Shown one piece after another: positions 1 through 52,473 of a DNA stretch of 52,473 nt. The DNA is from a bacterium (GTDB lineage: Bacteria; Patescibacteriota; Minisyncoccia; Minisyncoccales; CG1-02-41-26), in contig JAUSHZ010000001.1 of NCBI GenBank assembly GCA_030648255.1, forward strand, positions 1 to 52,473, read 5' to 3'. Below the pieces are notes generated by a model. That model saw nothing but the letters and a program-made list of their open reading frames with translations, searched no databases and was not told the origin of the DNA. Numbering within the stretch: the stretch's first letter is position 1; each line of letters opens with the position of its first letter. Position numbers and translations under genes: made by a program.

Positions 1-4
1 TAAA

Positions 5-58
5 TGTGTGAGTCGTTCATTGTGATAGTCATATACCCCAATGATAACGATTCACACA
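5..58. other. Long imperfect inverted repeat
   Basis: TGTGTGAgTCGTT near base 5 pairs with the complementary ACGAtTCACACA ending near 58, and an inner CATTG/CAATG extends the stem. The loop is about 20 bases. No gene is visible at bases 1-334. This hairpin, the terminator-like hairpin after it and the structured leader at 187-334 are all I see there. Its role is unknown. Confidence 0.55.
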
Positions 59-67
59 CTACCGCAC

Positions 68-92
68 AAATGAGCCTTTCAGGCTCATTTTG
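68..92 (+). terminator. Terminator-like hairpin
   Basis: AAATGAGCCT and AGGCTCATTT form a perfect 10-bp stem with a 3-base loop followed by a short T-rich stretch. It could end a transcript entering from the left of the window. Confidence 0.5.
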
Positions 93-186
93 CGTTAGAA
101 TGAGGACTCATTTCACACGCATTTTGTATTGGATAAGACTATAACTGCCATCTTGGGTAAAGTTTGCTATACTTAAATAGAGGAAT

Positions 187-334
187 ACCCCAGTTAAACA
201 GCTCCTTGAGGTCGTTTAACCCTCGGAGCCACCCCAGTTAAGTAGCAAGCTAATCGCCCGCACTTAACGGGGTATAAGAACTTCAAAATCTCACAACTCG
301 CTAATCGCTCGTTGTTCAATTAAGAATTTCTAAT
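187..334 (+). promoter_or_regulatory. Structured leader element, copy A
   Basis: This is one of seven related leaders in the window. It has two tandem versions of helix H1: ACCCCAGTTAAAC pairs with GTTTAAC (187-220), and ACCCCAGTTAAGT pairs with ACTTAACGGGGT (231-273). Helix H2 follows at about 276-331, with AGAACTTC opposite TTAAGAATTTCT and an inner ACAAC/GTTGT stem. H2 ends four bases before the ATG at 335, and the junction TTTCTAATATG matches the other copies. There is no Shine-Dalgarno sequence. The presence of an RNA structure is well supported; its function is unknown. Confidence 0.75.
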
Positions 335-508
335 ATGAAAAAATTTTTCAACAAATTATTTGCGCAAAAATTAAGAGAAAGAAACGAAACAGGCCAAGTT
401 CAAGGCAAGGGCAGGTTTGATAAACTTTACGCCACAGCCAGAAGAAGCTTTGGCTTGGCTAATCGTTTGGAACATATTAAGAATAGGGGAAAGCAAAATA
501 ATAAATAA
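335..508 (+). CDS. Small basic protein, unknown function
   Basis: A 57-residue, Lys/Arg/Asn-rich protein starting MKKFFNKLFAQKLRERN and ending KNRGKQNNK. It has no membrane segment and no motif I recognise. Its charge would suit binding to nucleic acid, but that is only a guess. The start is chosen because the ATG sits exactly at the end of the conserved leader element, as in dnaK, pyrG and mraY. That placement is the main reason to believe that such a short frame is a gene. The 99-residue membrane protein follows 11 bases after its stop. Confidence 0.6.
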   Translation: MKKFFNKLFAQKLRERNETGQVQGKGRFDKLYATARRSFGLANRLEHIKNRGKQNNK

Positions 509-519
509 AAAGTAAGAAT

Positions 520-819
520 ATGGAAGTAAGAAGTTTTTTAAAGATAACAAAGAAAAAAGTTTTTGTTTTTATTATTTTGTACTCTTTCGCGCCATTCTTT
601 TTAGTTTTTTTATTTTTGCCTGTTGGCTCTTCATTTTTATATATCTTTATACCGTTTTTAGCACCTATTTGTTTAGCTGTTTCAATTTTTTTCCTTATTG
701 AGGGTGGACTGTTGCTAATTCTGCCATTCATTTTTTCTTTGCTTTATTTGGTTTTTTTCTATGTTTTATCCTGTTTAATATTTTTTTATTACGATAAGAA
801 AAGAAAAAATAAAAATTAA
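520..819 (+). CDS. Small multi-pass membrane protein, unknown
   Basis: A 99-residue, very hydrophobic protein with a basic N-terminus (residues 1-13), three likely membrane segments at about 14-36, 40-60 and 64-92, and a Lys/Arg/Asn-rich tail. By the positive-inside rule both ends should face the cytoplasm or the topology is mixed. I recognise no family. It lies 11 bases after the small basic gene and 4 bases before the MazG-like remnant, so the three are probably co-transcribed from the leader at 187-334. Confidence 0.6.
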   Translation: MEVRSFLKITKKKVFVFIILYSFAPFFLVFLFLPVGSSFLYIFIPFLAPICLAVSIFFLIEGGLLLILPFIFSLLYLVFFYVLSCLIFFYYDKKRKNKN

Positions 820-823
820 AAAC

Positions 824-1077
824 ATGGAGTTAAAAGAAATACAAAAACAAGTTTCTGGAAATTTTTTACAGTATCTAAAAGACGATAAAATTCCTTTAGA
901 TGATGACTATTTAATTTTAAAAATAGGGGAGGAGGTTGGTTAGAGCGTAAAGGTTGACGAGCGAAGGCGAGGAAATACTTAAGCCAGCAGGCTTAATGTG
1001 CCACGGTTATGGATATTGATTTAGACGAGGCCATTGATAAAAAATGGATTAGCAAAAAATGGCTTAAGAGAAAATAA
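824..1077 (+). pseudogene. Decayed MazG-like nucleotide pyrophosphohydrolase
   Basis: The frame from 824 reads MELKEIQKQV...DDYLILKIGEEVG and stops at TAG 941-943. That is the start of a small MazG-type NTP pyrophosphohydrolase, cut exactly where the family normally continues EEVGEL. After about 65 bases without family similarity, another frame at 1009-1077 reads MDIDLDEAIDKKWISKKWLK, which resembles the C-terminus of the same family. The catalytic middle, with the second EExxD half, is missing. I read this as an internally deleted gene. Two unrelated mini-genes remain possible but are less likely. Confidence 0.6.
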
Positions 1078-1096
1078 CTTTAAAATAAAATTTTAT

Positions 1097-1126
1097 CCTG
1101 ACCGCCTAAAGTGGTCGGGTTTTTTC
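1097..1126 (+). terminator. Rho-independent terminator
   Basis: CCTGACC pairs with GGTCGGG, followed by a run of six Ts. It ends the small-gene unit just before the next promoter. Confidence 0.8.
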
Positions 1127-1155
1127 TTGACAAGAAATGAGTGCCGTGTTATATT
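1127..1155 (+). promoter_or_regulatory. Sigma-70 type promoter for the 1248 gene
   Basis: TTGACA at 1127-1132 and TATATT at 1150-1155 are separated by 17 bases, a near-ideal housekeeping promoter. It starts inside the T-run of the previous terminator. Confidence 0.85.
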
Positions 1156-1247
1156 AATAATGATTTTGGAATAATTTCAAAATCGTTAATGGCTTCGGCC
1201 ATTAATCCGAAGTTCATTTAAAGAGCAAAAGCTCAAGGAGGTTTCTC
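1156..1247 (+). promoter_or_regulatory. Structured 5' leader with three hairpins
   Basis: Three hairpins follow in order: GATTTTG/CAAAATC (1162-1184), TTAATGGC/GCCATTAA closed by a UUCG tetraloop (1186-1205), and GAGC/GCTC (1223-1234). The last one directly abuts a strong ribosome binding site, AAGGAGG, about 7 bases before the GTG start. The layout could control access to that site, or it may only stabilise the 5' end. No known riboswitch family is recognised. Confidence 0.55.
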
Positions 1248-1754
1248 GTGGGAAACCAAAAAAAATGGTACGATTTGTATTTTAACGGTATGTTCACTGG
1301 TATAAGTGTGGGTATAGTTGCTATGTTTGATATAGCTACTGATGTAAGTATTGGTAGACCTACATACATTGATAAAAGAGGACGCATGAAAGTTTTTTTG
1401 GAGGCTGAGAAGGGCGAGCATGATATCCCGTGGAAGTTCAAAACTCTTGAAGCTTATGATTCGAAAATTTATCGTGAGATGATACAGAAGTCAGAAGGGT
1501 ATCAAGCTAAGGTAGAAATACGCTTTCCAAAAAAGACTAAATTGGGAAGAAGAAAAGGACTGTTTGATATTAAAAATGAGGATAGAGAACATGGATATTA
1601 TTCTCTACCGATATCTCCGGATAAAATCTTCGAGGAAGTATATATTGAAGTTGAGGGAGGTATCTATATCTTTCATGCTACCGATTTTTCAGATATGATA
1701 TGGGTATATATAGAAAAATATAATTTCAGAGATAAGCCCAATTGTTTGAGGTAA
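1248..1754 (+). CDS. Hypothetical 168-residue protein
   Basis: The gene starts with GTG, chosen because a strong AAGGAGG site precedes it. The protein begins MGNQKKWYDLYFNG and has no clear signal peptide or membrane span. It is rich in aromatic and charged residues with alternating beta-like stretches, for example VEIRFPKK, EVYIEVEGGIYIFH and MIWVYIEKYNF. I do not recognise the family. It is a single-gene unit: its own promoter at 1127, a structured leader, and a terminator at 1895. This careful packaging suggests a regulated, possibly stress-related or surface function, but nothing in the sequence proves it. Confidence 0.75.
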   Translation: MGNQKKWYDLYFNGMFTGISVGIVAMFDIATDVSIGRPTYIDKRGRMKVFLEAEKGEHDIPWKFKTLEAYDSKIYREMIQKSEGYQAKVEIRFPKKTKLGRRKGLFDIKNEDREHGYYSLPISPDKIFEEVYIEVEGGIYIFHATDFSDMIWVYIEKYNFRDKPNCLR

Positions 1755-1894
1755 TCTCTTAAGCATTTTAATCTCATCTTTGTTCGAATTTTTTTCTAAT
1801 TTTTTAGAAAGTTAGTTTCTAAACAATTAAGCTTATGCCTTGCTTAGCAGTTGATTGGCATAGGAAGCGGATTACTATAATCTGCAAAAATATA

Positions 1895-1928
1895 ACTGTG
1901 ATTTACTAGATCGCAGTCTTTTTTTTAT
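1895..1928 (+). terminator. Rho-independent terminator
   Basis: ACTGTGAT pairs with ATCGCAGT, followed by CTTTTTTTT. A second hairpin, TATGCC/GGCATA, lies upstream at about 1833-1862. Nothing else is visible at 1755-1956. Confidence 0.75.
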
Positions 1929-1956
1929 TTAAAATTACTTGGGCGCATACAGGCTA

Positions 1957-1984
1957 TTGACAATATGTATGAATTGTCTATGAT
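1957..1984 (+). promoter_or_regulatory. Promoter with overlapping operator-like repeat
   Basis: TTGACA (1957-1962) and TATGAT (1979-1984) are spaced 16 bases apart. GACAAT and ATTGTC form a perfect 6-bp inverted repeat spanning the -35 and spacer. Toxin-antitoxin operons are usually autorepressed by the antitoxin, so this repeat is a plausible operator for the ribbon-helix-helix protein encoded downstream. Confidence 0.65.
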
Positions 1985-2001
1985 AAAATAAGTTGATAAA
2001 T

Positions 2002-2274
2002 ATGAAATATTTTGATTGGGATATTGAAAAAAATAAAAAACTCAAAAAAGAGCGGGGTGTAAGTTTTGAAGAAGCTGTCTTAGCTATGAAAGGAGGCGAT
2101 CTTTTATACGCTGGCAAAAACCCAAATCAAAGTAAGTATCCCAATCAAAGTCTTTTTATTGTTAAGATGAGAGAATATTGTTTTCTGGTGCCTTTTGTGA
2201 GGGACGATGAAAAATGTTTTTTAAAAACAATCATTCCAAGCCGTAAGGCAACAAAAAAGTATCTTTCTAAATAA
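2002..2274 (+). CDS. brnT: BrnT-family toxin
   Basis: A 90-residue protein beginning MKYFDWDIEKNKKLKKERG and continuing VSFEEAV, which is the typical start of BrnT (FxWDxxKxxxNxxKHGVSFEEA). BrnT is a RelE-fold ribonuclease toxin of type II systems. The ATG at 2002 is preferred over an in-frame TTG at 1993. It is the first gene of a three-gene cluster, 21 bases before the antitoxin-like gene. BrnT normally pairs with the ribbon-helix-helix protein BrnA, which fits the next gene. The call is by motif reading only. Confidence 0.8.
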   Translation: MKYFDWDIEKNKKLKKERGVSFEEAVLAMKGGDLLYAGKNPNQSKYPNQSLFIVKMREYCFLVPFVRDDEKCFLKTIIPSRKATKKYLSK

Positions 2275-2295
2275 GCAAAATAATAAAATAAAAAT

Positions 2296-2595
2296 ATGGA
2301 ACAAAGACAATACAAATTAGATGAGTATGAACAGGAAATTTTAAGAGCCTATGAGGCGGGTGAGTTCGTGCCCATAAAGAACCAAGCAGAAAAAATAAAA
2401 GAATTAAGATTAGCGGCTAAAGATTTTTTGAATAAAAAAAAGAATATAAACATCAGGATTTCAAATGCTGACTTACAAAAAATTAAGGCCAAAGCAGCTG
2501 AAAAAGGCTTGCCTTATCAAACTCTGATAGGTTCTCTTTTGCATCGCTATTCTGCTGGAGAAAGTGGCGCGTCTTTAATTGCCGACGCTGATTAG
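2296..2595 (+). CDS. Ribbon-helix-helix antitoxin (CopG/BrnA-like)
   Basis: A 99-residue protein. Its C-terminal half (about 55-90) reads NINIRISNADLQKIKAKAAEKG then LPYQTLIGSLLHRY, the classical CopG-type strand-helix-helix DNA-binding fold. The N-terminal half would contact a toxin. In family systems this protein neutralises the toxin and represses the operon. It sits between BrnT (21 bases) and the MazF-like gene (34 bases), so it may serve either toxin. The inverted repeat at 1959-1978 is its candidate operator. Confidence 0.8.
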   Translation: MEQRQYKLDEYEQEILRAYEAGEFVPIKNQAEKIKELRLAAKDFLNKKKNINIRISNADLQKIKAKAAEKGLPYQTLIGSLLHRYSAGESGASLIADAD

Positions 2596-2629
2596 CATGT
2601 ACAGCCCGAAAAAATGATAAGATACAATT

Positions 2630-3022
2630 ATGAAGAAAGATTTTCAAAAATGGCATAGCAAAAAAGCGAAGGTTGACGAAATTGAAAAACGACCATTCTT
2701 TCACGAACGGGAAATTTGGTTTTGTCACCTTGGGGTAAATGTTGGCTTTGAGCAAGACGGAAGCGGGGAAGAATTTTTACGGCCAATAGTTATTATTAAA
2801 AAGTTTAGTAATGAGGTTTTTTGGGCGATACCTCTAACAAAAACGGAAAAGAAAACGCAATTTTATTTTCCTTTTTTTATTGGTTCGGAGTCAGAGGCGA
2901 GTGTTGCAATCTTATCTCAAATACGGCTTACTGATGGCAAAAGATTAAGTTATAAAATAGGGGATATGGCGGAAAGCGATTTTTTGCTACTAAAAGAAAA
3001 ACTCAAGGCATTGCTACCTTAA
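2630..3022 (+). CDS. PemK/MazF-like growth inhibitor
   Basis: A 130-residue protein. From residue 27 it reads EIWFCHLGVNVGFEQDG, then FLRPIVIIKKF and FWAIPLT, matching the MazF/PemK core (GxIxWxxxGxNxGxExxxxRPxvVl). This family cuts mRNA at short sequences. The RP pair and the following beta strands are intact. The first 25 residues, rich in Lys, are an extension. A TAAGAT box lies 8 bases before the ATG, so the gene may have its own, almost leaderless transcript besides read-through from brnT. Its antitoxin is presumably the gene before it. Confidence 0.75.
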   Translation: MKKDFQKWHSKKAKVDEIEKRPFFHEREIWFCHLGVNVGFEQDGSGEEFLRPIVIIKKFSNEVFWAIPLTKTEKKTQFYFPFFIGSESEASVAILSQIRLTDGKRLSYKIGDMAESDFLLLKEKLKALLP

Positions 3023-3136
3023 GTTTTTCTGAGTTTCCCCCTATTTTTGCAAACAGGGTCGGGCCGAAGCCATTTATGTTTATATGATAGCAAACTTAAA
3101 ACCCGTTTGTCAAGCCGAAAAAAGTAGTTGGGGCTA

Positions 3137-3164
3137 TTGACATCGTTTTTTAATTTGGTATATT
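3137..3164 (+). promoter_or_regulatory. Promoter for the SAM-I riboswitch transcript
   Basis: TTGACA (3137-3142), a 16-base spacer and TATATT (3159-3164). The stretch from GCTATTGACATCG to TTTGGTAT is nearly identical to the promoter of the rRNA unit at 4262-4289. Confidence 0.85.
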
Positions 3165-3187
3165 TTAAGTAGTTTTTAATTGAATAG

Positions 3188-3354
3188 TATTTATCAAGAG
3201 CAGGCGAGGGTACGGCCCTATGACCCTGCAGCAACCCCGTTTCACCTTTGGTGGAAGTCGGCGGGTGCTAACTCCGGCCAGGAATTTCCTGGAAAGATGA
3301 TGTTAGGTCATGAACTAAAGCCACACTTCTTTCTAGGAAGTGTTTTTTAGTTCA
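3188..3354 (+). promoter_or_regulatory. SAM-I (S-box) riboswitch with expression platform
   Basis: The aptamer spans about 3188-3304. Conserved parts are visible in order: TTATCAAGAG (P1 and the start of the core), GCAGGCGAGGG...CCTGC (P2), GGCCC...ATGACCC (kink-turn and pseudoknot region), GCAACC, GGTGCTAACTCC, P4 as CCAGG/CCTGG, then AAAGATGA closing P1. The platform is a long hairpin at 3311-3354: TGAACTAAA pairs with TTTAGTTCA around an inner ACACTTC/GGAAGTGT stem with a T-rich 3' side. High S-adenosylmethionine should favour the off state. It controls a gene of unknown function. Confidence 0.85.
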
Positions 3355-3375
3355 TTAAAATGGAGGTATTGGAAG

Positions 3376-3690
3376 ATGAAAGGAGAAAGGAAGGATAAGA
3401 AGGTAGCATTTATCACAACTAGTGACAATAAGCTATCGATAAGCGACGTTGAAACAAAATTAAGAGAATGTTTTAACAATATTCTTATCGTCGTCAATTT
3501 GTTTTTTCTCACCGATGATAATATCCAAGAAGTTTGGGCAGAAGTTAAAGAAAAAAACTGCAACTTTATTCTTGTTGATTCGGAGTTAATAAAAAATAAA
3601 AAATGGTGGAAATTTATTGAAAAGATTGGCGGGAAAGAATCAATTGGCGAAATTGCGGTTTCAGACACAGATTATTTACTTTCACTTTAG
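3376..3690 (+). CDS. Hypothetical protein under SAM riboswitch
   Basis: A 104-residue protein from the ATG at 3376, chosen because GGAGG lies 10 bases upstream. A longer frame from 3340 would begin inside the terminator-like hairpin. The sequence starts MKGERKDKKVAFITTSDNKL and includes a hydrophobic strand NILIVVNLFFL and NFILVDSELI, suggesting an alpha/beta domain. I recognise no motif. SAM-I riboswitches normally govern methionine or SAM synthesis, transport or recycling, so a link to sulfur or methyl metabolism is a fair inference from context only. A terminator follows, making it a single-gene unit. Confidence 0.75.
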   Translation: MKGERKDKKVAFITTSDNKLSISDVETKLRECFNNILIVVNLFFLTDDNIQEVWAEVKEKNCNFILVDSELIKNKKWWKFIEKIGGKESIGEIAVSDTDYLLSL

Positions 3691-3714
3691 TGTATTGAGT
3701 AGATGAAGGTATTG

Positions 3715-3752
3715 AAAAGTGGGAAAGGTTAAGAACCAATGCCCACTTTTTT
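3715..3752 (+). terminator. Rho-independent terminator
   Basis: AAAAGTGGG pairs with CCCACTTTT and runs into further Ts. The loop is about 18 bases. Confidence 0.7.
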
Positions 3753-3782
3753 ATTGGTTGTGTTAAAATAGTAAAAAAGTTT

Positions 3783-4265
3783 ATGCAAAAGAATAAAATT
3801 CAGATTGATAGGCAAGCGTTAGAAAAGTTTTTGGTTGAAAAAGGATTTAGCCGTTTATCCGAAATAGAGTTTTGCAATCAGTTTGCTTTTATAAATGGAT
3901 TTTATCGGCCATCAAAAAATCAAATTAGAATTTTCTTGAAACCTTTGACTATTAAAAGATTGATTTTTCTTTCTCGGCCAAAAGAATTTTTTGCCAAAGT
4001 ATTAGCCCATGAACTGGGGCATTGTTTTGATAAGAAAATGAATGTTAATTTTGCTAAAAAGTATTGGCTTGAAATTTTATCTGTTGGCTTTTTATTTGTC
4101 GCAACTTTATTTATCTTTTTAAAGATTTTGGGTATTTTTTCTTGGCCAATCTTTGTTGTTATTTTGCCTTTTTTATATACAGCCTACAAGTTAAATCCTG
4201 CTGAAATTAGGGCTAGAAAATTTTCAAGAGATCATTGGTGCGAGGTTTCGAATTTTTGCTATTGA
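3783..4265 (+). CDS. Membrane-anchored zinc metallopeptidase-like protein
   Basis: A 160-residue protein with a zinc-binding HELGH motif at residues 76-80, in the context LAHELGHCFDKK. Two hydrophobic segments follow at about 97-131. NPAEIRARKF near the C-terminus offers Glu141 as a third zinc ligand, an arrangement seen in M48-like and related small peptidases. The substrate is unknown. The protein is short for M48. Its stop codon TGA (4263-4265) lies inside the -35 box of the rRNA promoter, so the C-terminal tail WCEVSNFCY may have been trimmed when that promoter arrived. Confidence 0.65.
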   Translation: MQKNKIQIDRQALEKFLVEKGFSRLSEIEFCNQFAFINGFYRPSKNQIRIFLKPLTIKRLIFLSRPKEFFAKVLAHELGHCFDKKMNVNFAKKYWLEILSVGFLFVATLFIFLKILGIFSWPIFVVILPFLYTAYKLNPAEIRARKFSRDHWCEVSNFCY

Positions 4266-4289
4266 CATCGGTTTTTAATTTGGTATTAT
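4262..4289 (+). promoter_or_regulatory. Promoter of the 23S-5S rRNA unit
   Basis: TTGACA (4262-4267), a 16-base spacer and TATTAT (4284-4289). It is nearly a copy of the promoter at 3137-3164. Transcription would begin around 4296. Confidence 0.8.
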
Positions 4290-4295
4290 TGGCTT

Positions 4296-4549
4296 ATGAG
4301 TATTTTGGAAAACATAAAAAACAAACAAAAAAGAAGCGGCTGATTGCCATCGTTTTTTGGCAAGTTTAAAACGCTTCTTAACAGAAGCTTTTTTGTTTCT
4401 AAAATGCCTGTTCGTTCCAATTGAATCTTGTCTCGTTGAAAGGAAACTTAATATATTAGAGGTAATATATTAAATATTTCAGCAGGGGCAAACTCGTTCG
4501 TAAAATTTAAATTTGTTAGTAGTTAGCAATAATTACTAGCTGTAGGATT
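4296..4549 (+). promoter_or_regulatory. rRNA leader with attenuator-like hairpins and processing stalk
   Basis: Three things are visible. First, a 15-codon frame MSILENIKNKQKRSG runs 4296-4343 and starts almost at the expected transcript end. Second, AAGAAGCG (4331-4338) can pair with CGCTTCTT (4372-4379), while GCTTCT can instead pair with AGAAGC followed by six Ts (to about 4395). These exclusive folds resemble an attenuator. Third, 4497-4558 is complementary to 7459-7510 (for example AATTACTAGCTG with CAGCTAGTAATT), the usual RNase III stalk around 23S. Whether the short frame is translated is unknown. Confidence 0.55.
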
Positions 4550-7467
<2,918 letters not shown>

Positions 7468-7520
7468 AGTTCATTCAGCTAGTAATTTTTGCTAATTAAA
7501 TTTTTACGAAACGATTTTGA

Positions 7521-7642
7521 GTGTTTTGGTGGCGGTTTTACTGAACCTGTCCCACCTGATCCCATTCCGAACTCAGAAGTGAAATGGTTTAAGGCCCATG
7601 ATAGTGCTTTTGCGCGAAAGTAGGTCACCGCCACCAAAACAC
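7521..7642 (+). rRNA. rrf: 5S ribosomal RNA
   Basis: The terminal stem GTGTTTTGGTGGCGG pairs with CCGCCACCAAAACAC. The core includes CCCATTCCGAACTCAGAAGTGAAA, the standard loop A/B region of bacterial 5S. It lies 53 bases after 23S in the same transcript. Confidence 0.96.
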
Positions 7643-7650
7643 TGAAAACT

Positions 7651-7684
7651 AAACCCCGCCCCTTTGCAAAGGGGCGGGGTTTTT
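7651..7684 (+). terminator. Strong terminator of the rRNA unit
   Basis: AAACCCCGCCCCTTTG pairs with CAAAGGGGCGGGGTTT, followed by more Ts. The stem is about 15 bp and very GC-rich. Confidence 0.93.
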
Positions 7685-7703
7685 AGTAAGATATAATATT
7701 ATT

Positions 7704-8480
7704 ATGCCAAAAAAGAGACGGAAAATTTTATCAATAGTCATTATTTTTTGCGTTGTTTTGTTGTTGGGCAAGTTTTTGTCAAATCCCCTAAATAGCGTTT
7801 TTCATAAAGTTTTCTCGCCAGTTGAAAAATATTTTTGGGATAAGGGCCAAAAGACAGACACATTTTTCTTCTATCTTTTTCAAGCAAAGAATATTTATAA
7901 TCAAAATCTTTTTTTAAAAGACCAAAACACTATTTTAGCCAGAAAAAACAGCGAACTCTTTAATTTAGCAAAAGAAAATGAAACTCTTAGGCAAGCCTTT
8001 GATTTAGGAGAAAAAGAAAAATTTATCCTATTTCCAGCGCAAGTTATTTCAAAGCAAGCCACTGCAGATGTTATTTTAATAGACAAAGGGCTAAAAGACG
8101 GCCTGTCAGAGGGAATGTCAGTTATCACATCAAGCGGTATTTTAATAGGAAATATTAAGAAGGCAAACACTAACTTTTCTGAGATTTCTTTAATAACCTT
8201 AAAAGATTTCTCTTTTGATATCACGGTTGGGGAGGCTGTGGCATTAGCCAAAGGTGATGGCGACCTTGGTTTGTCTTTTGATTATGCTGAAAAAGAAAAT
8301 CCAATACCCGAAAAAAGTTTAGTTTTTACCTCGGCTTTGGGGGGCAATTTTCCCAAAGGGCTCTTGGTTGGCGAAATAGAAAAGGCCCAAGTAAATCCAG
8401 CTGAGCTTTTTCAAACAGGTAAAATAAAACCGTATTTCAAAGATTATTTAAGAGGCAATGTTTTTATTATCAAAAACTAA
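7704..8480 (+). CDS. mreC: Rod shape-determining protein MreC
   Basis: A 258-residue protein: a short basic N-terminus, one membrane span at about 9-25, a coiled-coil stretch at about 50-100, and a beta-rich extracellular domain with VILIDKGLKDGLSEGMSV and GILIGNI, the conserved MreC core. MreC links the MreB/RodA/PBP2 elongation machine to the periplasmic or outer side of the membrane. It overlaps mreD by 23 bases and is followed by PBP2, the classic mreCD-mrdA order. A TATAAT box lies only 6 bases before the ATG, so the mRNA may be leaderless. Confidence 0.92.
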   Translation: MPKKRRKILSIVIIFCVVLLLGKFLSNPLNSVFHKVFSPVEKYFWDKGQKTDTFFFYLFQAKNIYNQNLFLKDQNTILARKNSELFNLAKENETLRQAFDLGEKEKFILFPAQVISKQATADVILIDKGLKDGLSEGMSVITSSGILIGNIKKANTNFSEISLITLKDFSFDITVGEAVALAKGDGDLGLSFDYAEKENPIPEKSLVFTSALGGNFPKGLLVGEIEKAQVNPAELFQTGKIKPYFKDYLRGNVFIIKN

Positions 8481-8850
8481 AAATAATTTTGCGATTATTA
8501 TTGCTATTTTTTTTCTGGCCATAGTCGGACAAGTTTTTTTGCCTTCAATGGGGATATTTTTTTTAGGCCAATGGCCTGTTTTTATTTTGATTTTTATTTT
8601 AAACTTTTGGCAAAAAAAAAGTTTTCCATTATTCTGCGCCTTAATAGCTGGGGCTTTAATTGATTTTATCTCCGGGCTGAATTTTGGCGTTTTTACTTTA
8701 AGCTTATTCTCTATTGCTTTAATTGCTCAAACAGCCCAACAAAAATTTAAATCTTCAAGCTGGGCCTCATTTGGGGTTGCTTTGGTTATTTGCGCTTTAT
8801 GCTTTTTCGGCTTAACGCATTTATTCTTTTATGTTTTTTCAATCATTTAA
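8458..8850 (+). CDS. mreD: MreD-like rod shape membrane protein
   Basis: A 130-residue protein with about four membrane helices (roughly 10-29, 34-49, 55-75, 82-128) and the motif GALIDFISGLNFGVFTLSL, typical of MreD. It is part of the elongasome, bridging MreC and the peptidoglycan synthases. It is short compared with the usual 160 or so residues. It overlaps mreC by 23 bases and the PBP2 gene by 20 bases, indicating translational coupling. Confidence 0.85.
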   Translation: MFLLSKTKNNFAIIIAIFFLAIVGQVFLPSMGIFFLGQWPVFILIFILNFWQKKSFPLFCALIAGALIDFISGLNFGVFTLSLFSIALIAQTAQQKFKSSSWASFGVALVICALCFFGLTHLFFYVFSII

Positions 8851-10930
8851 GCAAAAAAAAATCAGGCGGCATGGCAGAGAAATAGAAGTAGAGGATATCT
8901 TTTTGGATAAACTAGCTAAATCCCGAGAACAAGATACCGATATATCTAGCATTAAATTAGAGGTGCCTTTAAAAAGAGCTAATTTTTTGGTTTTAATGAT
9001 TTTAGTTTTAGGTATATTTTTATTCTTTATTTCCTTTGTTTTTTATTTTCAAGTTTTTCAAAATAGCAATTATAAAACTCAGGCTCAAAATAATAATTCT
9101 TTAATAACCCACTTTTCAGCTGAAAGAGGAATCATTTATGACAGAACAATGAAGCAGCTCGTTAAAAACGAAGCGACATTTGACTTATATTTAAATGTGG
9201 ACAACCTATCAAGTAGCACAACAGTAGAAACTGCTTTGAATAATTTGGCTGGGCTAATTGATATTGGCCTTGTAGCAACATCAAGCCAACAAATTTTAGT
9301 AAAAGAAAATTTGTCTCAAATGGATTTAGTTTTATTGGAAACCAAAAAATCTCAAATGCCTTTTTTAGAAATAAAAAAGCATACTGTTCGCCACTATGAA
9401 ATCAATGCCTGTTTGGGGCATATTCTTGGCTATCTTGGAAAAATATCTCAAGAAGAATCTCAAACACTGCAGGAGAATTATGATTTTTCAGATTATATTG
9501 GCCGAGCAGGCGTTGAAAAAACTTATGAAAATAATTTAAAAGAAAAAAAGGGAGCTATTCAAGTTGATCGTGATGCAAAAGGCAATGAATTATCTCAAAA
9601 AGTTATCTCACAGCCCTCATCGGGCGACCATTTAGTTTTAAGTTTAGATCTAGGGTTACAACAAAAATCTTTAAGCGCATTGAGCCAAGCCTTAGCCGAC
9701 ATTGGTGGTTCAAAGGGAGTAGTTATTGCTTTAAATCCTCAAAATGGCGAGGTTTTAGCTTTTGTTTCAATGCCTTGTTTTGATAATAATTTGTTTGCTT
9801 TCGGTATTACTCAAGACGATTTAAATAAACTAAATGCAAATAAATCAAATCCTTTATTAGATAGAGCAATTTCTGGGCTTTATCCAACTGGCTCAAGCAT
9901 CAAGCCATTTATGGCAAGCGCGGCTTTGGAGGAAAAAATTATCACTCCCCAGACATCGCTTTATTGCCCAGCCACTCTTTGCGTTGAAAATCAATTTAAA
10001 AAAGGCGAGGCAAATTGTTACCCAGATAATAAATTTCACGGCTGGACAAATGTTAAAAGAGCCATTGCTGAGTCTGTTAACCCATTTTTTTATATGATTG
10101 GCGGGGGGTATCAGTCCCCGGGCCCAAGCAGTAAATTTTATGTGGAGCAAATGCCAAAAAATTTTGTGGGGCTCGGCATTGCCAGAGTTAAAGAATATTT
10201 AAATCTTTTTGGTTTTGGCGCCAAAACCGGCATTGATTTGCCAAGTGAGCAAGAAGGCCGAGTGCCAGATCCAGCTTGGAAGCAAAGTTATTTTAAAACC
10301 GCTTTAGAACAAAAATGGTATCTGGGAGATACTTATAATTTATCAATTGGCCAAGGTTATTTATTAGCCACGCCTTTGCAGTTGGCAGTTGGCTACGCAT
10401 CTATTGCCAACAACGGAAAATTAATTCAGCCTCATTTGGCAAAGTCATTTATAAATAGCCAAACTAACGAGTCAACTGATTTTGCGCCCAAAATTACCAG
10501 AGAAAATTTTATTTCTACCTCAACTCTGGAAATAGTGAGAGCTGGCATGCGACAAACCGTAACTTCGCCAGCTGGCAATGCTTATTCTTTAAATAGTTTG
10601 CCGGTGGCTATTGCTGCTAAAACAGGCACGGCCCAGTCGTATGGCAAGGCAGAAATTTATAACAATTGGATTGGCGCTTTTGCTCCTTATAATAATCCAG
10701 AAATTGTTTTAGTGGTAATGATTGAGGAGGTGCCTGGGCTTCGCGGTTCTGCCCAGCAAACAGCTAAAAGTATTTTAAACTGGTATTTCAGCCCCAAAAA
10801 ACCCGAACCCACCAAACAAGAAAAGTTCGCCCCCATCGCCACCTCCACATTAGAAGCAGATATACCAATAATAATACCCACAGAAATTTTTAGCACCTCA
10901 ACAGAAGTTGTGGCCACCACAACCGAGTAG
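8831..10930 (+). CDS. mrdA: Penicillin-binding protein 2 (transpeptidase)
   Basis: A 699-residue class B PBP. A cytoplasmic N-terminus of about 50 residues is followed by one membrane span (about 52-73), a dimerisation domain and the transpeptidase domain. The three active-site motifs are intact: SSIK at 355-358, SVN at 415-417 and KTGT at 597-600. It cross-links lateral-wall peptidoglycan with RodA, MreC and MreD. The C-terminus carries a Thr/Ser/Glu-rich tail after about residue 655 that is not part of the fold. The RodA partner is not next door; the only SEDS protein in the window is at 42397. Confidence 0.93.
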   Translation: MFFQSFKQKKIRRHGREIEVEDIFLDKLAKSREQDTDISSIKLEVPLKRANFLVLMILVLGIFLFFISFVFYFQVFQNSNYKTQAQNNNSLITHFSAERGIIYDRTMKQLVKNEATFDLYLNVDNLSSSTTVETALNNLAGLIDIGLVATSSQQILVKENLSQMDLVLLETKKSQMPFLEIKKHTVRHYEINACLGHILGYLGKISQEESQTLQENYDFSDYIGRAGVEKTYENNLKEKKGAIQVDRDAKGNELSQKVISQPSSGDHLVLSLDLGLQQKSLSALSQALADIGGSKGVVIALNPQNGEVLAFVSMPCFDNNLFAFGITQDDLNKLNANKSNPLLDRAISGLYPTGSSIKPFMASAALEEKIITPQTSLYCPATLCVENQFKKGEANCYPDNKFHGWTNVKRAIAESVNPFFYMIGGGYQSPGPSSKFYVEQMPKNFVGLGIARVKEYLNLFGFGAKTGIDLPSEQEGRVPDPAWKQSYFKTALEQKWYLGDTYNLSIGQGYLLATPLQLAVGYASIANNGKLIQPHLAKSFINSQTNESTDFAPKITRENFISTSTLEIVRAGMRQTVTSPAGNAYSLNSLPVAIAAKTGTAQSYGKAEIYNNWIGAFAPYNNPEIVLVVMIEEVPGLRGSAQQTAKSILNWYFSPKKPEPTKQEKFAPIATSTLEADIPIIIPTEIFSTSTEVVATTTE

Positions 10931-10987
10931 TCCTTGATTTTATAAGGTTTTTTTGGTAGCTTGAAGCCAGAAAGGAGAGTGATTTTT

Positions 10988-11137
10988 GTGAAAAAGATTT
11001 ACGATTTTTTTGAGCATCTTTTATTTTTAGGTTTTATCAATACGACAAAGCAATACATTGATTGGGATAGAGGACGTTCAGAAAAAATTGACATCATGAG
11101 GAAATTTTACTCTTTTATATTTCGGTTTTTAGGGTAA
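10988..11137 (+). CDS. Small protein, unknown (49 residues)
   Basis: GTG start with AAGGAGAG about 8 bases upstream. The product is VKKIYDFFEHLLFLGFIN... ending FYSFIFRFLG, with two amphipathic or weakly hydrophobic segments and a charged middle (DWDRGRSEKID). The terminator at 11153 follows at once. The good ribosome site and terminator make it likely to be real. It may be a membrane-associated peptide; no family is recognised. Confidence 0.55.
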   Translation: MKKIYDFFEHLLFLGFINTTKQYIDWDRGRSEKIDIMRKFYSFIFRFLG

Positions 11138-11152
11138 GCTATGGAAGTTAAT

Positions 11153-11180
11153 AAGGCAAACATCGGGTTTGCCTTTTCGT
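11153..11180 (+). terminator. Rho-independent terminator
   Basis: AAGGCAAAC pairs with GTTTGCCTT, followed by TTCGTTT. It separates the small gene from lysS. Confidence 0.8.
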
Positions 11181-11243
11181 TTAGAAGAATTTTTGTTTTA
11201 TGGTTTTTCGTGATATTATTAAATAATTTATAAATTAAAATTT

Positions 11244-12734
11244 ATGGGGACATTAGAGGAGATTAAAAAAATTCGGGGGGGGAAGTTGAAAAAAATAGAG
11301 GAGGCTGGGCTTAATGCTTTTCCAGCTAAAACCAAAAGAACTCATACAGTAGGGGAGGCTTTGGCTGATTTTGCCAAGCTTAAAAAATCAAAAAAAGAAA
11401 TCTTTTTAGCTGGGAGAATAATGGCGCAAAGGGGGCACGGGGCTTTGCTGTTTTTAAATATCCAAGATGGTTCCACCCTTCGGCAAGGCTCAGGGCAGGC
11501 TGGTAATATCCAAGTAATTTTAATGCAGGATAAAGTAGGAGAGAATGGGTTTAAATTTTTCACAGAAACAATAGACATTGGCGATTTTATTGAAGTTCAA
11601 GGCGTTTTAATTGAAAGCAAAACAGGTGAGAAAACTTTAGAAGCTACTAATTTTGAAATCTTAACCAAAACACTTTTGCCTTTGCCCGAAAAATGGCATG
11701 GATTACAAGATGTTGAAGAAAAACTGCGCAAAAGATATTTAGATATTTTGTTTAACCCCGAGGTTAAGGAAATGATTGAAAAGAGAGCAATATTTTGGAA
11801 TGCTATGCGAGAGTTTTTGATAGATAGGGGATTTTTGGAAGTGGAAACCCCGGTTTTGGAAATTACCCCAGGAGGAGCAGACGCTCGGCCATTTATAACC
11901 CACCACAATGCTTTGGATATTGATGTTTATTTGCGGATTTCAATGGGCGAGTTATGGCAAAAGAAATTAATGGTGGCTGGCTTTGAAAAAACTTTTGAAA
12001 TTGGCCGGCAATTCCGCAATGAAGGCATGGACGCGGAGCATTTGCAAGATTACACACAAATGGAATTCTATTGGGCCTACGCCGACTACACTCATGGCAT
12101 GAAATTAGTTGAGGAGCTTTATAAATATGTTATTAAAAAATCTTTTGGCACATTAAAGTTTGAAATAAACGGTCACAAAGTTGACTTTGGAGCAAAATGG
12201 GAAAAATATGATTATTGCTCCACCATACAAAAGCATACTGGTGTTAATGTTTTAGAAGCTAGCGTGAATGAAATAGAAAAAGCTCTGCAAAAGCTTGGCA
12301 TTGATTATGATAAAAAAGGTTTCAATAAAACTAGAGCCATTGATAATTTATGGAAGTTTTGCCGCAAGAAAATATCAGGACCCGGGTTTTTAATCAATCA
12401 GCCTGTGGTTTTGTCGCCCCTAGCCAAACGCCAAGAAAAAAATAAAGAATTAGTGCAAAAATTTCAGGTTATCTTGGCTGGAAGTGAAATGGGCAACGGC
12501 TATTCAGAGCTAAACGACCCGATTGACCAAGCCGAGCGCTTTGAGGAACAGCAAAAATTAAGAGAAGCCGGAGATGATGAAGCGCAAATGTTTGACCACG
12601 ACTTTGTGGAGGCTTTAGAATATGGTATGCCCCCAACCTGTGGCTTTGGCGTATCCGAACGCCTTTTCAGCTTTTTAATGAATAAACCCATGCGCGAATG
12701 CCAAATCTTCCCCTTAATGAAACCAAAACAATAA
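11244..12734 (+). CDS. lysS: Lysyl-tRNA synthetase, class II
   Basis: A 496-residue protein. An N-terminal OB-fold anticodon-binding domain (about 50-150) is followed by the class II core with motif 2 (FEIGRQFRNEGMDAEHLQDY), motif 1 in the ENFLEVETPVLE-like region, and a variant motif 3 (GFGVSERLFSFL) that keeps the ATP-binding Arg. It charges tRNA-Lys; a tRNA-Lys gene is at 30332. Residues 79-88 (TLRQGSGQAG) are encoded by an inserted repeat unit inside the OB fold. No Shine-Dalgarno sequence is present. It sits 14 bases before a secreted-protein gene. Confidence 0.93.
   Translation: MGTLEEIKKIRGGKLKKIEEAGLNAFPAKTKRTHTVGEALADFAKLKKSKKEIFLAGRIMAQRGHGALLFLNIQDGSTLRQGSGQAGNIQVILMQDKVGENGFKFFTETIDIGDFIEVQGVLIESKTGEKTLEATNFEILTKTLLPLPEKWHGLQDVEEKLRKRYLDILFNPEVKEMIEKRAIFWNAMREFLIDRGFLEVETPVLEITPGGADARPFITHHNALDIDVYLRISMGELWQKKLMVAGFEKTFEIGRQFRNEGMDAEHLQDYTQMEFYWAYADYTHGMKLVEELYKYVIKKSFGTLKFEINGHKVDFGAKWEKYDYCSTIQKHTGVNVLEASVNEIEKALQKLGIDYDKKGFNKTRAIDNLWKFCRKKISGPGFLINQPVVLSPLAKRQEKNKELVQKFQVILAGSEMGNGYSELNDPIDQAERFEEQQKLREAGDDEAQMFDHDFVEALEYGMPPTCGFGVSERLFSFLMNKPMRECQIFPLMKPKQ
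11477..11503 (+). repeat. In-frame repeat unit in lysS
   Basis: A 27-base unit, CCTTCGGCAAGGCTC followed by AGGGCAGGCTGG. It is shared with dnaJ (29443) and, in a diverged form, with the secreted protein gene (13402). It encodes about nine residues in a loop of the OB fold. Confidence 0.75.
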
Positions 12735-12747
12735 ATAAAACATAACT

Positions 12748-13854
12748 ATGAAAAAAATAATTTTATTCGTTTCTTTTCTGCTTATTTTTATTGTAAGTGG
12801 ATTTTCTTTTGTTAGCGCAGAAGGCCAAGACGTTGTGAATGCTCCTGCTTTCAGCACCCCAACGCCTTTATCAATAAGCTCTATTAGGTGGAATTTGTTA
12901 GATAATTCTACCAATGAAACTGGTTTTAGACTTTTTAATAATCAAGACAACGCTGTTATTTTAGACAGTCCCACGGGCATAACATATTTTGATGAAACTG
13001 GCTTGGCTGAGAATACTCAATACACAAGATACGCTAAAGCATACAACGATCTTGGCGAAAGCGCTACTTCGTCAAAAGTTTCAGCATATACTTTAGTAAA
13101 CGACCCGGCAAGCTTAACAATTACTAATGTTGCCAGTACTTCTATCGCCATATCAGCGCCAGCTTTTTCAAATATTGCAAGTGGTGGTTCTGGTTATTAT
13201 TTTATTAACGTTACCCAAAACATTCATTCCGGGTGGACTAAAAGTAATTCTTGGCAAAATAATAATTTACCTTGCGCAACTTTCTACAACTATTCAGTGA
13301 AATATCGCAACGGCGATGGAGTTGAAACTAATCCATTTTTTGTCTCTACGTCTACTGCAAGCTGTAAGATAGAGACACCTTTAGCTACAACAACTGCTAG
13401 TACTTCGACAAGCTCAGCACAGGCAACTACAACCGTTTCCGCCACAACCACGCAAAATATTGCCACCACCACAAGCACTTCAACGCCAGTAACCTCAACT
13501 TCTACTATTGCTTACCTACAAGCAGAAGTGGATAGGATTAAGGCTTTAATACAAACATTAATTGCTCAACTGCTTGCTATGCAACCAGTAAAAACAAATG
13601 GACTTACTATGAATATGGGCTTTGGGGCTAGGGGATATGAAATTAAAACACTTCAATTTTGGCTTTCCCAGGACAAAACTATTTACCCTGAAAGTAAAGT
13701 AACTGGCTATTTTGGCCAGCTAACCGTAGGGGCAGTAAAAAGATTTCAAACAAAATACGCCAGTGAAGTTTTAGCTCCCCGAGGATTAACAGCACCCGAC
13801 GGCATAGTGGAAACCCACACCCGCATAAAACTTAACTCCCTTTTCGCGAAATAG
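12748..13854 (+). CDS. Secreted protein with fibronectin-like and peptidoglycan-binding domains
   Basis: A 368-residue protein. A signal peptide (about 1-24, ending FVSAEG) is followed by one or two fibronectin III-like beta domains (about 35-205, with NTQYTRYAKAYNDLGES), a Thr/Ser-rich linker (205-250), a short coiled segment, and a C-terminal PG_binding_1-type domain (about 290-368, GYEIKTLQFWLSQD...TVGAVKRFQ). It is probably exported and bound to the cell wall. The Thr/Ser linker contains the repeat unit at 13402. It follows lysS by 13 bases. Confidence 0.8.
   Translation: MKKIILFVSFLLIFIVSGFSFVSAEGQDVVNAPAFSTPTPLSISSIRWNLLDNSTNETGFRLFNNQDNAVILDSPTGITYFDETGLAENTQYTRYAKAYNDLGESATSSKVSAYTLVNDPASLTITNVASTSIAISAPAFSNIASGGSGYYFINVTQNIHSGWTKSNSWQNNNLPCATFYNYSVKYRNGDGVETNPFFVSTSTASCKIETPLATTTASTSTSSAQATTTVSATTTQNIATTTSTSTPVTSTSTIAYLQAEVDRIKALIQTLIAQLLAMQPVKTNGLTMNMGFGARGYEIKTLQFWLSQDKTIYPESKVTGYFGQLTVGAVKRFQTKYASEVLAPRGLTAPDGIVETHTRIKLNSLFAK
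13402..13424 (+). repeat. In-frame repeat unit in the linker of the secreted protein
   Basis: ACTTCGACAAGCTCAG followed by CACAGGC is a diverged copy of the unit in lysS and dnaJ. Here it encodes Ser/Thr-rich residues in a flexible linker. Confidence 0.6.
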
Positions 13855-13857
13855 CTT

Positions 13858-13933
13858 TTGACAAAATAAAATTTTTGAGTAAAATTAAATAAAAAAAATG
13901 GCTGCACAAGAAGTAAATAATAAAATAATATGA
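13858..13933 (+). pseudogene. Duplicated promoter and truncated antitoxin start
   Basis: TTGACA (13858), a 16-base spacer and TAAAAT (13880-13885) are followed by an 11-codon frame, MAAQEVNNKII, from 13898 to a TGA at 13931-13933. The block repeats at 14372-14450, where the frame continues as the real antitoxin (MATQEINNKIILSK). The stop overlaps the next ATG (ATGA), so the remnant may now act as a leader peptide coupled to the following gene. Confidence 0.7.
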
Positions 13934-14343
13934 AAAATAAAAAAATATTCGTACCCCTGATATTTGTACCACTAATTTTATTTTGTTTGGTTTTGCTCTA
14001 TTTCAATATTTTATCTAATAATGCATCAAGGGTGGAAATTATAGCCCCAGCAGTTGGATTGAGCGGAGTAGAGATTGAAGAAATGAGAGTACTATTAGAA
14101 AAAAATTTCTTAAATAAATTCGTGCCTTTTGAAAAAATCAGTGTTTATCAAATAACCCCATTGGGAGAAATCGATGGAAGAACAGGTCATTTTGACAAAT
14201 TTGACGCAAGTATTAATTTTAATACTCCCTTTCCCTTTAGGGGAGACGAAGTTGCTGGGTTCTCGTGGGCAACGCTTTTTGCAAAAAATATAAACACGAG
14301 TAAATGGGAAGTAATTAGAAAATATATTTGTTGCGGAGGGTAA
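13930..14343 (+). CDS. Membrane-anchored hypothetical protein
   Basis: A 137-residue protein with one N-terminal membrane span (about 7-28) and an extracytoplasmic domain starting ASRVEIIAPAVGLSG. The C-terminus ends in KYICCGG with a vicinal Cys pair. No family is recognised. Its ATG overlaps the TGA of the truncated antitoxin frame, so translation is probably coupled. It sits between two copies of the same promoter and start region, as if it was inserted into or duplicated with a toxin-antitoxin locus. Confidence 0.65.
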   Translation: MKNKKIFVPLIFVPLILFCLVLLYFNILSNNASRVEIIAPAVGLSGVEIEEMRVLLEKNFLNKFVPFEKISVYQITPLGEIDGRTGHFDKFDASINFNTPFPFRGDEVAGFSWATLFAKNINTSKWEVIRKYICCGG

Positions 14344-14371
14344 GCATTTATAAACAAAAAGACAATTTTTT

Positions 14372-14399
14372 TTGACAAAATAAAATTTTTGAATAAGAT
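14372..14399 (+). promoter_or_regulatory. Promoter of the antitoxin-toxin pair
   Basis: TTGACA (14372-14377), a 16-base spacer and TAAGAT (14394-14399). It is nearly identical to the promoter at 13858-13885. Confidence 0.8.
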
Positions 14400-14418
14400 T
14401 AAATAAATAGTAAAAAAT

Positions 14419-14658
14419 ATGGCTACTCAAGAAATAAACAATAAAATAATTTTGTCTAAAGCAACTATTCTAAAGCAAAATGGAATGGTTATCTTGCCTT
14501 TGCAGGAATACAAAAGATTGTGTGAAGATGCGGCGATAATTACCTATCGTTTAAAGGGTAAAAAAGCAGAAAAATTGGATTGCTTGGTACGAGATGGAAT
14601 GAACGAATACAAGGCAGGCAAGTGTAAAACAATAAAGTCATTAGCCGATTTAGATTAG
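14419..14658 (+). CDS. Type II antitoxin, Phd/YefM-like
   Basis: A 79-residue protein with NGMVILPLQEYKRLCED, the vviLpxxeYerL pattern of Phd/YefM antitoxins, followed by a charged helical tail that would wrap the toxin. It neutralises the RelE-like protein encoded 2 bases downstream and probably represses the shared promoter. Its first 11 codons are duplicated at 13898. Confidence 0.75.
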   Translation: MATQEINNKIILSKATILKQNGMVILPLQEYKRLCEDAAIITYRLKGKKAEKLDCLVRDGMNEYKAGKCKTIKSLADLD

Positions 14659-14660
14659 GC

Positions 14661-14918
14661 ATGATTATTAAAGTATCGCCAAAATTTGAGAAACAATACA
14701 AGCGATTGCCCGAAAAGATTAAAGAACAAGCTAAATATAAAGAAAAAGTTTTTCGCTTCAATCAATTTGATCCATCGCTGAATACACATAAATTATCCGG
14801 AAAAGACGAAGGTTGCTGGGCTTTCTGGATAAATTATTCTTACAGAATTAAATTTATTTTTATCAGCCAATCAGAGATATTATTCTTAGAAGTTGGTCTT
14901 CACGATATTTACAATTAA
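14661..14918 (+). CDS. RelE/ParE-fold toxin
   Basis: An 85-residue protein. FEKQYKRLPEKIKEQAKYKEKVF gives the first two helices, and HKLSGKDEGCWAFWINYSYRIKFIF gives the RelE beta sheet with its basic Arg. It ends LEVGLHDIYN, typical of the family. These toxins cleave mRNA on the ribosome. It lies 2 bases after the antitoxin, and the T-box leader of serS begins within about 5 bases of its stop. Confidence 0.8.
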   Translation: MIIKVSPKFEKQYKRLPEKIKEQAKYKEKVFRFNQFDPSLNTHKLSGKDEGCWAFWINYSYRIKFIFISQSEILFLEVGLHDIYN

Positions 14919-14922
14919 GCAA

Positions 14923-15163
14923 AAGCGATGAAAGAGGTTTTTCCGCCTCTGGAGCTGGGTGGGGAAGTGAGTCCAAATCATAACCCGTCCTGTAAAAGCA
15001 ACGTTATAGCTAAAATTCTTAATTTGGTATCTTACTTCACCACTTCATAGCAGTGAAATGACATACCCGAAAGAATTTGAGGTTGGCTTGGCAATAAGCC
15101 AATAAAACAAGGTGGCACCACGAGAAATTCGTCCTTGTAGCATAAAAGGGCGTTTTATTTTTT
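14923..15163 (+). promoter_or_regulatory. T-box leader (tRNA-sensing) upstream of serS
   Basis: The T-box sequence is unmistakable: AACAAGGTGGCACCACG at about 15106-15122, then CGTCCTTG. Just upstream is the stem III hairpin TTGGCTT/AAGCCAA. The antiterminator pairs CAAGG with CCTTG. The competing terminator pairs CGTCCTT (15130-15136) with AAGGGCG (15146-15152), followed by a T-run to 15163. Stem I occupies about 14923-15010; a TCC triplet within it would fit a serine specifier, but I cannot place it with confidence. Uncharged tRNA-Ser should switch on the downstream genes including serS. Confidence 0.88.
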
Positions 15164-15177
15164 GGTGAAAGCGGTTA

Positions 15178-15252
15178 TTGACCGCTTGAAGTATAATATT
15201 TATACTTTAACCAATGACAGGAGCCGTGCCTTTTTGGCACGGAGTATGTCAT
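15178..15252 (+). promoter_or_regulatory. Second promoter and 5'-end hairpin behind the T-box
   Basis: TTGACC (15178-15183), a 17-base spacer and TATACT (15201-15206) form a promoter after the T-box terminator. The transcript would start about at 15213, directly at a hairpin: ATGAC/GTCAT outer stem, an internal loop AGGAG against AGTAT, and CCGTGCC/GGCACGG inner stem (15214-15252). The AGTA/GA loop resembles a loop-E (bulged-G) motif. It could be a small regulatory RNA structure. No known family is recognised. Confidence 0.6.
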
Positions 15253-15274
15253 AATTAAAATATAAATTTAAAAT

Positions 15275-15919
15275 ATGGAAAGAGAACAGGAACAAAAATT
15301 TATTACTAACCAAGAAGAGGGGGAAGACGAAGAAAATAAAGAGAAAGATTCATTGGCTGATGTTGAGAGAATACATGAAAGTCGTTCATGTATAATCAAA
15401 ACAAAGGAAGAAATTAATAGGTATGTGGAGAAGCCTCTTGTGGAGGCGTGCGAAATGCTTTGGGATAAAGGCATTAGAACTTTAGAATCGTCAGCAGATA
15501 AGCAGGACTTTGAGGCGAGAGGTTATGGGTATATCGTTGTAGCTTATGATAGTTTGTCTGATGAAAACAAAAAAATAGTGGATGAATCAGAAGACATTGA
15601 TGGTCTTTCCGACTATGACAGCTGGACAAAAGCATTTGACTTAAAAATACCGCTTGAGAGCGAGGATGTAAAACAGGAGGAGGTTTCCCAAAAAGCGCTT
15701 GAGTTAGTTTCACGTTTCCAGAGCCAGCCTGCTTTTTGGGTACCGAAATTTTCATTAGCAGAACTAAAAAGCATTTACGCTTTTGAACCAGACGAAGAAG
15801 TGGACCCTGCATCTTTTATAGAGGAAGAAAAATACTATTACGATGAAGGAGAAGATAAGTTTTATCTTAGCGAGGAGCATTACAAATTATTTCATCAAAA
15901 TGAAGAAGCAGAGAATTAA
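15275..15919 (+). CDS. Acidic hypothetical protein, co-transcribed with serS
   Basis: A 214-residue, strongly acidic protein. The N-terminal 30 residues are Glu/Lys-rich and probably disordered. The centre reads RYVEKPLVEACEMLWDKGIRTLESSADKQD, then GYIVVAYDSLSDENKKIV, suggesting an alpha/beta domain. The C-terminus has Tyr/Glu-rich segments. I do not recognise a function. It lies 14 bases before serS and downstream of both the T-box and the second promoter, so it shares serine-responsive control. It has no Shine-Dalgarno sequence. Confidence 0.75.
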   Translation: MEREQEQKFITNQEEGEDEENKEKDSLADVERIHESRSCIIKTKEEINRYVEKPLVEACEMLWDKGIRTLESSADKQDFEARGYGYIVVAYDSLSDENKKIVDESEDIDGLSDYDSWTKAFDLKIPLESEDVKQEEVSQKALELVSRFQSQPAFWVPKFSLAELKSIYAFEPDEEVDPASFIEEEKYYYDEGEDKFYLSEEHYKLFHQNEEAEN

Positions 15920-15933
15920 AAATTATTAAACTT

Positions 15934-17187
15934 ATGCTTGATATTAAATTTATTCGCGAGAATCCTGAAAAAGTTAAACAAGGGGCAAAAAATAAAGGCG
16001 TTGATATTGATGTGAACAAGCTTTTGGAGCTTGATAAAAAAAGGCGAGAAACTATCGCAACAGCAGAACAATTAAAAGCCGAGCAAAATAAGCTCAGCGG
16101 GAGGGGCGCGCCAATCCCAGAAGTTATTGAGCAAGCCAAGGCCTTGAAAGAAAAGTTTCAGATACAAGAAATAATTTTAAAAGCAACTGAAGAAGAATTT
16201 GATATTTTAATGCGTAAAATTCCTAACCCTGCTTTTGATGAAGTGCCAGTGGGTAAAGACGATTCAGAAAATATTGTAAAAGAAATTGGCAAAGTAAAAG
16301 AAAAGCCAAAGTTTGATTTTAAGCCCAAAGAGCACTGGGAAATAGGGGAGCAGTTGGACATTCTTGATACTGAAAGAGCAGCCAAGGTGGCTGGTAGCAG
16401 GTTTTATTATTTGAAAGGCCAAGGAGTTTTGCTGGAATTTGCTTTGATAAATTTTGCTTTTGAAAAATTAGTTAAAAAGGGTTTTATTCCAATAATTCCA
16501 CCGGTAATGATAAAACCAGAAATGGCTTGGGCAATGGGCTATTTAGAACAAACAAACGATGAAGAGGCCTATCATTTAGAAAAAGATAATTTATATTTAA
16601 CAGCCACCTCCGAGCAAACTCTTGGAGCCATGCATGCCGGGGAAACTTTCGAAGAAAAAGACTTGCCTTTGCGCTATGTTGGCTTTTCCACTTGTTTTAG
16701 GCGGGAGGCGGGCAGTTTTGGCAAAGACACAAAAGGGATGCTAAGAGTGCACCAATTTGATAAAATAGAAATGTTTGTTTTTTGCAAGCCAGAAGATGCC
16801 AGAAAAGAACATGAACAATTAATTGCTATTGAAAGAGAATTAATGGATGATTTGGGCTTGCATTATCAAGTAATTGATATTTGTACGGGGGACTTAGGCG
16901 CGCCAGCAGCTAAAAAATATGACATTGAAACTTGGATGCCTGGCCAAGATAGATACAGAGAAACCCACTCAACATCAAACTGTACAGATTTTCAAGCTAG
17001 ACGCTTGAATACAAGATATAAAGATAATAAAACAAACAAGTTAGAATTTGTCTACACTTTAAATGGCACAGCTTTTTCTATGAGGCCAATTATTGCTATC
17101 TTAGAAAACTATCAAACAAAAGAAGGCACTGTAGAAGTGCCCGAAGTGTTACAAAAATGGACAGGATTTAAGGAAATAAAGAAATAA
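15934..17187 (+). CDS. serS: Seryl-tRNA synthetase
   Basis: A 417-residue class II synthetase. The N-terminal antiparallel coiled coil (about 30-100) grips the tRNA-Ser long arm. Motif 2 is FRREAGSFGKDTKGMLRVHQF. Motif 3 reads NGTAFSMRPIIAILENYQ, a variant of the more common NGSGLAVGR, with the Arg kept. It charges tRNA-Ser. A T-box leader lies upstream at 14923-15163, as in Firmicutes serS genes. The next plus-strand gene encodes a FemAB protein; that family uses aminoacyl-tRNA, so the order may be meaningful. Confidence 0.95.
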   Translation: MLDIKFIRENPEKVKQGAKNKGVDIDVNKLLELDKKRRETIATAEQLKAEQNKLSGRGAPIPEVIEQAKALKEKFQIQEIILKATEEEFDILMRKIPNPAFDEVPVGKDDSENIVKEIGKVKEKPKFDFKPKEHWEIGEQLDILDTERAAKVAGSRFYYLKGQGVLLEFALINFAFEKLVKKGFIPIIPPVMIKPEMAWAMGYLEQTNDEEAYHLEKDNLYLTATSEQTLGAMHAGETFEEKDLPLRYVGFSTCFRREAGSFGKDTKGMLRVHQFDKIEMFVFCKPEDARKEHEQLIAIERELMDDLGLHYQVIDICTGDLGAPAAKKYDIETWMPGQDRYRETHSTSNCTDFQARRLNTRYKDNKTNKLEFVYTLNGTAFSMRPIIAILENYQTKEGTVEVPEVLQKWTGFKEIKK

Positions 17188-17214
17188 AGTAAAAGCGGGA
17201 ATATTTTCTCGCCA

Positions 17215-17412
17215 CTATCTACTTACCATTTTTTGCACAAAATCGTTAATTGCAAGGTATGACAGGAAAAAAAATAACCCTGAGCATAAAATCCCTGCGA
17301 TTAATAATTTTCTCTCCTTTCTTTTATAGGAATCTTTTAAAAGAGGGTACGCCAAGTAGAAAAAGAGTAAAATTACAATAATTACTGCGAGAGTTACTAC
17401 TACGGTAATCAT
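17215..17412 (-). CDS. Small two-span membrane protein
   Basis: A 65-residue protein starting MITVVVTLAVIIVILLFFYL, with a basic loop (KDSYKRKERK) and a second span LLIAGILCSGLFFFLSYLAI. A perfect AAGGAGG lies about 5 bases before the ATG on the minus strand, which is why I trust the start. It points away from the femAB gene and towards serS. The function is unknown. Confidence 0.7.
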   Translation of the reverse strand: MITVVVTLAVIIVILLFFYLAYPLLKDSYKRKERKLLIAGILCSGLFFFLSYLAINDFVQKMVSR

Positions 17413-17437
17413 CTTTCCTCCTTTTTAGTTAAAAATA

Positions 17438-18532
17438 ATGAACTTGCAACTCAATAATAACATAACAAAAGAAAATTGGAATAATTTTTTATTGCAAAAT
17501 AACGCAAGCTTTTTGCAAAGTTTTGAGTGGGGAGAATTTCAAGAAAAGCTTGGCAGGAAAATTTGGCGACTGGCTGTGGAGGATAACGGAGGGACTTTAG
17601 CACAGGTCTTGGTTATAAAAAAACCCTTGCCTCTTGGTAAAAGTTATTTATATATTCCGTTTGGTCCGTGTTTTAAAGAAGGTTTAGCGGATGAGCAGGA
17701 AAAACAAGCTTTCGAATTTTTACTTGAAGAGATAAAAAAAATAGCTAAAGCTCCCGCCTTCGCCAAGGCTTCCACCGACGCCAAAGCTTTGGCGGACAAG
17801 TCGTCGGGCGAAGGAAAAAGCGTTTACTGCTACATTGAACCATTTATTCAAGAACAACAAATGTGTAATTTTTATGCGACCGCACAAAAATTACACATGA
17901 AGATTGAGAAGCCGCAAAAAAGAATACAGCCCCAACAAACTCTATTGATTGATTTAATTCCAACAGAAGAGCAAATTTTTAAAAGTTTAAAATCAAAAAC
18001 CACTAGATACAATATTAGGTTTGGCCAAAAAGCTGGCTTGCAGTTTGAAAGTTCTGATATAATAGGGGATAGGGAAAAAGAAATTTTTTATGGCTTGGCG
18101 CAAAAAAGCGCTCAAAGAGACGGCTTTGCCAATTACGACAGAGACTATTTTAATAAACTTTTTTCTATATCTAGCCAAGAGTTAACGATAAAATTATTTT
18201 TTGCTAAACATCAAGACAATTATATCGCAGCCAACATTTTTATATTTTTTGGCAAAACAGCCGTTCATTTGTTTGGTGGATTTGACCATGAATTTAGAAG
18301 CTTGATGGCTCCGTATTTTATGCACTGGAACCAAATGCTTTTTGCTAAAAATAATATGGCTTGTGAGGTTTATGATTTTTGGGGCATTGATGAGAAAAAA
18401 TGGCCTGGCGTAACCCATTTCAAGCGCTCGTTTGGCGGCAAAGAAATAGAATACCCGCAAGGATATGATATAGTAATAAGTAAGCTTTGGTATGGAATTT
18501 TCAAGGTAGCAAGGAAACTTCTAAAGCGTTAA
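17438..18532 (+). CDS. FemAB-type peptidoglycan aminoacyltransferase (first copy)
   Basis: A 364-residue protein of the FemAB/FemX (GNAT-like double domain) family: it begins with ASFLQSFEWGEFQEKLG and has FDHEFRSLMAPYFMHWNQM and YDFWGIDEKKWPGVTHFKRSFGG, which are hallmarks. These enzymes add amino acids from aminoacyl-tRNA to the peptidoglycan stem peptide to form cross-bridges. Residues about 105-127 (PAFAKASTDAKALADKSSG) are encoded by an inserted palindromic repeat. It starts the cluster that continues with hydrolase, MurF-like ligase, aminotransferase and a second FemAB. There is no Shine-Dalgarno sequence. Confidence 0.88.
   Translation: MNLQLNNNITKENWNNFLLQNNASFLQSFEWGEFQEKLGRKIWRLAVEDNGGTLAQVLVIKKPLPLGKSYLYIPFGPCFKEGLADEQEKQAFEFLLEEIKKIAKAPAFAKASTDAKALADKSSGEGKSVYCYIEPFIQEQQMCNFYATAQKLHMKIEKPQKRIQPQQTLLIDLIPTEEQIFKSLKSKTTRYNIRFGQKAGLQFESSDIIGDREKEIFYGLAQKSAQRDGFANYDRDYFNKLFSISSQELTIKLFFAKHQDNYIAANIFIFFGKTAVHLFGGFDHEFRSLMAPYFMHWNQMLFAKNNMACEVYDFWGIDEKKWPGVTHFKRSFGGKEIEYPQGYDIVISKLWYGIFKVARKLLKR
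17751..17818 (+). repeat. Palindromic insertion in the first femAB gene
   Basis: CCTTCGCC (17757) pairs with GGGCGAAGG (to 17816), and inside is the self-complementary GCCAAAGCTTTGGC. The insert keeps the frame and adds an Ala/Lys/Ser-rich loop of about 22 residues. Its GC content is much higher than that of the surrounding gene. Confidence 0.7.
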
Positions 18533-18536
18533 AATT

Positions 18537-19265
18537 ATGGACACATTGATTATTTTACATGGATGGCAAAGTTCTAAGGAAAAGTGGCAAAAAGTCAAAG
18601 AATTACTTGAAGCTCAAAGTCTAAAAGTTTTGGTGCCTGATTTGCCCGGTTTTAAGCCAGAAAATCAACTGCAAAAGCCATGGAACTTAGATGATTATGT
18701 TGAATGGCTTAAGAATATTCTAGAAAATTCTAGCAGTTTTTCGGGGCCGTTTTTTTTGTTAGGACATTCTTTTGGAGGAAGGGTGGCTATTAAGTTTGCT
18801 GTTAAGTATCCCGAAAAATTAAAAGGGCTTATTTTAGTTTCGGCTGCTGGCATAAAAAAAGAAAAAACTTTTCGCGATAGGGTTTTGCTCAAAGCTATAA
18901 AAATTGCTAGGAAATTGGGTGTTCAAGAGCAAGCATCTCAAACAAAAGGATTGTGGCAAATAATCAGAAAAGTTTTTTATCGTTATATTTTAAGGCAAAC
19001 CGATTACCTCAAAGCTAACCCTATTCAAAAAGAAATAATGAAAAGCGCGCTTGAAGAAGATTTAAAGCCACTTTTAGACAGCATAACCACACCCACCTTA
19101 ATTGTTTGGGGCACGAAAGATAAAATGACATTGTTGAAAGACGCCTATTTAATGAAAGAAAAGATAAAAAATTCTTATCTTGAAACTATGGATGGCATTG
19201 GCCACACGCCTCATCTTGAATGCCCGGAAATCTTGGCCCAAAAGATAAAAAGATGCTTAAAGTGA
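18537..19265 (+). CDS. Alpha/beta hydrolase
   Basis: A 242-residue protein with the nucleophile elbow GHSFGG (Ser78), an acid in WGTKDKMT and the catalytic His in GIGHTPHLECPE near the C-terminus, preceded by the oxyanion region LHGWQSSKEKW. It fits small esterases such as MenH or BioH; the substrate is unknown. It lies 4 bases after femAB and overlaps the MurF-like gene by 13 bases, so a role in cell-wall precursor processing is an inference from context. It ends with TGA. Confidence 0.85.
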   Translation: MDTLIILHGWQSSKEKWQKVKELLEAQSLKVLVPDLPGFKPENQLQKPWNLDDYVEWLKNILENSSSFSGPFFLLGHSFGGRVAIKFAVKYPEKLKGLILVSAAGIKKEKTFRDRVLLKAIKIARKLGVQEQASQTKGLWQIIRKVFYRYILRQTDYLKANPIQKEIMKSALEEDLKPLLDSITTPTLIVWGTKDKMTLLKDAYLMKEKIKNSYLETMDGIGHTPHLECPEILAQKIKRCLK

Positions 19266-20731
19266 TTATTATATTTTTATGGTTCTTGGTTTCAACCAAG
19301 CTTTTGCTGTTTTGGCTTTGGCTTTGGCAGATAAAAGAATATCGCTGGAAAAGATTTAAAGACCATTTCACAACCCAAGCGCCAAAAAAAATATTGTCTA
19401 GCTTTTGGCGAGTTAAATACCCAAGGATAACCAAAAAAACAGCTCTACTTTGTTTAGTTGGTTTTTTGGCGGAGATAGCAGTAGTTTATCAATTTTTTTC
19501 TTTTAGGCCCGTTGCTTTTTATATTTGTTTTTTCCTTTCAATTATTTTAGCGCCAATAGTAGTTGCTTTACTAATATTTATTTTTCAAATCCCAACTATA
19601 ATTTTAAGAAAAATTCTTATTAAAAAAGCAAGCCAAAAAAGAATGGGCTTTAGGGATTTGATCGTTGTTGCTATTACTGGTAGCTATGGCAAAACATCTG
19701 TTAAAGAATTTCTTGCCACTATACTTTCTGCAAAATTTAGGGTTTTGAAAACCGAGAAACATATTAACGCAGAAATTGGAATTGCTCAAACAATTTTAAA
19801 CAATTTAAAGCCAGAGTACCATATTTTTGTGGCAGAGGTCGGAGCTTATGGGAGAGGTGATGTAAAAGAAATTTGCCAAATGTTAAACCCCCAAATCGGT
19901 ATTTTAACCGGAATTAACGAACAACATCTATCGCTTTTTGGTTTGCAGAAAAATATTGTAAAAGCAAAGTTTGAGCTGATAGAAAGTTTACCCGAAAATG
20001 GCACAGCAATCTTAAACGCTAATAGCGAGAAGATTAATAACGAGAGATTAAAAATTAAGGATTATAATAAAAATTTAAGAAATATAATTTGGTGTTCAAA
20101 CGAGGCTCCGGCTGATATTTGGGCAGAAGATATTGTTGTTGATAAAAAAAGCATATCATTTAGGATGGTAGCAAAAGATGGAGATAGGGCGGATTTTAAA
20201 TTAAATTTATTGGGAAAGCATAATGTTGAAAATATTTTGTTGGGGGCAAGCTGCGCTAAAGAACTAGGAATGACTCTGTTAGAAATTTCCAATGCCTGTA
20301 AGAGTATTCGGGCAGAGCAAGAATCAATGCAAATAAGGCAGGGGGCTTTGGGCTTAACTATCATTGATAGCACTTATTCAGCCAATCCAAACGGTGTTTT
20401 GGCGGACTTAGATTATTTGAAGCTTTACTCGGGAAGGAAAATATTGGTTATGCCCTGCCTTATTGAGTTGGGTAAGGCGTCAAAAAATGCTCATGAAAAA
20501 ATAGGTGAAAAAATAGGTGAAGTGTGCGACTTAGCCATTATCACCACAAAAGATAGGTTTAAAGAATTACAACAAGGATGTCAAAAAACAGGCCTTGGCC
20601 AAGATAAAATATTTTTAATTGAAAAGCCAAAAGAAATTTTTGATAAAATAAAGCAGTTTGCTGAAAATGGCGATACTGTGCTTTTGGAAAGCCGCGTGCC
20701 ACAATCTTTAATTAAATTACTTAATTTATGA
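19253..20731 (+). CDS. MurF-like Mur ligase with N-terminal membrane segments
   Basis: About 492 residues from the ATG at 19253; an upstream ATG at 19220 would overlap the hydrolase by 46 bases. The N-terminus has membrane segments (about 1-22, 58-75, 80-115), unusual for soluble MurF. The Mur ligase core follows: P-loop TGSYGKTSVKEF, then HINAEIGIAQTIL, GILTGINEQHLSLFG and DSTYSANPNGVL, the MurF-type nucleotide and substrate regions. The family joins D-Ala-D-Ala to UDP-MurNAc-tripeptide. With no other murF in the window it may be the working enzyme, or a ligase devoted to a lipid-linked or cross-bridge step. Confidence 0.82.
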   Translation: MLKVIIIFLWFLVSTKLLLFWLWLWQIKEYRWKRFKDHFTTQAPKKILSSFWRVKYPRITKKTALLCLVGFLAEIAVVYQFFSFRPVAFYICFFLSIILAPIVVALLIFIFQIPTIILRKILIKKASQKRMGFRDLIVVAITGSYGKTSVKEFLATILSAKFRVLKTEKHINAEIGIAQTILNNLKPEYHIFVAEVGAYGRGDVKEICQMLNPQIGILTGINEQHLSLFGLQKNIVKAKFELIESLPENGTAILNANSEKINNERLKIKDYNKNLRNIIWCSNEAPADIWAEDIVVDKKSISFRMVAKDGDRADFKLNLLGKHNVENILLGASCAKELGMTLLEISNACKSIRAEQESMQIRQGALGLTIIDSTYSANPNGVLADLDYLKLYSGRKILVMPCLIELGKASKNAHEKIGEKIGEVCDLAIITTKDRFKELQQGCQKTGLGQDKIFLIEKPKEIFDKIKQFAENGDTVLLESRVPQSLIKLLNL

Positions 20732-21987
20732 TAATCTCTTCAGCCCTATCGCCCAACACCGAACAAGATGATTTAAAATTAATCAAGCGGTTAATTTGGC
20801 ATCTTCAAAAGATAGAAGGCGCAGTTTCCGAGCTAGAAGAGGCGTTCAGTGGCTTTATTGGGCTGAAATATTGTTTTGCTTTTAATAGTGGTCGAACCGC
20901 TTTTTTAGCAATTTTACAGGCTTTAAATGTTAAAGAGGGCGATGAAGTTTTGGTGCAAGGACTCACTTGCGCTGTTTTAATAACGCCAATTTTATATCTA
21001 AAAGCCAAGCCAATTTTTGTGGACATAGACGAAACATTGAACATTGATCCAATTGATTTAAAAAATAAAATAACAAGTAAAACCAAGGCGATTGTTGTCC
21101 AGCATACTTTCGGTTGGCCAGCTAAAATAGTAGAAATAAAAGAAATTGCCAAAGAGCGTAATATTTTTTTGATTGAAGATTGCGCTCATAGTTTGGGGAG
21201 CCAGTATAATGGAAGTTATTGTGGAACTTTTGGAGACGCAAGTTTTTTTAGCTTTGGCCGCGATAAAGTTATTTCTTCGGTTTTCGGTGGCATGGCTTCC
21301 ACCAATGATAAATCAATAGCTCTTGGTATTAAGCAGTTTCAGCAAGAACTAAAGCAACCCTCTTTTTGTTGGACATTAAAACATCTCTTAAACCCCATCT
21401 TAATTAATAGCTTTATTTTGCCCCTTTATTCTTTCTGGGGATTGGGCAAATGGGTTTTGGTTTTTTTGCAAAAAACACACATCTTGCCAAGGCCTGTTTC
21501 TGAAAAGGAAAAACAAGGAAAAATGCCAAAGCACTTTATTAAAAAAATGCCTAATGAGCTTGCTGTTTTAGCAAAACATCAACTTGTTAAATTGGAAAGG
21601 TTTAATAAACATCGTAAAGGTATAGCTGAATTTTATGTTCAAGAGTTGGGGGGGAGCGGTTTTATCATGCCTTTTAATCGGCCTTTTGAAAAGAACAACC
21701 CAAACTTTATGAAGTTTCCAATTTTAGTAAATACAAACTTAAAAGTTATTTTGGAAAAAGCCAGAAGGGCTAATATTTTGCTTGGCGATGGCTGGCGAGA
21801 AACACCAATTGTGCCTTTTGATACCAATATAAAGAAAATGAGCTATCAATGGGGTTCTTGCCCCAAAGCAGAAAAAATAGCAGATTGTCTGATTAATTTA
21901 CCCACTCATATCAATATTTCTCAAGAGGGCGCATTAAGAATTGTGAACTTTTTAAAAAATAATAATGGAAATACAGGAAATAATTAA
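20728..21987 (+). CDS. DegT/DnrJ/EryC1-family PLP aminotransferase
   Basis: A 419-residue protein. FNSGRTAFLAILQAL is the PLP phosphate-binding start, EDCAHSLGS carries the Asp that contacts the pyridine nitrogen, and SFGRDKVISS carries the Schiff-base Lys180. The family transaminates keto-sugars on nucleotide carriers. A hydrophobic stretch at about 220-250 is unusual and may tie it to the membrane. Its ATG overlaps the TGA of the MurF-like gene (ATGA), and it overlaps the second femAB gene by 23 bases. The context suggests an amino-sugar or amino-acid donor for envelope building. Confidence 0.85.
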   Translation: MIISSALSPNTEQDDLKLIKRLIWHLQKIEGAVSELEEAFSGFIGLKYCFAFNSGRTAFLAILQALNVKEGDEVLVQGLTCAVLITPILYLKAKPIFVDIDETLNIDPIDLKNKITSKTKAIVVQHTFGWPAKIVEIKEIAKERNIFLIEDCAHSLGSQYNGSYCGTFGDASFFSFGRDKVISSVFGGMASTNDKSIALGIKQFQQELKQPSFCWTLKHLLNPILINSFILPLYSFWGLGKWVLVFLQKTHILPRPVSEKEKQGKMPKHFIKKMPNELAVLAKHQLVKLERFNKHRKGIAEFYVQELGGSGFIMPFNRPFEKNNPNFMKFPILVNTNLKVILEKARRANILLGDGWRETPIVPFDTNIKKMSYQWGSCPKAEKIADCLINLPTHINISQEGALRIVNFLKNNNGNTGNN

Positions 21988-22999
21988 CAAAGAGGCATGG
22001 GAAAGTTTTATTTCGCAATGTTCAGAAAAAACTTTTCTGCAAAGTTGGAACTGGGGCGAGTTTCAAGAAGCTCTTGGAGAAAAAGTGTGGCGTTTTGGTT
22101 TTTTTGAAAACAATGAGCTTTTAGCTGTTTGTTTAGTGATAAAAGTTAAAGCAAAACGAGGAAGCTTTTTATTTATTCCCCATGGCCCTATAATTAAATT
22201 GTATAACCTTGAAAACAAATCAAAAATTTTAACAACATTAACAGAAAAATTTAAAGAAATAGCCAAAAAAGAAAGGTGTTCGTTTATTAGAATAGCTCCT
22301 GTTTGGGAAAGAAACAAAGAAAACGCTAAGTTGTTTAATCAGGTCGGGTTTTTGCAAGCGTCCATACACGCTCACGCAGAGTTGTCTTGGTTGCTTGATA
22401 TAGAGTTAAATGAAGAGCAGTTATTGCAGAAAATGCGGAAAACCACAAGGTATTTGATAAAACAAGGCCAAAACAATCCTGATTTAGAAATTATCAAGTC
22501 GCAGAGTATTGAGGATATAGAAATTTTTAACGGTCTTTATCAGGAAACAGTTAAAAAACACCATTTTACACCGTTTTCTTTAAAATATCTAAAAAACGAG
22601 TTTTCATCTTTTGCCAAGGACAATCATGCAATTATCTTTTTAGCAAAGCATAAAGATGATTACTTGGCTTCAGCAGTTGTTGTTTTCTGGCAAGGCATTG
22701 GATTTTACCATCAAGGGGCTTCTAAAGTATCGAAAATTCCAGCTGCTTATTTGTTGCAATGGGAAGTAATTAAAGAAGCCAAAAAAAGAAATTGCTCTGT
22801 TTACAACTTTTGGGGCATTGCCGATATTGAAGACGAGCAAAAATTAAAAAAACATCCTTGGGCAGGGCTTTCTCTGTTTAAAAGGGGCTTTGGGGGATAT
22901 GAAAAGGCGTATTTGAAAACTCAAGATCTGCCTCTTTCTTGGAGGTATTGGCCAGTTAAGTATTTTGAGTTGCTTCGAAAGTGGAAAAGAGGATTTTAA
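21965..22999 (+). CDS. FemAB-type peptidoglycan aminoacyltransferase (second copy)
   Basis: A 344-residue paralogue of the gene at 17438. It shares the start TFLQSWNWGEFQEALGEKVWR and the C-terminal NFWGIADIEDEQ...GLSLFKRGFGG. The mid-region FYHQGASKVSKIPAAYLLQWE matches the FemX substrate domain. Two FemAB proteins usually mean stepwise addition of two or more amino acids. It overlaps the aminotransferase gene by 23 bases, and ftsQ follows after 6 bases. Confidence 0.88.
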   Translation: MEIQEIINKEAWESFISQCSEKTFLQSWNWGEFQEALGEKVWRFGFFENNELLAVCLVIKVKAKRGSFLFIPHGPIIKLYNLENKSKILTTLTEKFKEIAKKERCSFIRIAPVWERNKENAKLFNQVGFLQASIHAHAELSWLLDIELNEEQLLQKMRKTTRYLIKQGQNNPDLEIIKSQSIEDIEIFNGLYQETVKKHHFTPFSLKYLKNEFSSFAKDNHAIIFLAKHKDDYLASAVVVFWQGIGFYHQGASKVSKIPAAYLLQWEVIKEAKKRNCSVYNFWGIADIEDEQKLKKHPWAGLSLFKRGFGGYEKAYLKTQDLPLSWRYWPVKYFELLRKWKRGF

Positions 23000-23005
23000 A
23001 ATTAT

Positions 23006-23860
23006 ATGAAAAGCTATAAGCCGTCGCATCTACAAAAGAAAATAAAAGTAAGAAAAAAAGCCATAAAAAGAAAGAGGTTCCTAAAAAGCCGCCTATTTTT
23101 TGATATTTTATTATGGGTTATATTTTTTTTACTTTTGGCTTATCTTGTGCTTTTTTCAGGAGTTTTAAAAATAAATAACATTCAGATTGTTTCTTCCCAA
23201 GAAATACCAAACGAAAGAGTCAGCCAAATAGTTAACAGCGAAATGCAAAAAAGAGTTTTATTTTTTATTAAGAAAGACTCTTTTTTCTTAATTGATGCAA
23301 AAAAAATATCGCAAATAATCTCAAACGAATTTCCCCAAGCCCTGAAAGTTGAAGTAAAAAGAGGCTTGCCAGGAAGCATTTTTATTGAAATAAAGCCAAG
23401 AATAGCCCAGACAATCTGGTGTTTTACCCCGCCGAAGACCGATACGGCGGAGGCGGACTTTGCCACAACCACCAGCTGTTTTTTAGTTGACCAACAAAGA
23501 ATAATCTTTGCCTCTTTTAGCCTTGATTCGCCAAAAAATAATTTAATTATGGTTAGTTCTGAATTAGCGCCAAAAGCGATTTTTAGCGAAGTTTGCACTA
23601 GTAGTTTAATAGAAAGGATAATAGAAACAAATAAAGTTTTAAATGATTTTGGGCTTTCTAATTCTATTTTTATAGAAAAAGCCAACGGCTTCTTAAATGT
23701 AAAAACAATGGAAGGTTGGGAAGCATTTTTCAACCCCAAGCAAGATCTTGTAGATGATATGTTAAAATTGCGGTTATTACTGGAAAAAGAAATCACGGCT
23801 GAAAAAAGAAAAACCTTAGAGTATATCGACCTAAGGTTCTCCAAAGCATACTATAAATAA
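23006..23860 (+). CDS. ftsQ: Cell-division protein FtsQ/DivIB-like
   Basis: A 284-residue protein: a Lys/Arg-rich cytoplasmic N-terminus (1-30), one membrane span (about 31-53), a POTRA domain starting INNIQIVSSQEIPNERVSQIV, and the FtsQ beta domain with FLVDQQRIIFASF and a C-terminal YIDLRFSKAYYK. FtsQ recruits the division synthase complex. Residues about 142-149 come from an inserted CCGCCG...CGGCGG repeat between POTRA and the beta domain. It ends the cell-wall cluster. Confidence 0.85.
   Translation: MKSYKPSHLQKKIKVRKKAIKRKRFLKSRLFFDILLWVIFFLLLAYLVLFSGVLKINNIQIVSSQEIPNERVSQIVNSEMQKRVLFFIKKDSFFLIDAKKISQIISNEFPQALKVEVKRGLPGSIFIEIKPRIAQTIWCFTPPKTDTAEADFATTTSCFLVDQQRIIFASFSLDSPKNNLIMVSSELAPKAIFSEVCTSSLIERIIETNKVLNDFGLSNSIFIEKANGFLNVKTMEGWEAFFNPKQDLVDDMLKLRLLLEKEITAEKRKTLEYIDLRFSKAYYK
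23429..23450 (+). repeat. Palindromic insertion in ftsQ
   Basis: CCGCCG (23429-23434) and CGGCGG (23445-23450) pair around GAAGACCGATA. The insert is in frame and GC-rich in an AT-rich gene, adding PPKTDTAEADFA to the inter-domain loop. Confidence 0.6.
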
Positions 23861-23873
23861 AAAAGTCAACTTT

Positions 23874-24986
23874 ATGATAAATCAAGAAAACAACCAAACG
23901 GAAATGCTACCTCAAGAGTCAGAAAGTATTGCTCAGTCTCAACCCGAGGAGTCTTCTGAATTGATGCAAGAAAGAGTTTCTCAAATAAATCAAGGATTGG
24001 AAGAATTGAATTATCAAGCTACTTCCCGTGAAGATATACAACAGATTCAGGAACAAGAAGAACAGAAGTATAAATCTGAAGTGACGGAGCTTGAAATGGG
24101 GCTTGAGATAAAGCTTAGTCAAGAGAGTAGGGATATGATCTATAAAAACACAGTGGGTGATGTTATTGAGCAGACACAAAAAAATAATGAGAGATTTGGT
24201 AATTTAAACCGGCTAAAAAAAGCAACAGAAACTTTACTGCCAGAAGATTTTTTATACTTTGAAAAAATTTTGGGCAATAAAGAGGGCAGGGTTGATCAAC
24301 TATACGATATTAGGGGTAAAGTTCTCCATACAACAAATGATTTTTATCTTGGGAAAATGTTAGAATCTGGAAGTATAAAAACTGGTGGCGGTCAAGAAGG
24401 TATGTACGGCTCTCGTGGAGCATCGTTTACAGATGGCAACTTTCCTGAGGCAATAACTTTTCAAACAATGTACGAAGATCAAAATACTCACAGCTTGGAC
24501 AAAAAATTCAACTCGCAAAACTATGGCGATAAAGTGCAAACATTTATAAGATATTTTTGGGATAATAAGCAAGAAGAAACTAAACAGTACGCAAGTAAAA
24601 TTAGTGGTGGAAGAAAAGTTGAAACCTTTGAAGACGCTGTCAATGTTTCTGAAGGTTTTAAATTTAAAACTAAACCCAAAGATCTTGAAAATGATTCTAT
24701 GGCTCTGTCTAAATTATTTGGAGCAACTATTGTTTACGAAAAAGATAAATTACCCAACTTGACAAGGGAGGGAACGGAAGGATTGCAAAAATATTTTGAA
24801 TTTAGATCATATCAAGAAGGTGGAGTACCCGTATCTGAAGCATCGACAATCTTTGTTCCCGAATCACAAATTAAAAATATTGAGCAAACATTGCAAAAAC
24901 ACCGGCTATCTCATATAGAGATCAGGCCTTCTGAAGAGTTAGAGGTTATAAGAACGGTAAAATTATTAGAAAAAGATAAAGAATAA
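23874..24986 (+). CDS. Hypothetical protein, possible ADP-ribosyltransferase-like fold
   Basis: A 370-residue soluble protein. Residues 1-75 are Gln/Glu-rich and probably disordered or coiled. The central part reads VLHTTNDFYLGKMLESGSIKTGG, then YGSRGASFTDGNFPEAITF, and later EASTIFVPESQIKNIE. An early HT followed by a small-residue FTDG strand and a late acidic strand is reminiscent of ADP-ribosyltransferase folds, but this is weak. It follows ftsQ by 13 bases and a terminator ends it. No signal peptide is seen, so it would act inside the cell or leave by an unknown path. Confidence 0.6.
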   Translation: MINQENNQTEMLPQESESIAQSQPEESSELMQERVSQINQGLEELNYQATSREDIQQIQEQEEQKYKSEVTELEMGLEIKLSQESRDMIYKNTVGDVIEQTQKNNERFGNLNRLKKATETLLPEDFLYFEKILGNKEGRVDQLYDIRGKVLHTTNDFYLGKMLESGSIKTGGGQEGMYGSRGASFTDGNFPEAITFQTMYEDQNTHSLDKKFNSQNYGDKVQTFIRYFWDNKQEETKQYASKISGGRKVETFEDAVNVSEGFKFKTKPKDLENDSMALSKLFGATIVYEKDKLPNLTREGTEGLQKYFEFRSYQEGGVPVSEASTIFVPESQIKNIEQTLQKHRLSHIEIRPSEELEVIRTVKLLEKDKE

Positions 24987-25001
24987 AGTTATTTATTAAA
25001 A

Positions 25002-25032
25002 AACCGGCTTAGTAGAGTAAGCCGATTTTTTT
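25002..25032. terminator. Bidirectional terminator
   Basis: CGGCTTA (25005-25011) pairs with TAAGCCG (25018-25024), with a T-run on the plus strand and an A-run before it that serves the minus-strand gene. It sits between convergent genes. Confidence 0.85.
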
Positions 25033-25051
25033 AAACAAGCAGGTATTTTTT

Positions 25052-25504
25052 TTATACTTTTTGCTCAAAATTATTAACGCGGGTTTCTAAGAGGATAAAC
25101 TCTTGCTTTGAAACTTTTTGAGAAAGGTTAACTTTTATTTGGCTGACATCTTCTTTAACTATTTTCACATCTTCCTCAACTGAAACCATTTTAACTTCCA
25201 ATATTTCAAGCCGTTGATCTATTTTGTCAAACCGTTGGTCGTGCTCAACAAGTTTTTCAGTATTAGCAACAATTTGTTCGGCAAGTAAGTCAAACCTGCC
25301 ATCTATGTGTTCTGTTAAAACTTCAAAATGCCTGCGAGTTTCAGTGAATTTCTCGTCAACATATTTTTGGGTTTCTTGAGCCTTTTCGTCAACATGTTTT
25401 GTTATCTCTGCCACTTTATTGTCAAAACGATTCTGCGTTTCAATTGCTTTATCGTCAACATGTTGGATAACTTCACCTAATAATTGTTTTATATCTTCGT
25501 CCAT
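25052..25504 (-). CDS. Coiled-coil protein, unknown
   Basis: A 150-residue protein starting MDEDIKQLLGEVIQHVDDKA, made almost wholly of heptad-like repeats. Near-repeats such as HVDDKAIETQ, HVDEKAQETQ and YVDEKFTETR occur every 17-18 residues, followed by DQRFDKIDQRLEIL. It should form a long trimeric or tetrameric coil. I chose the inner ATG at 25504 rather than 25540 because the promoter occupies the stretch between them. The transcript would start within a few bases of this ATG, so it is probably leaderless. Confidence 0.75.
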   Translation of the reverse strand: MDEDIKQLLGEVIQHVDDKAIETQNRFDNKVAEITKHVDEKAQETQKYVDEKFTETRRHFEVLTEHIDGRFDLLAEQIVANTEKLVEHDQRFDKIDQRLEILEVKMVSVEEDVKIVKEDVSQIKVNLSQKVSKQEFILLETRVNNFEQKV

Positions 25505-25512
25505 ATAACTAT

Positions 25513-25540
25513 ATTTTAGACCTGCAAAATTTTTTGTCAA
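25513..25540 (-). promoter_or_regulatory. Promoter giving a near-leaderless mRNA
   Basis: On the minus strand, TTGACA (25540-25535), a 16-base spacer and TAAAAT (25518-25513), with the ATG only 8 bases beyond the -10 box. Confidence 0.75.
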
Positions 25541-25552
25541 ATAGGGACAACT

Positions 25553-26464
25553 TTATAGCCACCTTTTCTTTTTTAGGGCTAAGAAAATTATGCCAAAACC
25601 AACAAACATTAAGCCATAAACTTTCCAAAAATCGCTGGGGTGGCCAGTCCATGCTAAAAATTGGCCGTTCATACTGAAGACATCCGCCACCAAGGAAAAC
25701 GGGTACATTAAAACCAAAAACACAGTTAAAGCCTTCATTATTTCGTTCGTGGCTGTATCAATAAGCGATTGGTTTGTTGTTTCAAGAGCTGACAAAGTTT
25801 TTTCATTTGTTTCCACTAAACTTTTTACTTGATTAAAAGTGTTCATTAAATTATGAAAGTAGGGGAGTAGCTTTTTTGAAAAAAACTTTTCGCTTTCTTC
25901 AATTAAGTTTTGTAAAACTATTTTCTGGGGTTCTAAAATCCGTTCAAAGCCAATAATATCTCTTTTTATATCAGCAATTTTATTTATGGCTTTTTTGTTT
26001 TCTTTTTTGAAAATTATTTTTTCTATCTCATCAATGTTTTGTTTGATGTGGCTTATTTTTGGAAAACAGGCTTGTAAAATTTCATTGATAATGCGATATA
26101 AAAGTTCGCCTGTCCCTTCATCGGAAAACTTTTCCATTTTTTCTGGATATAGATTGCAATCATGAAATAAAGCGCTCAATGGCAAAATATCGCGATAATG
26201 GTTGGTTATCAAAAAGTTTTTGCCAATAATAATATCTAATTCAAAAGGAAGCGTGCTGGACGTTTCTTTGTCAAAAAACGGATAAAATATTACTAAAAAC
26301 AAATAGTCCCCATAACTTTCAATTTTAGGATAATCAATTTGGGGCAATATCTCTTTTAATACCAAGGGGTGCAAGTCAAAATTAGTTTTTAAATGCTCCA
26401 TGTCTAAATTGGTGGGACCCTTAATATCTATCCAAGTTAGGTTGTTTGACTTTATAATTTGCAT
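25553..26464 (-). CDS. corA: CorA-family divalent cation channel
   Basis: A 303-residue protein: an N-terminal alpha/beta cytoplasmic domain, a long stalk helix (about 130-240) and two C-terminal membrane helices. The signature loop, usually GMN, is SMN here (DVFSMNGQFLAWTG), so the pore motif is a variant. CorA conducts Mg2+ inward. The gene is headed by the largest form of the structured leader element (26465-26660), and the ATG directly follows TTTCTAAC. It is divergent from grpE. Confidence 0.85.
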   Translation of the reverse strand: MQIIKSNNLTWIDIKGPTNLDMEHLKTNFDLHPLVLKEILPQIDYPKIESYGDYLFLVIFYPFFDKETSSTLPFELDIIIGKNFLITNHYRDILPLSALFHDCNLYPEKMEKFSDEGTGELLYRIINEILQACFPKISHIKQNIDEIEKIIFKKENKKAINKIADIKRDIIGFERILEPQKIVLQNLIEESEKFFSKKLLPYFHNLMNTFNQVKSLVETNEKTLSALETTNQSLIDTATNEIMKALTVFLVLMYPFSLVADVFSMNGQFLAWTGHPSDFWKVYGLMFVGFGIIFLALKKKRWL

Positions 26465-26660
26465 GTTAGAAATTCTTATTTGAGCAATGAGTTCACGAAT
26501 TGCGAGAATTAGAAGTTCTTACACCCTGTGGAGTAATTTTAAATTTTTTACTAAAAATTTAAAATAGAAATTTGCCCTACAAATTTCTACTCCACGGGGT
26601 AAGTCCTCCGTAAATTCAAACTTCGCCTACTGACTCGTTTTCATTAACGGATTACTTATT
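26465..26660 (-). promoter_or_regulatory. Structured leader element, copy F (corA)
   Basis: Read on the minus strand: H0 with TCCGTTAATG opposite GAATTTACGGAGGA, then H1 (26600-26523) with ACCCCGTGGAGTA opposite CTCCACAGGGT enclosing two hairpins, then H2 (26518-26468) with AGAACTTCTAAT opposite ATAAGAATTTCT, and TTTCTAACATG. The two hairpins inside H1 are in the opposite order to copies B and G. H0 looks like an inverted H2, so the whole unit is nearly symmetric and its left half faces grpE. Confidence 0.75.
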
Positions 26661-26685
26661 ATAGCAAAAGAATGGTTAAACATAG

Positions 26686-26714
26686 TTGTGGATAACGCAA
26701 AAATAAGTTATAAT
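26686..26714 (+). promoter_or_regulatory. Promoter of grpE
   Basis: TTGTGG (26686-26691), a 17-base spacer and TATAAT (26709-26714). The ATG of grpE starts 7 bases beyond the -10 box, so the message is probably leaderless. No CIRCE (HrcA operator) sequence is seen. Confidence 0.75.
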
Positions 26715-26721
26715 AATTTTT

Positions 26722-27186
26722 ATGGAAGAACAAAATGAAAATAAAATAGAAGAGTGTGAGAAATTAAGAGACGAGTATTTAGCTGGCTGGCAAAGAGCTA
26801 AAGCTGATTTTTTGAATTATAAAAAAGATGAAATAACAAGAATGGGCGAGTTGATGAACTTTGCCAAAGCGCAATGGATTTTGAGTGTTTTGCCAATAGT
26901 TGATAACTGGGAAAGAGCGCTTTTGCATACACCCGAGAATTTAAAAGAATCAGAATGGGTGAGGGGCATAAAACAAATTGAAAGCCAATTAAAAGATTTT
27001 TTGAAATCAGAAGGGGTGGAGGAGATAAAAACAAATGGAGAAAAATTTAATCCAGAGTTTCACGAAGCTATAGAGGAAGAAAAAAATGACTCTGGCGCAA
27101 GCGGAGAAATTTTAGAAGTTTTAGAAAAAGGTTATACTTTAAATGGAAAACTAATAAGGCCAGCAAAAGTAAAAATAATTAAGTAA
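26722..27186 (+). CDS. grpE: Nucleotide exchange factor GrpE
   Basis: A 154-residue protein, short for GrpE. An N-terminal acidic coiled coil is followed by KADFLNYKKDEITRMGELMNFAKAQWILSVLPIVDNWERAL (the long helix and four-helix bundle) and the C-terminal beta wing FNPEFHEAIEEE...LEKGYTLNGKLIRPAKVKI. It releases ADP from DnaK. It precedes dnaK and dnaJ in the usual order, but dnaK has its own structured leader. Confidence 0.93.
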   Translation: MEEQNENKIEECEKLRDEYLAGWQRAKADFLNYKKDEITRMGELMNFAKAQWILSVLPIVDNWERALLHTPENLKESEWVRGIKQIESQLKDFLKSEGVEEIKTNGEKFNPEFHEAIEEEKNDSGASGEILEVLEKGYTLNGKLIRPAKVKIIK

Positions 27187-27189
27187 ATA

Positions 27190-27379
27190 ATCCGTTATTG
27201 AAATCGAGCCGTAAGGCGAAGATTGAAATTTACGGAGGATTTACCCCGTGGAGTAGTTTTAAATTTTTAACAAAAAATTTAAAACAGAAATTTGCAGAGC
27301 AAATTTCTACTCCACAGGGTGTAGGAACTCGTAAATTCACTCGTGGCTAATCGCCACTCATTCATTAACGATTTCTAAC
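27190..27379 (+). promoter_or_regulatory. Structured leader element, copy B (dnaK)
   Basis: H0 (27190-27240) has TCCGTTA opposite TTTACGGA. H1 (27243-27320) has ACCCCGTGGAGTAG opposite CTACTCCACAGGGT and encloses two hairpins: TTTTAAATTTTT/AAAAAATTTAAAA and AGAAATTTGC/GCAAATTTCT. H2 (27323-27377) has GGAACTCGTAAAT opposite ATTAACGATTTCT with an inner GTGGC/GCCAC stem. The junction is TTTCTAACATG. Occurrence before a heat-shock gene allows a thermosensor idea, but the other copies argue for a more general role. Confidence 0.8.
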
Positions 27380-29230
27380 ATGTCCAAAATATTAGGTATC
27401 GACTTAGGCACCACTAATTCTGCAATGGCAATTGTGGAAGCAGGGGAGGCAAAAATAATTGAAAACAAGGAGGGAGGACGAACAACTCCTTCGGTGGTTT
27501 CTGTTTCAAAATCAGGCGAGCGATTGGTTGGAGTTATTGCCAAAAGACAAGCCATAACCAATCCTCAAAACACAATCTTTTCAGTTAAAAGATTAATTGG
27601 CCGAAATTTCAATGATGAAGAAGTTAAAAAAGATAAGGCGCTTTTGCCCTATGAGATCAAAGAGAGGCAAGATGGCGGAGTAGAGGTAAAAATAGGGGAT
27701 AAGTGGTACAGCCCTCAAGAAATTTCAGCAATGATTTTATCCAAATTAAAGCAAGACGCAGAAAGCAAAATTGGCGAAAAAATAACTGACGCTATTATCA
27801 CTTGCCCAGCATATTTTGATGACTCTCAAAGAAAAGCCACAAAAGTGGCAGGGGAAGTTGCTGGCTTAAATGTGTTGAGAGTTATTAACGAGCCAACAGC
27901 CGCTGCCTTGGCCTATGGCTTAAATAAGAAAAAAGATGAAAAGATTGTGGTCTATGATTTTGGCGGAGGCACTTTTGATATTTCGGTTTTAGAGGTAGCA
28001 GCAGATACAATTGAAGTTAAAGGCACGGGCGGGGACACTCATTTGGGCGGAGATGATTTTGACCAAAAAATAATGCAATGGGTTGTTGGCGAGTTTAAAA
28101 AAGAACAAGGCGTTGATTTGTCAAAAGATACTCTGGCTTTGCAGAGAATAAAAGAATCGTCAGAAAAGGCCAAAATTGAGCTTTCAACCAGCATGGAAAC
28201 GGAAATAAATTTACCGTTTATAACTTCAAGTGACACTGGCCCAAAGCATTTACTTTTAAAATTTTCAAGAGCGCAATTGGAAAATATGGTGGGGGATTAC
28301 ATTGAAAAATCAATGACTTTGGTAAAAAAAACCTTAAAAGAAGTAAATCTTGAGCCAAAAGATATTGAAGAAATTGTTTTGGTTGGCGGGCAAACAAGAA
28401 TGCCTAAAATCCAAGAAGAAATCAAAAAGCTATTTGGCAAAGACCCAAACAGAGAAATAAATCCTGATGAAGTTGTGGCCATTGGAGCGGCTATTCAAGG
28501 AGGCGTTTTAAGGGGTGACGTGAAAGATGTCTTGCTTTTGGACGTTACTCCATTAAGTTTGGGTATTGAAACATTAGGGGGCGTGAGCACGGTTTTAATT
28601 AGCAAAAATACCACTGTGCCAACCAGCAAATCGCAGGTGTTTTCAACAGCCGCTGATAGCCAGCCGTCAGTTGAAATTCATATTTTGCAAGGTGAGCGGC
28701 CATTGGCAAATGACAATAAAACATTAGGTAGGTTTATTTTAGACGGTATTCCAAGTGCTCCCCGAGGTATTCCTCAAGTTGAAGTAAGCTTTGATATTGA
28801 TGCCAACGGAATTTTAAATGTTTCAGCTAAAGATAAAGCCACAAACAAAACACAATCAATTAAAATTGAGGGAACTTCTGGGCTTTCAAAAGACGAAATA
28901 GAAAAAATGAAAAAAGACGCAGAGGTTCATAGCCAAGAAGATGCGAAAAGAAAGGAATTAATTGAAGCAAAAAATATTGCTGAAAATTTAATTTACACAG
29001 CAGAGAAAACTCTAAAAGAAGCAGGGGAGAAGGTTTCTGGGGAAGCAAGGAAAGACATTGAAAATAAAATTGATGATTTGAAAAAGGCCAAAGATGATGA
29101 TAATATAGATAACATCAAGGCAAAAACCGAAGAGCTGTCGCAATTAGCCCAAAAAATCGGCGCTGAAATGTATAAGGAAAAACCCGAAAACAAAAAAGAA
29201 CCAGAAGAAGGCGAAGTTAAAGAAAGCTAA
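27380..29230 (+). CDS. dnaK: Molecular chaperone DnaK (Hsp70)
   Basis: A 616-residue Hsp70. The ATPase domain starts [19 protein letters not shown] and includes [15 protein letters not shown] and [13 protein letters not shown]. The linker is [19 protein letters not shown], followed by the substrate-binding beta sandwich and a helical lid ending in an acidic tail. It folds proteins with DnaJ and GrpE encoded around it. The start is fixed by the motif and by the conserved TTTCTAACATG leader junction. Confidence 0.97.
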
Positions 29231-29235
29231 AAGTT

Positions 29236-30315
29236 ATGGATTATTACTCTGTCCTTGGAGTGGCAAAAAATGCCACCCCCGAGGATATAAAAAAAGCATA
29301 CAGACGGCTGGCCCATCAGTACCATCCAGACAAAGGCGGAGATACTGAAAAGTTCAAACAGGTAAGCGAGGCCTATCAGGTTTTATCTAATCAAGAAAAA
29401 CGCGCTCAGTACGACCAATACGGACGAGTTTTTGAAGGTGGTCCTTCAGCAGGCTCAGGGCAGGCTGGTTTTGGCGGAGCTGGTTTTGATTTCAACGGCT
29501 TTGATATCAATGACTTTAATTTAGGCGATATTTTTGGAGATGTTTTTGGTTTTGGTGGCGGGAGAGGTAAGAGCAGGGCAAAAAATAGAGGAGATGATAT
29601 TGAAATTGAAATCAAGTTGGACTTGAAAGATGTTCTAACTGGCTTGAAAAAAACTATATATTTGGGTAAGATGGCAAACTGCAAAAGGTGCAATGGATTG
29701 GGTGGTGAGCCAAATTCAAAAGTAAAAGAATGTTTTACTTGTCGGGGGGAGGGCGAGGTGCAAGAGTTAAGAAAAACAATGTTTGGCCAAGTCGCCCGGT
29801 TTGTGGTTTGCCCTGAATGCAAAGGGCAGGGAAAAATTCCTGAAAAGCCCTGCAATGTTTGCTCGGGTGAAGGCCGAGTAAAAGAAGACCAGAGAATAGA
29901 TTTAAATATCCCAGCTGGGGTTGATACTGGGCAAGTTTTAAAACTTGAATCTGCGGGAGATGCTGGAATTAGGGGGGATAGGGCAGGGGATTTATACATA
30001 AAAATTATAGTTAAAAGCAATCCTGTTTTCCAAAGAAAGGGGGACGATTTAATAGCTGAAAAAGAAATTACTTTTTCACAGGCTGCTTTGGGCGGGGAAG
30101 TTGAAATAAAGACACTGGATGGAAATAATCTTTCTTTGAAAATTCCCAGCGGGCTGCAAACAGGAAAAGTTTTTAAGATTTCAGGCAAAGGCATTACCCA
30201 TTTTTCTGGCTGGGGCAAAGGAAACCTTTATGTTAAACTAGTAGTGAAAACACCCGAGAAGTTAAGCAAGAAACAAAAAGATTTGTTGGAAATGTTGAAA
30301 AAGGAAGGAGTGTAA
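29236..30315 (+). CDS. dnaJ: Co-chaperone DnaJ
   Basis: A 359-residue type I DnaJ. The J domain has HPD in QYHPDKGGD, followed by a Gly/Phe-rich region, four zinc-finger repeats ([32 protein letters not shown]) and the C-terminal substrate domains. It stimulates DnaK ATPase. Residues about 70-78 (PSAGSGQAG) in the Gly/Phe region are encoded by the same repeat unit found in lysS. It lies 5 bases after dnaK. Confidence 0.96.
29443..29468 (+). repeat. In-frame repeat unit in dnaJ
   Basis: CCTTCAGCAGGCTC followed by AGGGCAGGCTGG matches the lysS unit (11477) in 24 or so of 27 positions, with one base deleted. It encodes SAGSGQAG in the flexible Gly/Phe region, where it should be harmless. Confidence 0.75.
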
Positions 30316-30331
30316 TATAGTATAGCTTCAA

Positions 30332-30404
30332 GCCCTCGTAGCTCAATTGGTAGAGCATCGCCCTTTTAAGGCGTTGGTTTCCGGTCCGAGTCCGGACGGG
30401 GGCA
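30332..30404 (+). tRNA. tRNA-Lys (anticodon TTT)
   Basis: A 73-base cloverleaf: acceptor GCCCTCG/CGGGGGC, D arm GCTC/GAGC with AATTGGTA, anticodon loop CTTTTAA with TTT at 30365-30367, T stem TCCGG/CCGGA, discriminator A. CCA is not encoded. The T loop reads TCCGAGT rather than the usual TTCGANT, a small oddity at position 55. Confidence 0.93.
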
Positions 30405-30426
30405 CAAAAAATAATTTTTTAAAATT

Positions 30427-30648
30427 ATGACTACTATTTCTGTTCCAAAAAAATTCACCAAAGGAGAAGAGTTAGTAATTATCTCAAGAAGCAATTATGA
30501 GCGTCTTTTAGGTATTTCTAAAAGACGAAAAGTTAAAGTTGAAAAATCTCTTGATGAACACCTTGAAGAAGCTATGAAAGATGTTTTAGCTGGCAGGGTT
30601 ATCGGTCCTTTCTCAAACTTAAAAGAAGGATTACAAGCACTTAAATAA
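30427..30648 (+). CDS. Type II antitoxin-like protein
   Basis: A 73-residue protein: TTISVPKKFTKGEELVIISRSNYERLLG resembles the Phd/YefM or AbrB-like N-terminal region, and the tail EHLEEAMKDVLAGRVIGPFSNLKEGLQALK is a typical toxin-wrapping segment. It is followed after 8 bases by a RelE-like toxin. It probably binds its own promoter, but no clear promoter is visible between it and the tRNA gene. Confidence 0.7.
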   Translation: MTTISVPKKFTKGEELVIISRSNYERLLGISKRRKVKVEKSLDEHLEEAMKDVLAGRVIGPFSNLKEGLQALK

Positions 30649-30656
30649 GCTTAATA

Positions 30657-30902
30657 ATGAGGTATTTATTCTCTAAAAAATTTGTTAAAAGTTACGGCCA
30701 ACTACAAACGATAATTCAGAAAAAATTTGATAAACAACTCGGTCATTTATTGAAAGATGTTAGCTACCCATCTTTGCAGGTAAAAAAATACGATAAGCAA
30801 AAAGATATTTGGCAAGCACGAGTTGACAAAAACTATCGTTTTTACTTTTTAATTCAAAACGACCTCTATATTTTACTCGATATTAGAGACCACCCAAAAT
30901 AA
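30657..30902 (+). CDS. RelE-family toxin
   Basis: An 81-residue protein: YLFSKKFVKSYGQLQTIIQKKFDKQL (helices), then LQVKKYDKQKDIWQARVDKNYRFYFLIQND and YILLDIRDHPK, the YxxRV.xNYRfyF and C-terminal strand of RelE/ParE toxins. It is predicted to cut mRNA on the ribosome. It is the third toxin-antitoxin pair in the window. Confidence 0.78.
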   Translation: MRYLFSKKFVKSYGQLQTIIQKKFDKQLGHLLKDVSYPSLQVKKYDKQKDIWQARVDKNYRFYFLIQNDLYILLDIRDHPK

Positions 30903-30959
30903 ATTAAATAACAAAAATCGGCTTGAAAGAGCTGTTTTTTTGTGGGAGAATGGTTGAAT

Positions 30960-31724
30960 ATGTTGTTAACTTTGTCGCCATCAAAAATAAATATTTATTT
31001 AAATTGCCATCAGCAATATTATTTTGAGTATTTGGATCCAGAAATAGCCAAAATAAAAAAACAGCTCAAAAAGAAAAGAGTGGAAATGGAAATGGGCAGT
31101 TTTATCCATGACTCTTTAACTTTATTTTTCAAAAATCCAGCAGAAGAAAGAAATTGGCCAAAAATGGTAGAGATTTTAAAGCAGGTTTGGCAAGGGCCAA
31201 GAGGGGAAACTTATGGCTTTAAAACCATAGAACAAGAAAGAGACTTTTACAATCAGGCCTTAAAAATGCTGAAATGGTTTGTAAAAAACGAAAATTTAAA
31301 ACCAGATGTTTTCGCTTTGCCTGTGTCACCCCCGGGAAATTCTTTTGACGACTATATAACCATACCGTTTGGAGAAAATTTGGACTTGGGCGGAAAAATT
31401 GACAGGATAGATAAATTAGCCAACGGCAATTTAGAAATAGTTGATTATAAAACCGGCAAAGAAAAAGATGATAATCTCCAGCTTTTAATGTATGTTTTTT
31501 TAGCGGAAAAGATATTTGAAAAAAGAGTTGAAAAAGTAAAATATATTTATTTAAAATCAGGAAATTGCCCAACAATAACGCCAGAAGCAGAAGATAAAGA
31601 AAAGGCAAAAGAAAAAATTATAGACATTGCCAATCAAATTCAAGCAGAAAAAGATTGGGCTCCCCATGTTTCCAAACTTTGCGACTATTGCGACTACATC
31701 GCCTTCTGCCCCGCTAAAAAGTAA
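30960..31724 (+). CDS. RecB-like PD-(D/E)XK nuclease with iron-sulfur motif
   Basis: About 254 residues from the ATG at 30960; a GTG at 30942 is possible but GGGAG lies between them. The nuclease core is visible: a His in GSFIHDSLTLFF, Asp in GGKIDRIDKL, EIVDYKTGKE and Gln in DDNLQLLMYVFLAEK. An early Cys (YLNCHQQYYFEY) and a C-terminal CDYCDYIAFCP match the four-cysteine 4Fe-4S cluster of AddB and Cas4-like nucleases. It probably processes DNA ends; no helicase partner or cas gene is nearby. Confidence 0.82.
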   Translation: MLLTLSPSKINIYLNCHQQYYFEYLDPEIAKIKKQLKKKRVEMEMGSFIHDSLTLFFKNPAEERNWPKMVEILKQVWQGPRGETYGFKTIEQERDFYNQALKMLKWFVKNENLKPDVFALPVSPPGNSFDDYITIPFGENLDLGGKIDRIDKLANGNLEIVDYKTGKEKDDNLQLLMYVFLAEKIFEKRVEKVKYIYLKSGNCPTITPEAEDKEKAKEKIIDIANQIQAEKDWAPHVSKLCDYCDYIAFCPAKK

Positions 31725-31744
31725 TTTGGCGTTTGGGGTAAAAT

Positions 31745-33028
31745 ATGTTAGTGTTAAAAAATATGGAAAATAGTAAAAATGTTTGTCAAAGATGCTGTGT
31801 AAGGTGCAACGCCCATTTAGCTGGCGTTGCTAGCAATATTATCTTAAGCTCTACAGAAGTTAACCTTTTACAAAGCCCAAAGAGAGTTTTTACCTTTTCA
31901 ATTCCATTAAAAAAGGATTCTGGGGAATTAATCTTTTTAAATGGGTATAGGGTGCAGTATAACGATGCTTTAGGGCCTACGAAGGGGGGCATAAGATTTC
32001 ATCCAGAAGTTAATTTAGAAGAGGTGAACACACTATCTTTTTTAATGACTTTAAAATGCTCTTTGGCTGGTTTGCCATTTGGAGGGGCAAAGGGTGGTGT
32101 TGCTATTGACCCTTATACTTTATCAAAAGCAGAGCTTGAAAGATTAAGCAGGGGATATATTAGAGAAGTTCATAATTTTATTGGCCCGGATATTGACATT
32201 CCAGCGCCAGATGTAAATACAGACGAGCAAGTGATGGCTTGGATGGTTGATGAATATTCAAAAATAAAGGGTAAATTTATCCCGGCTGTTATCACTGGCA
32301 AGCCCTTAGAATTAGGGGGTTCTCTTGGCAGGAACATCTCAACATCTTTGGGGGGATGCTTTATCTTAAAAAAACTTTTAGAAATTTTAGATATAAACCA
32401 AAAGGATTTAAGAATAGCCATACAGGGCTTTGGAAATGTTGGCAGTAATATGGCTAAAATTTTAGACGAATGGGGATACAAAATAGTGGCTGTTAGCGAC
32501 CAAAATAAAGGTTTTTATAATGAAGAGGGATTAAATATAAAAAAGATATTGCATAGCCAGGACAAAAAAGGATTTCTGCCAGATGATTTTGAGGGAGTGA
32601 ATATAATTTCAAATGAAAAACTTTTAACTTTGGACTGCGACATCTTGGTTCCAGCGGCTGTTTGTTGCCAAATTAATAAAGAAAATGCCGACAAAGTAAA
32701 AGCAAGCATTGTTTTAGAAATGGCAAACGACCCTATTCTGATAGAAGCTGATTCTATTTTATTCTCAAAAGGAATAAAAGTTGTGCCTGATATTTTAGCT
32801 AACAGCGGGGGAGTTATCGTTAGTTACTTTGAATGGATTCAAAACTCAAGCAATGATTATTGGACTGAAAAAAAGGTTTTCAAAAAATTAGAAGAAAAAA
32901 TAACAAAAGCATTTTTAGATGTTTGGGAAGAAAGTCAAAAAAATAACTTAGGCCTAAGAATTTCTGCTCACAAATTGGCAATACAAAGAATATTGACAGC
33001 TGAAAAATTACGAGGTAATTTAACCTAA
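31745..33028 (+). CDS. Glu/Leu/Phe/Val dehydrogenase family protein
   Basis: 427 residues from 31745, or 421 from the ATG at 31763. The dehydrogenase core has GPTKGGIRFHPEV, LPFGGAKGGVAIDP with the catalytic Lys, PAPDVNTDEQVMAWM with the catalytic Asp, and the NAD-binding AIQGFGNVGSNMAKIL. It interconverts glutamate and 2-oxoglutarate, or acts on branched-chain amino acids. The N-terminus carries VCQRCCVRCNAH, a Cys-rich motif not normal for this family. A TAAAAT box touches the first ATG, which favours the inner start. Confidence 0.88.
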   Translation: MLVLKNMENSKNVCQRCCVRCNAHLAGVASNIILSSTEVNLLQSPKRVFTFSIPLKKDSGELIFLNGYRVQYNDALGPTKGGIRFHPEVNLEEVNTLSFLMTLKCSLAGLPFGGAKGGVAIDPYTLSKAELERLSRGYIREVHNFIGPDIDIPAPDVNTDEQVMAWMVDEYSKIKGKFIPAVITGKPLELGGSLGRNISTSLGGCFILKKLLEILDINQKDLRIAIQGFGNVGSNMAKILDEWGYKIVAVSDQNKGFYNEEGLNIKKILHSQDKKGFLPDDFEGVNIISNEKLLTLDCDILVPAAVCCQINKENADKVKASIVLEMANDPILIEADSILFSKGIKVVPDILANSGGVIVSYFEWIQNSSNDYWTEKKVFKKLEEKITKAFLDVWEESQKNNLGLRISAHKLAIQRILTAEKLRGNLT

Positions 33029-33038
33029 TATCTGTAAT

Positions 33039-34259
33039 ATGCAAGCAAAATCAGTTATAAAATTTATTTTAAAAGCCATCCCAGCCATGTTGTTTTGTGT
33101 AATAGTTGCCTTTGCTGGTTATCAGCTTGGCTTTAATAAGGGCGAGCAATCTATTTTAAAAACAACGCCAGCTAATATCAGCGAGGGCTTAGGTGTAAAC
33201 GATAAAGTTGATTTTTCTATTTTTTGGGAGGCATGGAGACGGTTAGAATCAAACTATATTGATAAGCAAAAGATTGATTATAAAAAAATGGTTTATGGGG
33301 CCACAGAAGGCATGGTCAAGGCCATAGGCGACCCTTACACCACTTATTTCACACCCAGCCAGACAGAAAGCTTTAATGAGGAGCTAAATGGCCAGTATGA
33401 GGGCGTTGGCATGGTGGTTGGCATAAAAGACGAACAACTAACAGTTGTTTCTCCGTTTAAAGGAACACCAGCAGAACAAGCTGGATTAAAAGCTGGAGAT
33501 AAGATATTAAAAATAGGAGATGTTTTTACTAAAGACATCACAATTGAAGAAGCAGTGAAAATAATCAAAGGAAAACCTGGCACCTTAGTTAAGCTTTTAA
33601 TTCAAAGAACAGACTGGCCAGAACCAAAAGAATTTTCTTTAAAAAGAGATACTATAAAAATTCCAACCCTTGAATTAACCAAGAAAGACGGGGGAGTGGC
33701 TGTTATAAAAATTTATCAATTTAATAAAATACTACCTTCTGAATTTCAAACCGCAGCTAATGATATTTTAAATTTAGGAGACAAAAAAATAATTATTGAT
33801 TTGCGAGATAATCCTGGCGGCTATTTAGAAGTTGCTCAAGAAATTGCTGGTTGGTTTTTAGATAGAGATCAATTAGTGGTTACTCAAAGCCAAGTTCAGG
33901 GCGAAGAAAAAAAACAATATCTTTCCCAAGGGCCTTCAACTTTTGTAAATTATCCAATGGTTGTTTTGATAAATGAAGGTTCAGCAAGTGCGTCCGAAAT
34001 TTTAGCTGGAGCTTTAAGAGACAACCGACAAATAAAATTAGTTGGAGCTAAATCATTCGGTAAGGGCTCAGTGCAGGAGCAAATTGATTTGTCTGACAAA
34101 TCGTCATTAAAAGTAACGATCGCCAAATGGTTTACTCCAAATGGAACATCTTTGGATAAAAATGGCTTGGACCCGGATTTTCTTGTGCCAAGCAATGCCA
34201 CAAGTTCCTTAGACGCCCAGATGGATAAAGCCATAGAAATGATAAATGCGGTTAAATAA
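33039..34259 (+). CDS. C-terminal processing protease CtpA (S41)
   Basis: A 406-residue protein with an N-terminal membrane anchor (about 9-28), a PDZ domain (VVSPFKGTPAEQAGLKAGDKIL) and the S41 catalytic domain with IDLRDNPGGYLE, NEGSASASEILAGAL (Ser) and KSFGKGSVQ (Lys). It trims or degrades proteins outside the membrane. It lies 10 bases after the dehydrogenase gene and 2 bases before rplI. Confidence 0.92.
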   Translation: MQAKSVIKFILKAIPAMLFCVIVAFAGYQLGFNKGEQSILKTTPANISEGLGVNDKVDFSIFWEAWRRLESNYIDKQKIDYKKMVYGATEGMVKAIGDPYTTYFTPSQTESFNEELNGQYEGVGMVVGIKDEQLTVVSPFKGTPAEQAGLKAGDKILKIGDVFTKDITIEEAVKIIKGKPGTLVKLLIQRTDWPEPKEFSLKRDTIKIPTLELTKKDGGVAVIKIYQFNKILPSEFQTAANDILNLGDKKIIIDLRDNPGGYLEVAQEIAGWFLDRDQLVVTQSQVQGEEKKQYLSQGPSTFVNYPMVVLINEGSASASEILAGALRDNRQIKLVGAKSFGKGSVQEQIDLSDKSSLKVTIAKWFTPNGTSLDKNGLDPDFLVPSNATSSLDAQMDKAIEMINAVK

Positions 34260-34261
34260 AT

Positions 34262-34711
34262 ATGAAAGTAGTTTTGTTACAAGATGTTAGAAAAATCGGA
34301 CGGATTTATGAAATAAAAGAAGTGGCTGATGGCTATGCTATTAATTTTTTAATACCTAAAAATTTAGTTAAAAAAGCTACTAAAGAAGCGGTGGAGTGGG
34401 CCCTAGAACACCAAAAGAAAAACGAAGAAAAAGCCAAAGCAGACTTGGGCAAAACAGCTAAGCTTTTATCGCAAATAGACGGGCTTGAGGTTGAAATTTC
34501 GGCAAAAGCAGGAGATAAAGACCAGCTTTTTGAAAAGATTAGTTCTGTGAAAATTGCTGGGCGATTGCAAGAGATGGGCTTTGATATTAAGAAAAATCAA
34601 ATTATTTTAGAGCAGGATATAAAAGAAATAGGAGAGTATGACGCAAAGATAGTTCTTAATCATGGATTAGAATGCGAAGTAAAGATCATTATAGTAGAAT
34701 CAATCAAATAG
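34262..34711 (+). CDS. rplI: Ribosomal protein bL9
   Basis: A 149-residue bL9: MKVVLLQDVRKIGRIYEIKEVADGYAINFLIPKNLV is the rRNA-binding N-domain, then a long helix and the C-domain with LFEKISSVKIAGRLQEMGFDIKKNQIIL. Some Candidate Phyla Radiation lineages lack bL9, so its presence narrows the placement. It is not next to bS6 or bS18 as in many bacteria. Confidence 0.95.
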   Translation: MKVVLLQDVRKIGRIYEIKEVADGYAINFLIPKNLVKKATKEAVEWALEHQKKNEEKAKADLGKTAKLLSQIDGLEVEISAKAGDKDQLFEKISSVKIAGRLQEMGFDIKKNQIILEQDIKEIGEYDAKIVLNHGLECEVKIIIVESIK

Positions 34712-34716
34712 GACTT

Positions 34717-34800
34717 ACCCCAGTTAAACAGCTCCTTGAGGTCGCGTTTAACGGGGTATAAGAACTCGTAAATTCATTTCATTCATTAACGATTTCTAAT
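34717..34800 (+). promoter_or_regulatory. Structured leader element, copy C (pyrG)
   Basis: H1 (34717-34756): ACCCCAGTTAAAC pairs with GTTTAACGGGGT with one bulged A, loop AGCTCCTTGAGGTCGC. H2 (34761-34797): AGAACTCGTAAAT pairs with ATTAACGATTTCT. The junction TTTCTAATATG ends at the pyrG start. It lacks the extra H0 and inner hairpins of copies B, F and G and is the simplest form. Confidence 0.8.
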
Positions 34801-36420
34801 ATGACTAAGTATATTTTTATTATGGGAGGGGTTATGTCAGGTATTGGCAAGGGCATAACAACTGCTTCAATTGGAAGAATTTTAAAAGATAAAGGGTTTA
34901 TAGTTTCTGCTATTAAAATTGACCCTTATATAAATGTGGATGCTGGCACAATGAACCCTGTGGAGCATGGCGAAGTTTTTGTTTGTGATGATGGCTTGGA
35001 GTGCGACCAAGACCTTGGTAATTATGAAAGGTTTTTAGGGCAAAGTTTATCAACTGATAACTATATAACAACTGGCAGTATCTATCTTTCACTTATTCAA
35101 AGAGAAAGAAAAATGGAATTTGGAGGAAAGTGCGTTGAGGTAGTGCCTCATATTCCAGAAGAAGTAATCGCTAAAATAAAACGGCTTGAGAAAAAAGCAA
35201 AGGCCGATTTTATTTTAATTGAAATTGGAGGCACAGTAGGGGAGTATCAAAACCTTTTGTTTTTAGAGGCGGCCCGTATGCTAAAATTACGCCAGCCAAA
35301 TGATGTTTTGAGCGTTTTGGTGAGCTATTTGCCAATTCCCAATACAATTGGCGAAATGAAAACAAAGCCCACTCAATATGCTGTGCGGTCTTTAAACTCA
35401 GCTGGCATTCAGCCCGATTTTATTATTGCCAGAGCCGCCGTGCCAGTTGATGGTCCAAGAAAAAAGAAAATGTCTATTTTTTGCGGGGTTGATGAAAAAG
35501 ATATAATTTCAGCTCCCGACATTAAATCAATTTATGAAGTGCCCGTTAACTTTGAAAAAGATGACTTGGGCAACCGCATTTTAAAAAAATGCAATTTAAG
35601 AGCTAAAAAAAGCAATGGCTTGGACTGGAAAAGGCTAGTTAGCAATATCCACAATCCAAAAACCCAAGTTAAGATTGGCATTGTGGGCAAGTATTTTAAA
35701 ACAGGGGATTTTACTTTAATGGATTCTTATATATCAGTTATTGAAGCCATTAAGCATGCAAGTTTTCATTTTAAAGCCAAGCCCGAAATCACTTGGTTAT
35801 CAGCTGAAATTTTTGAGGAAAACCCAAAACTATTAGTTGAGCTAAAAAAATTCGATGGTATTATAGTGCCAGGGGGATTTGGCAATAGGGGAGTGGAGGG
35901 CAAGATTTTAGCAATTGAGTATGCCAGGAAAAATAAGATTCCGTTTTTTGGGCTTTGTTTGGGTATGCAATTAGCCACTATTGAGTTTGCTAGAAATGTT
36001 TGCGGTATAAAAAATGCTAACTCTATGGAATTTGATGAAAAATGTGAGTCAGTGATTGATATGATGCTTGAGCAAAAAAGATTATTAAAAGAAAACAGGT
36101 ATGGTGGCACTATGCGACTGGGCGCTTATAATTGCAAATTAAAGCCTGGCACGATTAGCCGCAAGGCCTATGGCAGTGAAATAATATCTGAAAGGCACCG
36201 CCACAGATACGAACTAAATAACAAGTATAAAGAAATTTTAGAAAAAAGCGGGTTGGTAGTTTCGGGGGTGAACCCAGAGAAAGACTTAGTGGAAATTGTG
36301 GAATTACCCCGTTCCGTTCATCCGTTTTTCGTAGGCACCCAATTCCACCCAGAATTTAAATCCAACCCCTTAACACCCCACCCCCTATTCCGCGAATTTA
36401 TCCGCGCTTGTATAAAATAG
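34801..36420 (+). CDS. pyrG: CTP synthase
   Basis: A 539-residue protein of normal length. The synthetase domain starts YIFIMGGVMSGIGKGITTASIG and has KIDPYINVDAGTMNPVEHGEVF. The C-terminal glutaminase domain has the nucleophile Cys in FFGLCLGMQLATIEFARN and the His/Glu in TQFHPEFKSNP. It makes CTP from UTP and glutamine. It is preceded by the structured leader and followed by a terminator. Confidence 0.97.
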   Translation: MTKYIFIMGGVMSGIGKGITTASIGRILKDKGFIVSAIKIDPYINVDAGTMNPVEHGEVFVCDDGLECDQDLGNYERFLGQSLSTDNYITTGSIYLSLIQRERKMEFGGKCVEVVPHIPEEVIAKIKRLEKKAKADFILIEIGGTVGEYQNLLFLEAARMLKLRQPNDVLSVLVSYLPIPNTIGEMKTKPTQYAVRSLNSAGIQPDFIIARAAVPVDGPRKKKMSIFCGVDEKDIISAPDIKSIYEVPVNFEKDDLGNRILKKCNLRAKKSNGLDWKRLVSNIHNPKTQVKIGIVGKYFKTGDFTLMDSYISVIEAIKHASFHFKAKPEITWLSAEIFEENPKLLVELKKFDGIIVPGGFGNRGVEGKILAIEYARKNKIPFFGLCLGMQLATIEFARNVCGIKNANSMEFDEKCESVIDMMLEQKRLLKENRYGGTMRLGAYNCKLKPGTISRKAYGSEIISERHRHRYELNNKYKEILEKSGLVVSGVNPEKDLVEIVELPRSVHPFFVGTQFHPEFKSNPLTPHPLFREFIRACIK

Positions 36421-36421
36421 A

Positions 36422-36449
36422 AGAAGACTGGATCACGATCCAGTCTTCT
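36422..36449. terminator. Perfect hairpin between convergent genes
   Basis: AGAAGACTGGATC and GATCCAGTCTTCT form a perfect 13-bp stem with a 2-base loop. T-runs are weak, but the position between pyrG and the minus-strand deacetylase fits a shared terminator. Confidence 0.75.
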
Positions 36450-36461
36450 ATTAAATGTTGT

Positions 36462-37070
36462 TCAGAAAATAAACTCTTCAAGTCTAACAAGATTAAATTC
36501 TGATTTTAAAAATTCTAAAATACCAGGTAGTGCCCTTGTCATTTCTAATGGCCTACTTTTAAGCTCTTTCCATTTTTCACTTCCGTCGTGCAGGACAAGG
36601 ATAGAACCATTTTTCGTTTCCTCTTTTACGATTTTTTGGATATCTTCAGCTTTATTTTTCCAGTCTTTTGGCTCTACATCTGCCCCGACTATTTTAACCA
36701 ATCCTTGCTTGATAGGGTAATACCCTCGGCAACCTATTGTATTAAAATAAGGAGCCCTAATAAATCTCGTAGACTCCCCAATAATGGAAGAAATAACTCC
36801 TTCTGCTCTTTTAAAGTCGCCTTTCCTAAGCCACCTAGAAAGATGAGAATAAGTATGGTTGCCAATTGAATGGCCCTCCCTTACAACTCTTCTTACAATG
36901 TCCGGATACTTTTCTGCCCATTTCCCCAGGACAAAAAATGTTACCTTGACATCGTAGAAACGCAGTATGTCTAAAATCTCTTCGGTGCATGGTCCTGGGC
37001 CATCATCAAAAGTAATGGCCACTTGGTTCACTTCTCTCTTGCCATGATTATAAACTTTCAAAAATTTCAC
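36462..37070 (-). CDS. Polysaccharide deacetylase (NodB-like)
   Basis: A 202-residue protein with the NodB core: AITFDDGPGPCTEEIL (catalytic and metal Asp), IGNHTYSHLSRW (metal His-x3-His) and late ILVLHDGSEKW. It removes acetyl groups from peptidoglycan or other GlcNAc polymers. No signal peptide is visible, so it would act in the cytoplasm or the start is further upstream. GTG start with AGAGGTAGAG upstream. Its 5' region carries the 15-bp inverted repeat at 37120. Confidence 0.88.
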   Translation of the reverse strand: MKFLKVYNHGKREVNQVAITFDDGPGPCTEEILDILRFYDVKVTFFVLGKWAEKYPDIVRRVVREGHSIGNHTYSHLSRWLRKGDFKRAEGVISSIIGESTRFIRAPYFNTIGCRGYYPIKQGLVKIVGADVEPKDWKNKAEDIQKIVKEETKNGSILVLHDGSEKWKELKSRPLEMTRALPGILEFLKSEFNLVRLEEFIF

Positions 37071-37119
37071 TTTCTCTACCTCTCTTTTTGTTAAAAAACA
37101 AAGAAACGATTTTTCAGGT

Positions 37120-37169
37120 TATAGAAACAGAAATACCACTTAATGGTAAGTAGCATTTCTGTTTCTATA
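37120..37169 (-). terminator. Long hairpin downstream of rpmA
   Basis: TATAGAAACAGAAAT and ATTTCTGTTTCTATA form a 15-bp stem around a 20-base loop that can itself fold. It lies 28 bases after the rpmA stop and before the deacetylase, so it may be a terminator or an mRNA-stabilising structure. Confidence 0.6.
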
Positions 37170-37196
37170 GCAACGAAACAATGATTGCTAATTTTT

Positions 37197-37469
37197 CTAA
37201 ACAATGTCAACAACTTTGGCCTTTCTTTTTAGGCCTTGGAATGTAGTTTTTTGTTTGGTTTTAAATTTAACCGTTCCTTCTTTTAAAGCAAAAAGAGTGT
37301 AGTCGCTTCCTGTGCCTACATTTTTGCCAGCCAAGTATTTTGAGCCTCGCTGTCTAATAATAATGCAACCCGCCTTGGCTTTTTGGCCATCAGCCATTTT
37401 AACGCCGAGATATTGGGCATTTGAATCCCTACCTAATTTTGTTGATCCTTTCGCTTTTGTATGTGCCAT
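37197..37469 (-). CDS. rpmA: Ribosomal protein bL27
   Basis: A 90-residue bL27 starting [22 protein letters not shown], with the basic tail near the peptidyl-transferase centre, then [23 protein letters not shown]. No N-terminal extension that would need cleavage is seen. It is usually next to bL21 and obg; here it stands alone behind a structured leader whose TTTCTAACATG fixes the start. Confidence 0.97.
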
Positions 37470-37636
37470 GTTAGAAATTCTTAATGAATGAGTCCGCTTC
37501 GGGCGGACGAATGAATTTAGAAGTTCTTACACCCCGTGAAGTAAAATTTGTAATCAAATTTTAATTTTAAATTTTTTGCAAAAAATTTAAAATTACTTCA
37601 CTGGGGTAGAATCTCCATGAATTCAAACAACGCATT
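37470..37636 (-). promoter_or_regulatory. Structured leader element, copy G (rpmA)
   Basis: On the minus strand: a remnant of H0 (GTTTGAATTCATGGAGATTCT), H1 (37607-37531) with ACCCCAGTGAAGTA opposite TACTTCACGGGGT around two AT-rich hairpins, and H2 (37527-37472) with AGAACTTCTAAAT opposite ATTAAGAATTTCT plus inner GTCCGC/GCGGAC. Compared with dnaK, H1 changes GGAG to GAAG on one side and CTCC to CTTC on the other, and H2 changes TCGT/ACGA to TTCT/AGAA. These are compensatory pairs. Confidence 0.8.
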
Positions 37637-37642
37637 ATTTTT

Positions 37643-37810
37643 ATGATACTAAATTTACCTGAAAAAATCAAGCACCACAAGACCAATATCTTACTCGTTG
37701 TCATTGTTTTCTTACTAGTTTTATTAGCTTTTGGCGCTGGCATGATAACCCACTTCTACCTCTCTAAACCCCCACTTATCATCGAAACCCCATCAGGAGA
37801 AAAAAATTAG
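37643..37810 (+). CDS. Small single-span membrane protein
   Basis: A 55-residue protein: MILNLPEKIKHHKTNILL leads into a membrane span (about 16-37), then ITHFYLSKPPLIIETPSGEKN outside. Similar short N-terminal modules in related genomes carry a longer periplasmic domain, so this one could be truncated; the frame is clean, however. It is divergent from rpmA and shares the space occupied by the H0 remnant. A terminator follows. Confidence 0.6.
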   Translation: MILNLPEKIKHHKTNILLVVIVFLLVLLAFGAGMITHFYLSKPPLIIETPSGEKN

Positions 37811-37837
37811 AAAATTAAGATTAAGTTAAGAAAAAGA

Positions 37838-37867
37838 CGGATAACATGAATATCCGCTTTTTTTTGT
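37838..37867. terminator. Bidirectional terminator
   Basis: CGGATA pairs with TATCCG, with CTTTTTTTT on the plus side and an A-run on the other side that reads as a T-run for the minus-strand gene. Confidence 0.8.
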
Positions 37868-37886
37868 TTTCTTGATTTTAAGCACC

Positions 37887-38078
37887 CTAAAATTTCCAGA
37901 ACGGCCTATCTCTTACGATAGCATTTCGTATCATAAACAGAACTGCCGCTATTATGGGGCTGGCAAAGAAACATACTGTAATCAAAATGAAAAGTCCCAA
38001 AGAAAGTATTCCCAAAATTAAACAAAAAATATTTACAACCGCATATAGTATCCCGAGTAAGATCAATACTTTTTTCAT
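37887..38078 (-). CDS. Small two-span membrane protein
   Basis: A 63-residue protein starting MKKVLILLGILYAVVNIFCLIL, with two membrane spans and a basic tail VRDRPFWKF. The start at 38078 is chosen because GGAGG lies 9 bases upstream on the minus strand; an ATG at 38129 would put that site inside the gene. The function is unknown. Confidence 0.65.
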   Translation of the reverse strand: MKKVLILLGILYAVVNIFCLILGILSLGLFILITVCFFASPIIAAVLFMIRNAIVRDRPFWKF

Positions 38079-38195
38079 TGTAGAAGTCCTCCAATCTGTT
38101 GATTTGTTAAAGAAATTTTTATTGATCATTAAGAAAGTATCTTTTATTAGATTAGCATATTTTTTAAATTTTCAAAATACATGTGGCGGTTTTGA

Positions 38196-38274
38196 AAAAG
38201 TGTGTCAAAGTTAGCCGACTCGCCTTGCCGAAACCTTCGGCGTAGCGCAGGTCGGCACAGATTGACACACTTTT
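38196..38274. repeat. Nested palindrome downstream of xerC-like gene
   Basis: The outer arms AAAAGTGTGTCAA and TTGACACACTTTT are perfect over 13 bp. Inside are GCCGAC/GTCGGC and GCCGAAACCTTCGGC. The centre is GC-rich while the flanks are AT-rich. No gene lies at 38079-38302 apart from this. It could be a terminator, a mobile palindromic unit or a protein-binding site. Confidence 0.7.
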
Positions 38275-38302
38275 AGAAATTTTAGTGTTAGTGGGGGATT
38301 GG

Positions 38303-39262
38303 CTATTCTTTTAGGTCGCTACCGCTGTGGAATTTGTGGTGGATATCTTTTAGCTGTTTGGAAACAACATGGGTATAGATTTGAGTGGTTGATATATCGC
38401 TGTGGCCCAAAAATTCTTGTAAAGTCCTTATATCCACGCCTTTAGCCAACATATCAGTGGCAAAAGTGTGTCGTAAGGTGTGGGGAACTGTAAAAATAGG
38501 CACTCCAGCCCTTATAGCGTGCTTTTTAACGATACTTTCAATAGAACGAGTGGTTAAGCGCAAAGAGCCGTTTGTTTGACCCTTGTAGCGTATAAAAAGC
38601 GCCTTTTCAGTATCATTTTCCCGCGAATCTAAGTACTTTTTTAGCCACCGCAAGCATCTGGCGGAAAAGTATATTGGCCGAATTTTTCCTCCCTTGCCAA
38701 CAATACTTATTTCTAATTCATCCATTGCAGGGGGAATTTTTATTTGGTCTTTATCTAATGCCGAGAGTTCTGCCACTCTCGTGCCAGTGGAAAAAAGAGT
38801 TTCTAAAATAGCTCTATCCCGCAAGCCATTTTGAGAACTTATATTTGGGGCTAACAGCAATTTTTCTACTTGGTCTAAATTTAAAAATTTTACTTTTATA
38901 TCTTTTCTTTTTTTTGACAATTTTATTTTTTCTGAAGGCAAAGATAAAATATCTCGATCAGCAAAATAATTTAAAAGATTTCTTAAGGCAATTAAATAAT
39001 AATTTTGCGAAGATTTTTTTAAAGATTGATTGTTATTTTTATTTATATTTTTTGAAAGAAAAACTCGGTAGTCCCAAATAATTTCACTAGTGAGCTGGTG
39101 GGGGAGTAGGGAAGCCATATTTTTAGAAGTAAGCCAATCAGAGAATTTTTTTAACAGTCTATGATAGGTGAGTTGGGTTTTATTTCCTAAATTTTTCTCT
39201 ACATCAATATATTCTAAAAAATCTAAAATGTGATTTATTATGGGTTTGTCATTTTTTTTCAT
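38303..39262 (-). CDS. Tyrosine recombinase XerC/XerD-like
   Basis: A 319-residue protein. A SAM-like core-binding N-domain is followed by the catalytic domain with the conserved residues in order: Arg in LFSTGTRVAELSALD, Lys in IVGKGGKIRPIYF, His-x2-Arg in HTLRHTFATDML, His in FLGHSDISTTQ and Tyr in IYTHV. As the only such gene seen it may resolve chromosome dimers at dif alone, as single Xer systems do. No dif site is recognised in the window. Confidence 0.9.
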   Translation of the reverse strand: MKKNDKPIINHILDFLEYIDVEKNLGNKTQLTYHRLLKKFSDWLTSKNMASLLPHQLTSEIIWDYRVFLSKNINKNNNQSLKKSSQNYYLIALRNLLNYFADRDILSLPSEKIKLSKKRKDIKVKFLNLDQVEKLLLAPNISSQNGLRDRAILETLFSTGTRVAELSALDKDQIKIPPAMDELEISIVGKGGKIRPIYFSARCLRWLKKYLDSRENDTEKALFIRYKGQTNGSLRLTTRSIESIVKKHAIRAGVPIFTVPHTLRHTFATDMLAKGVDIRTLQEFLGHSDISTTQIYTHVVSKQLKDIHHKFHSGSDLKE

Positions 39263-39347
39263 ATCAGGGAAGTGGTTTTGTTTAGCCAGCTATTATTTGA
39301 CACTACACTTCGCTTAACCTGTATTCTGCGAAGTATAAGCTTATTAC

Positions 39348-39377
39348 AGTATAAGGATTAGCAAAGCCCTATGTCAA
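39348..39377 (-). promoter_or_regulatory. Promoter of the recombinase gene
   Basis: On the minus strand: TTGACA (39377-39372), an 18-base spacer and TATACT (39353-39348). A hairpin (ACTTCGC/GCGAAGT) lies between it and the gene. Confidence 0.8.
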
Positions 39378-39382
39378 CTCCT

Positions 39383-39682
39383 CTATCTGTGGAAAAGAAA
39401 ACTTTTTACTTTTCCCCAGGCAACGCCAAGTATTTTAAAAATATCTTGGCTGTATTCTTGCCTCTCCTCTGCCCAACCTTGTTTTAAGGTTTCTTTTAAA
39501 TGAGTTACAAGCTTCCCTTCCCATAAAACGCCAACTCCCCAATCATTAATTTTTTTCCAATCCCCCGTTATTCTTTGTAAAATGTTCTTGGCTTCGTCAT
39601 ATTGGGTTGTTGTAGTAGCCAAAGAAAATTGCGTTGGCAGTAAAACTATAAATATTAAAAAAAATAAAAAATTTTTTGTCAT
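39383..39682 (-). CDS. Secreted hypothetical protein
   Basis: A 99-residue protein with a clear signal peptide (MTKNFLFFLIFIVLLPTQFSLA) and a mature part beginning TTTTQYDEAKNIL, mostly helical, with several Trp and ending AWGKVKSFLFHR. The function is unknown. It follows gltX on the minus strand, separated by the palindrome at 39705. Confidence 0.65.
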   Translation of the reverse strand: MTKNFLFFLIFIVLLPTQFSLATTTTQYDEAKNILQRITGDWKKINDWGVGVLWEGKLVTHLKETLKQGWAEERQEYSQDIFKILGVAWGKVKSFLFHR

Positions 39683-39704
39683 CGTAGTGTAGGTTCAGTT
39701 TCCC

Positions 39705-39740
39705 GAAGCTCGGTTTTGGGCTCCCTAAAAACCGAGCTTC
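39705..39740. repeat. Palindromic element at the 3' end of gltX
   Basis: GAAGCTCGGTTTT and AAAACCGAGCTTC form a perfect 13-bp stem. The gltX stop TAG (39727-39725) and its last residues KLGF lie inside. The same palindrome, extended to 19 bp, is in murD at 44548-44596. Confidence 0.8.
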
Positions 39741-41236
39741 TCCAACTTTTCTATTGCTTGCTTAATTCTCTGTATTGTTTTTCCTTTACCCAAAACCTCT
39801 GCAATCTCAAATGGCCCAGCTGATGCTTTTTTCCCCGACAATACCACTCTTAGCGGCCAAAGTATTTTTCCCCTATCGCCAATTTCATTGGCAATGGGCA
39901 TTATTATTTCGTTTAGCTTTTCTTTTGTCCAATTCGACTCTTCTATGTTAGAAATAATATTAAGCAACTTGTCAAGGTTATCAATTATCTCGCTATCCCC
40001 TGCCCCTTTCCATATCAAAAGTTCTTTTTCGTATTCTAAATTTTCTTTAAAAAAGAAATCAATTAGTTCTGGAATTTCTGAAAGCTTTTTTAACCTTTCT
40101 TGATACAAGGCAACCATTGGAGCTATCTTTTCTATCGCTACTCCCCCGCCCGCATCGCTACGCCCGCTAACATCTGCGAAGTTGTGGCGGGCTTGCGAAG
40201 CGTTGCGGGCGGGCCCGCCTACCAACCCTGCGTCAGCTAAATAAGGCAAGCAAAGCTCTGTTAATTTTTCTAAGGGCATTTTCCTGATAAAATAACCGTT
40301 TAAAAAGTCCAGTTTTTGAGCGTTAAAAATAGCGCCTGATTTTTGGATTTTTTCAATAGAAAATTCTTTTTCTAACTCTTTTAATGAGAATATTTCTTCT
40401 TTGCCACCAGGATTCCAGCCCAGAAACGCAATAAAATTAACCACGGCTTCTTGCAAATAACCCTGCTCAATATAATCTGAAACTTTTGCTGCAATACTCG
40501 GGTCTCTCTTGCTTAATTTGGCTCTTTGTTGGTTAAGTATCAGCGGTAAATGGAGATACTGGGGTGGCTTAATATTTAGGGCTCCTGCTAACAGAATCTG
40601 GCGAGGGGTATTAGAAATATGTTCTTCTCCTCTAATCACATGGGATATTTGCATTTCAAAATCATCCACCACACAAGCAAGATTATAAAGAGGCTCGTCT
40701 AAGTTTTTAGCTATAACCATATCGCCAAACAAAGAAGCGTCATAAGTTATTTTTCCCTTTGAAAGGTCGTTAAAAGATATTTCTATTTCTGGAGTTCTAA
40801 ACCTTATTACTCCAGTCCTTATTTGGCCTTTTTGATTTTCCGCACAATCGCATTTATGAATATGAACTTGGTTTGGAGTTTTTACTTCTTGCGAGCAAGA
40901 GCACCAATAGGCATTTCCCTTGGCCAAAAGTTTTTCTATATATTTTTTATAAATCTCGCTTCTTTCAGACTGGCGGTATGGGCCGTATGGGCCACCTTTC
41001 TCTAAGCCCTCGTCGTAATCAAGGCCTAGCCAGTTCAAGGATTTTTTAATACTATCCTCCCACTCCTTTTTTGATCTAGTTTGGTCCGTGTCTTCAATTC
41101 TAATAATAAACTTGCCTTGATACTTTTTAGCAAATAAATAGTTAAAAAGCGCTGTTCTAGCTGAACCAATATGAAAAGGCCCAGTTGGCGATGGCGCCAT
41201 TCTTACTCGGATTTCTTTTTTTTGTTCATTAGTCAT
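39725..41236 (-). CDS. gltX: Glutamyl-tRNA synthetase
   Basis: A 503-residue class I synthetase. The HIGH motif is in MAPSPTGPFHIGSARTALFNYLF, KMSKS is KLSKR in QRAKLSKRDPS, and WNPGGKEEIFSLKELEKEF leads to the helical anticodon domain. It charges tRNA-Glu, and perhaps tRNA-Gln if a GatCAB route exists elsewhere. Residues about 342-364 (GPARNASQARHNFADVSGRS and on) come from a GC-rich palindromic insertion, and the C-terminal KLGF plus stop come from another palindrome. Confidence 0.94.
   Translation of the reverse strand: MTNEQKKEIRVRMAPSPTGPFHIGSARTALFNYLFAKKYQGKFIIRIEDTDQTRSKKEWEDSIKKSLNWLGLDYDEGLEKGGPYGPYRQSERSEIYKKYIEKLLAKGNAYWCSCSQEVKTPNQVHIHKCDCAENQKGQIRTGVIRFRTPEIEISFNDLSKGKITYDASLFGDMVIAKNLDEPLYNLACVVDDFEMQISHVIRGEEHISNTPRQILLAGALNIKPPQYLHLPLILNQQRAKLSKRDPSIAAKVSDYIEQGYLQEAVVNFIAFLGWNPGGKEEIFSLKELEKEFSIEKIQKSGAIFNAQKLDFLNGYFIRKMPLEKLTELCLPYLADAGLVGGPARNASQARHNFADVSGRSDAGGGVAIEKIAPMVALYQERLKKLSEIPELIDFFFKENLEYEKELLIWKGAGDSEIIDNLDKLLNIISNIEESNWTKEKLNEIIMPIANEIGDRGKILWPLRVVLSGKKASAGPFEIAEVLGKGKTIQRIKQAIEKLEKLGF
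40145..40213. repeat. GC-rich palindromic insertion in gltX
   Basis: CCCGCCCGCA and TGCGGGCGGG are perfect 10-bp outer arms; inside are CGCT/AGCG and GCCCGC/GCGGGC. It keeps the gltX frame and adds a 23-residue Gly/Ala/Arg/Ser loop. Base composition is unlike the host gene. Confidence 0.8.
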
Positions 41237-41288
41237 TTTTTAATTGGTGCTTATTTAGAAATTAGTAATTAGGTTAATTAGAAATTTA

Positions 41289-42392
41289 TTAAGTGAGGTA
41301 CTCGTTTAGATATTCGGCAATAATTTTTGTGGCTTTGGGCCTGCCAAATATTTTTGAATTTTCAGCCATCGTTGCCAAAGTTTCTGGGGACTCAAAAAGA
41401 AATTTTAGCTGCTGTATAAATAAATGCGGCTTTAGGTTTTGCTCCTCAATAACTTCACAGCACCCCAAATCTGAAACTTTATAGGCATTTTTTACTTGGT
41501 GGTCTTGAGCAGAACCCATTAAAGGAATTAAAATCATTGGCTTTCCAGCAGAGGCAATTTCAAAAATAGCTCCGCTCCCGGCCCGAGAAATAACAAGATC
41601 GCTTGCTGATAGAGCATTTGCCAGCTGTTTTTCATTTAGAAAAGCAAGGCAATGATAATATTGTTGTTGATCTTTTGTCAAAATCACATTGGCCTCAGCT
41701 TGAGCTTGCTTTTGGTTGGCAATTCCTGTTTGGTGGATAATTTCAAACTGATTTAGAATATCTGGCAAAATATCAATAACAATTTGGTTTATTGTTTGGG
41801 AGCCCTGCGAGCCACCTAAAACTAAAATTAATGGCTTCTTGTGGAGATTAAAGTTTTTCTCTGCGTCAATTTTATTGCCAGATAAAAGAGATAATCTGAT
41901 TGGATTGCCCAAACAAATTGTTTTATCTTTTGGAAAATATTCTGTGTCTGGAAAAGATGTGAAAATTTCCAAAGCCCATCTGCTGGTTATTTTCGAAGTA
42001 AGGCCTGGATCTATATCTGATTCTTGTAAAATAAAGGGAATTCTTAGCAAAAAAGAGGCCAGCGCAATTGGAAATGACCCATACCCGCCTTTGCTAAAAA
42101 CAACATCAGGAGCTGTGAAAAAAAGCCAAAAAAGAGATTGGATAACTCCAAGGGGCACTTTTAAAATATCTATAATGTTTTTAAAGGAAAAGTATCTTCT
42201 TATTTTCCCGCAAAGAATATTAACTACTTTTACATTTTCTTGCGCCAATAAAACTTCGCCGTGTTTATTTTTTGGCCCAGCATAATATATTTTTAGGTCC
42301 TCTCCCTGATAGATGCTTCTTATCTCTCTAATAACAGCCAATATTGGGAATATATGTCCAGCGGTTCCCCCGCCCGTGAATAAGATTTTCAT
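41289..42392 (-). CDS. murG: UDP-GlcNAc transferase MurG
   Basis: 367 residues from the ATG at 42392, chosen because MKILFTGGGTAGHIFPILAV is the standard start and an upstream frame would run into ftsW. It has LQESDIDPGLTSKI, LVLGGSQGSQTINQIV and SRAGSGAIFEIASAGKPMILIPL, the donor-binding motifs. It converts lipid I to lipid II on the inner membrane face. It is 4 bases after ftsW in the mraY-murD-ftsW-murG order. Confidence 0.96.
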   Translation of the reverse strand: MKILFTGGGTAGHIFPILAVIREIRSIYQGEDLKIYYAGPKNKHGEVLLAQENVKVVNILCGKIRRYFSFKNIIDILKVPLGVIQSLFWLFFTAPDVVFSKGGYGSFPIALASFLLRIPFILQESDIDPGLTSKITSRWALEIFTSFPDTEYFPKDKTICLGNPIRLSLLSGNKIDAEKNFNLHKKPLILVLGGSQGSQTINQIVIDILPDILNQFEIIHQTGIANQKQAQAEANVILTKDQQQYYHCLAFLNEKQLANALSASDLVISRAGSGAIFEIASAGKPMILIPLMGSAQDHQVKNAYKVSDLGCCEVIEEQNLKPHLFIQQLKFLFESPETLATMAENSKIFGRPKATKIIAEYLNEYLT

Positions 42393-42396
42393 AAAA

Positions 42397-43506
42397 TTAA
42401 GCTTTTTTTGAGACGTTGAGCAGCAACCCCACTCCAATCAACTCTGCAATAATATGCGAGCCACCATAACTAAAAAATGGCAAAGGAATGCCCCCTAACG
42501 GTAAAACGCCTACTATTCCTCCTATATTAGCAAGAGATTGCAGAGTAATCCAGACGGTTATCCCTAATGCTAAGAATCCTTCGAATGTTTGGCCCTTGTT
42601 TTTAGCAATTTTTAATCCCAAAAAACAAATAAACAAAATAAGAGAAATCAAAAAAAGAGCTCCTAAAAAACCAAGCTCTTCAGCCACAATAGCAAAAATA
42701 GAATCAGTTATTGATTCTGGCAAAAAAAACTTTTGTCTGGAAAGCCCTAAGGCAAGGCCAGTTCCAACTCCCAATATTCCTCCAGAGCCAATAGCGATTT
42801 TTGCTTGGATTAATTGCAAGCCATTTCCCATTGGGTCACTGTGGGATTTAAACATACTAATAATCCTATTTAATCTATATGGCTCCAATATGGTAGCAAT
42901 GGAAAAACCAATTGCTCCTATACCCGCCATTATAGCAAAATGCCATAGAGGAGCTTTTGAAGCAAGGTACATTGAAGCCCCGATTAAACAAATAATTGCT
43001 AAAGTGGTCATGTCTGGCTGCAAGATTAACCCAGCAAAAAGCGTTCCCATTATAATTAAAAACGGCCACAAAGAAGTTTCAAGTGCATTCTCTTTTTTAT
43101 GTTGACCCCTTGAAGCAAGCCAGGCAGCTAAATAAAGAATAAAGGTTATTTTTAAAAATTCTGATGGTTGAAAAGAAAACCCCGAAAATCCCGGTAAATG
43201 AATTTGGCGTAAAGCCCCCTTTGCTTCAATGCCAATGCCTGGAATAAAAACCAGAAAAATCAATATTACATTTATTAAAAATAATACTGGCCCTATTTTT
43301 CTTAAAAATTTTACAGGCGATTTATATGCCACGATTCCCAGAATTCCTCCAATAACAACCATTATAAGTTGATGTAAAAATAGATACCAAATATTTCCGT
43401 AATTTTGCAATGAAATAGCAAACGAAGTTGTGCCCATGACAAATAATCCAAAAATCAAAAGGATGCTAAATAAACACAAAATTAAATAATCAGGTTTTTT
43501 TGACAT
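42397..43506 (-). CDS. ftsW: SEDS glycosyltransferase FtsW
   Basis: 369 residues from the ATG at 43506 (MSKKPDYLILCLF); a longer frame would overlap murD by 119 bases. About ten membrane helices, with SEDS motifs FQPSEFLKITFILYLAAWLA, FLPESITDSIFAIVAEELG and the C-terminal LPFFSYGGSHIIAEL. It polymerises glycan strands from lipid II. By operon it is FtsW, but as the only SEDS protein in the window it might also serve the MreCD-PBP2 complex. Confidence 0.94.
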   Translation of the reverse strand: MSKKPDYLILCLFSILLIFGLFVMGTTSFAISLQNYGNIWYLFLHQLIMVVIGGILGIVAYKSPVKFLRKIGPVLFLINVILIFLVFIPGIGIEAKGALRQIHLPGFSGFSFQPSEFLKITFILYLAAWLASRGQHKKENALETSLWPFLIIMGTLFAGLILQPDMTTLAIICLIGASMYLASKAPLWHFAIMAGIGAIGFSIATILEPYRLNRIISMFKSHSDPMGNGLQLIQAKIAIGSGGILGVGTGLALGLSRQKFFLPESITDSIFAIVAEELGFLGALFLISLILFICFLGLKIAKNKGQTFEGFLALGITVWITLQSLANIGGIVGVLPLGGIPLPFFSYGGSHIIAELIGVGLLLNVSKKA

Positions 43507-44887
43507 ATTTTTTAAATTGTTCTCCCCTATCTTTATAATCCTTAAAAAGGTTAAAGCTGGCACTGGCTGGTGAAAGTAAGCAAACTCCGTTTTTCGGGGT
43601 CTCTTCATAGCAAATTTTAACCGCCTCTTGCATAGAGCTTGCCTCGAAAGAACTCGGTTCCTTCGTCCCCCGAAGGAACCGAGTTCTTTTCAGAGCCCCA
43701 ATTATTTCTTGCCCAGTCCCCTGGCCCAAAACAATTAAATTTTCAACAGATGTTTTAGATATTTCTTTGGCCAAATCCTTGTAGTTACTACCTTTGTCAG
43801 AGCCCCCAACAATCAATGAAATTGGCTTGCCATTAAATGTTTGCAAGTCTAAAATTGTGGTTTGTGGCACAGTTGCCATAGAGTTATCATAAAATTCAAC
43901 GCCTTTAAACTTCCCCACAAATTCCAATCTATGAGGCAAGCCCTTAAAAGATTTTACCGCCCTTTTTATTGCTTCTGGCTTTACTTTAAAAATTTCAGCC
44001 ACTTTTAAAGCAGCTCTTAAATTTAAAAAATTAAAATCCCCTTTCAATTGATAACACTTTTTTAACGATCGCTCAAAAAGTGTTAGCGGGGTTTTTAAAG
44101 AAAAAGGAATTTTTACAGCTTTGCTTTTAATAGCAACTTGCTTAACTTCCTCGTCTTGTGAATTAAAAATTAAATAGTCATCTTCTGTCTGGTGCTTGGC
44201 AATATTGGCTTTGGCTTTTTGATACTCTTTAAAGTTTTTATAATAATCCAAATGGTCTTGAAATAAATTTAAAAAAACAGCGATTTGAGGAGATTTTTTT
44301 AAGTTTTGCAATTGGTGTGAGGACAACTCATACACAAAAATGTCATCGGGTTTTGATTTTAGTAAATACTGCAAAACCGGCTTGCCAATGTTTCCACCTA
44401 AAAAAACTTTAAAGCCACCGGTTTTTAAAATTTCATAAATTAAGCTTGCAGTAGTCCCCTTTCCTTTGGTGCCCGTCACCCCAACAACAATGCCTTGAAA
44501 ATTGTCAAAAAATATTTCTGTTTGGGAAGTCAGTTTCTCGAAACCCAGCTGTTGAAGCTCGGTTTTGGGGCTCCTTAAAAACCGAGCTTCAACAGCGAAC
44601 CCAAAACCGAGTTTCTCCAGCGAAATCCCCGGTGTCTTGATAATTAGTTCATACTCCCCTATTTTGGCCAAATAATCTTTACCCAAAAAAACTTCTAAAT
44701 TTTTATCTTTTAATAAAATTTTTTGAGTTCTAATATCAAATTCTCCTAAAGTTTTTTTATCTGCAATACTAAAAACTTTATCAGGAAATAATTCCCGCAA
44801 AGCTAAATAAGTGTCTATCCCCTCTTTCCCAAACCCCAAAATCAAAATTGTTTTTTCCGCCAAGGAGCGGATTAAATTTTCCAACAT
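43490..44887 (-). CDS. murD: UDP-MurNAc-L-Ala-D-Glu ligase MurD
   Basis: A 465-residue Mur ligase: N-domain ILGFGKEGIDTYLALREL, P-loop VVGVTGTKGKGTTASLIYEIL, FLNLFQDHLDYYKNFKEYQ, and C-domain FYDNSMATVPQTTILDLQ then LIVGGSDKGSNYKDLAKE. It adds D-Glu. Two palindromic DNA elements are inserted in frame: residues about 97-114 before the P-loop domain, and about 400-414 in the C-terminal domain. It overlaps ftsW by 17 bases. Confidence 0.95.
   Translation of the reverse strand: MLENLIRSLAEKTILILGFGKEGIDTYLALRELFPDKVFSIADKKTLGEFDIRTQKILLKDKNLEVFLGKDYLAKIGEYELIIKTPGISLEKLGFGFAVEARFLRSPKTELQQLGFEKLTSQTEIFFDNFQGIVVGVTGTKGKGTTASLIYEILKTGGFKVFLGGNIGKPVLQYLLKSKPDDIFVYELSSHQLQNLKKSPQIAVFLNLFQDHLDYYKNFKEYQKAKANIAKHQTEDDYLIFNSQDEEVKQVAIKSKAVKIPFSLKTPLTLFERSLKKCYQLKGDFNFLNLRAALKVAEIFKVKPEAIKRAVKSFKGLPHRLEFVGKFKGVEFYDNSMATVPQTTILDLQTFNGKPISLIVGGSDKGSNYKDLAKEISKTSVENLIVLGQGTGQEIIGALKRTRFLRGTKEPSSFEASSMQEAVKICYEETPKNGVCLLSPASASFNLFKDYKDRGEQFKKYVKKT
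43647..43689. repeat. Palindromic insertion in murD, C-terminal domain
   Basis: AAAGAACTCGGTTCCTTCG and its exact complement form a perfect 19-bp stem with a 5-base loop. In frame it encodes KRTRFLRGTKEPSSFEA in a surface loop. Confidence 0.85.
44548..44596. repeat. Palindromic insertion in murD, N-terminal region
   Basis: GCTGTTGAAGCTCGGTTTT and its exact complement form a perfect 19-bp stem around an 11-base loop. Its core GAAGCTCGGTTTT is the same as the element at the 3' end of gltX (39705), and the loop GGGGCTCCTT is also shared. It encodes VEARFLRSPKTELQQ. Confidence 0.85.
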
Positions 44888-44903
44888 AAAAAAGTAGTAC
44901 TAT

Positions 44904-45962
44904 TTATCCTAATAATCTAATGGAAACGCCGATGATGGCTAATATAAGGTTGATTATCCAAAAGCGCATGGTGATTTTTTCTCTAGACCAGCCAATAGCT
45001 TCTAAATGGTGATGTATTGGAGCGCATTGAAAAATTTTTTTATGCCAAAACTTTTTAGAAATCAGCTGAATAATTACCGAACCAGCTTCAATCACTAAAA
45101 GCCCAGCAATAATTGGCAGAACAAACAAAGAATCAGTTAAAAAGGCAACAGCCGCCAATGTGGCTGTTAAACCAATTGTGCCAGTTTCACCCATATAAAA
45201 TCTAGCTGGAGGAATATTAAACCACAAAAAAGCTAAGGTGGTTCCTGCCACAACAGCGCAAAAAGTGGCTAAATTATATTGGCCATTAGTAAAAGCAATA
45301 ATCGAGAAAGCTGAGAACATAATAGCAAAAACACCGCCAGACAGGCCATCAATGCCATCAATAATGCCTCCAGCCCAGCAAGCTACAACTGTAATAACAA
45401 ATAAAGGCAAATATAGAATCCCGATTTCAAAATCGCCATCTCCTGGAATATGCAATGAGTGCCAGCCAAGCTTATAATAAAACCACCAAGCAGCCACAAT
45501 AGCAATTATCAAAACAGCCCCTAATCGCCTTGTAAATCTTATGCCCCCGCCCGCATATTTGCCTTTTTCAATTACTTGCAAAAAATCATCAAAAAATCCT
45601 AAAACAGAAGCGGAAATTAAAATTGCTAAAGGCAGCCAAGTTTGCTCTCGGGATAAAAAATTAAGTTTTTGAAGAAAAGCGTTGTTAGGAAAAATATAAG
45701 CCAGACCAAAAAATAAAAAAGCGGTAAAGGCGGTTGTAATCCAAATTAAAAGCCCTCCAAGCCGAGGCGTGGACACCTCTTTTTCTTTATGCAAAGAATA
45801 AAAAACTTCGGCTTTTTGCCCATTAATTGTTTTGGTTCGAGCAGTTTTTCGCCAAAGTTTGTACTTGTAAAGATAGTGCGTTAAAACAGGCGTCCAAGCA
45901 ACCGCTAAGAAAGCTGAAAAGGCGCACAAAGAAAGAATTTTTATAACATTAATTGATTCCAT
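44904..45962 (-). CDS. mraY: Phospho-MurNAc-pentapeptide transferase MraY
   Basis: A 352-residue protein with about ten membrane helices. Catalytic Asp residues are in LGFFDDFLQVIEKGKYAGGG and AGGIIDGIDGLSGG, and the C-terminal APIHHHLEAIGWSREKITMRFW is diagnostic. It makes lipid I. It heads the mraY-murD-ftsW-murG-gltX run and is directly preceded by the structured leader, with junction ACTTCTAACATG. Confidence 0.97.
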   Translation of the reverse strand: MESINVIKILSLCAFSAFLAVAWTPVLTHYLYKYKLWRKTARTKTINGQKAEVFYSLHKEKEVSTPRLGGLLIWITTAFTAFLFFGLAYIFPNNAFLQKLNFLSREQTWLPLAILISASVLGFFDDFLQVIEKGKYAGGGIRFTRRLGAVLIIAIVAAWWFYYKLGWHSLHIPGDGDFEIGILYLPLFVITVVACWAGGIIDGIDGLSGGVFAIMFSAFSIIAFTNGQYNLATFCAVVAGTTLAFLWFNIPPARFYMGETGTIGLTATLAAVAFLTDSLFVLPIIAGLLVIEAGSVIIQLISKKFWHKKIFQCAPIHHHLEAIGWSREKITMRFWIINLILAIIGVSIRLLG

Positions 45963-46046
45963 GTTAGAAGTCGTTAATGAGCGAAGCGAATTTACGAATT
46001 CTTACACCCCGTTAAATGCGACCTCAAGGAGCTGTTTAACTGGGGT
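45963..46046 (-). promoter_or_regulatory. Structured leader element, copy D (mraY)
   Basis: On the minus strand: H1 (46046-46006) pairs ACCCCAGTTAAAC with ATTTAACGGGGT around AGCTCCTTGAGGTCGC, and H2 (46002-45966) pairs AGAATTCGTAAAT with ATTAACGACTTCT, with TCGCTTCGC at the tip. The T-to-C change at GACTTCT is matched by a loop mismatch rather than a pair. Confidence 0.8.
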
Positions 46047-46055
46047 CTACATTAT

Positions 46056-46961
46056 TTATTTATCTTTCACACAATTGTAGAGTGTTCTCATATCGTTGAA
46101 CCTGTCTTTTGAATTTAAAATAATGCCAACCGTGTATTCATCAGGGTTACTTCCATCTAATTTCATAATAACCATTAAACATTCGCCTGCCCTATCGGTT
46201 GTGCCAGTTTTTCCTCCAAGTACTTCTGGGATTTCGCCAATTAACTCATTAGTATTTTTTAAAATTGAAATTAACTTTCCTTCTTTATACAAAGGATATT
46301 CTTTTTGGGAAACAATTTTTAAAAATTCTGGCTGACTAAAAATCAAATTTTTTGTTAGCTTGGCAATATCGTATGCAGTAGAATAATTTATTTGGTCTTG
46401 AGGCATATTGATAGCTTCTGGGTCAACGCCAGTTGGATTATAGAAATAAGTGTTTGAAAGGCCCAGCTCCTTTGCCTTAAAGTTCATTAAGTCAAGAAAT
46501 CCTTCTTCGCCAATAACTTTTGTTAAAGTATTAGCGGCGTCATTATTTGATTCAACAAGCATTAAGGCATTGTTCATAGGAACATCTTGTTCGTTTTTGT
46601 AAAACTCTTTTGCCACTAAATAAGTCATTAATTTTGTTATGCTAGCAATTGGCAATGCGCTGTTAGAATTTTTTTCAAACAAAACCTTATTGTTGCTTTG
46701 CCTATCAAATGACGCAACTAAAAAGCTTTCAGCAGAGATATTATTCAATAAACATGTTGATTCTGGTGTTGAAGTAGATGTCTCTGGGTTTACCCCGTTA
46801 GAAACTCCGTTTCTAACGGGGTTTATTTGAGCATTTAAAATACTGGCTGAATTTTTTGCACTTAAAAGATTTTCTGCTTTTGTTTGCAAAAGATTTATGC
46901 CAACCCAAAAAGGCAAGCTAACTAATATTGAAGTTAGAAGTAAAGCAATTTTTTTATTCAT
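46056..46961 (-). CDS. dacA: D-alanyl-D-alanine carboxypeptidase
   Basis: A 301-residue S11-type penicillin-binding protein with an N-terminal signal or anchor (about 5-24). Active-site motifs are intact: SITK at 107-110, SNN at 138-140 and KTG at 251-253. It trims the terminal D-Ala of peptidoglycan. Residues 47-58 (NPVRNGVSNGVN), between the anchor and the catalytic domain, come from an inserted perfect palindrome. It overlaps aspS by 8 bases. Confidence 0.92.
   Translation of the reverse strand: MNKKIALLLTSILVSLPFWVGINLLQTKAENLLSAKNSASILNAQINPVRNGVSNGVNPETSTSTPESTCLLNNISAESFLVASFDRQSNNKVLFEKNSNSALPIASITKLMTYLVAKEFYKNEQDVPMNNALMLVESNNDAANTLTKVIGEEGFLDLMNFKAKELGLSNTYFYNPTGVDPEAINMPQDQINYSTAYDIAKLTKNLIFSQPEFLKIVSQKEYPLYKEGKLISILKNTNELIGEIPEVLGGKTGTTDRAGECLMVIMKLDGSNPDEYTVGIILNSKDRFNDMRTLYNCVKDK
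46792..46822. repeat. Palindromic insertion in dacA
   Basis: ACCCCGTTAGAAAC and GTTTCTAACGGGGT form a perfect 14-bp stem with a 3-base loop. It resembles the ACCCC/GGGGT helix and the GTTAGAAA end of the leader elements, hinting at common ancestry. Confidence 0.85.
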
Positions 46962-48276
46962 TTGAGTTTAATCGGCTGTCAATTCGGCTCATATCTCTTG
47001 GAAAAGCGCTAGCCTCTCTCAAGTTTTCAAGGCCTAAAATCTGTTTAACAATTCGCTCGGCCCCAAAGGCAAAACCGCCTTCTTTGGGCATGCCATATTT
47101 AAAAGCCTGTAAATAAAATTCAAAGTCTTCTGGTTTGTTACCCCATTTTTTTATATTTTCCTTCAACTGGCTATAATTATTTATTCTTTGCCCGCCAGTT
47201 GTAATTTCCAAACCCCTCAATAAAATATCAAAACTTAAAGTATATTCTGGATTTTCTGGGTCAGGCATTGTGTAAAAAGGCCTTTTTTTGGTTGGGTAGT
47301 GGGTTATAAAAATAGCTTCACAGTTATGTTTTTCCTTTGCCCATTGGCAAATTTCTTTTTCATCTTCAGGAGTTAAGTCTGGCTCTTTTGTATTATCTCT
47401 TTTTGTTCTTTCTAAAATAATTTGCTGAGCCTCTCTCATTTTTATTCTTGGAATATTTCCTTCAATTACAGGAATAACAGAGGAAAGTAGCTTTAATTCA
47501 TCTTGGCATGCAAGCCCTACTCTCTTGAAGATGTTTTTAATAATAGTTTCACATGTGTCCATTAAATCGGTCCAGGAGTTTATAAATCCCATTTCACCAT
47601 CTAATGTAACATATTCCGATAGATGCCTCGTTGTTACGCTCGGCTCTGCCCTGTAAGCCTTGGCCACGGTAAAAACCCGCTCAAACGCCCCAACCATTAT
47701 TTGCTTGTAAAATTGAGGGCTCTGGCCCAAAAAAGCGCTGCTTTCATAATAATTTATTTTAAAAATTTCAGAACCCCCTTCTGTGGCTGTTGGCACAATT
47801 GAGGGAGCTTGAAATTCAAAAAAATCCAAGCTTTTTAAAGTTTTTCTAAATTCGTCAATAACCTCTTCTTCAATTTTAAAAATTGCCTTTGTTTGTTCAG
47901 CTCTTAATGTTAATGGCCTAAAATCAAGCAAAACCGGCAAAGAAAGCTCGGGGGTATCCTTTAAGGCAAAAGGCAAATCAGAGGCCTTGCTTATTACTTC
48001 TATTTTTTGAGCCTCAAGTTCTACTTTGCCAGTTTTTATGTCTGGATTTTCCATTTTAACTGGTCTTTCCTTCACCATTCCCTCAATCAACACAATATCC
48101 TCTTCTTTTAAATCAAGAGCCATATCAGCCTGTAAAACAACCTGTAGAATACCGGTTCTATCTCTTAAATCAAAAAAAACAATCGAGCCGTGGTCGCGTC
48201 GAGAGGCAATTCTTCCTTCAACCATTATTTGCTCCCCTGTTTTTTGCGAAGTTTCTTTAATTAAAGTTCTTATCAT
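46954..48276 (-). CDS. aspS: Aspartyl-tRNA synthetase, archaeal type
   Basis: A 440-residue class II synthetase with an OB-fold (VEGRIASRRDHGSIVFFDLRDRTG), motif 2 (VAKAYRAEPSVTTRHLSEYVTLDGEMGF) and motif 3 (GFAFGAERIVKQIL). It lacks the large bacterial insertion domain and matches the shorter archaeal/eukaryal AspRS, which often also charges tRNA-Asn. The gene was presumably acquired by an ancestor of the lineage. It lies 3 bases after the response regulator gene. Confidence 0.9.
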   Translation of the reverse strand: MIRTLIKETSQKTGEQIMVEGRIASRRDHGSIVFFDLRDRTGILQVVLQADMALDLKEEDIVLIEGMVKERPVKMENPDIKTGKVELEAQKIEVISKASDLPFALKDTPELSLPVLLDFRPLTLRAEQTKAIFKIEEEVIDEFRKTLKSLDFFEFQAPSIVPTATEGGSEIFKINYYESSAFLGQSPQFYKQIMVGAFERVFTVAKAYRAEPSVTTRHLSEYVTLDGEMGFINSWTDLMDTCETIIKNIFKRVGLACQDELKLLSSVIPVIEGNIPRIKMREAQQIILERTKRDNTKEPDLTPEDEKEICQWAKEKHNCEAIFITHYPTKKRPFYTMPDPENPEYTLSFDILLRGLEITTGGQRINNYSQLKENIKKWGNKPEDFEFYLQAFKYGMPKEGGFAFGAERIVKQILGLENLREASAFPRDMSRIDSRLNSNE

Positions 48277-48279
48277 ATT

Positions 48280-48648
48280 TTATTTTAGAATATTTTGAAT
48301 TATTGATGCAATTTGGTTTGGTGTGTAATTTGTTTTAATTAAATAATCAACTGCCCCAAGCTCCATTGCCCTTGCCCTTGTGTCTGGTTCATCATAATTT
48401 GAAAAAACTAAAACCTTTGTATCTTTTATGTCCTCATCTTTACGGATTTTTTCTAATAAATCAATGCCATTTCCCATAGGCAAAAGAATATCTAGTAAGA
48501 TTAAATCTGGTTTTTCTTTTTTGGTAATAGCAAAACCTTGTTCAGCTGAACTCTCAGAAAAAATATTTAAGTCTTGCCTGTTAAGCTTGGCCAAATACAT
48601 TTCCATTAATACTTTTTCATCTTCAATTATCAAGAGTTTTTTTTGCAT
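48280..48648 (-). CDS. Stand-alone response regulator receiver
   Basis: A 122-residue REC domain only: acidic pair in LLIIEDEKVL, phospho-acceptor Asp53 in LILLDILLPMGNG, a Ser in VLVFSNYDEP and Lys in VDYLIKTNY. There is no output domain and no histidine kinase nearby. It is headed by the structured leader (copy E) and followed by aspS, an odd operon partner. Confidence 0.92.
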   Translation of the reverse strand: MQKKLLIIEDEKVLMEMYLAKLNRQDLNIFSESSAEQGFAITKKEKPDLILLDILLPMGNGIDLLEKIRKDEDIKDTKVLVFSNYDEPDTRARAMELGAVDYLIKTNYTPNQIASIIQNILK

Positions 48649-48734
48649 TTGTTAGAAGTCGTTAATGAGCGAAGCGAATTTACGAGTTCTTACACCCCGT
48701 TAAACGCGACCTCAAGGAGCTGTTTAACTGGGGT
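48649..48734 (-). promoter_or_regulatory. Structured leader element, copy E (response regulator)
   Basis: H1 (48734-48694) pairs ACCCCAGTTAAAC with GTTTAACGGGGT, H2 (48690-48654) pairs AGAACTCGTAAAT with ATTAACGACTTCT. The junction is CTTCTAACAAATG, three bases longer than in other copies. The first A of H1 is the last base of the tyrS stop TGA, so the element abuts the upstream gene exactly. Confidence 0.8.
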
Positions 48735-49930
48735 CAAACCTTAATTCTTACAAACTTGCGTTTTCCTACTTGAACCACCATGCCGTTCTCTACCTTAATA
48801 ATTTCCTGCCAGTCATTTTTAGATTGCCCGTTTATTTCCACAGCTTTGCCCAAAACCATTCTTTTAGCTTCAGCTTTTGAGTTTGTTAGCTTGCTTTCAA
48901 AAAGCAAATCTAAAATATTATATTCCCCTTTTACAGCATGCCACTCTGTCATTTCGCTTGGCAACTCCCCTCTTTGGTGCACTTTTTCAAACTCAGTTTT
49001 GGCATTCTCTGCTTCTTTCTCTCCATGATAAAGTTTTACAATCTCAAGAGCCAGCTTTACTTTTAAGTCCCGCGGGTTGCTTCCCCCTACCAACTCTTTT
49101 TGATATTCTTTAATTTTCTCCATACTTACTCTGGTTGCTAAAACAAAATACTTTATAATTAACTCGTCTCTAAGAGACATGACCTTGCCAAACATTTCAT
49201 TGGCCTCATCAAATAAATTAATAGTATTGCCCCAGCTGGAGCTCATTTTTCGCCCATCTAAACCCTCAACCAAGGGATTGGTAATAATATCTTGCGGTTC
49301 TTGGTTATAAGATCTTTGTAGCTCTCGACCAGCCAGCAAGTTAAATCGTTGGTCAGTGCCTCCAAGCTCCACGCTTGCTTTTACAGCAACCGAGTCATAT
49401 CCTTGCATTAAGGGATACAGTAGTTCTCTCAAAGATATTCTCTTACCAACATCTAGTCTCTTTTTAATATTTTCTCTGGCAATAAATTCACTTAAAGAAA
49501 ATACATCTGCTTGTCGGCCAATTTCGTGGTAATTTAATTTGCCTAGCCATTCGCTGTTATAGCGAACTTCGCATTTTTTTATGTCAACAACTTTCTCGGC
49601 TTGCTGAATATAATTTTTAAGATTTTGTTTGATTTCTTTTTCTGTTAACATTGGTCGTTCACTTTCTTTATCAGAAGTATCTCCAATCACCCCAGTAAAA
49701 TCGCCGATAATTAAAACAATCTGATGGCCAAGATCTTGAAAATCTTTAAGCTTAAGCATGGGAATAGTTCGGCCAAGATGAATATTGGGGCTTGTTGGGT
49801 CAATGCCAAACTTAACTCGCAGTTTTTTGCCAGATTTTAAAGCAGTTTCAAGGTGATTTTTATCAATCACCTCCTCCACTCCCCTGCTCAAAAGCTCTTT
49901 TATTTTCTCCGGGTTTGTATCAATTTTCAT
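48734..49930 (-). CDS. tyrS: Tyrosyl-tRNA synthetase
   Basis: A 398-residue class I synthetase. The HIGH motif is HLGR in DPTSPNIHLGRTIPML, KMSKS is KMSSS in GLDGRKMSSSWGN, and a C-terminal S4 RNA-binding domain includes NSKAEAKRMVLGKAVEING. It charges tRNA-Tyr. It ends with TGA overlapping the structured leader of the next gene. Confidence 0.95.
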   Translation of the reverse strand: MKIDTNPEKIKELLSRGVEEVIDKNHLETALKSGKKLRVKFGIDPTSPNIHLGRTIPMLKLKDFQDLGHQIVLIIGDFTGVIGDTSDKESERPMLTEKEIKQNLKNYIQQAEKVVDIKKCEVRYNSEWLGKLNYHEIGRQADVFSLSEFIARENIKKRLDVGKRISLRELLYPLMQGYDSVAVKASVELGGTDQRFNLLAGRELQRSYNQEPQDIITNPLVEGLDGRKMSSSWGNTINLFDEANEMFGKVMSLRDELIIKYFVLATRVSMEKIKEYQKELVGGSNPRDLKVKLALEIVKLYHGEKEAENAKTEFEKVHQRGELPSEMTEWHAVKGEYNILDLLFESKLTNSKAEAKRMVLGKAVEINGQSKNDWQEIIKVENGMVVQVGKRKFVRIKV

Positions 49931-50009
49931 TGTTTTCTATTGTTTTGTAATTATTTTATAATACCCAAAAAATTCCCTTTTAGCAACAACAAGCCTGTGA
50001 AAAAAATAA

Positions 50010-51170
50010 TTATTTTTCTATTCTTATTTCTACTGATTTTTTGTGCATTTTAAGGCCTTCGGCTTGAGCCAACTGTATTGCTGTTTTAGCCAAACCTTTT
50101 GCTGCTTTTTTATCTAAAAACTGATAGGTTTGGATTTTTACAAAATCTCTCACAGAAAGACCGCTAGCAAACTTAGAGTTTTGATTAGTTGGCAAGATGT
50201 GATTTGTGCCCGAACAGTAATCACCAAAAGCTACAGCCGAATAATTTCCTAAAAACAAGGAACCGAAGTTTTTTAGTTTTGACAGATATTTTTTAGGATT
50301 TTCTATAGATAGAACCAAATGCTCAGGCGCTTCATTGTTTGCAATATCAAAAGCTTGGTCTAAATTTTTTACTTTTATTATTTTTAGATTTTTAATTGGT
50401 TTGTTTATTTCTTTTTTAGTTTTTAATAGTATTTCTGTATCGGTGCAGATTAACGTGGCTTTCGCTAGGGGGTCGTGCTCTAGTTGGGCCAAAAGGTCAG
50501 CCTTTAAAAATACAGGGTTAGCTGTGTCGTCAGCTATTATTAGTACTTCGCTTGGCCCAGCTAGCATATCAATTCCGCATTGCCCGTAAATTTCTTTTTT
50601 AGCTAAAGTAACATAAATATTACCCGGCCCAACTATTTTATCAACTTTTGGAATACTTTTCGTGCCATAGGCCATGGCTGCTATAGCTTGAGCTCCGCCA
50701 ATTTTAAAAATCATGTCAGCTCCAGCTAAGTTAGCGGCCACGATAGTTGCGGGCTGAATTTTGGGCGAGCACACAATAACTTTTTTAACTTTAGCCATTT
50801 TTGCTGGCACAACAGCCATTAAGGCGCTAGATGGCAAAGGGTATCTTCCGCCTGGGATATACGCGCCAATTATTTCAACTGGTTCAATTTTTTGACCCAA
50901 AACAATGCCGTTGTTCTTGTATTCAAAGTCCCTTAATTGTTCCATTTGCATTTGGGCAAATTTTTTAATGTTCAAAACGGCTCGTTTAATTGCCTCAATA
51001 GTTTGCGCACTTACTGTGGCATAAGCATTTTGGATTTCTTTTTTACTCACTAAAAAATCTGTAAGCAGAATATCGTCAAATTGCCTTGTGTATTTTTGAA
51101 TTGCCCCATCGCCATTAAGCCTAACGTCTTCTATGATTTTTTGAACAGCTTTTAATTGTTGTTTGTACAT
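50010..51170 (-). CDS. hisD: Histidinol dehydrogenase
   Basis: A 386-residue protein, shorter at the N-terminus than the usual 430. Key residues are present: the Gln and His of LLAQLEHDPLA, Glu-His in NEAPEHLVLS, Asp in AFGDYCSGTNHILPT and the late His in AEGLKMHKKS. It makes the last two oxidations to histidine using NAD+ and zinc. No other his gene is in the window. A TrpR/YerC-like regulator lies two genes upstream, a pairing known for histidine control in Gram-positives. Confidence 0.92.
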   Translation of the reverse strand: MYKQQLKAVQKIIEDVRLNGDGAIQKYTRQFDDILLTDFLVSKKEIQNAYATVSAQTIEAIKRAVLNIKKFAQMQMEQLRDFEYKNNGIVLGQKIEPVEIIGAYIPGGRYPLPSSALMAVVPAKMAKVKKVIVCSPKIQPATIVAANLAGADMIFKIGGAQAIAAMAYGTKSIPKVDKIVGPGNIYVTLAKKEIYGQCGIDMLAGPSEVLIIADDTANPVFLKADLLAQLEHDPLAKATLICTDTEILLKTKKEINKPIKNLKIIKVKNLDQAFDIANNEAPEHLVLSIENPKKYLSKLKNFGSLFLGNYSAVAFGDYCSGTNHILPTNQNSKFASGLSVRDFVKIQTYQFLDKKAAKGLAKTAIQLAQAEGLKMHKKSVEIRIEK

Positions 51171-51186
51171 ATTTTTATTTTTAGCG

Positions 51187-51227
51187 AACGGCAGAATAAA
51201 TTTATTTAATTATTTTATTCTGCCGTT
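51187..51227 (-). promoter_or_regulatory. Long inverted repeat directly upstream of hisD
   Basis: AACGGCAGAATAAA and TTTATTCTGCCGTT form a perfect 14-bp inverted repeat with a 13-base AT-rich spacer, ending about 16 bases before the hisD start. It could be an operator, an mRNA hairpin that controls hisD, or a terminator for the Cys-rich gene; no T-run follows. Confidence 0.65.
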
Positions 51228-51236
51228 TACTTTTAG

Positions 51237-51443
51237 TTAGACACCCGTCGTCGCTTTTTTGCGATGGGGTGCCTTTTTCCCCTCGACGGGGTCTGGGATG
51301 TAGTAGGGACAGCTTCCCCACCACTCATCCCTTTGCTCGCAACCTTCTAAACAGAAGTCTTGGGGCCTTAGGCCCCATTGCTCCCAACAGTGTGCGTTGC
51401 AGGAGCCACCATGCGAAAATATACAAAGAACTAAACTTAACAT
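51237..51443 (-). CDS. Cys- and Trp-rich mini-protein, probably exported
   Basis: A 68-residue protein starting MLSLVLCIFSHGG. It has six Cys (7, 15, 19, 31, 35, 45) in CNAHC, CLEGC and SCPYY spacing and four Trp. AAAGGGGGTGA lies about 5 bases before the ATG, an excellent ribosome site. The start is hydrophobic but short for a signal peptide. Paired CxxxC motifs suggest disulfides or a metal site. No family is recognised. It sits between the TrpR-like regulator and hisD. Confidence 0.6.
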   Translation of the reverse strand: MLSLVLCIFSHGGSCNAHCWEQWGLRPQDFCLEGCEQRDEWWGSCPYYIPDPVEGKKAPHRKKATTGV

Positions 51444-51503
51444 TTTTTCACCCCCTTTCTTTTTAGTGAAAAAGTCTACTTATTTTTTAGGTAGTAAGTA
51501 AAA

Positions 51504-51525
51504 CCCCTTCCCGAACGGGAAGGGG
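51504..51525 (-). terminator. Terminator after the TrpR-like gene
   Basis: CCCCTTCCCG and CGGGAAGGGG form a strong stem, followed on the minus strand by TTTTAC. Confidence 0.75.
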
Positions 51526-51549
51526 CTATTTTGAAAAATAAAATATAGT

Positions 51550-51867
51550 TCAACTCAACCCTTTCCCGCTCGGAAAAGAGCTATGATGGCCAAGGCGTTT
51601 AATCATTAGTTTATATCCGCCCATTCCTTTATTAAGCCATTTGGAAATGCGGGCTACTGTGGTGGAACTTAAGCCAGTTTCTTTTTCGATTTTGGAATAA
51701 GAAACTTTTCGAGCCAACATTTGAGCCACTTGCCATCTTTTGCCAAACTCAATAATCTCCTGCTCGGTGAGCAGGTCTCTAAAAAAACTTTTCGCTTCTT
51801 TTAAGTTTTTTATTTTTATTATGGCTTCAAATAAATTTTCAGTTGTTTTTGTGTTCCACTTCTCCAT
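51550..51867 (-). CDS. TrpR/YerC-like helix-turn-helix regulator
   Basis: A 105-residue protein. LLTEQEIIEFGKRWQVAQML then KVSYSKIEKETGLSSTTVARISKWLNKG is the TrpR-superfamily helix-turn-helix as found in YerC/YecD. YerC-type proteins (HisR) regulate histidine biosynthesis in Firmicutes, and hisD lies nearby, so this is probably a histidine regulator and not a tryptophan one (inference). The last dozen residues (HHSSFPSGKGLS) run into a small palindrome and are likely extra. Confidence 0.85.
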   Translation of the reverse strand: MEKWNTKTTENLFEAIIKIKNLKEAKSFFRDLLTEQEIIEFGKRWQVAQMLARKVSYSKIEKETGLSSTTVARISKWLNKGMGGYKLMIKRLGHHSSFPSGKGLS

Positions 51868-51891
51868 ATTTTCGCTTTATTTCAGCAAAGC

Positions 51892-51934
51892 ACTTTATTA
51901 AGGTAAAGTATAGCAAGCCAAAAAAAATTGTCAA
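51892..51934 (-). promoter_or_regulatory. Promoter with operator-like repeat
   Basis: On the minus strand TTGACA (51934-51929), a 16-base spacer and TATACT (51912-51907). ACTTTA and TAAAGT form an inverted repeat around a 6-base centre (51909-51892), covering the end of the -10 box and the transcript start. It is a fitting site for autoregulation by the TrpR/YerC-like protein. Confidence 0.75.
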
Positions 51935-51953
51935 GATTTTCTACGAATTTTAA

Positions 51954-52473
51954 TTAAATCTCTAAGTGCATTATTATTTTTGTGATAAGCTTGCCTTTAT
52001 ACTGGACAGAATTTGGGATTTTCGCTACTTGCTTAAAGTCCATTTTTTTATACAAAGCAATAGCTGGTTTGTTGCCCTCATAAACCCCCAACTCAATTAT
52101 TTTTGGGCTTGGTTTTAATTCGGTTTTTGCCATTTTTATTATATTTTCCATTAAACACTTGCCCAAGCCAATTCCCCTAAAGCCCTGTCTAATAGCAATG
52201 CCAAATTCGCCGATATGATCCATTCTTTCTCGAAGAAGTCCTAAGTGGCAAGTTCCCACTATTTCGCTGTTATTTTTGCTTTCTGCAATTAAGTAAACTG
52301 TTTTGTGTTTTTGTACTTCCCCTAGCCTTCCCCTGTGGATTCAGCCCTGAAACCGAACACTTGGGATTAAATTATTGTTTGGTTTGACGATTGAATCTAT
52401 CATAACAAAAACATCTGGATTTTTGAATTGGTTGTTCTCCAACATAACCTCTAAAGGTTTCTTAAATCCTAAA
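51954..52473 (-). pseudogene. GNAT acetyltransferase interrupted by a stop codon (partial)
   Basis: The frame enters from the window edge (LGFKKPLEVMLENNQFKNPDVFVMIDS), meets TGA at 52343-52341, and continues in the same frame as IHRGRLGEVQKHKTVYLIAESKNN...GTCHLGLLRERMDHIGEFGIAIRQGFRGIGLGKCLM...GVYEGNKPAIALYKKMDFK. The acetyl-CoA site RxxxGxG is intact (RQGFRGIGLG). In this family a Trp often precedes this region, so TGG to TGA is plausible. Either it is a nonsense pseudogene or a downstream start makes a shorter enzyme. Confidence 0.65.

Follow-up and report, generated by a model that had tools for sequence, protein, structure and literature searches.

An ordinary SAM-I riboswitch leader before apparently exchangeable genes in Paceibacterota with an apparent lack of SAM synthesis

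The targets of SAM-I riboswitches usually belong to SAM, methionine or cysteine metabolism, and gene function is often guessed from riboswitch targets, although this association is usual rather than defining. What, then, does a SAM-I riboswitch tell about the orphan gene behind it? The question is raised by a locus in the 52,473-nt stretch of DNA analyzed here (the window), which belongs to an 847-kb genome of the order Minisyncoccales (G000). The original prediction was that a SAM-I aptamer with its own promoter and a terminator-type platform controls an unrecognized gene for 104 residues, and that the riboswitch thereby offers a clue to what an orphan family does. The aptamer, promoter, platform and unrecognized gene are all supported by our analysis, but the functional clue is not.

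The RF00162 covariance model matched positions 3188-3303 of the forward strand over its full length (model 1-108 of 108) with 75.5 bits and an E value of 5.5e-16. The gathering cut-off is 44.4 bits, and the SAM-I core elements had thus been correctly recognized. This is the sole RF00162 match in the window genome. The aptamer comprises P1-P4 and a pseudoknot between the P2 loop and J3-4 (ACGG/CCGG, three of the four pairs formed), and across 27 aptamers of the order the pseudoknot covaries (CUGG/CCAG, UUGG/CCAA, AUGG/CCAU, CUGA/UCAG, UUAG/CUAA). P1 has five pairs in the window and about seven in two congeners, because two nucleotides are deleted. The P3 bulge, usually AA, is CG or UG in the genus of the window and CG in the window itself. 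The three leaders of the genus are among the top RF00162 scorers of the order (75.5-78.4 bits), and no aptamer from outside the genus exceeds 55% identity to that of the window. In SAM-I structures, the SAM contacts reside in J1/2, P3 and J4/1. All of these pocket motifs are kept in the window aptamer (J1/2 AAGAG, P3 GCAACC/GGUGC, J4/1 GAAAGAU), suggesting SAM as the expected ligand.

The aptamer is preceded by the promoter TTGACA-16-TATATT (3137-3164, forward strand), which has 11 out of 12 consensus bases and a TG before the -10 box and is kept in both congeners. The 23S rRNA gene is preceded by a near-copy of this promoter (4262-4286, 1 mismatch in 25), the only other copy in the window. 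Downstream of the aptamer is an intrinsic terminator with a 9-bp stem and six U (3323-3348, hairpin 3323-3343), which is conserved in the congeners. We folded the leader computationally through the terminator U-run. In the ligand-free minimum-energy fold (-55.6 kcal/mol), an antiterminator arises when 3284-3297, which run from the 3' side of P4 through J4/1 into the first part of the P1 3' strand, pair with 3328-3341 within the terminator hairpin and so use up most of that hairpin. This pairing is incompatible with both P1 and the terminator. When P1 and the terminator were forced, the energy was -52.6 kcal/mol, 3 kcal/mol above the antiterminator fold, and ligand binding could close this gap. 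The antiterminator is the minimum-energy fold in all three leaders of the genus. The folding energies confirm two mutually exclusive structures for the window leader, and the claim of a promoter of its own with a terminator-type platform holds; by this modeling the leader has a standard transcriptional OFF layout. A Shine-Dalgarno sequence (GGAGG, 3362-3366), the final element common to the congeners, precedes the ATG of the ORF at 3376. The stop codon ends at 3690, and a terminator-like hairpin with a U-run (3714-3751) closes the unit before the next gene. Positions 3137-3751 thus read as a complete monocistronic SAM-OFF unit with promoter, aptamer, platform, ribosome-binding site (RBS), ORF and ORF terminator. 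SAM binding would hold P1 and block the antiterminator, and transcription would end at about 3348. At low SAM, 3284-3297 would pair with 3328-3341, and read-through would allow the 104-aa protein to be translated from its own RBS.

The ORF (P0001, 3376-3690, forward strand) looks like a gene. Its codon-usage score of 0.227 per codon equals the mean of true-frame 104-codon windows from known genes of the window (0.227), whereas wrong-frame windows average -0.22 per codon and 0.5% of them outscore it. An imperfect 15-nt direct repeat (87%) surrounds the ORF (3360-3374 and 3703-3717); it is possibly due to chance and too short to interpret. No homolog of the protein was found among 60 close relatives, in viral contigs or phages, or in 84,980 species genomes (one per species) by a pattern-plus-tblastn search that is sensitive to close relatives only. 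Six matches in a 384-genome sample of the class (15-19 bits, some with internal stops) were treated as noise. As had been noted, this sole gene of the unit is unrecognized: there was no Pfam or PHROGs family, no NCBIfam or PADLOC match over cut-off, and no reliable match among PDB sequences. The single-sequence structure model was poor (mean pLDDT 56), and a Foldseek search with it found no structural match at E<=0.001. At this low confidence, the protein is probably small, soluble and alpha/beta, and no membrane segment is evident when the sequence is read by eye. About 45 residues match the C-terminal part of Csn2 (E values 2e-4 and 5e-5). However, the match to TIGR01866/PDLC01023 is partial and scores 21.1 bits against a curated cut-off of 35, no cas gene is among the recognized genes of the window, and no Csn2 is among the PDB matches; Csn2 identity was therefore rejected. 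By these searches, the 104-aa protein appears to be a singleton in our data. Since no homolog was found, whether riboswitch-linked or not, there is no family to which the predicted clue could apply.

The leader, by contrast with its gene, has close relatives. Two congeners, the metagenome-assembled genomes STD1_120 (G001) and STD1_80 (G002) of 'Candidatus Paceibacterota', are low-coverage assemblies from the same sample. Window positions 3131-3366, which start just 5' of the -35 box and reach into the RBS region, are 93.7% identical to G001, and 3133-3356 are 89.9% identical to G002. This identity of 90-94% over 227-239 nt cannot be put down to chance, and it exceeds the 82% of the adjacent gene for an M48-peptidase-like protein. 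The latter (160 aa, 3783-4265, forward strand; PF01435 E 0.006, below cut-off) lies outside the unit and served as a syntenic marker, and its orthologs in the congeners have 73-74% protein identity. All three leaders share one genomic setting, ahead of the M48-like and 23S rRNA genes, whose two halves are on two contigs in G001. The 23S rRNA gene of G001 (L026 from about 2217) seems to hold an insertion missing from the window copy. Upstream, the congeners differ in the segment that separates the leader from a conserved 57-aa ORF. In the window, a toxin-antitoxin-like cluster lies immediately upstream (1993-3022), with a BrnT-like protein (below the Pfam cut-off), a CopG/BrnA-like antitoxin and a PemK/MazF-like protein, and in G001 a DUF3800-II RNA (RF02961, 56.7 bits; L012 1301-1368) lies near a DUF3800-like ORF. 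A chimeric assembly at the leader is unlikely, since the longest exact stretch common to the congeners is only 47 nt; the congener contigs are of low coverage. In the set of 84,980 species genomes, the leader pattern of the genus matched only these two congeners, and none of the viral contigs matched. Thus, the leader does not look like a traveling viral element.

Homology of the leaders ends at 3356-3366, in the RBS region, and between the window and G002 it restarts at 3748. The gene behind the leader encodes 104 aa in the window, 332 aa in G002 and about 362 aa in G001. In G002, the 332-aa gene is followed by a second SAM-I riboswitch and metK. The G001 gene is split by an insertion sequence: contig C7 ends just past the leader in sequence that is repeated at several contig ends, contig C8 opens with the opposite end of the insertion sequence, and a single open frame of about 362 codons results when the flanks are joined across a TA duplication. 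The insertion sequence has inverted ends (CTTTGAATTACGAAAT) beside the TA duplication (L026 1-140 and L012 1-120, at the ends of C8 and C7), and copies of its end occur at six places in the G001 genome. No family was found for the 332-aa and the approximately 362-aa proteins. The 332-aa protein has no homolog in 246 genomes of the order, showed no similarity to the 104-aa protein in direct comparison, and gave a structure model worse than that of the latter. Each of these ORFs has its own terminator, codon usage is gene-like in the 104-aa and 332-aa ORFs, and the conserved RBS is directly upstream of an ATG in all three genomes. On the basis of these three genomes, it appears that the gene and its terminator were replaced and the leader was retained. 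Unrelated genes stand behind near-identical leaders, and the leader therefore does not predict a single kind of target.

Elsewhere in the order, SAM-I riboswitches usually accompany metK. They were found in 26 of the 247 genomes, and metK in 80. Among the 26 SAM-I genomes 21 have metK, compared with 59 of the 221 others (odds ratio 11.5, Fisher p 1e-7, uncorrected for relatedness), and nearly all SAM-I copies are directly upstream of metK. In one of these (G058:C153, L017), the 625-aa ORF behind the riboswitch encodes a MetK with an apparent intein-like insertion after GAGDQG, and the metK of G040 (an 839-aa frame with a split domain match) may resemble it. The exceptions to this arrangement are G000, G001, the first copy of G002, G018 (an unrecognized 132-aa protein behind, cut by the contig end), G132 (small ORFs behind), G224 (an unrecognized 365-aa protein behind, metK elsewhere) and G231 (an unrecognized 349-aa protein, 394 nt away). 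Neither metK nor an archaeal-type SAM synthetase was found in five SAM-I genomes, i.e., G000, G001, G018, G132 and G231. G000 and G001 are drafts, assembled into 33 and about 20 contigs, with an estimated completeness of 98-100%; thus, a loss of metK is likely in these two. All five genomes encode RsmH, a methyltransferase that requires SAM. With no SAM synthetase detected and a SAM-dependent methyltransferase kept, import of SAM seems most likely for the window genome, and the metK-less SAM-I bacteria in general probably take up SAM.

Taken together, we consider it fairly probable that the locus is a functional SAM-OFF unit with changing cargo in a bacterium that imports SAM. In this genus, the leader, promoter through RBS, would be retained as one platform in a constant position ahead of the M48-like and 23S rRNA genes, the gene behind it would be exchanged between species, and with SAM most likely coming from outside, the switch would report its supply. 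The leader could instead be a relic whose ancestral target, metK or another gene, was lost, with decay just begun and the present gene as a passenger. We regard this as rather unlikely. It agrees with SAM-I occurring without metK in the five genomes, with the two nucleotides lost from P1 in the window, with the distance between leader and ORF in G231, and with the disrupted gene of G001, but the genus leaders score among the best of the order and are better conserved than the neighboring gene, and RBS, codon usage and terminators of the cargo genes are intact. It is unlikely, too, that the 104-aa protein itself serves SAM or methionine supply, for example in SAM uptake or salvage. A supply gene would be sensible in a genome that needs SAM and lacks metK, and SAM-I is nearly always upstream of metK in the order. 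However, the protein is small, has neither a homolog or family nor an evident membrane segment, and is replaced by unrelated proteins behind the same leader in the congeners. The probabilities that we assign to the favored account, the relic and the supply role overlap in part.

Two further explanations concern the RNA. That the SAM-terminated transcript acts in trans as a stand-alone regulatory RNA, with incidental cargo, would explain why conservation stops at the RBS irrespective of the gene that follows, but the conserved RBS right before an ATG in 3/3 genomes, the gene-like ORFs with their own terminators and the normal cis architecture make this very improbable. A SAM-I variant with a changed ligand, like the spermidine class (PMC10853860), is even more doubtful. 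The gene context is indeed not SAM-related, and the CG or UG bulge in P3 departs from the usual AA. Nevertheless, the window shares its J1/2 and P3 pocket motifs with the order's metK leaders, and the usual AA is also missing from the metK leaders of G058 and G116. Returning to the favored account of a retained SAM-OFF leader with exchanged cargo, the present gene most likely encodes a lineage-specific protein useful at SAM shortage rather than a conserved enzyme from the metabolism of methionine or SAM. We suggest, tentatively, that SAM-auxotrophic Paceibacterota may have conserved SAM-I platforms with swapped, unrelated and lineage-specific genes, so that external SAM controls a changing cargo and not synthesis. 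Near-identical leaders before unrelated genes in three congeners limit the inference of function from a riboswitch. The locus also points to bacteria seemingly unable to make SAM yet sensing it, which could be tested as an indication that they depend on a partner. In the open literature searched, we found no discussion of SAM-I riboswitches in Patescibacteria.

The window unit shares aptamer class and antiterminator/terminator layout with the SAM-I-metK units of the order (the second copy of G002, G021, G013 and G050), but the target of those units is SAM synthetase. Compared with the spermidine riboswitch (PMC10853860), it has in common the SAM-I architecture, the transcriptional OFF switch and a target that need not be a strict SAM gene; the spermidine-sensing variants are altered in J1/2 and the P3 internal loop (PMC10853860), and these changes are not seen in the window aptamer. 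The full-length match, four-helix fold, covarying pseudoknot, pocket motifs and terminator-type OFF platform are those of SAM-I (RF00162). The window unit differs from typical SAM-I units in its singleton target gene, its metK-less genome, its five-pair P1 and the CG in place of AA in the P3 bulge, and in that the gene behind the conserved leader is not constant between congeners. Thus, the switch itself seems ordinary, and what seems unusual is how it is used: the SAM-OFF leader is well preserved, its cargo appears exchangeable, and the genomes apparently do not make SAM.
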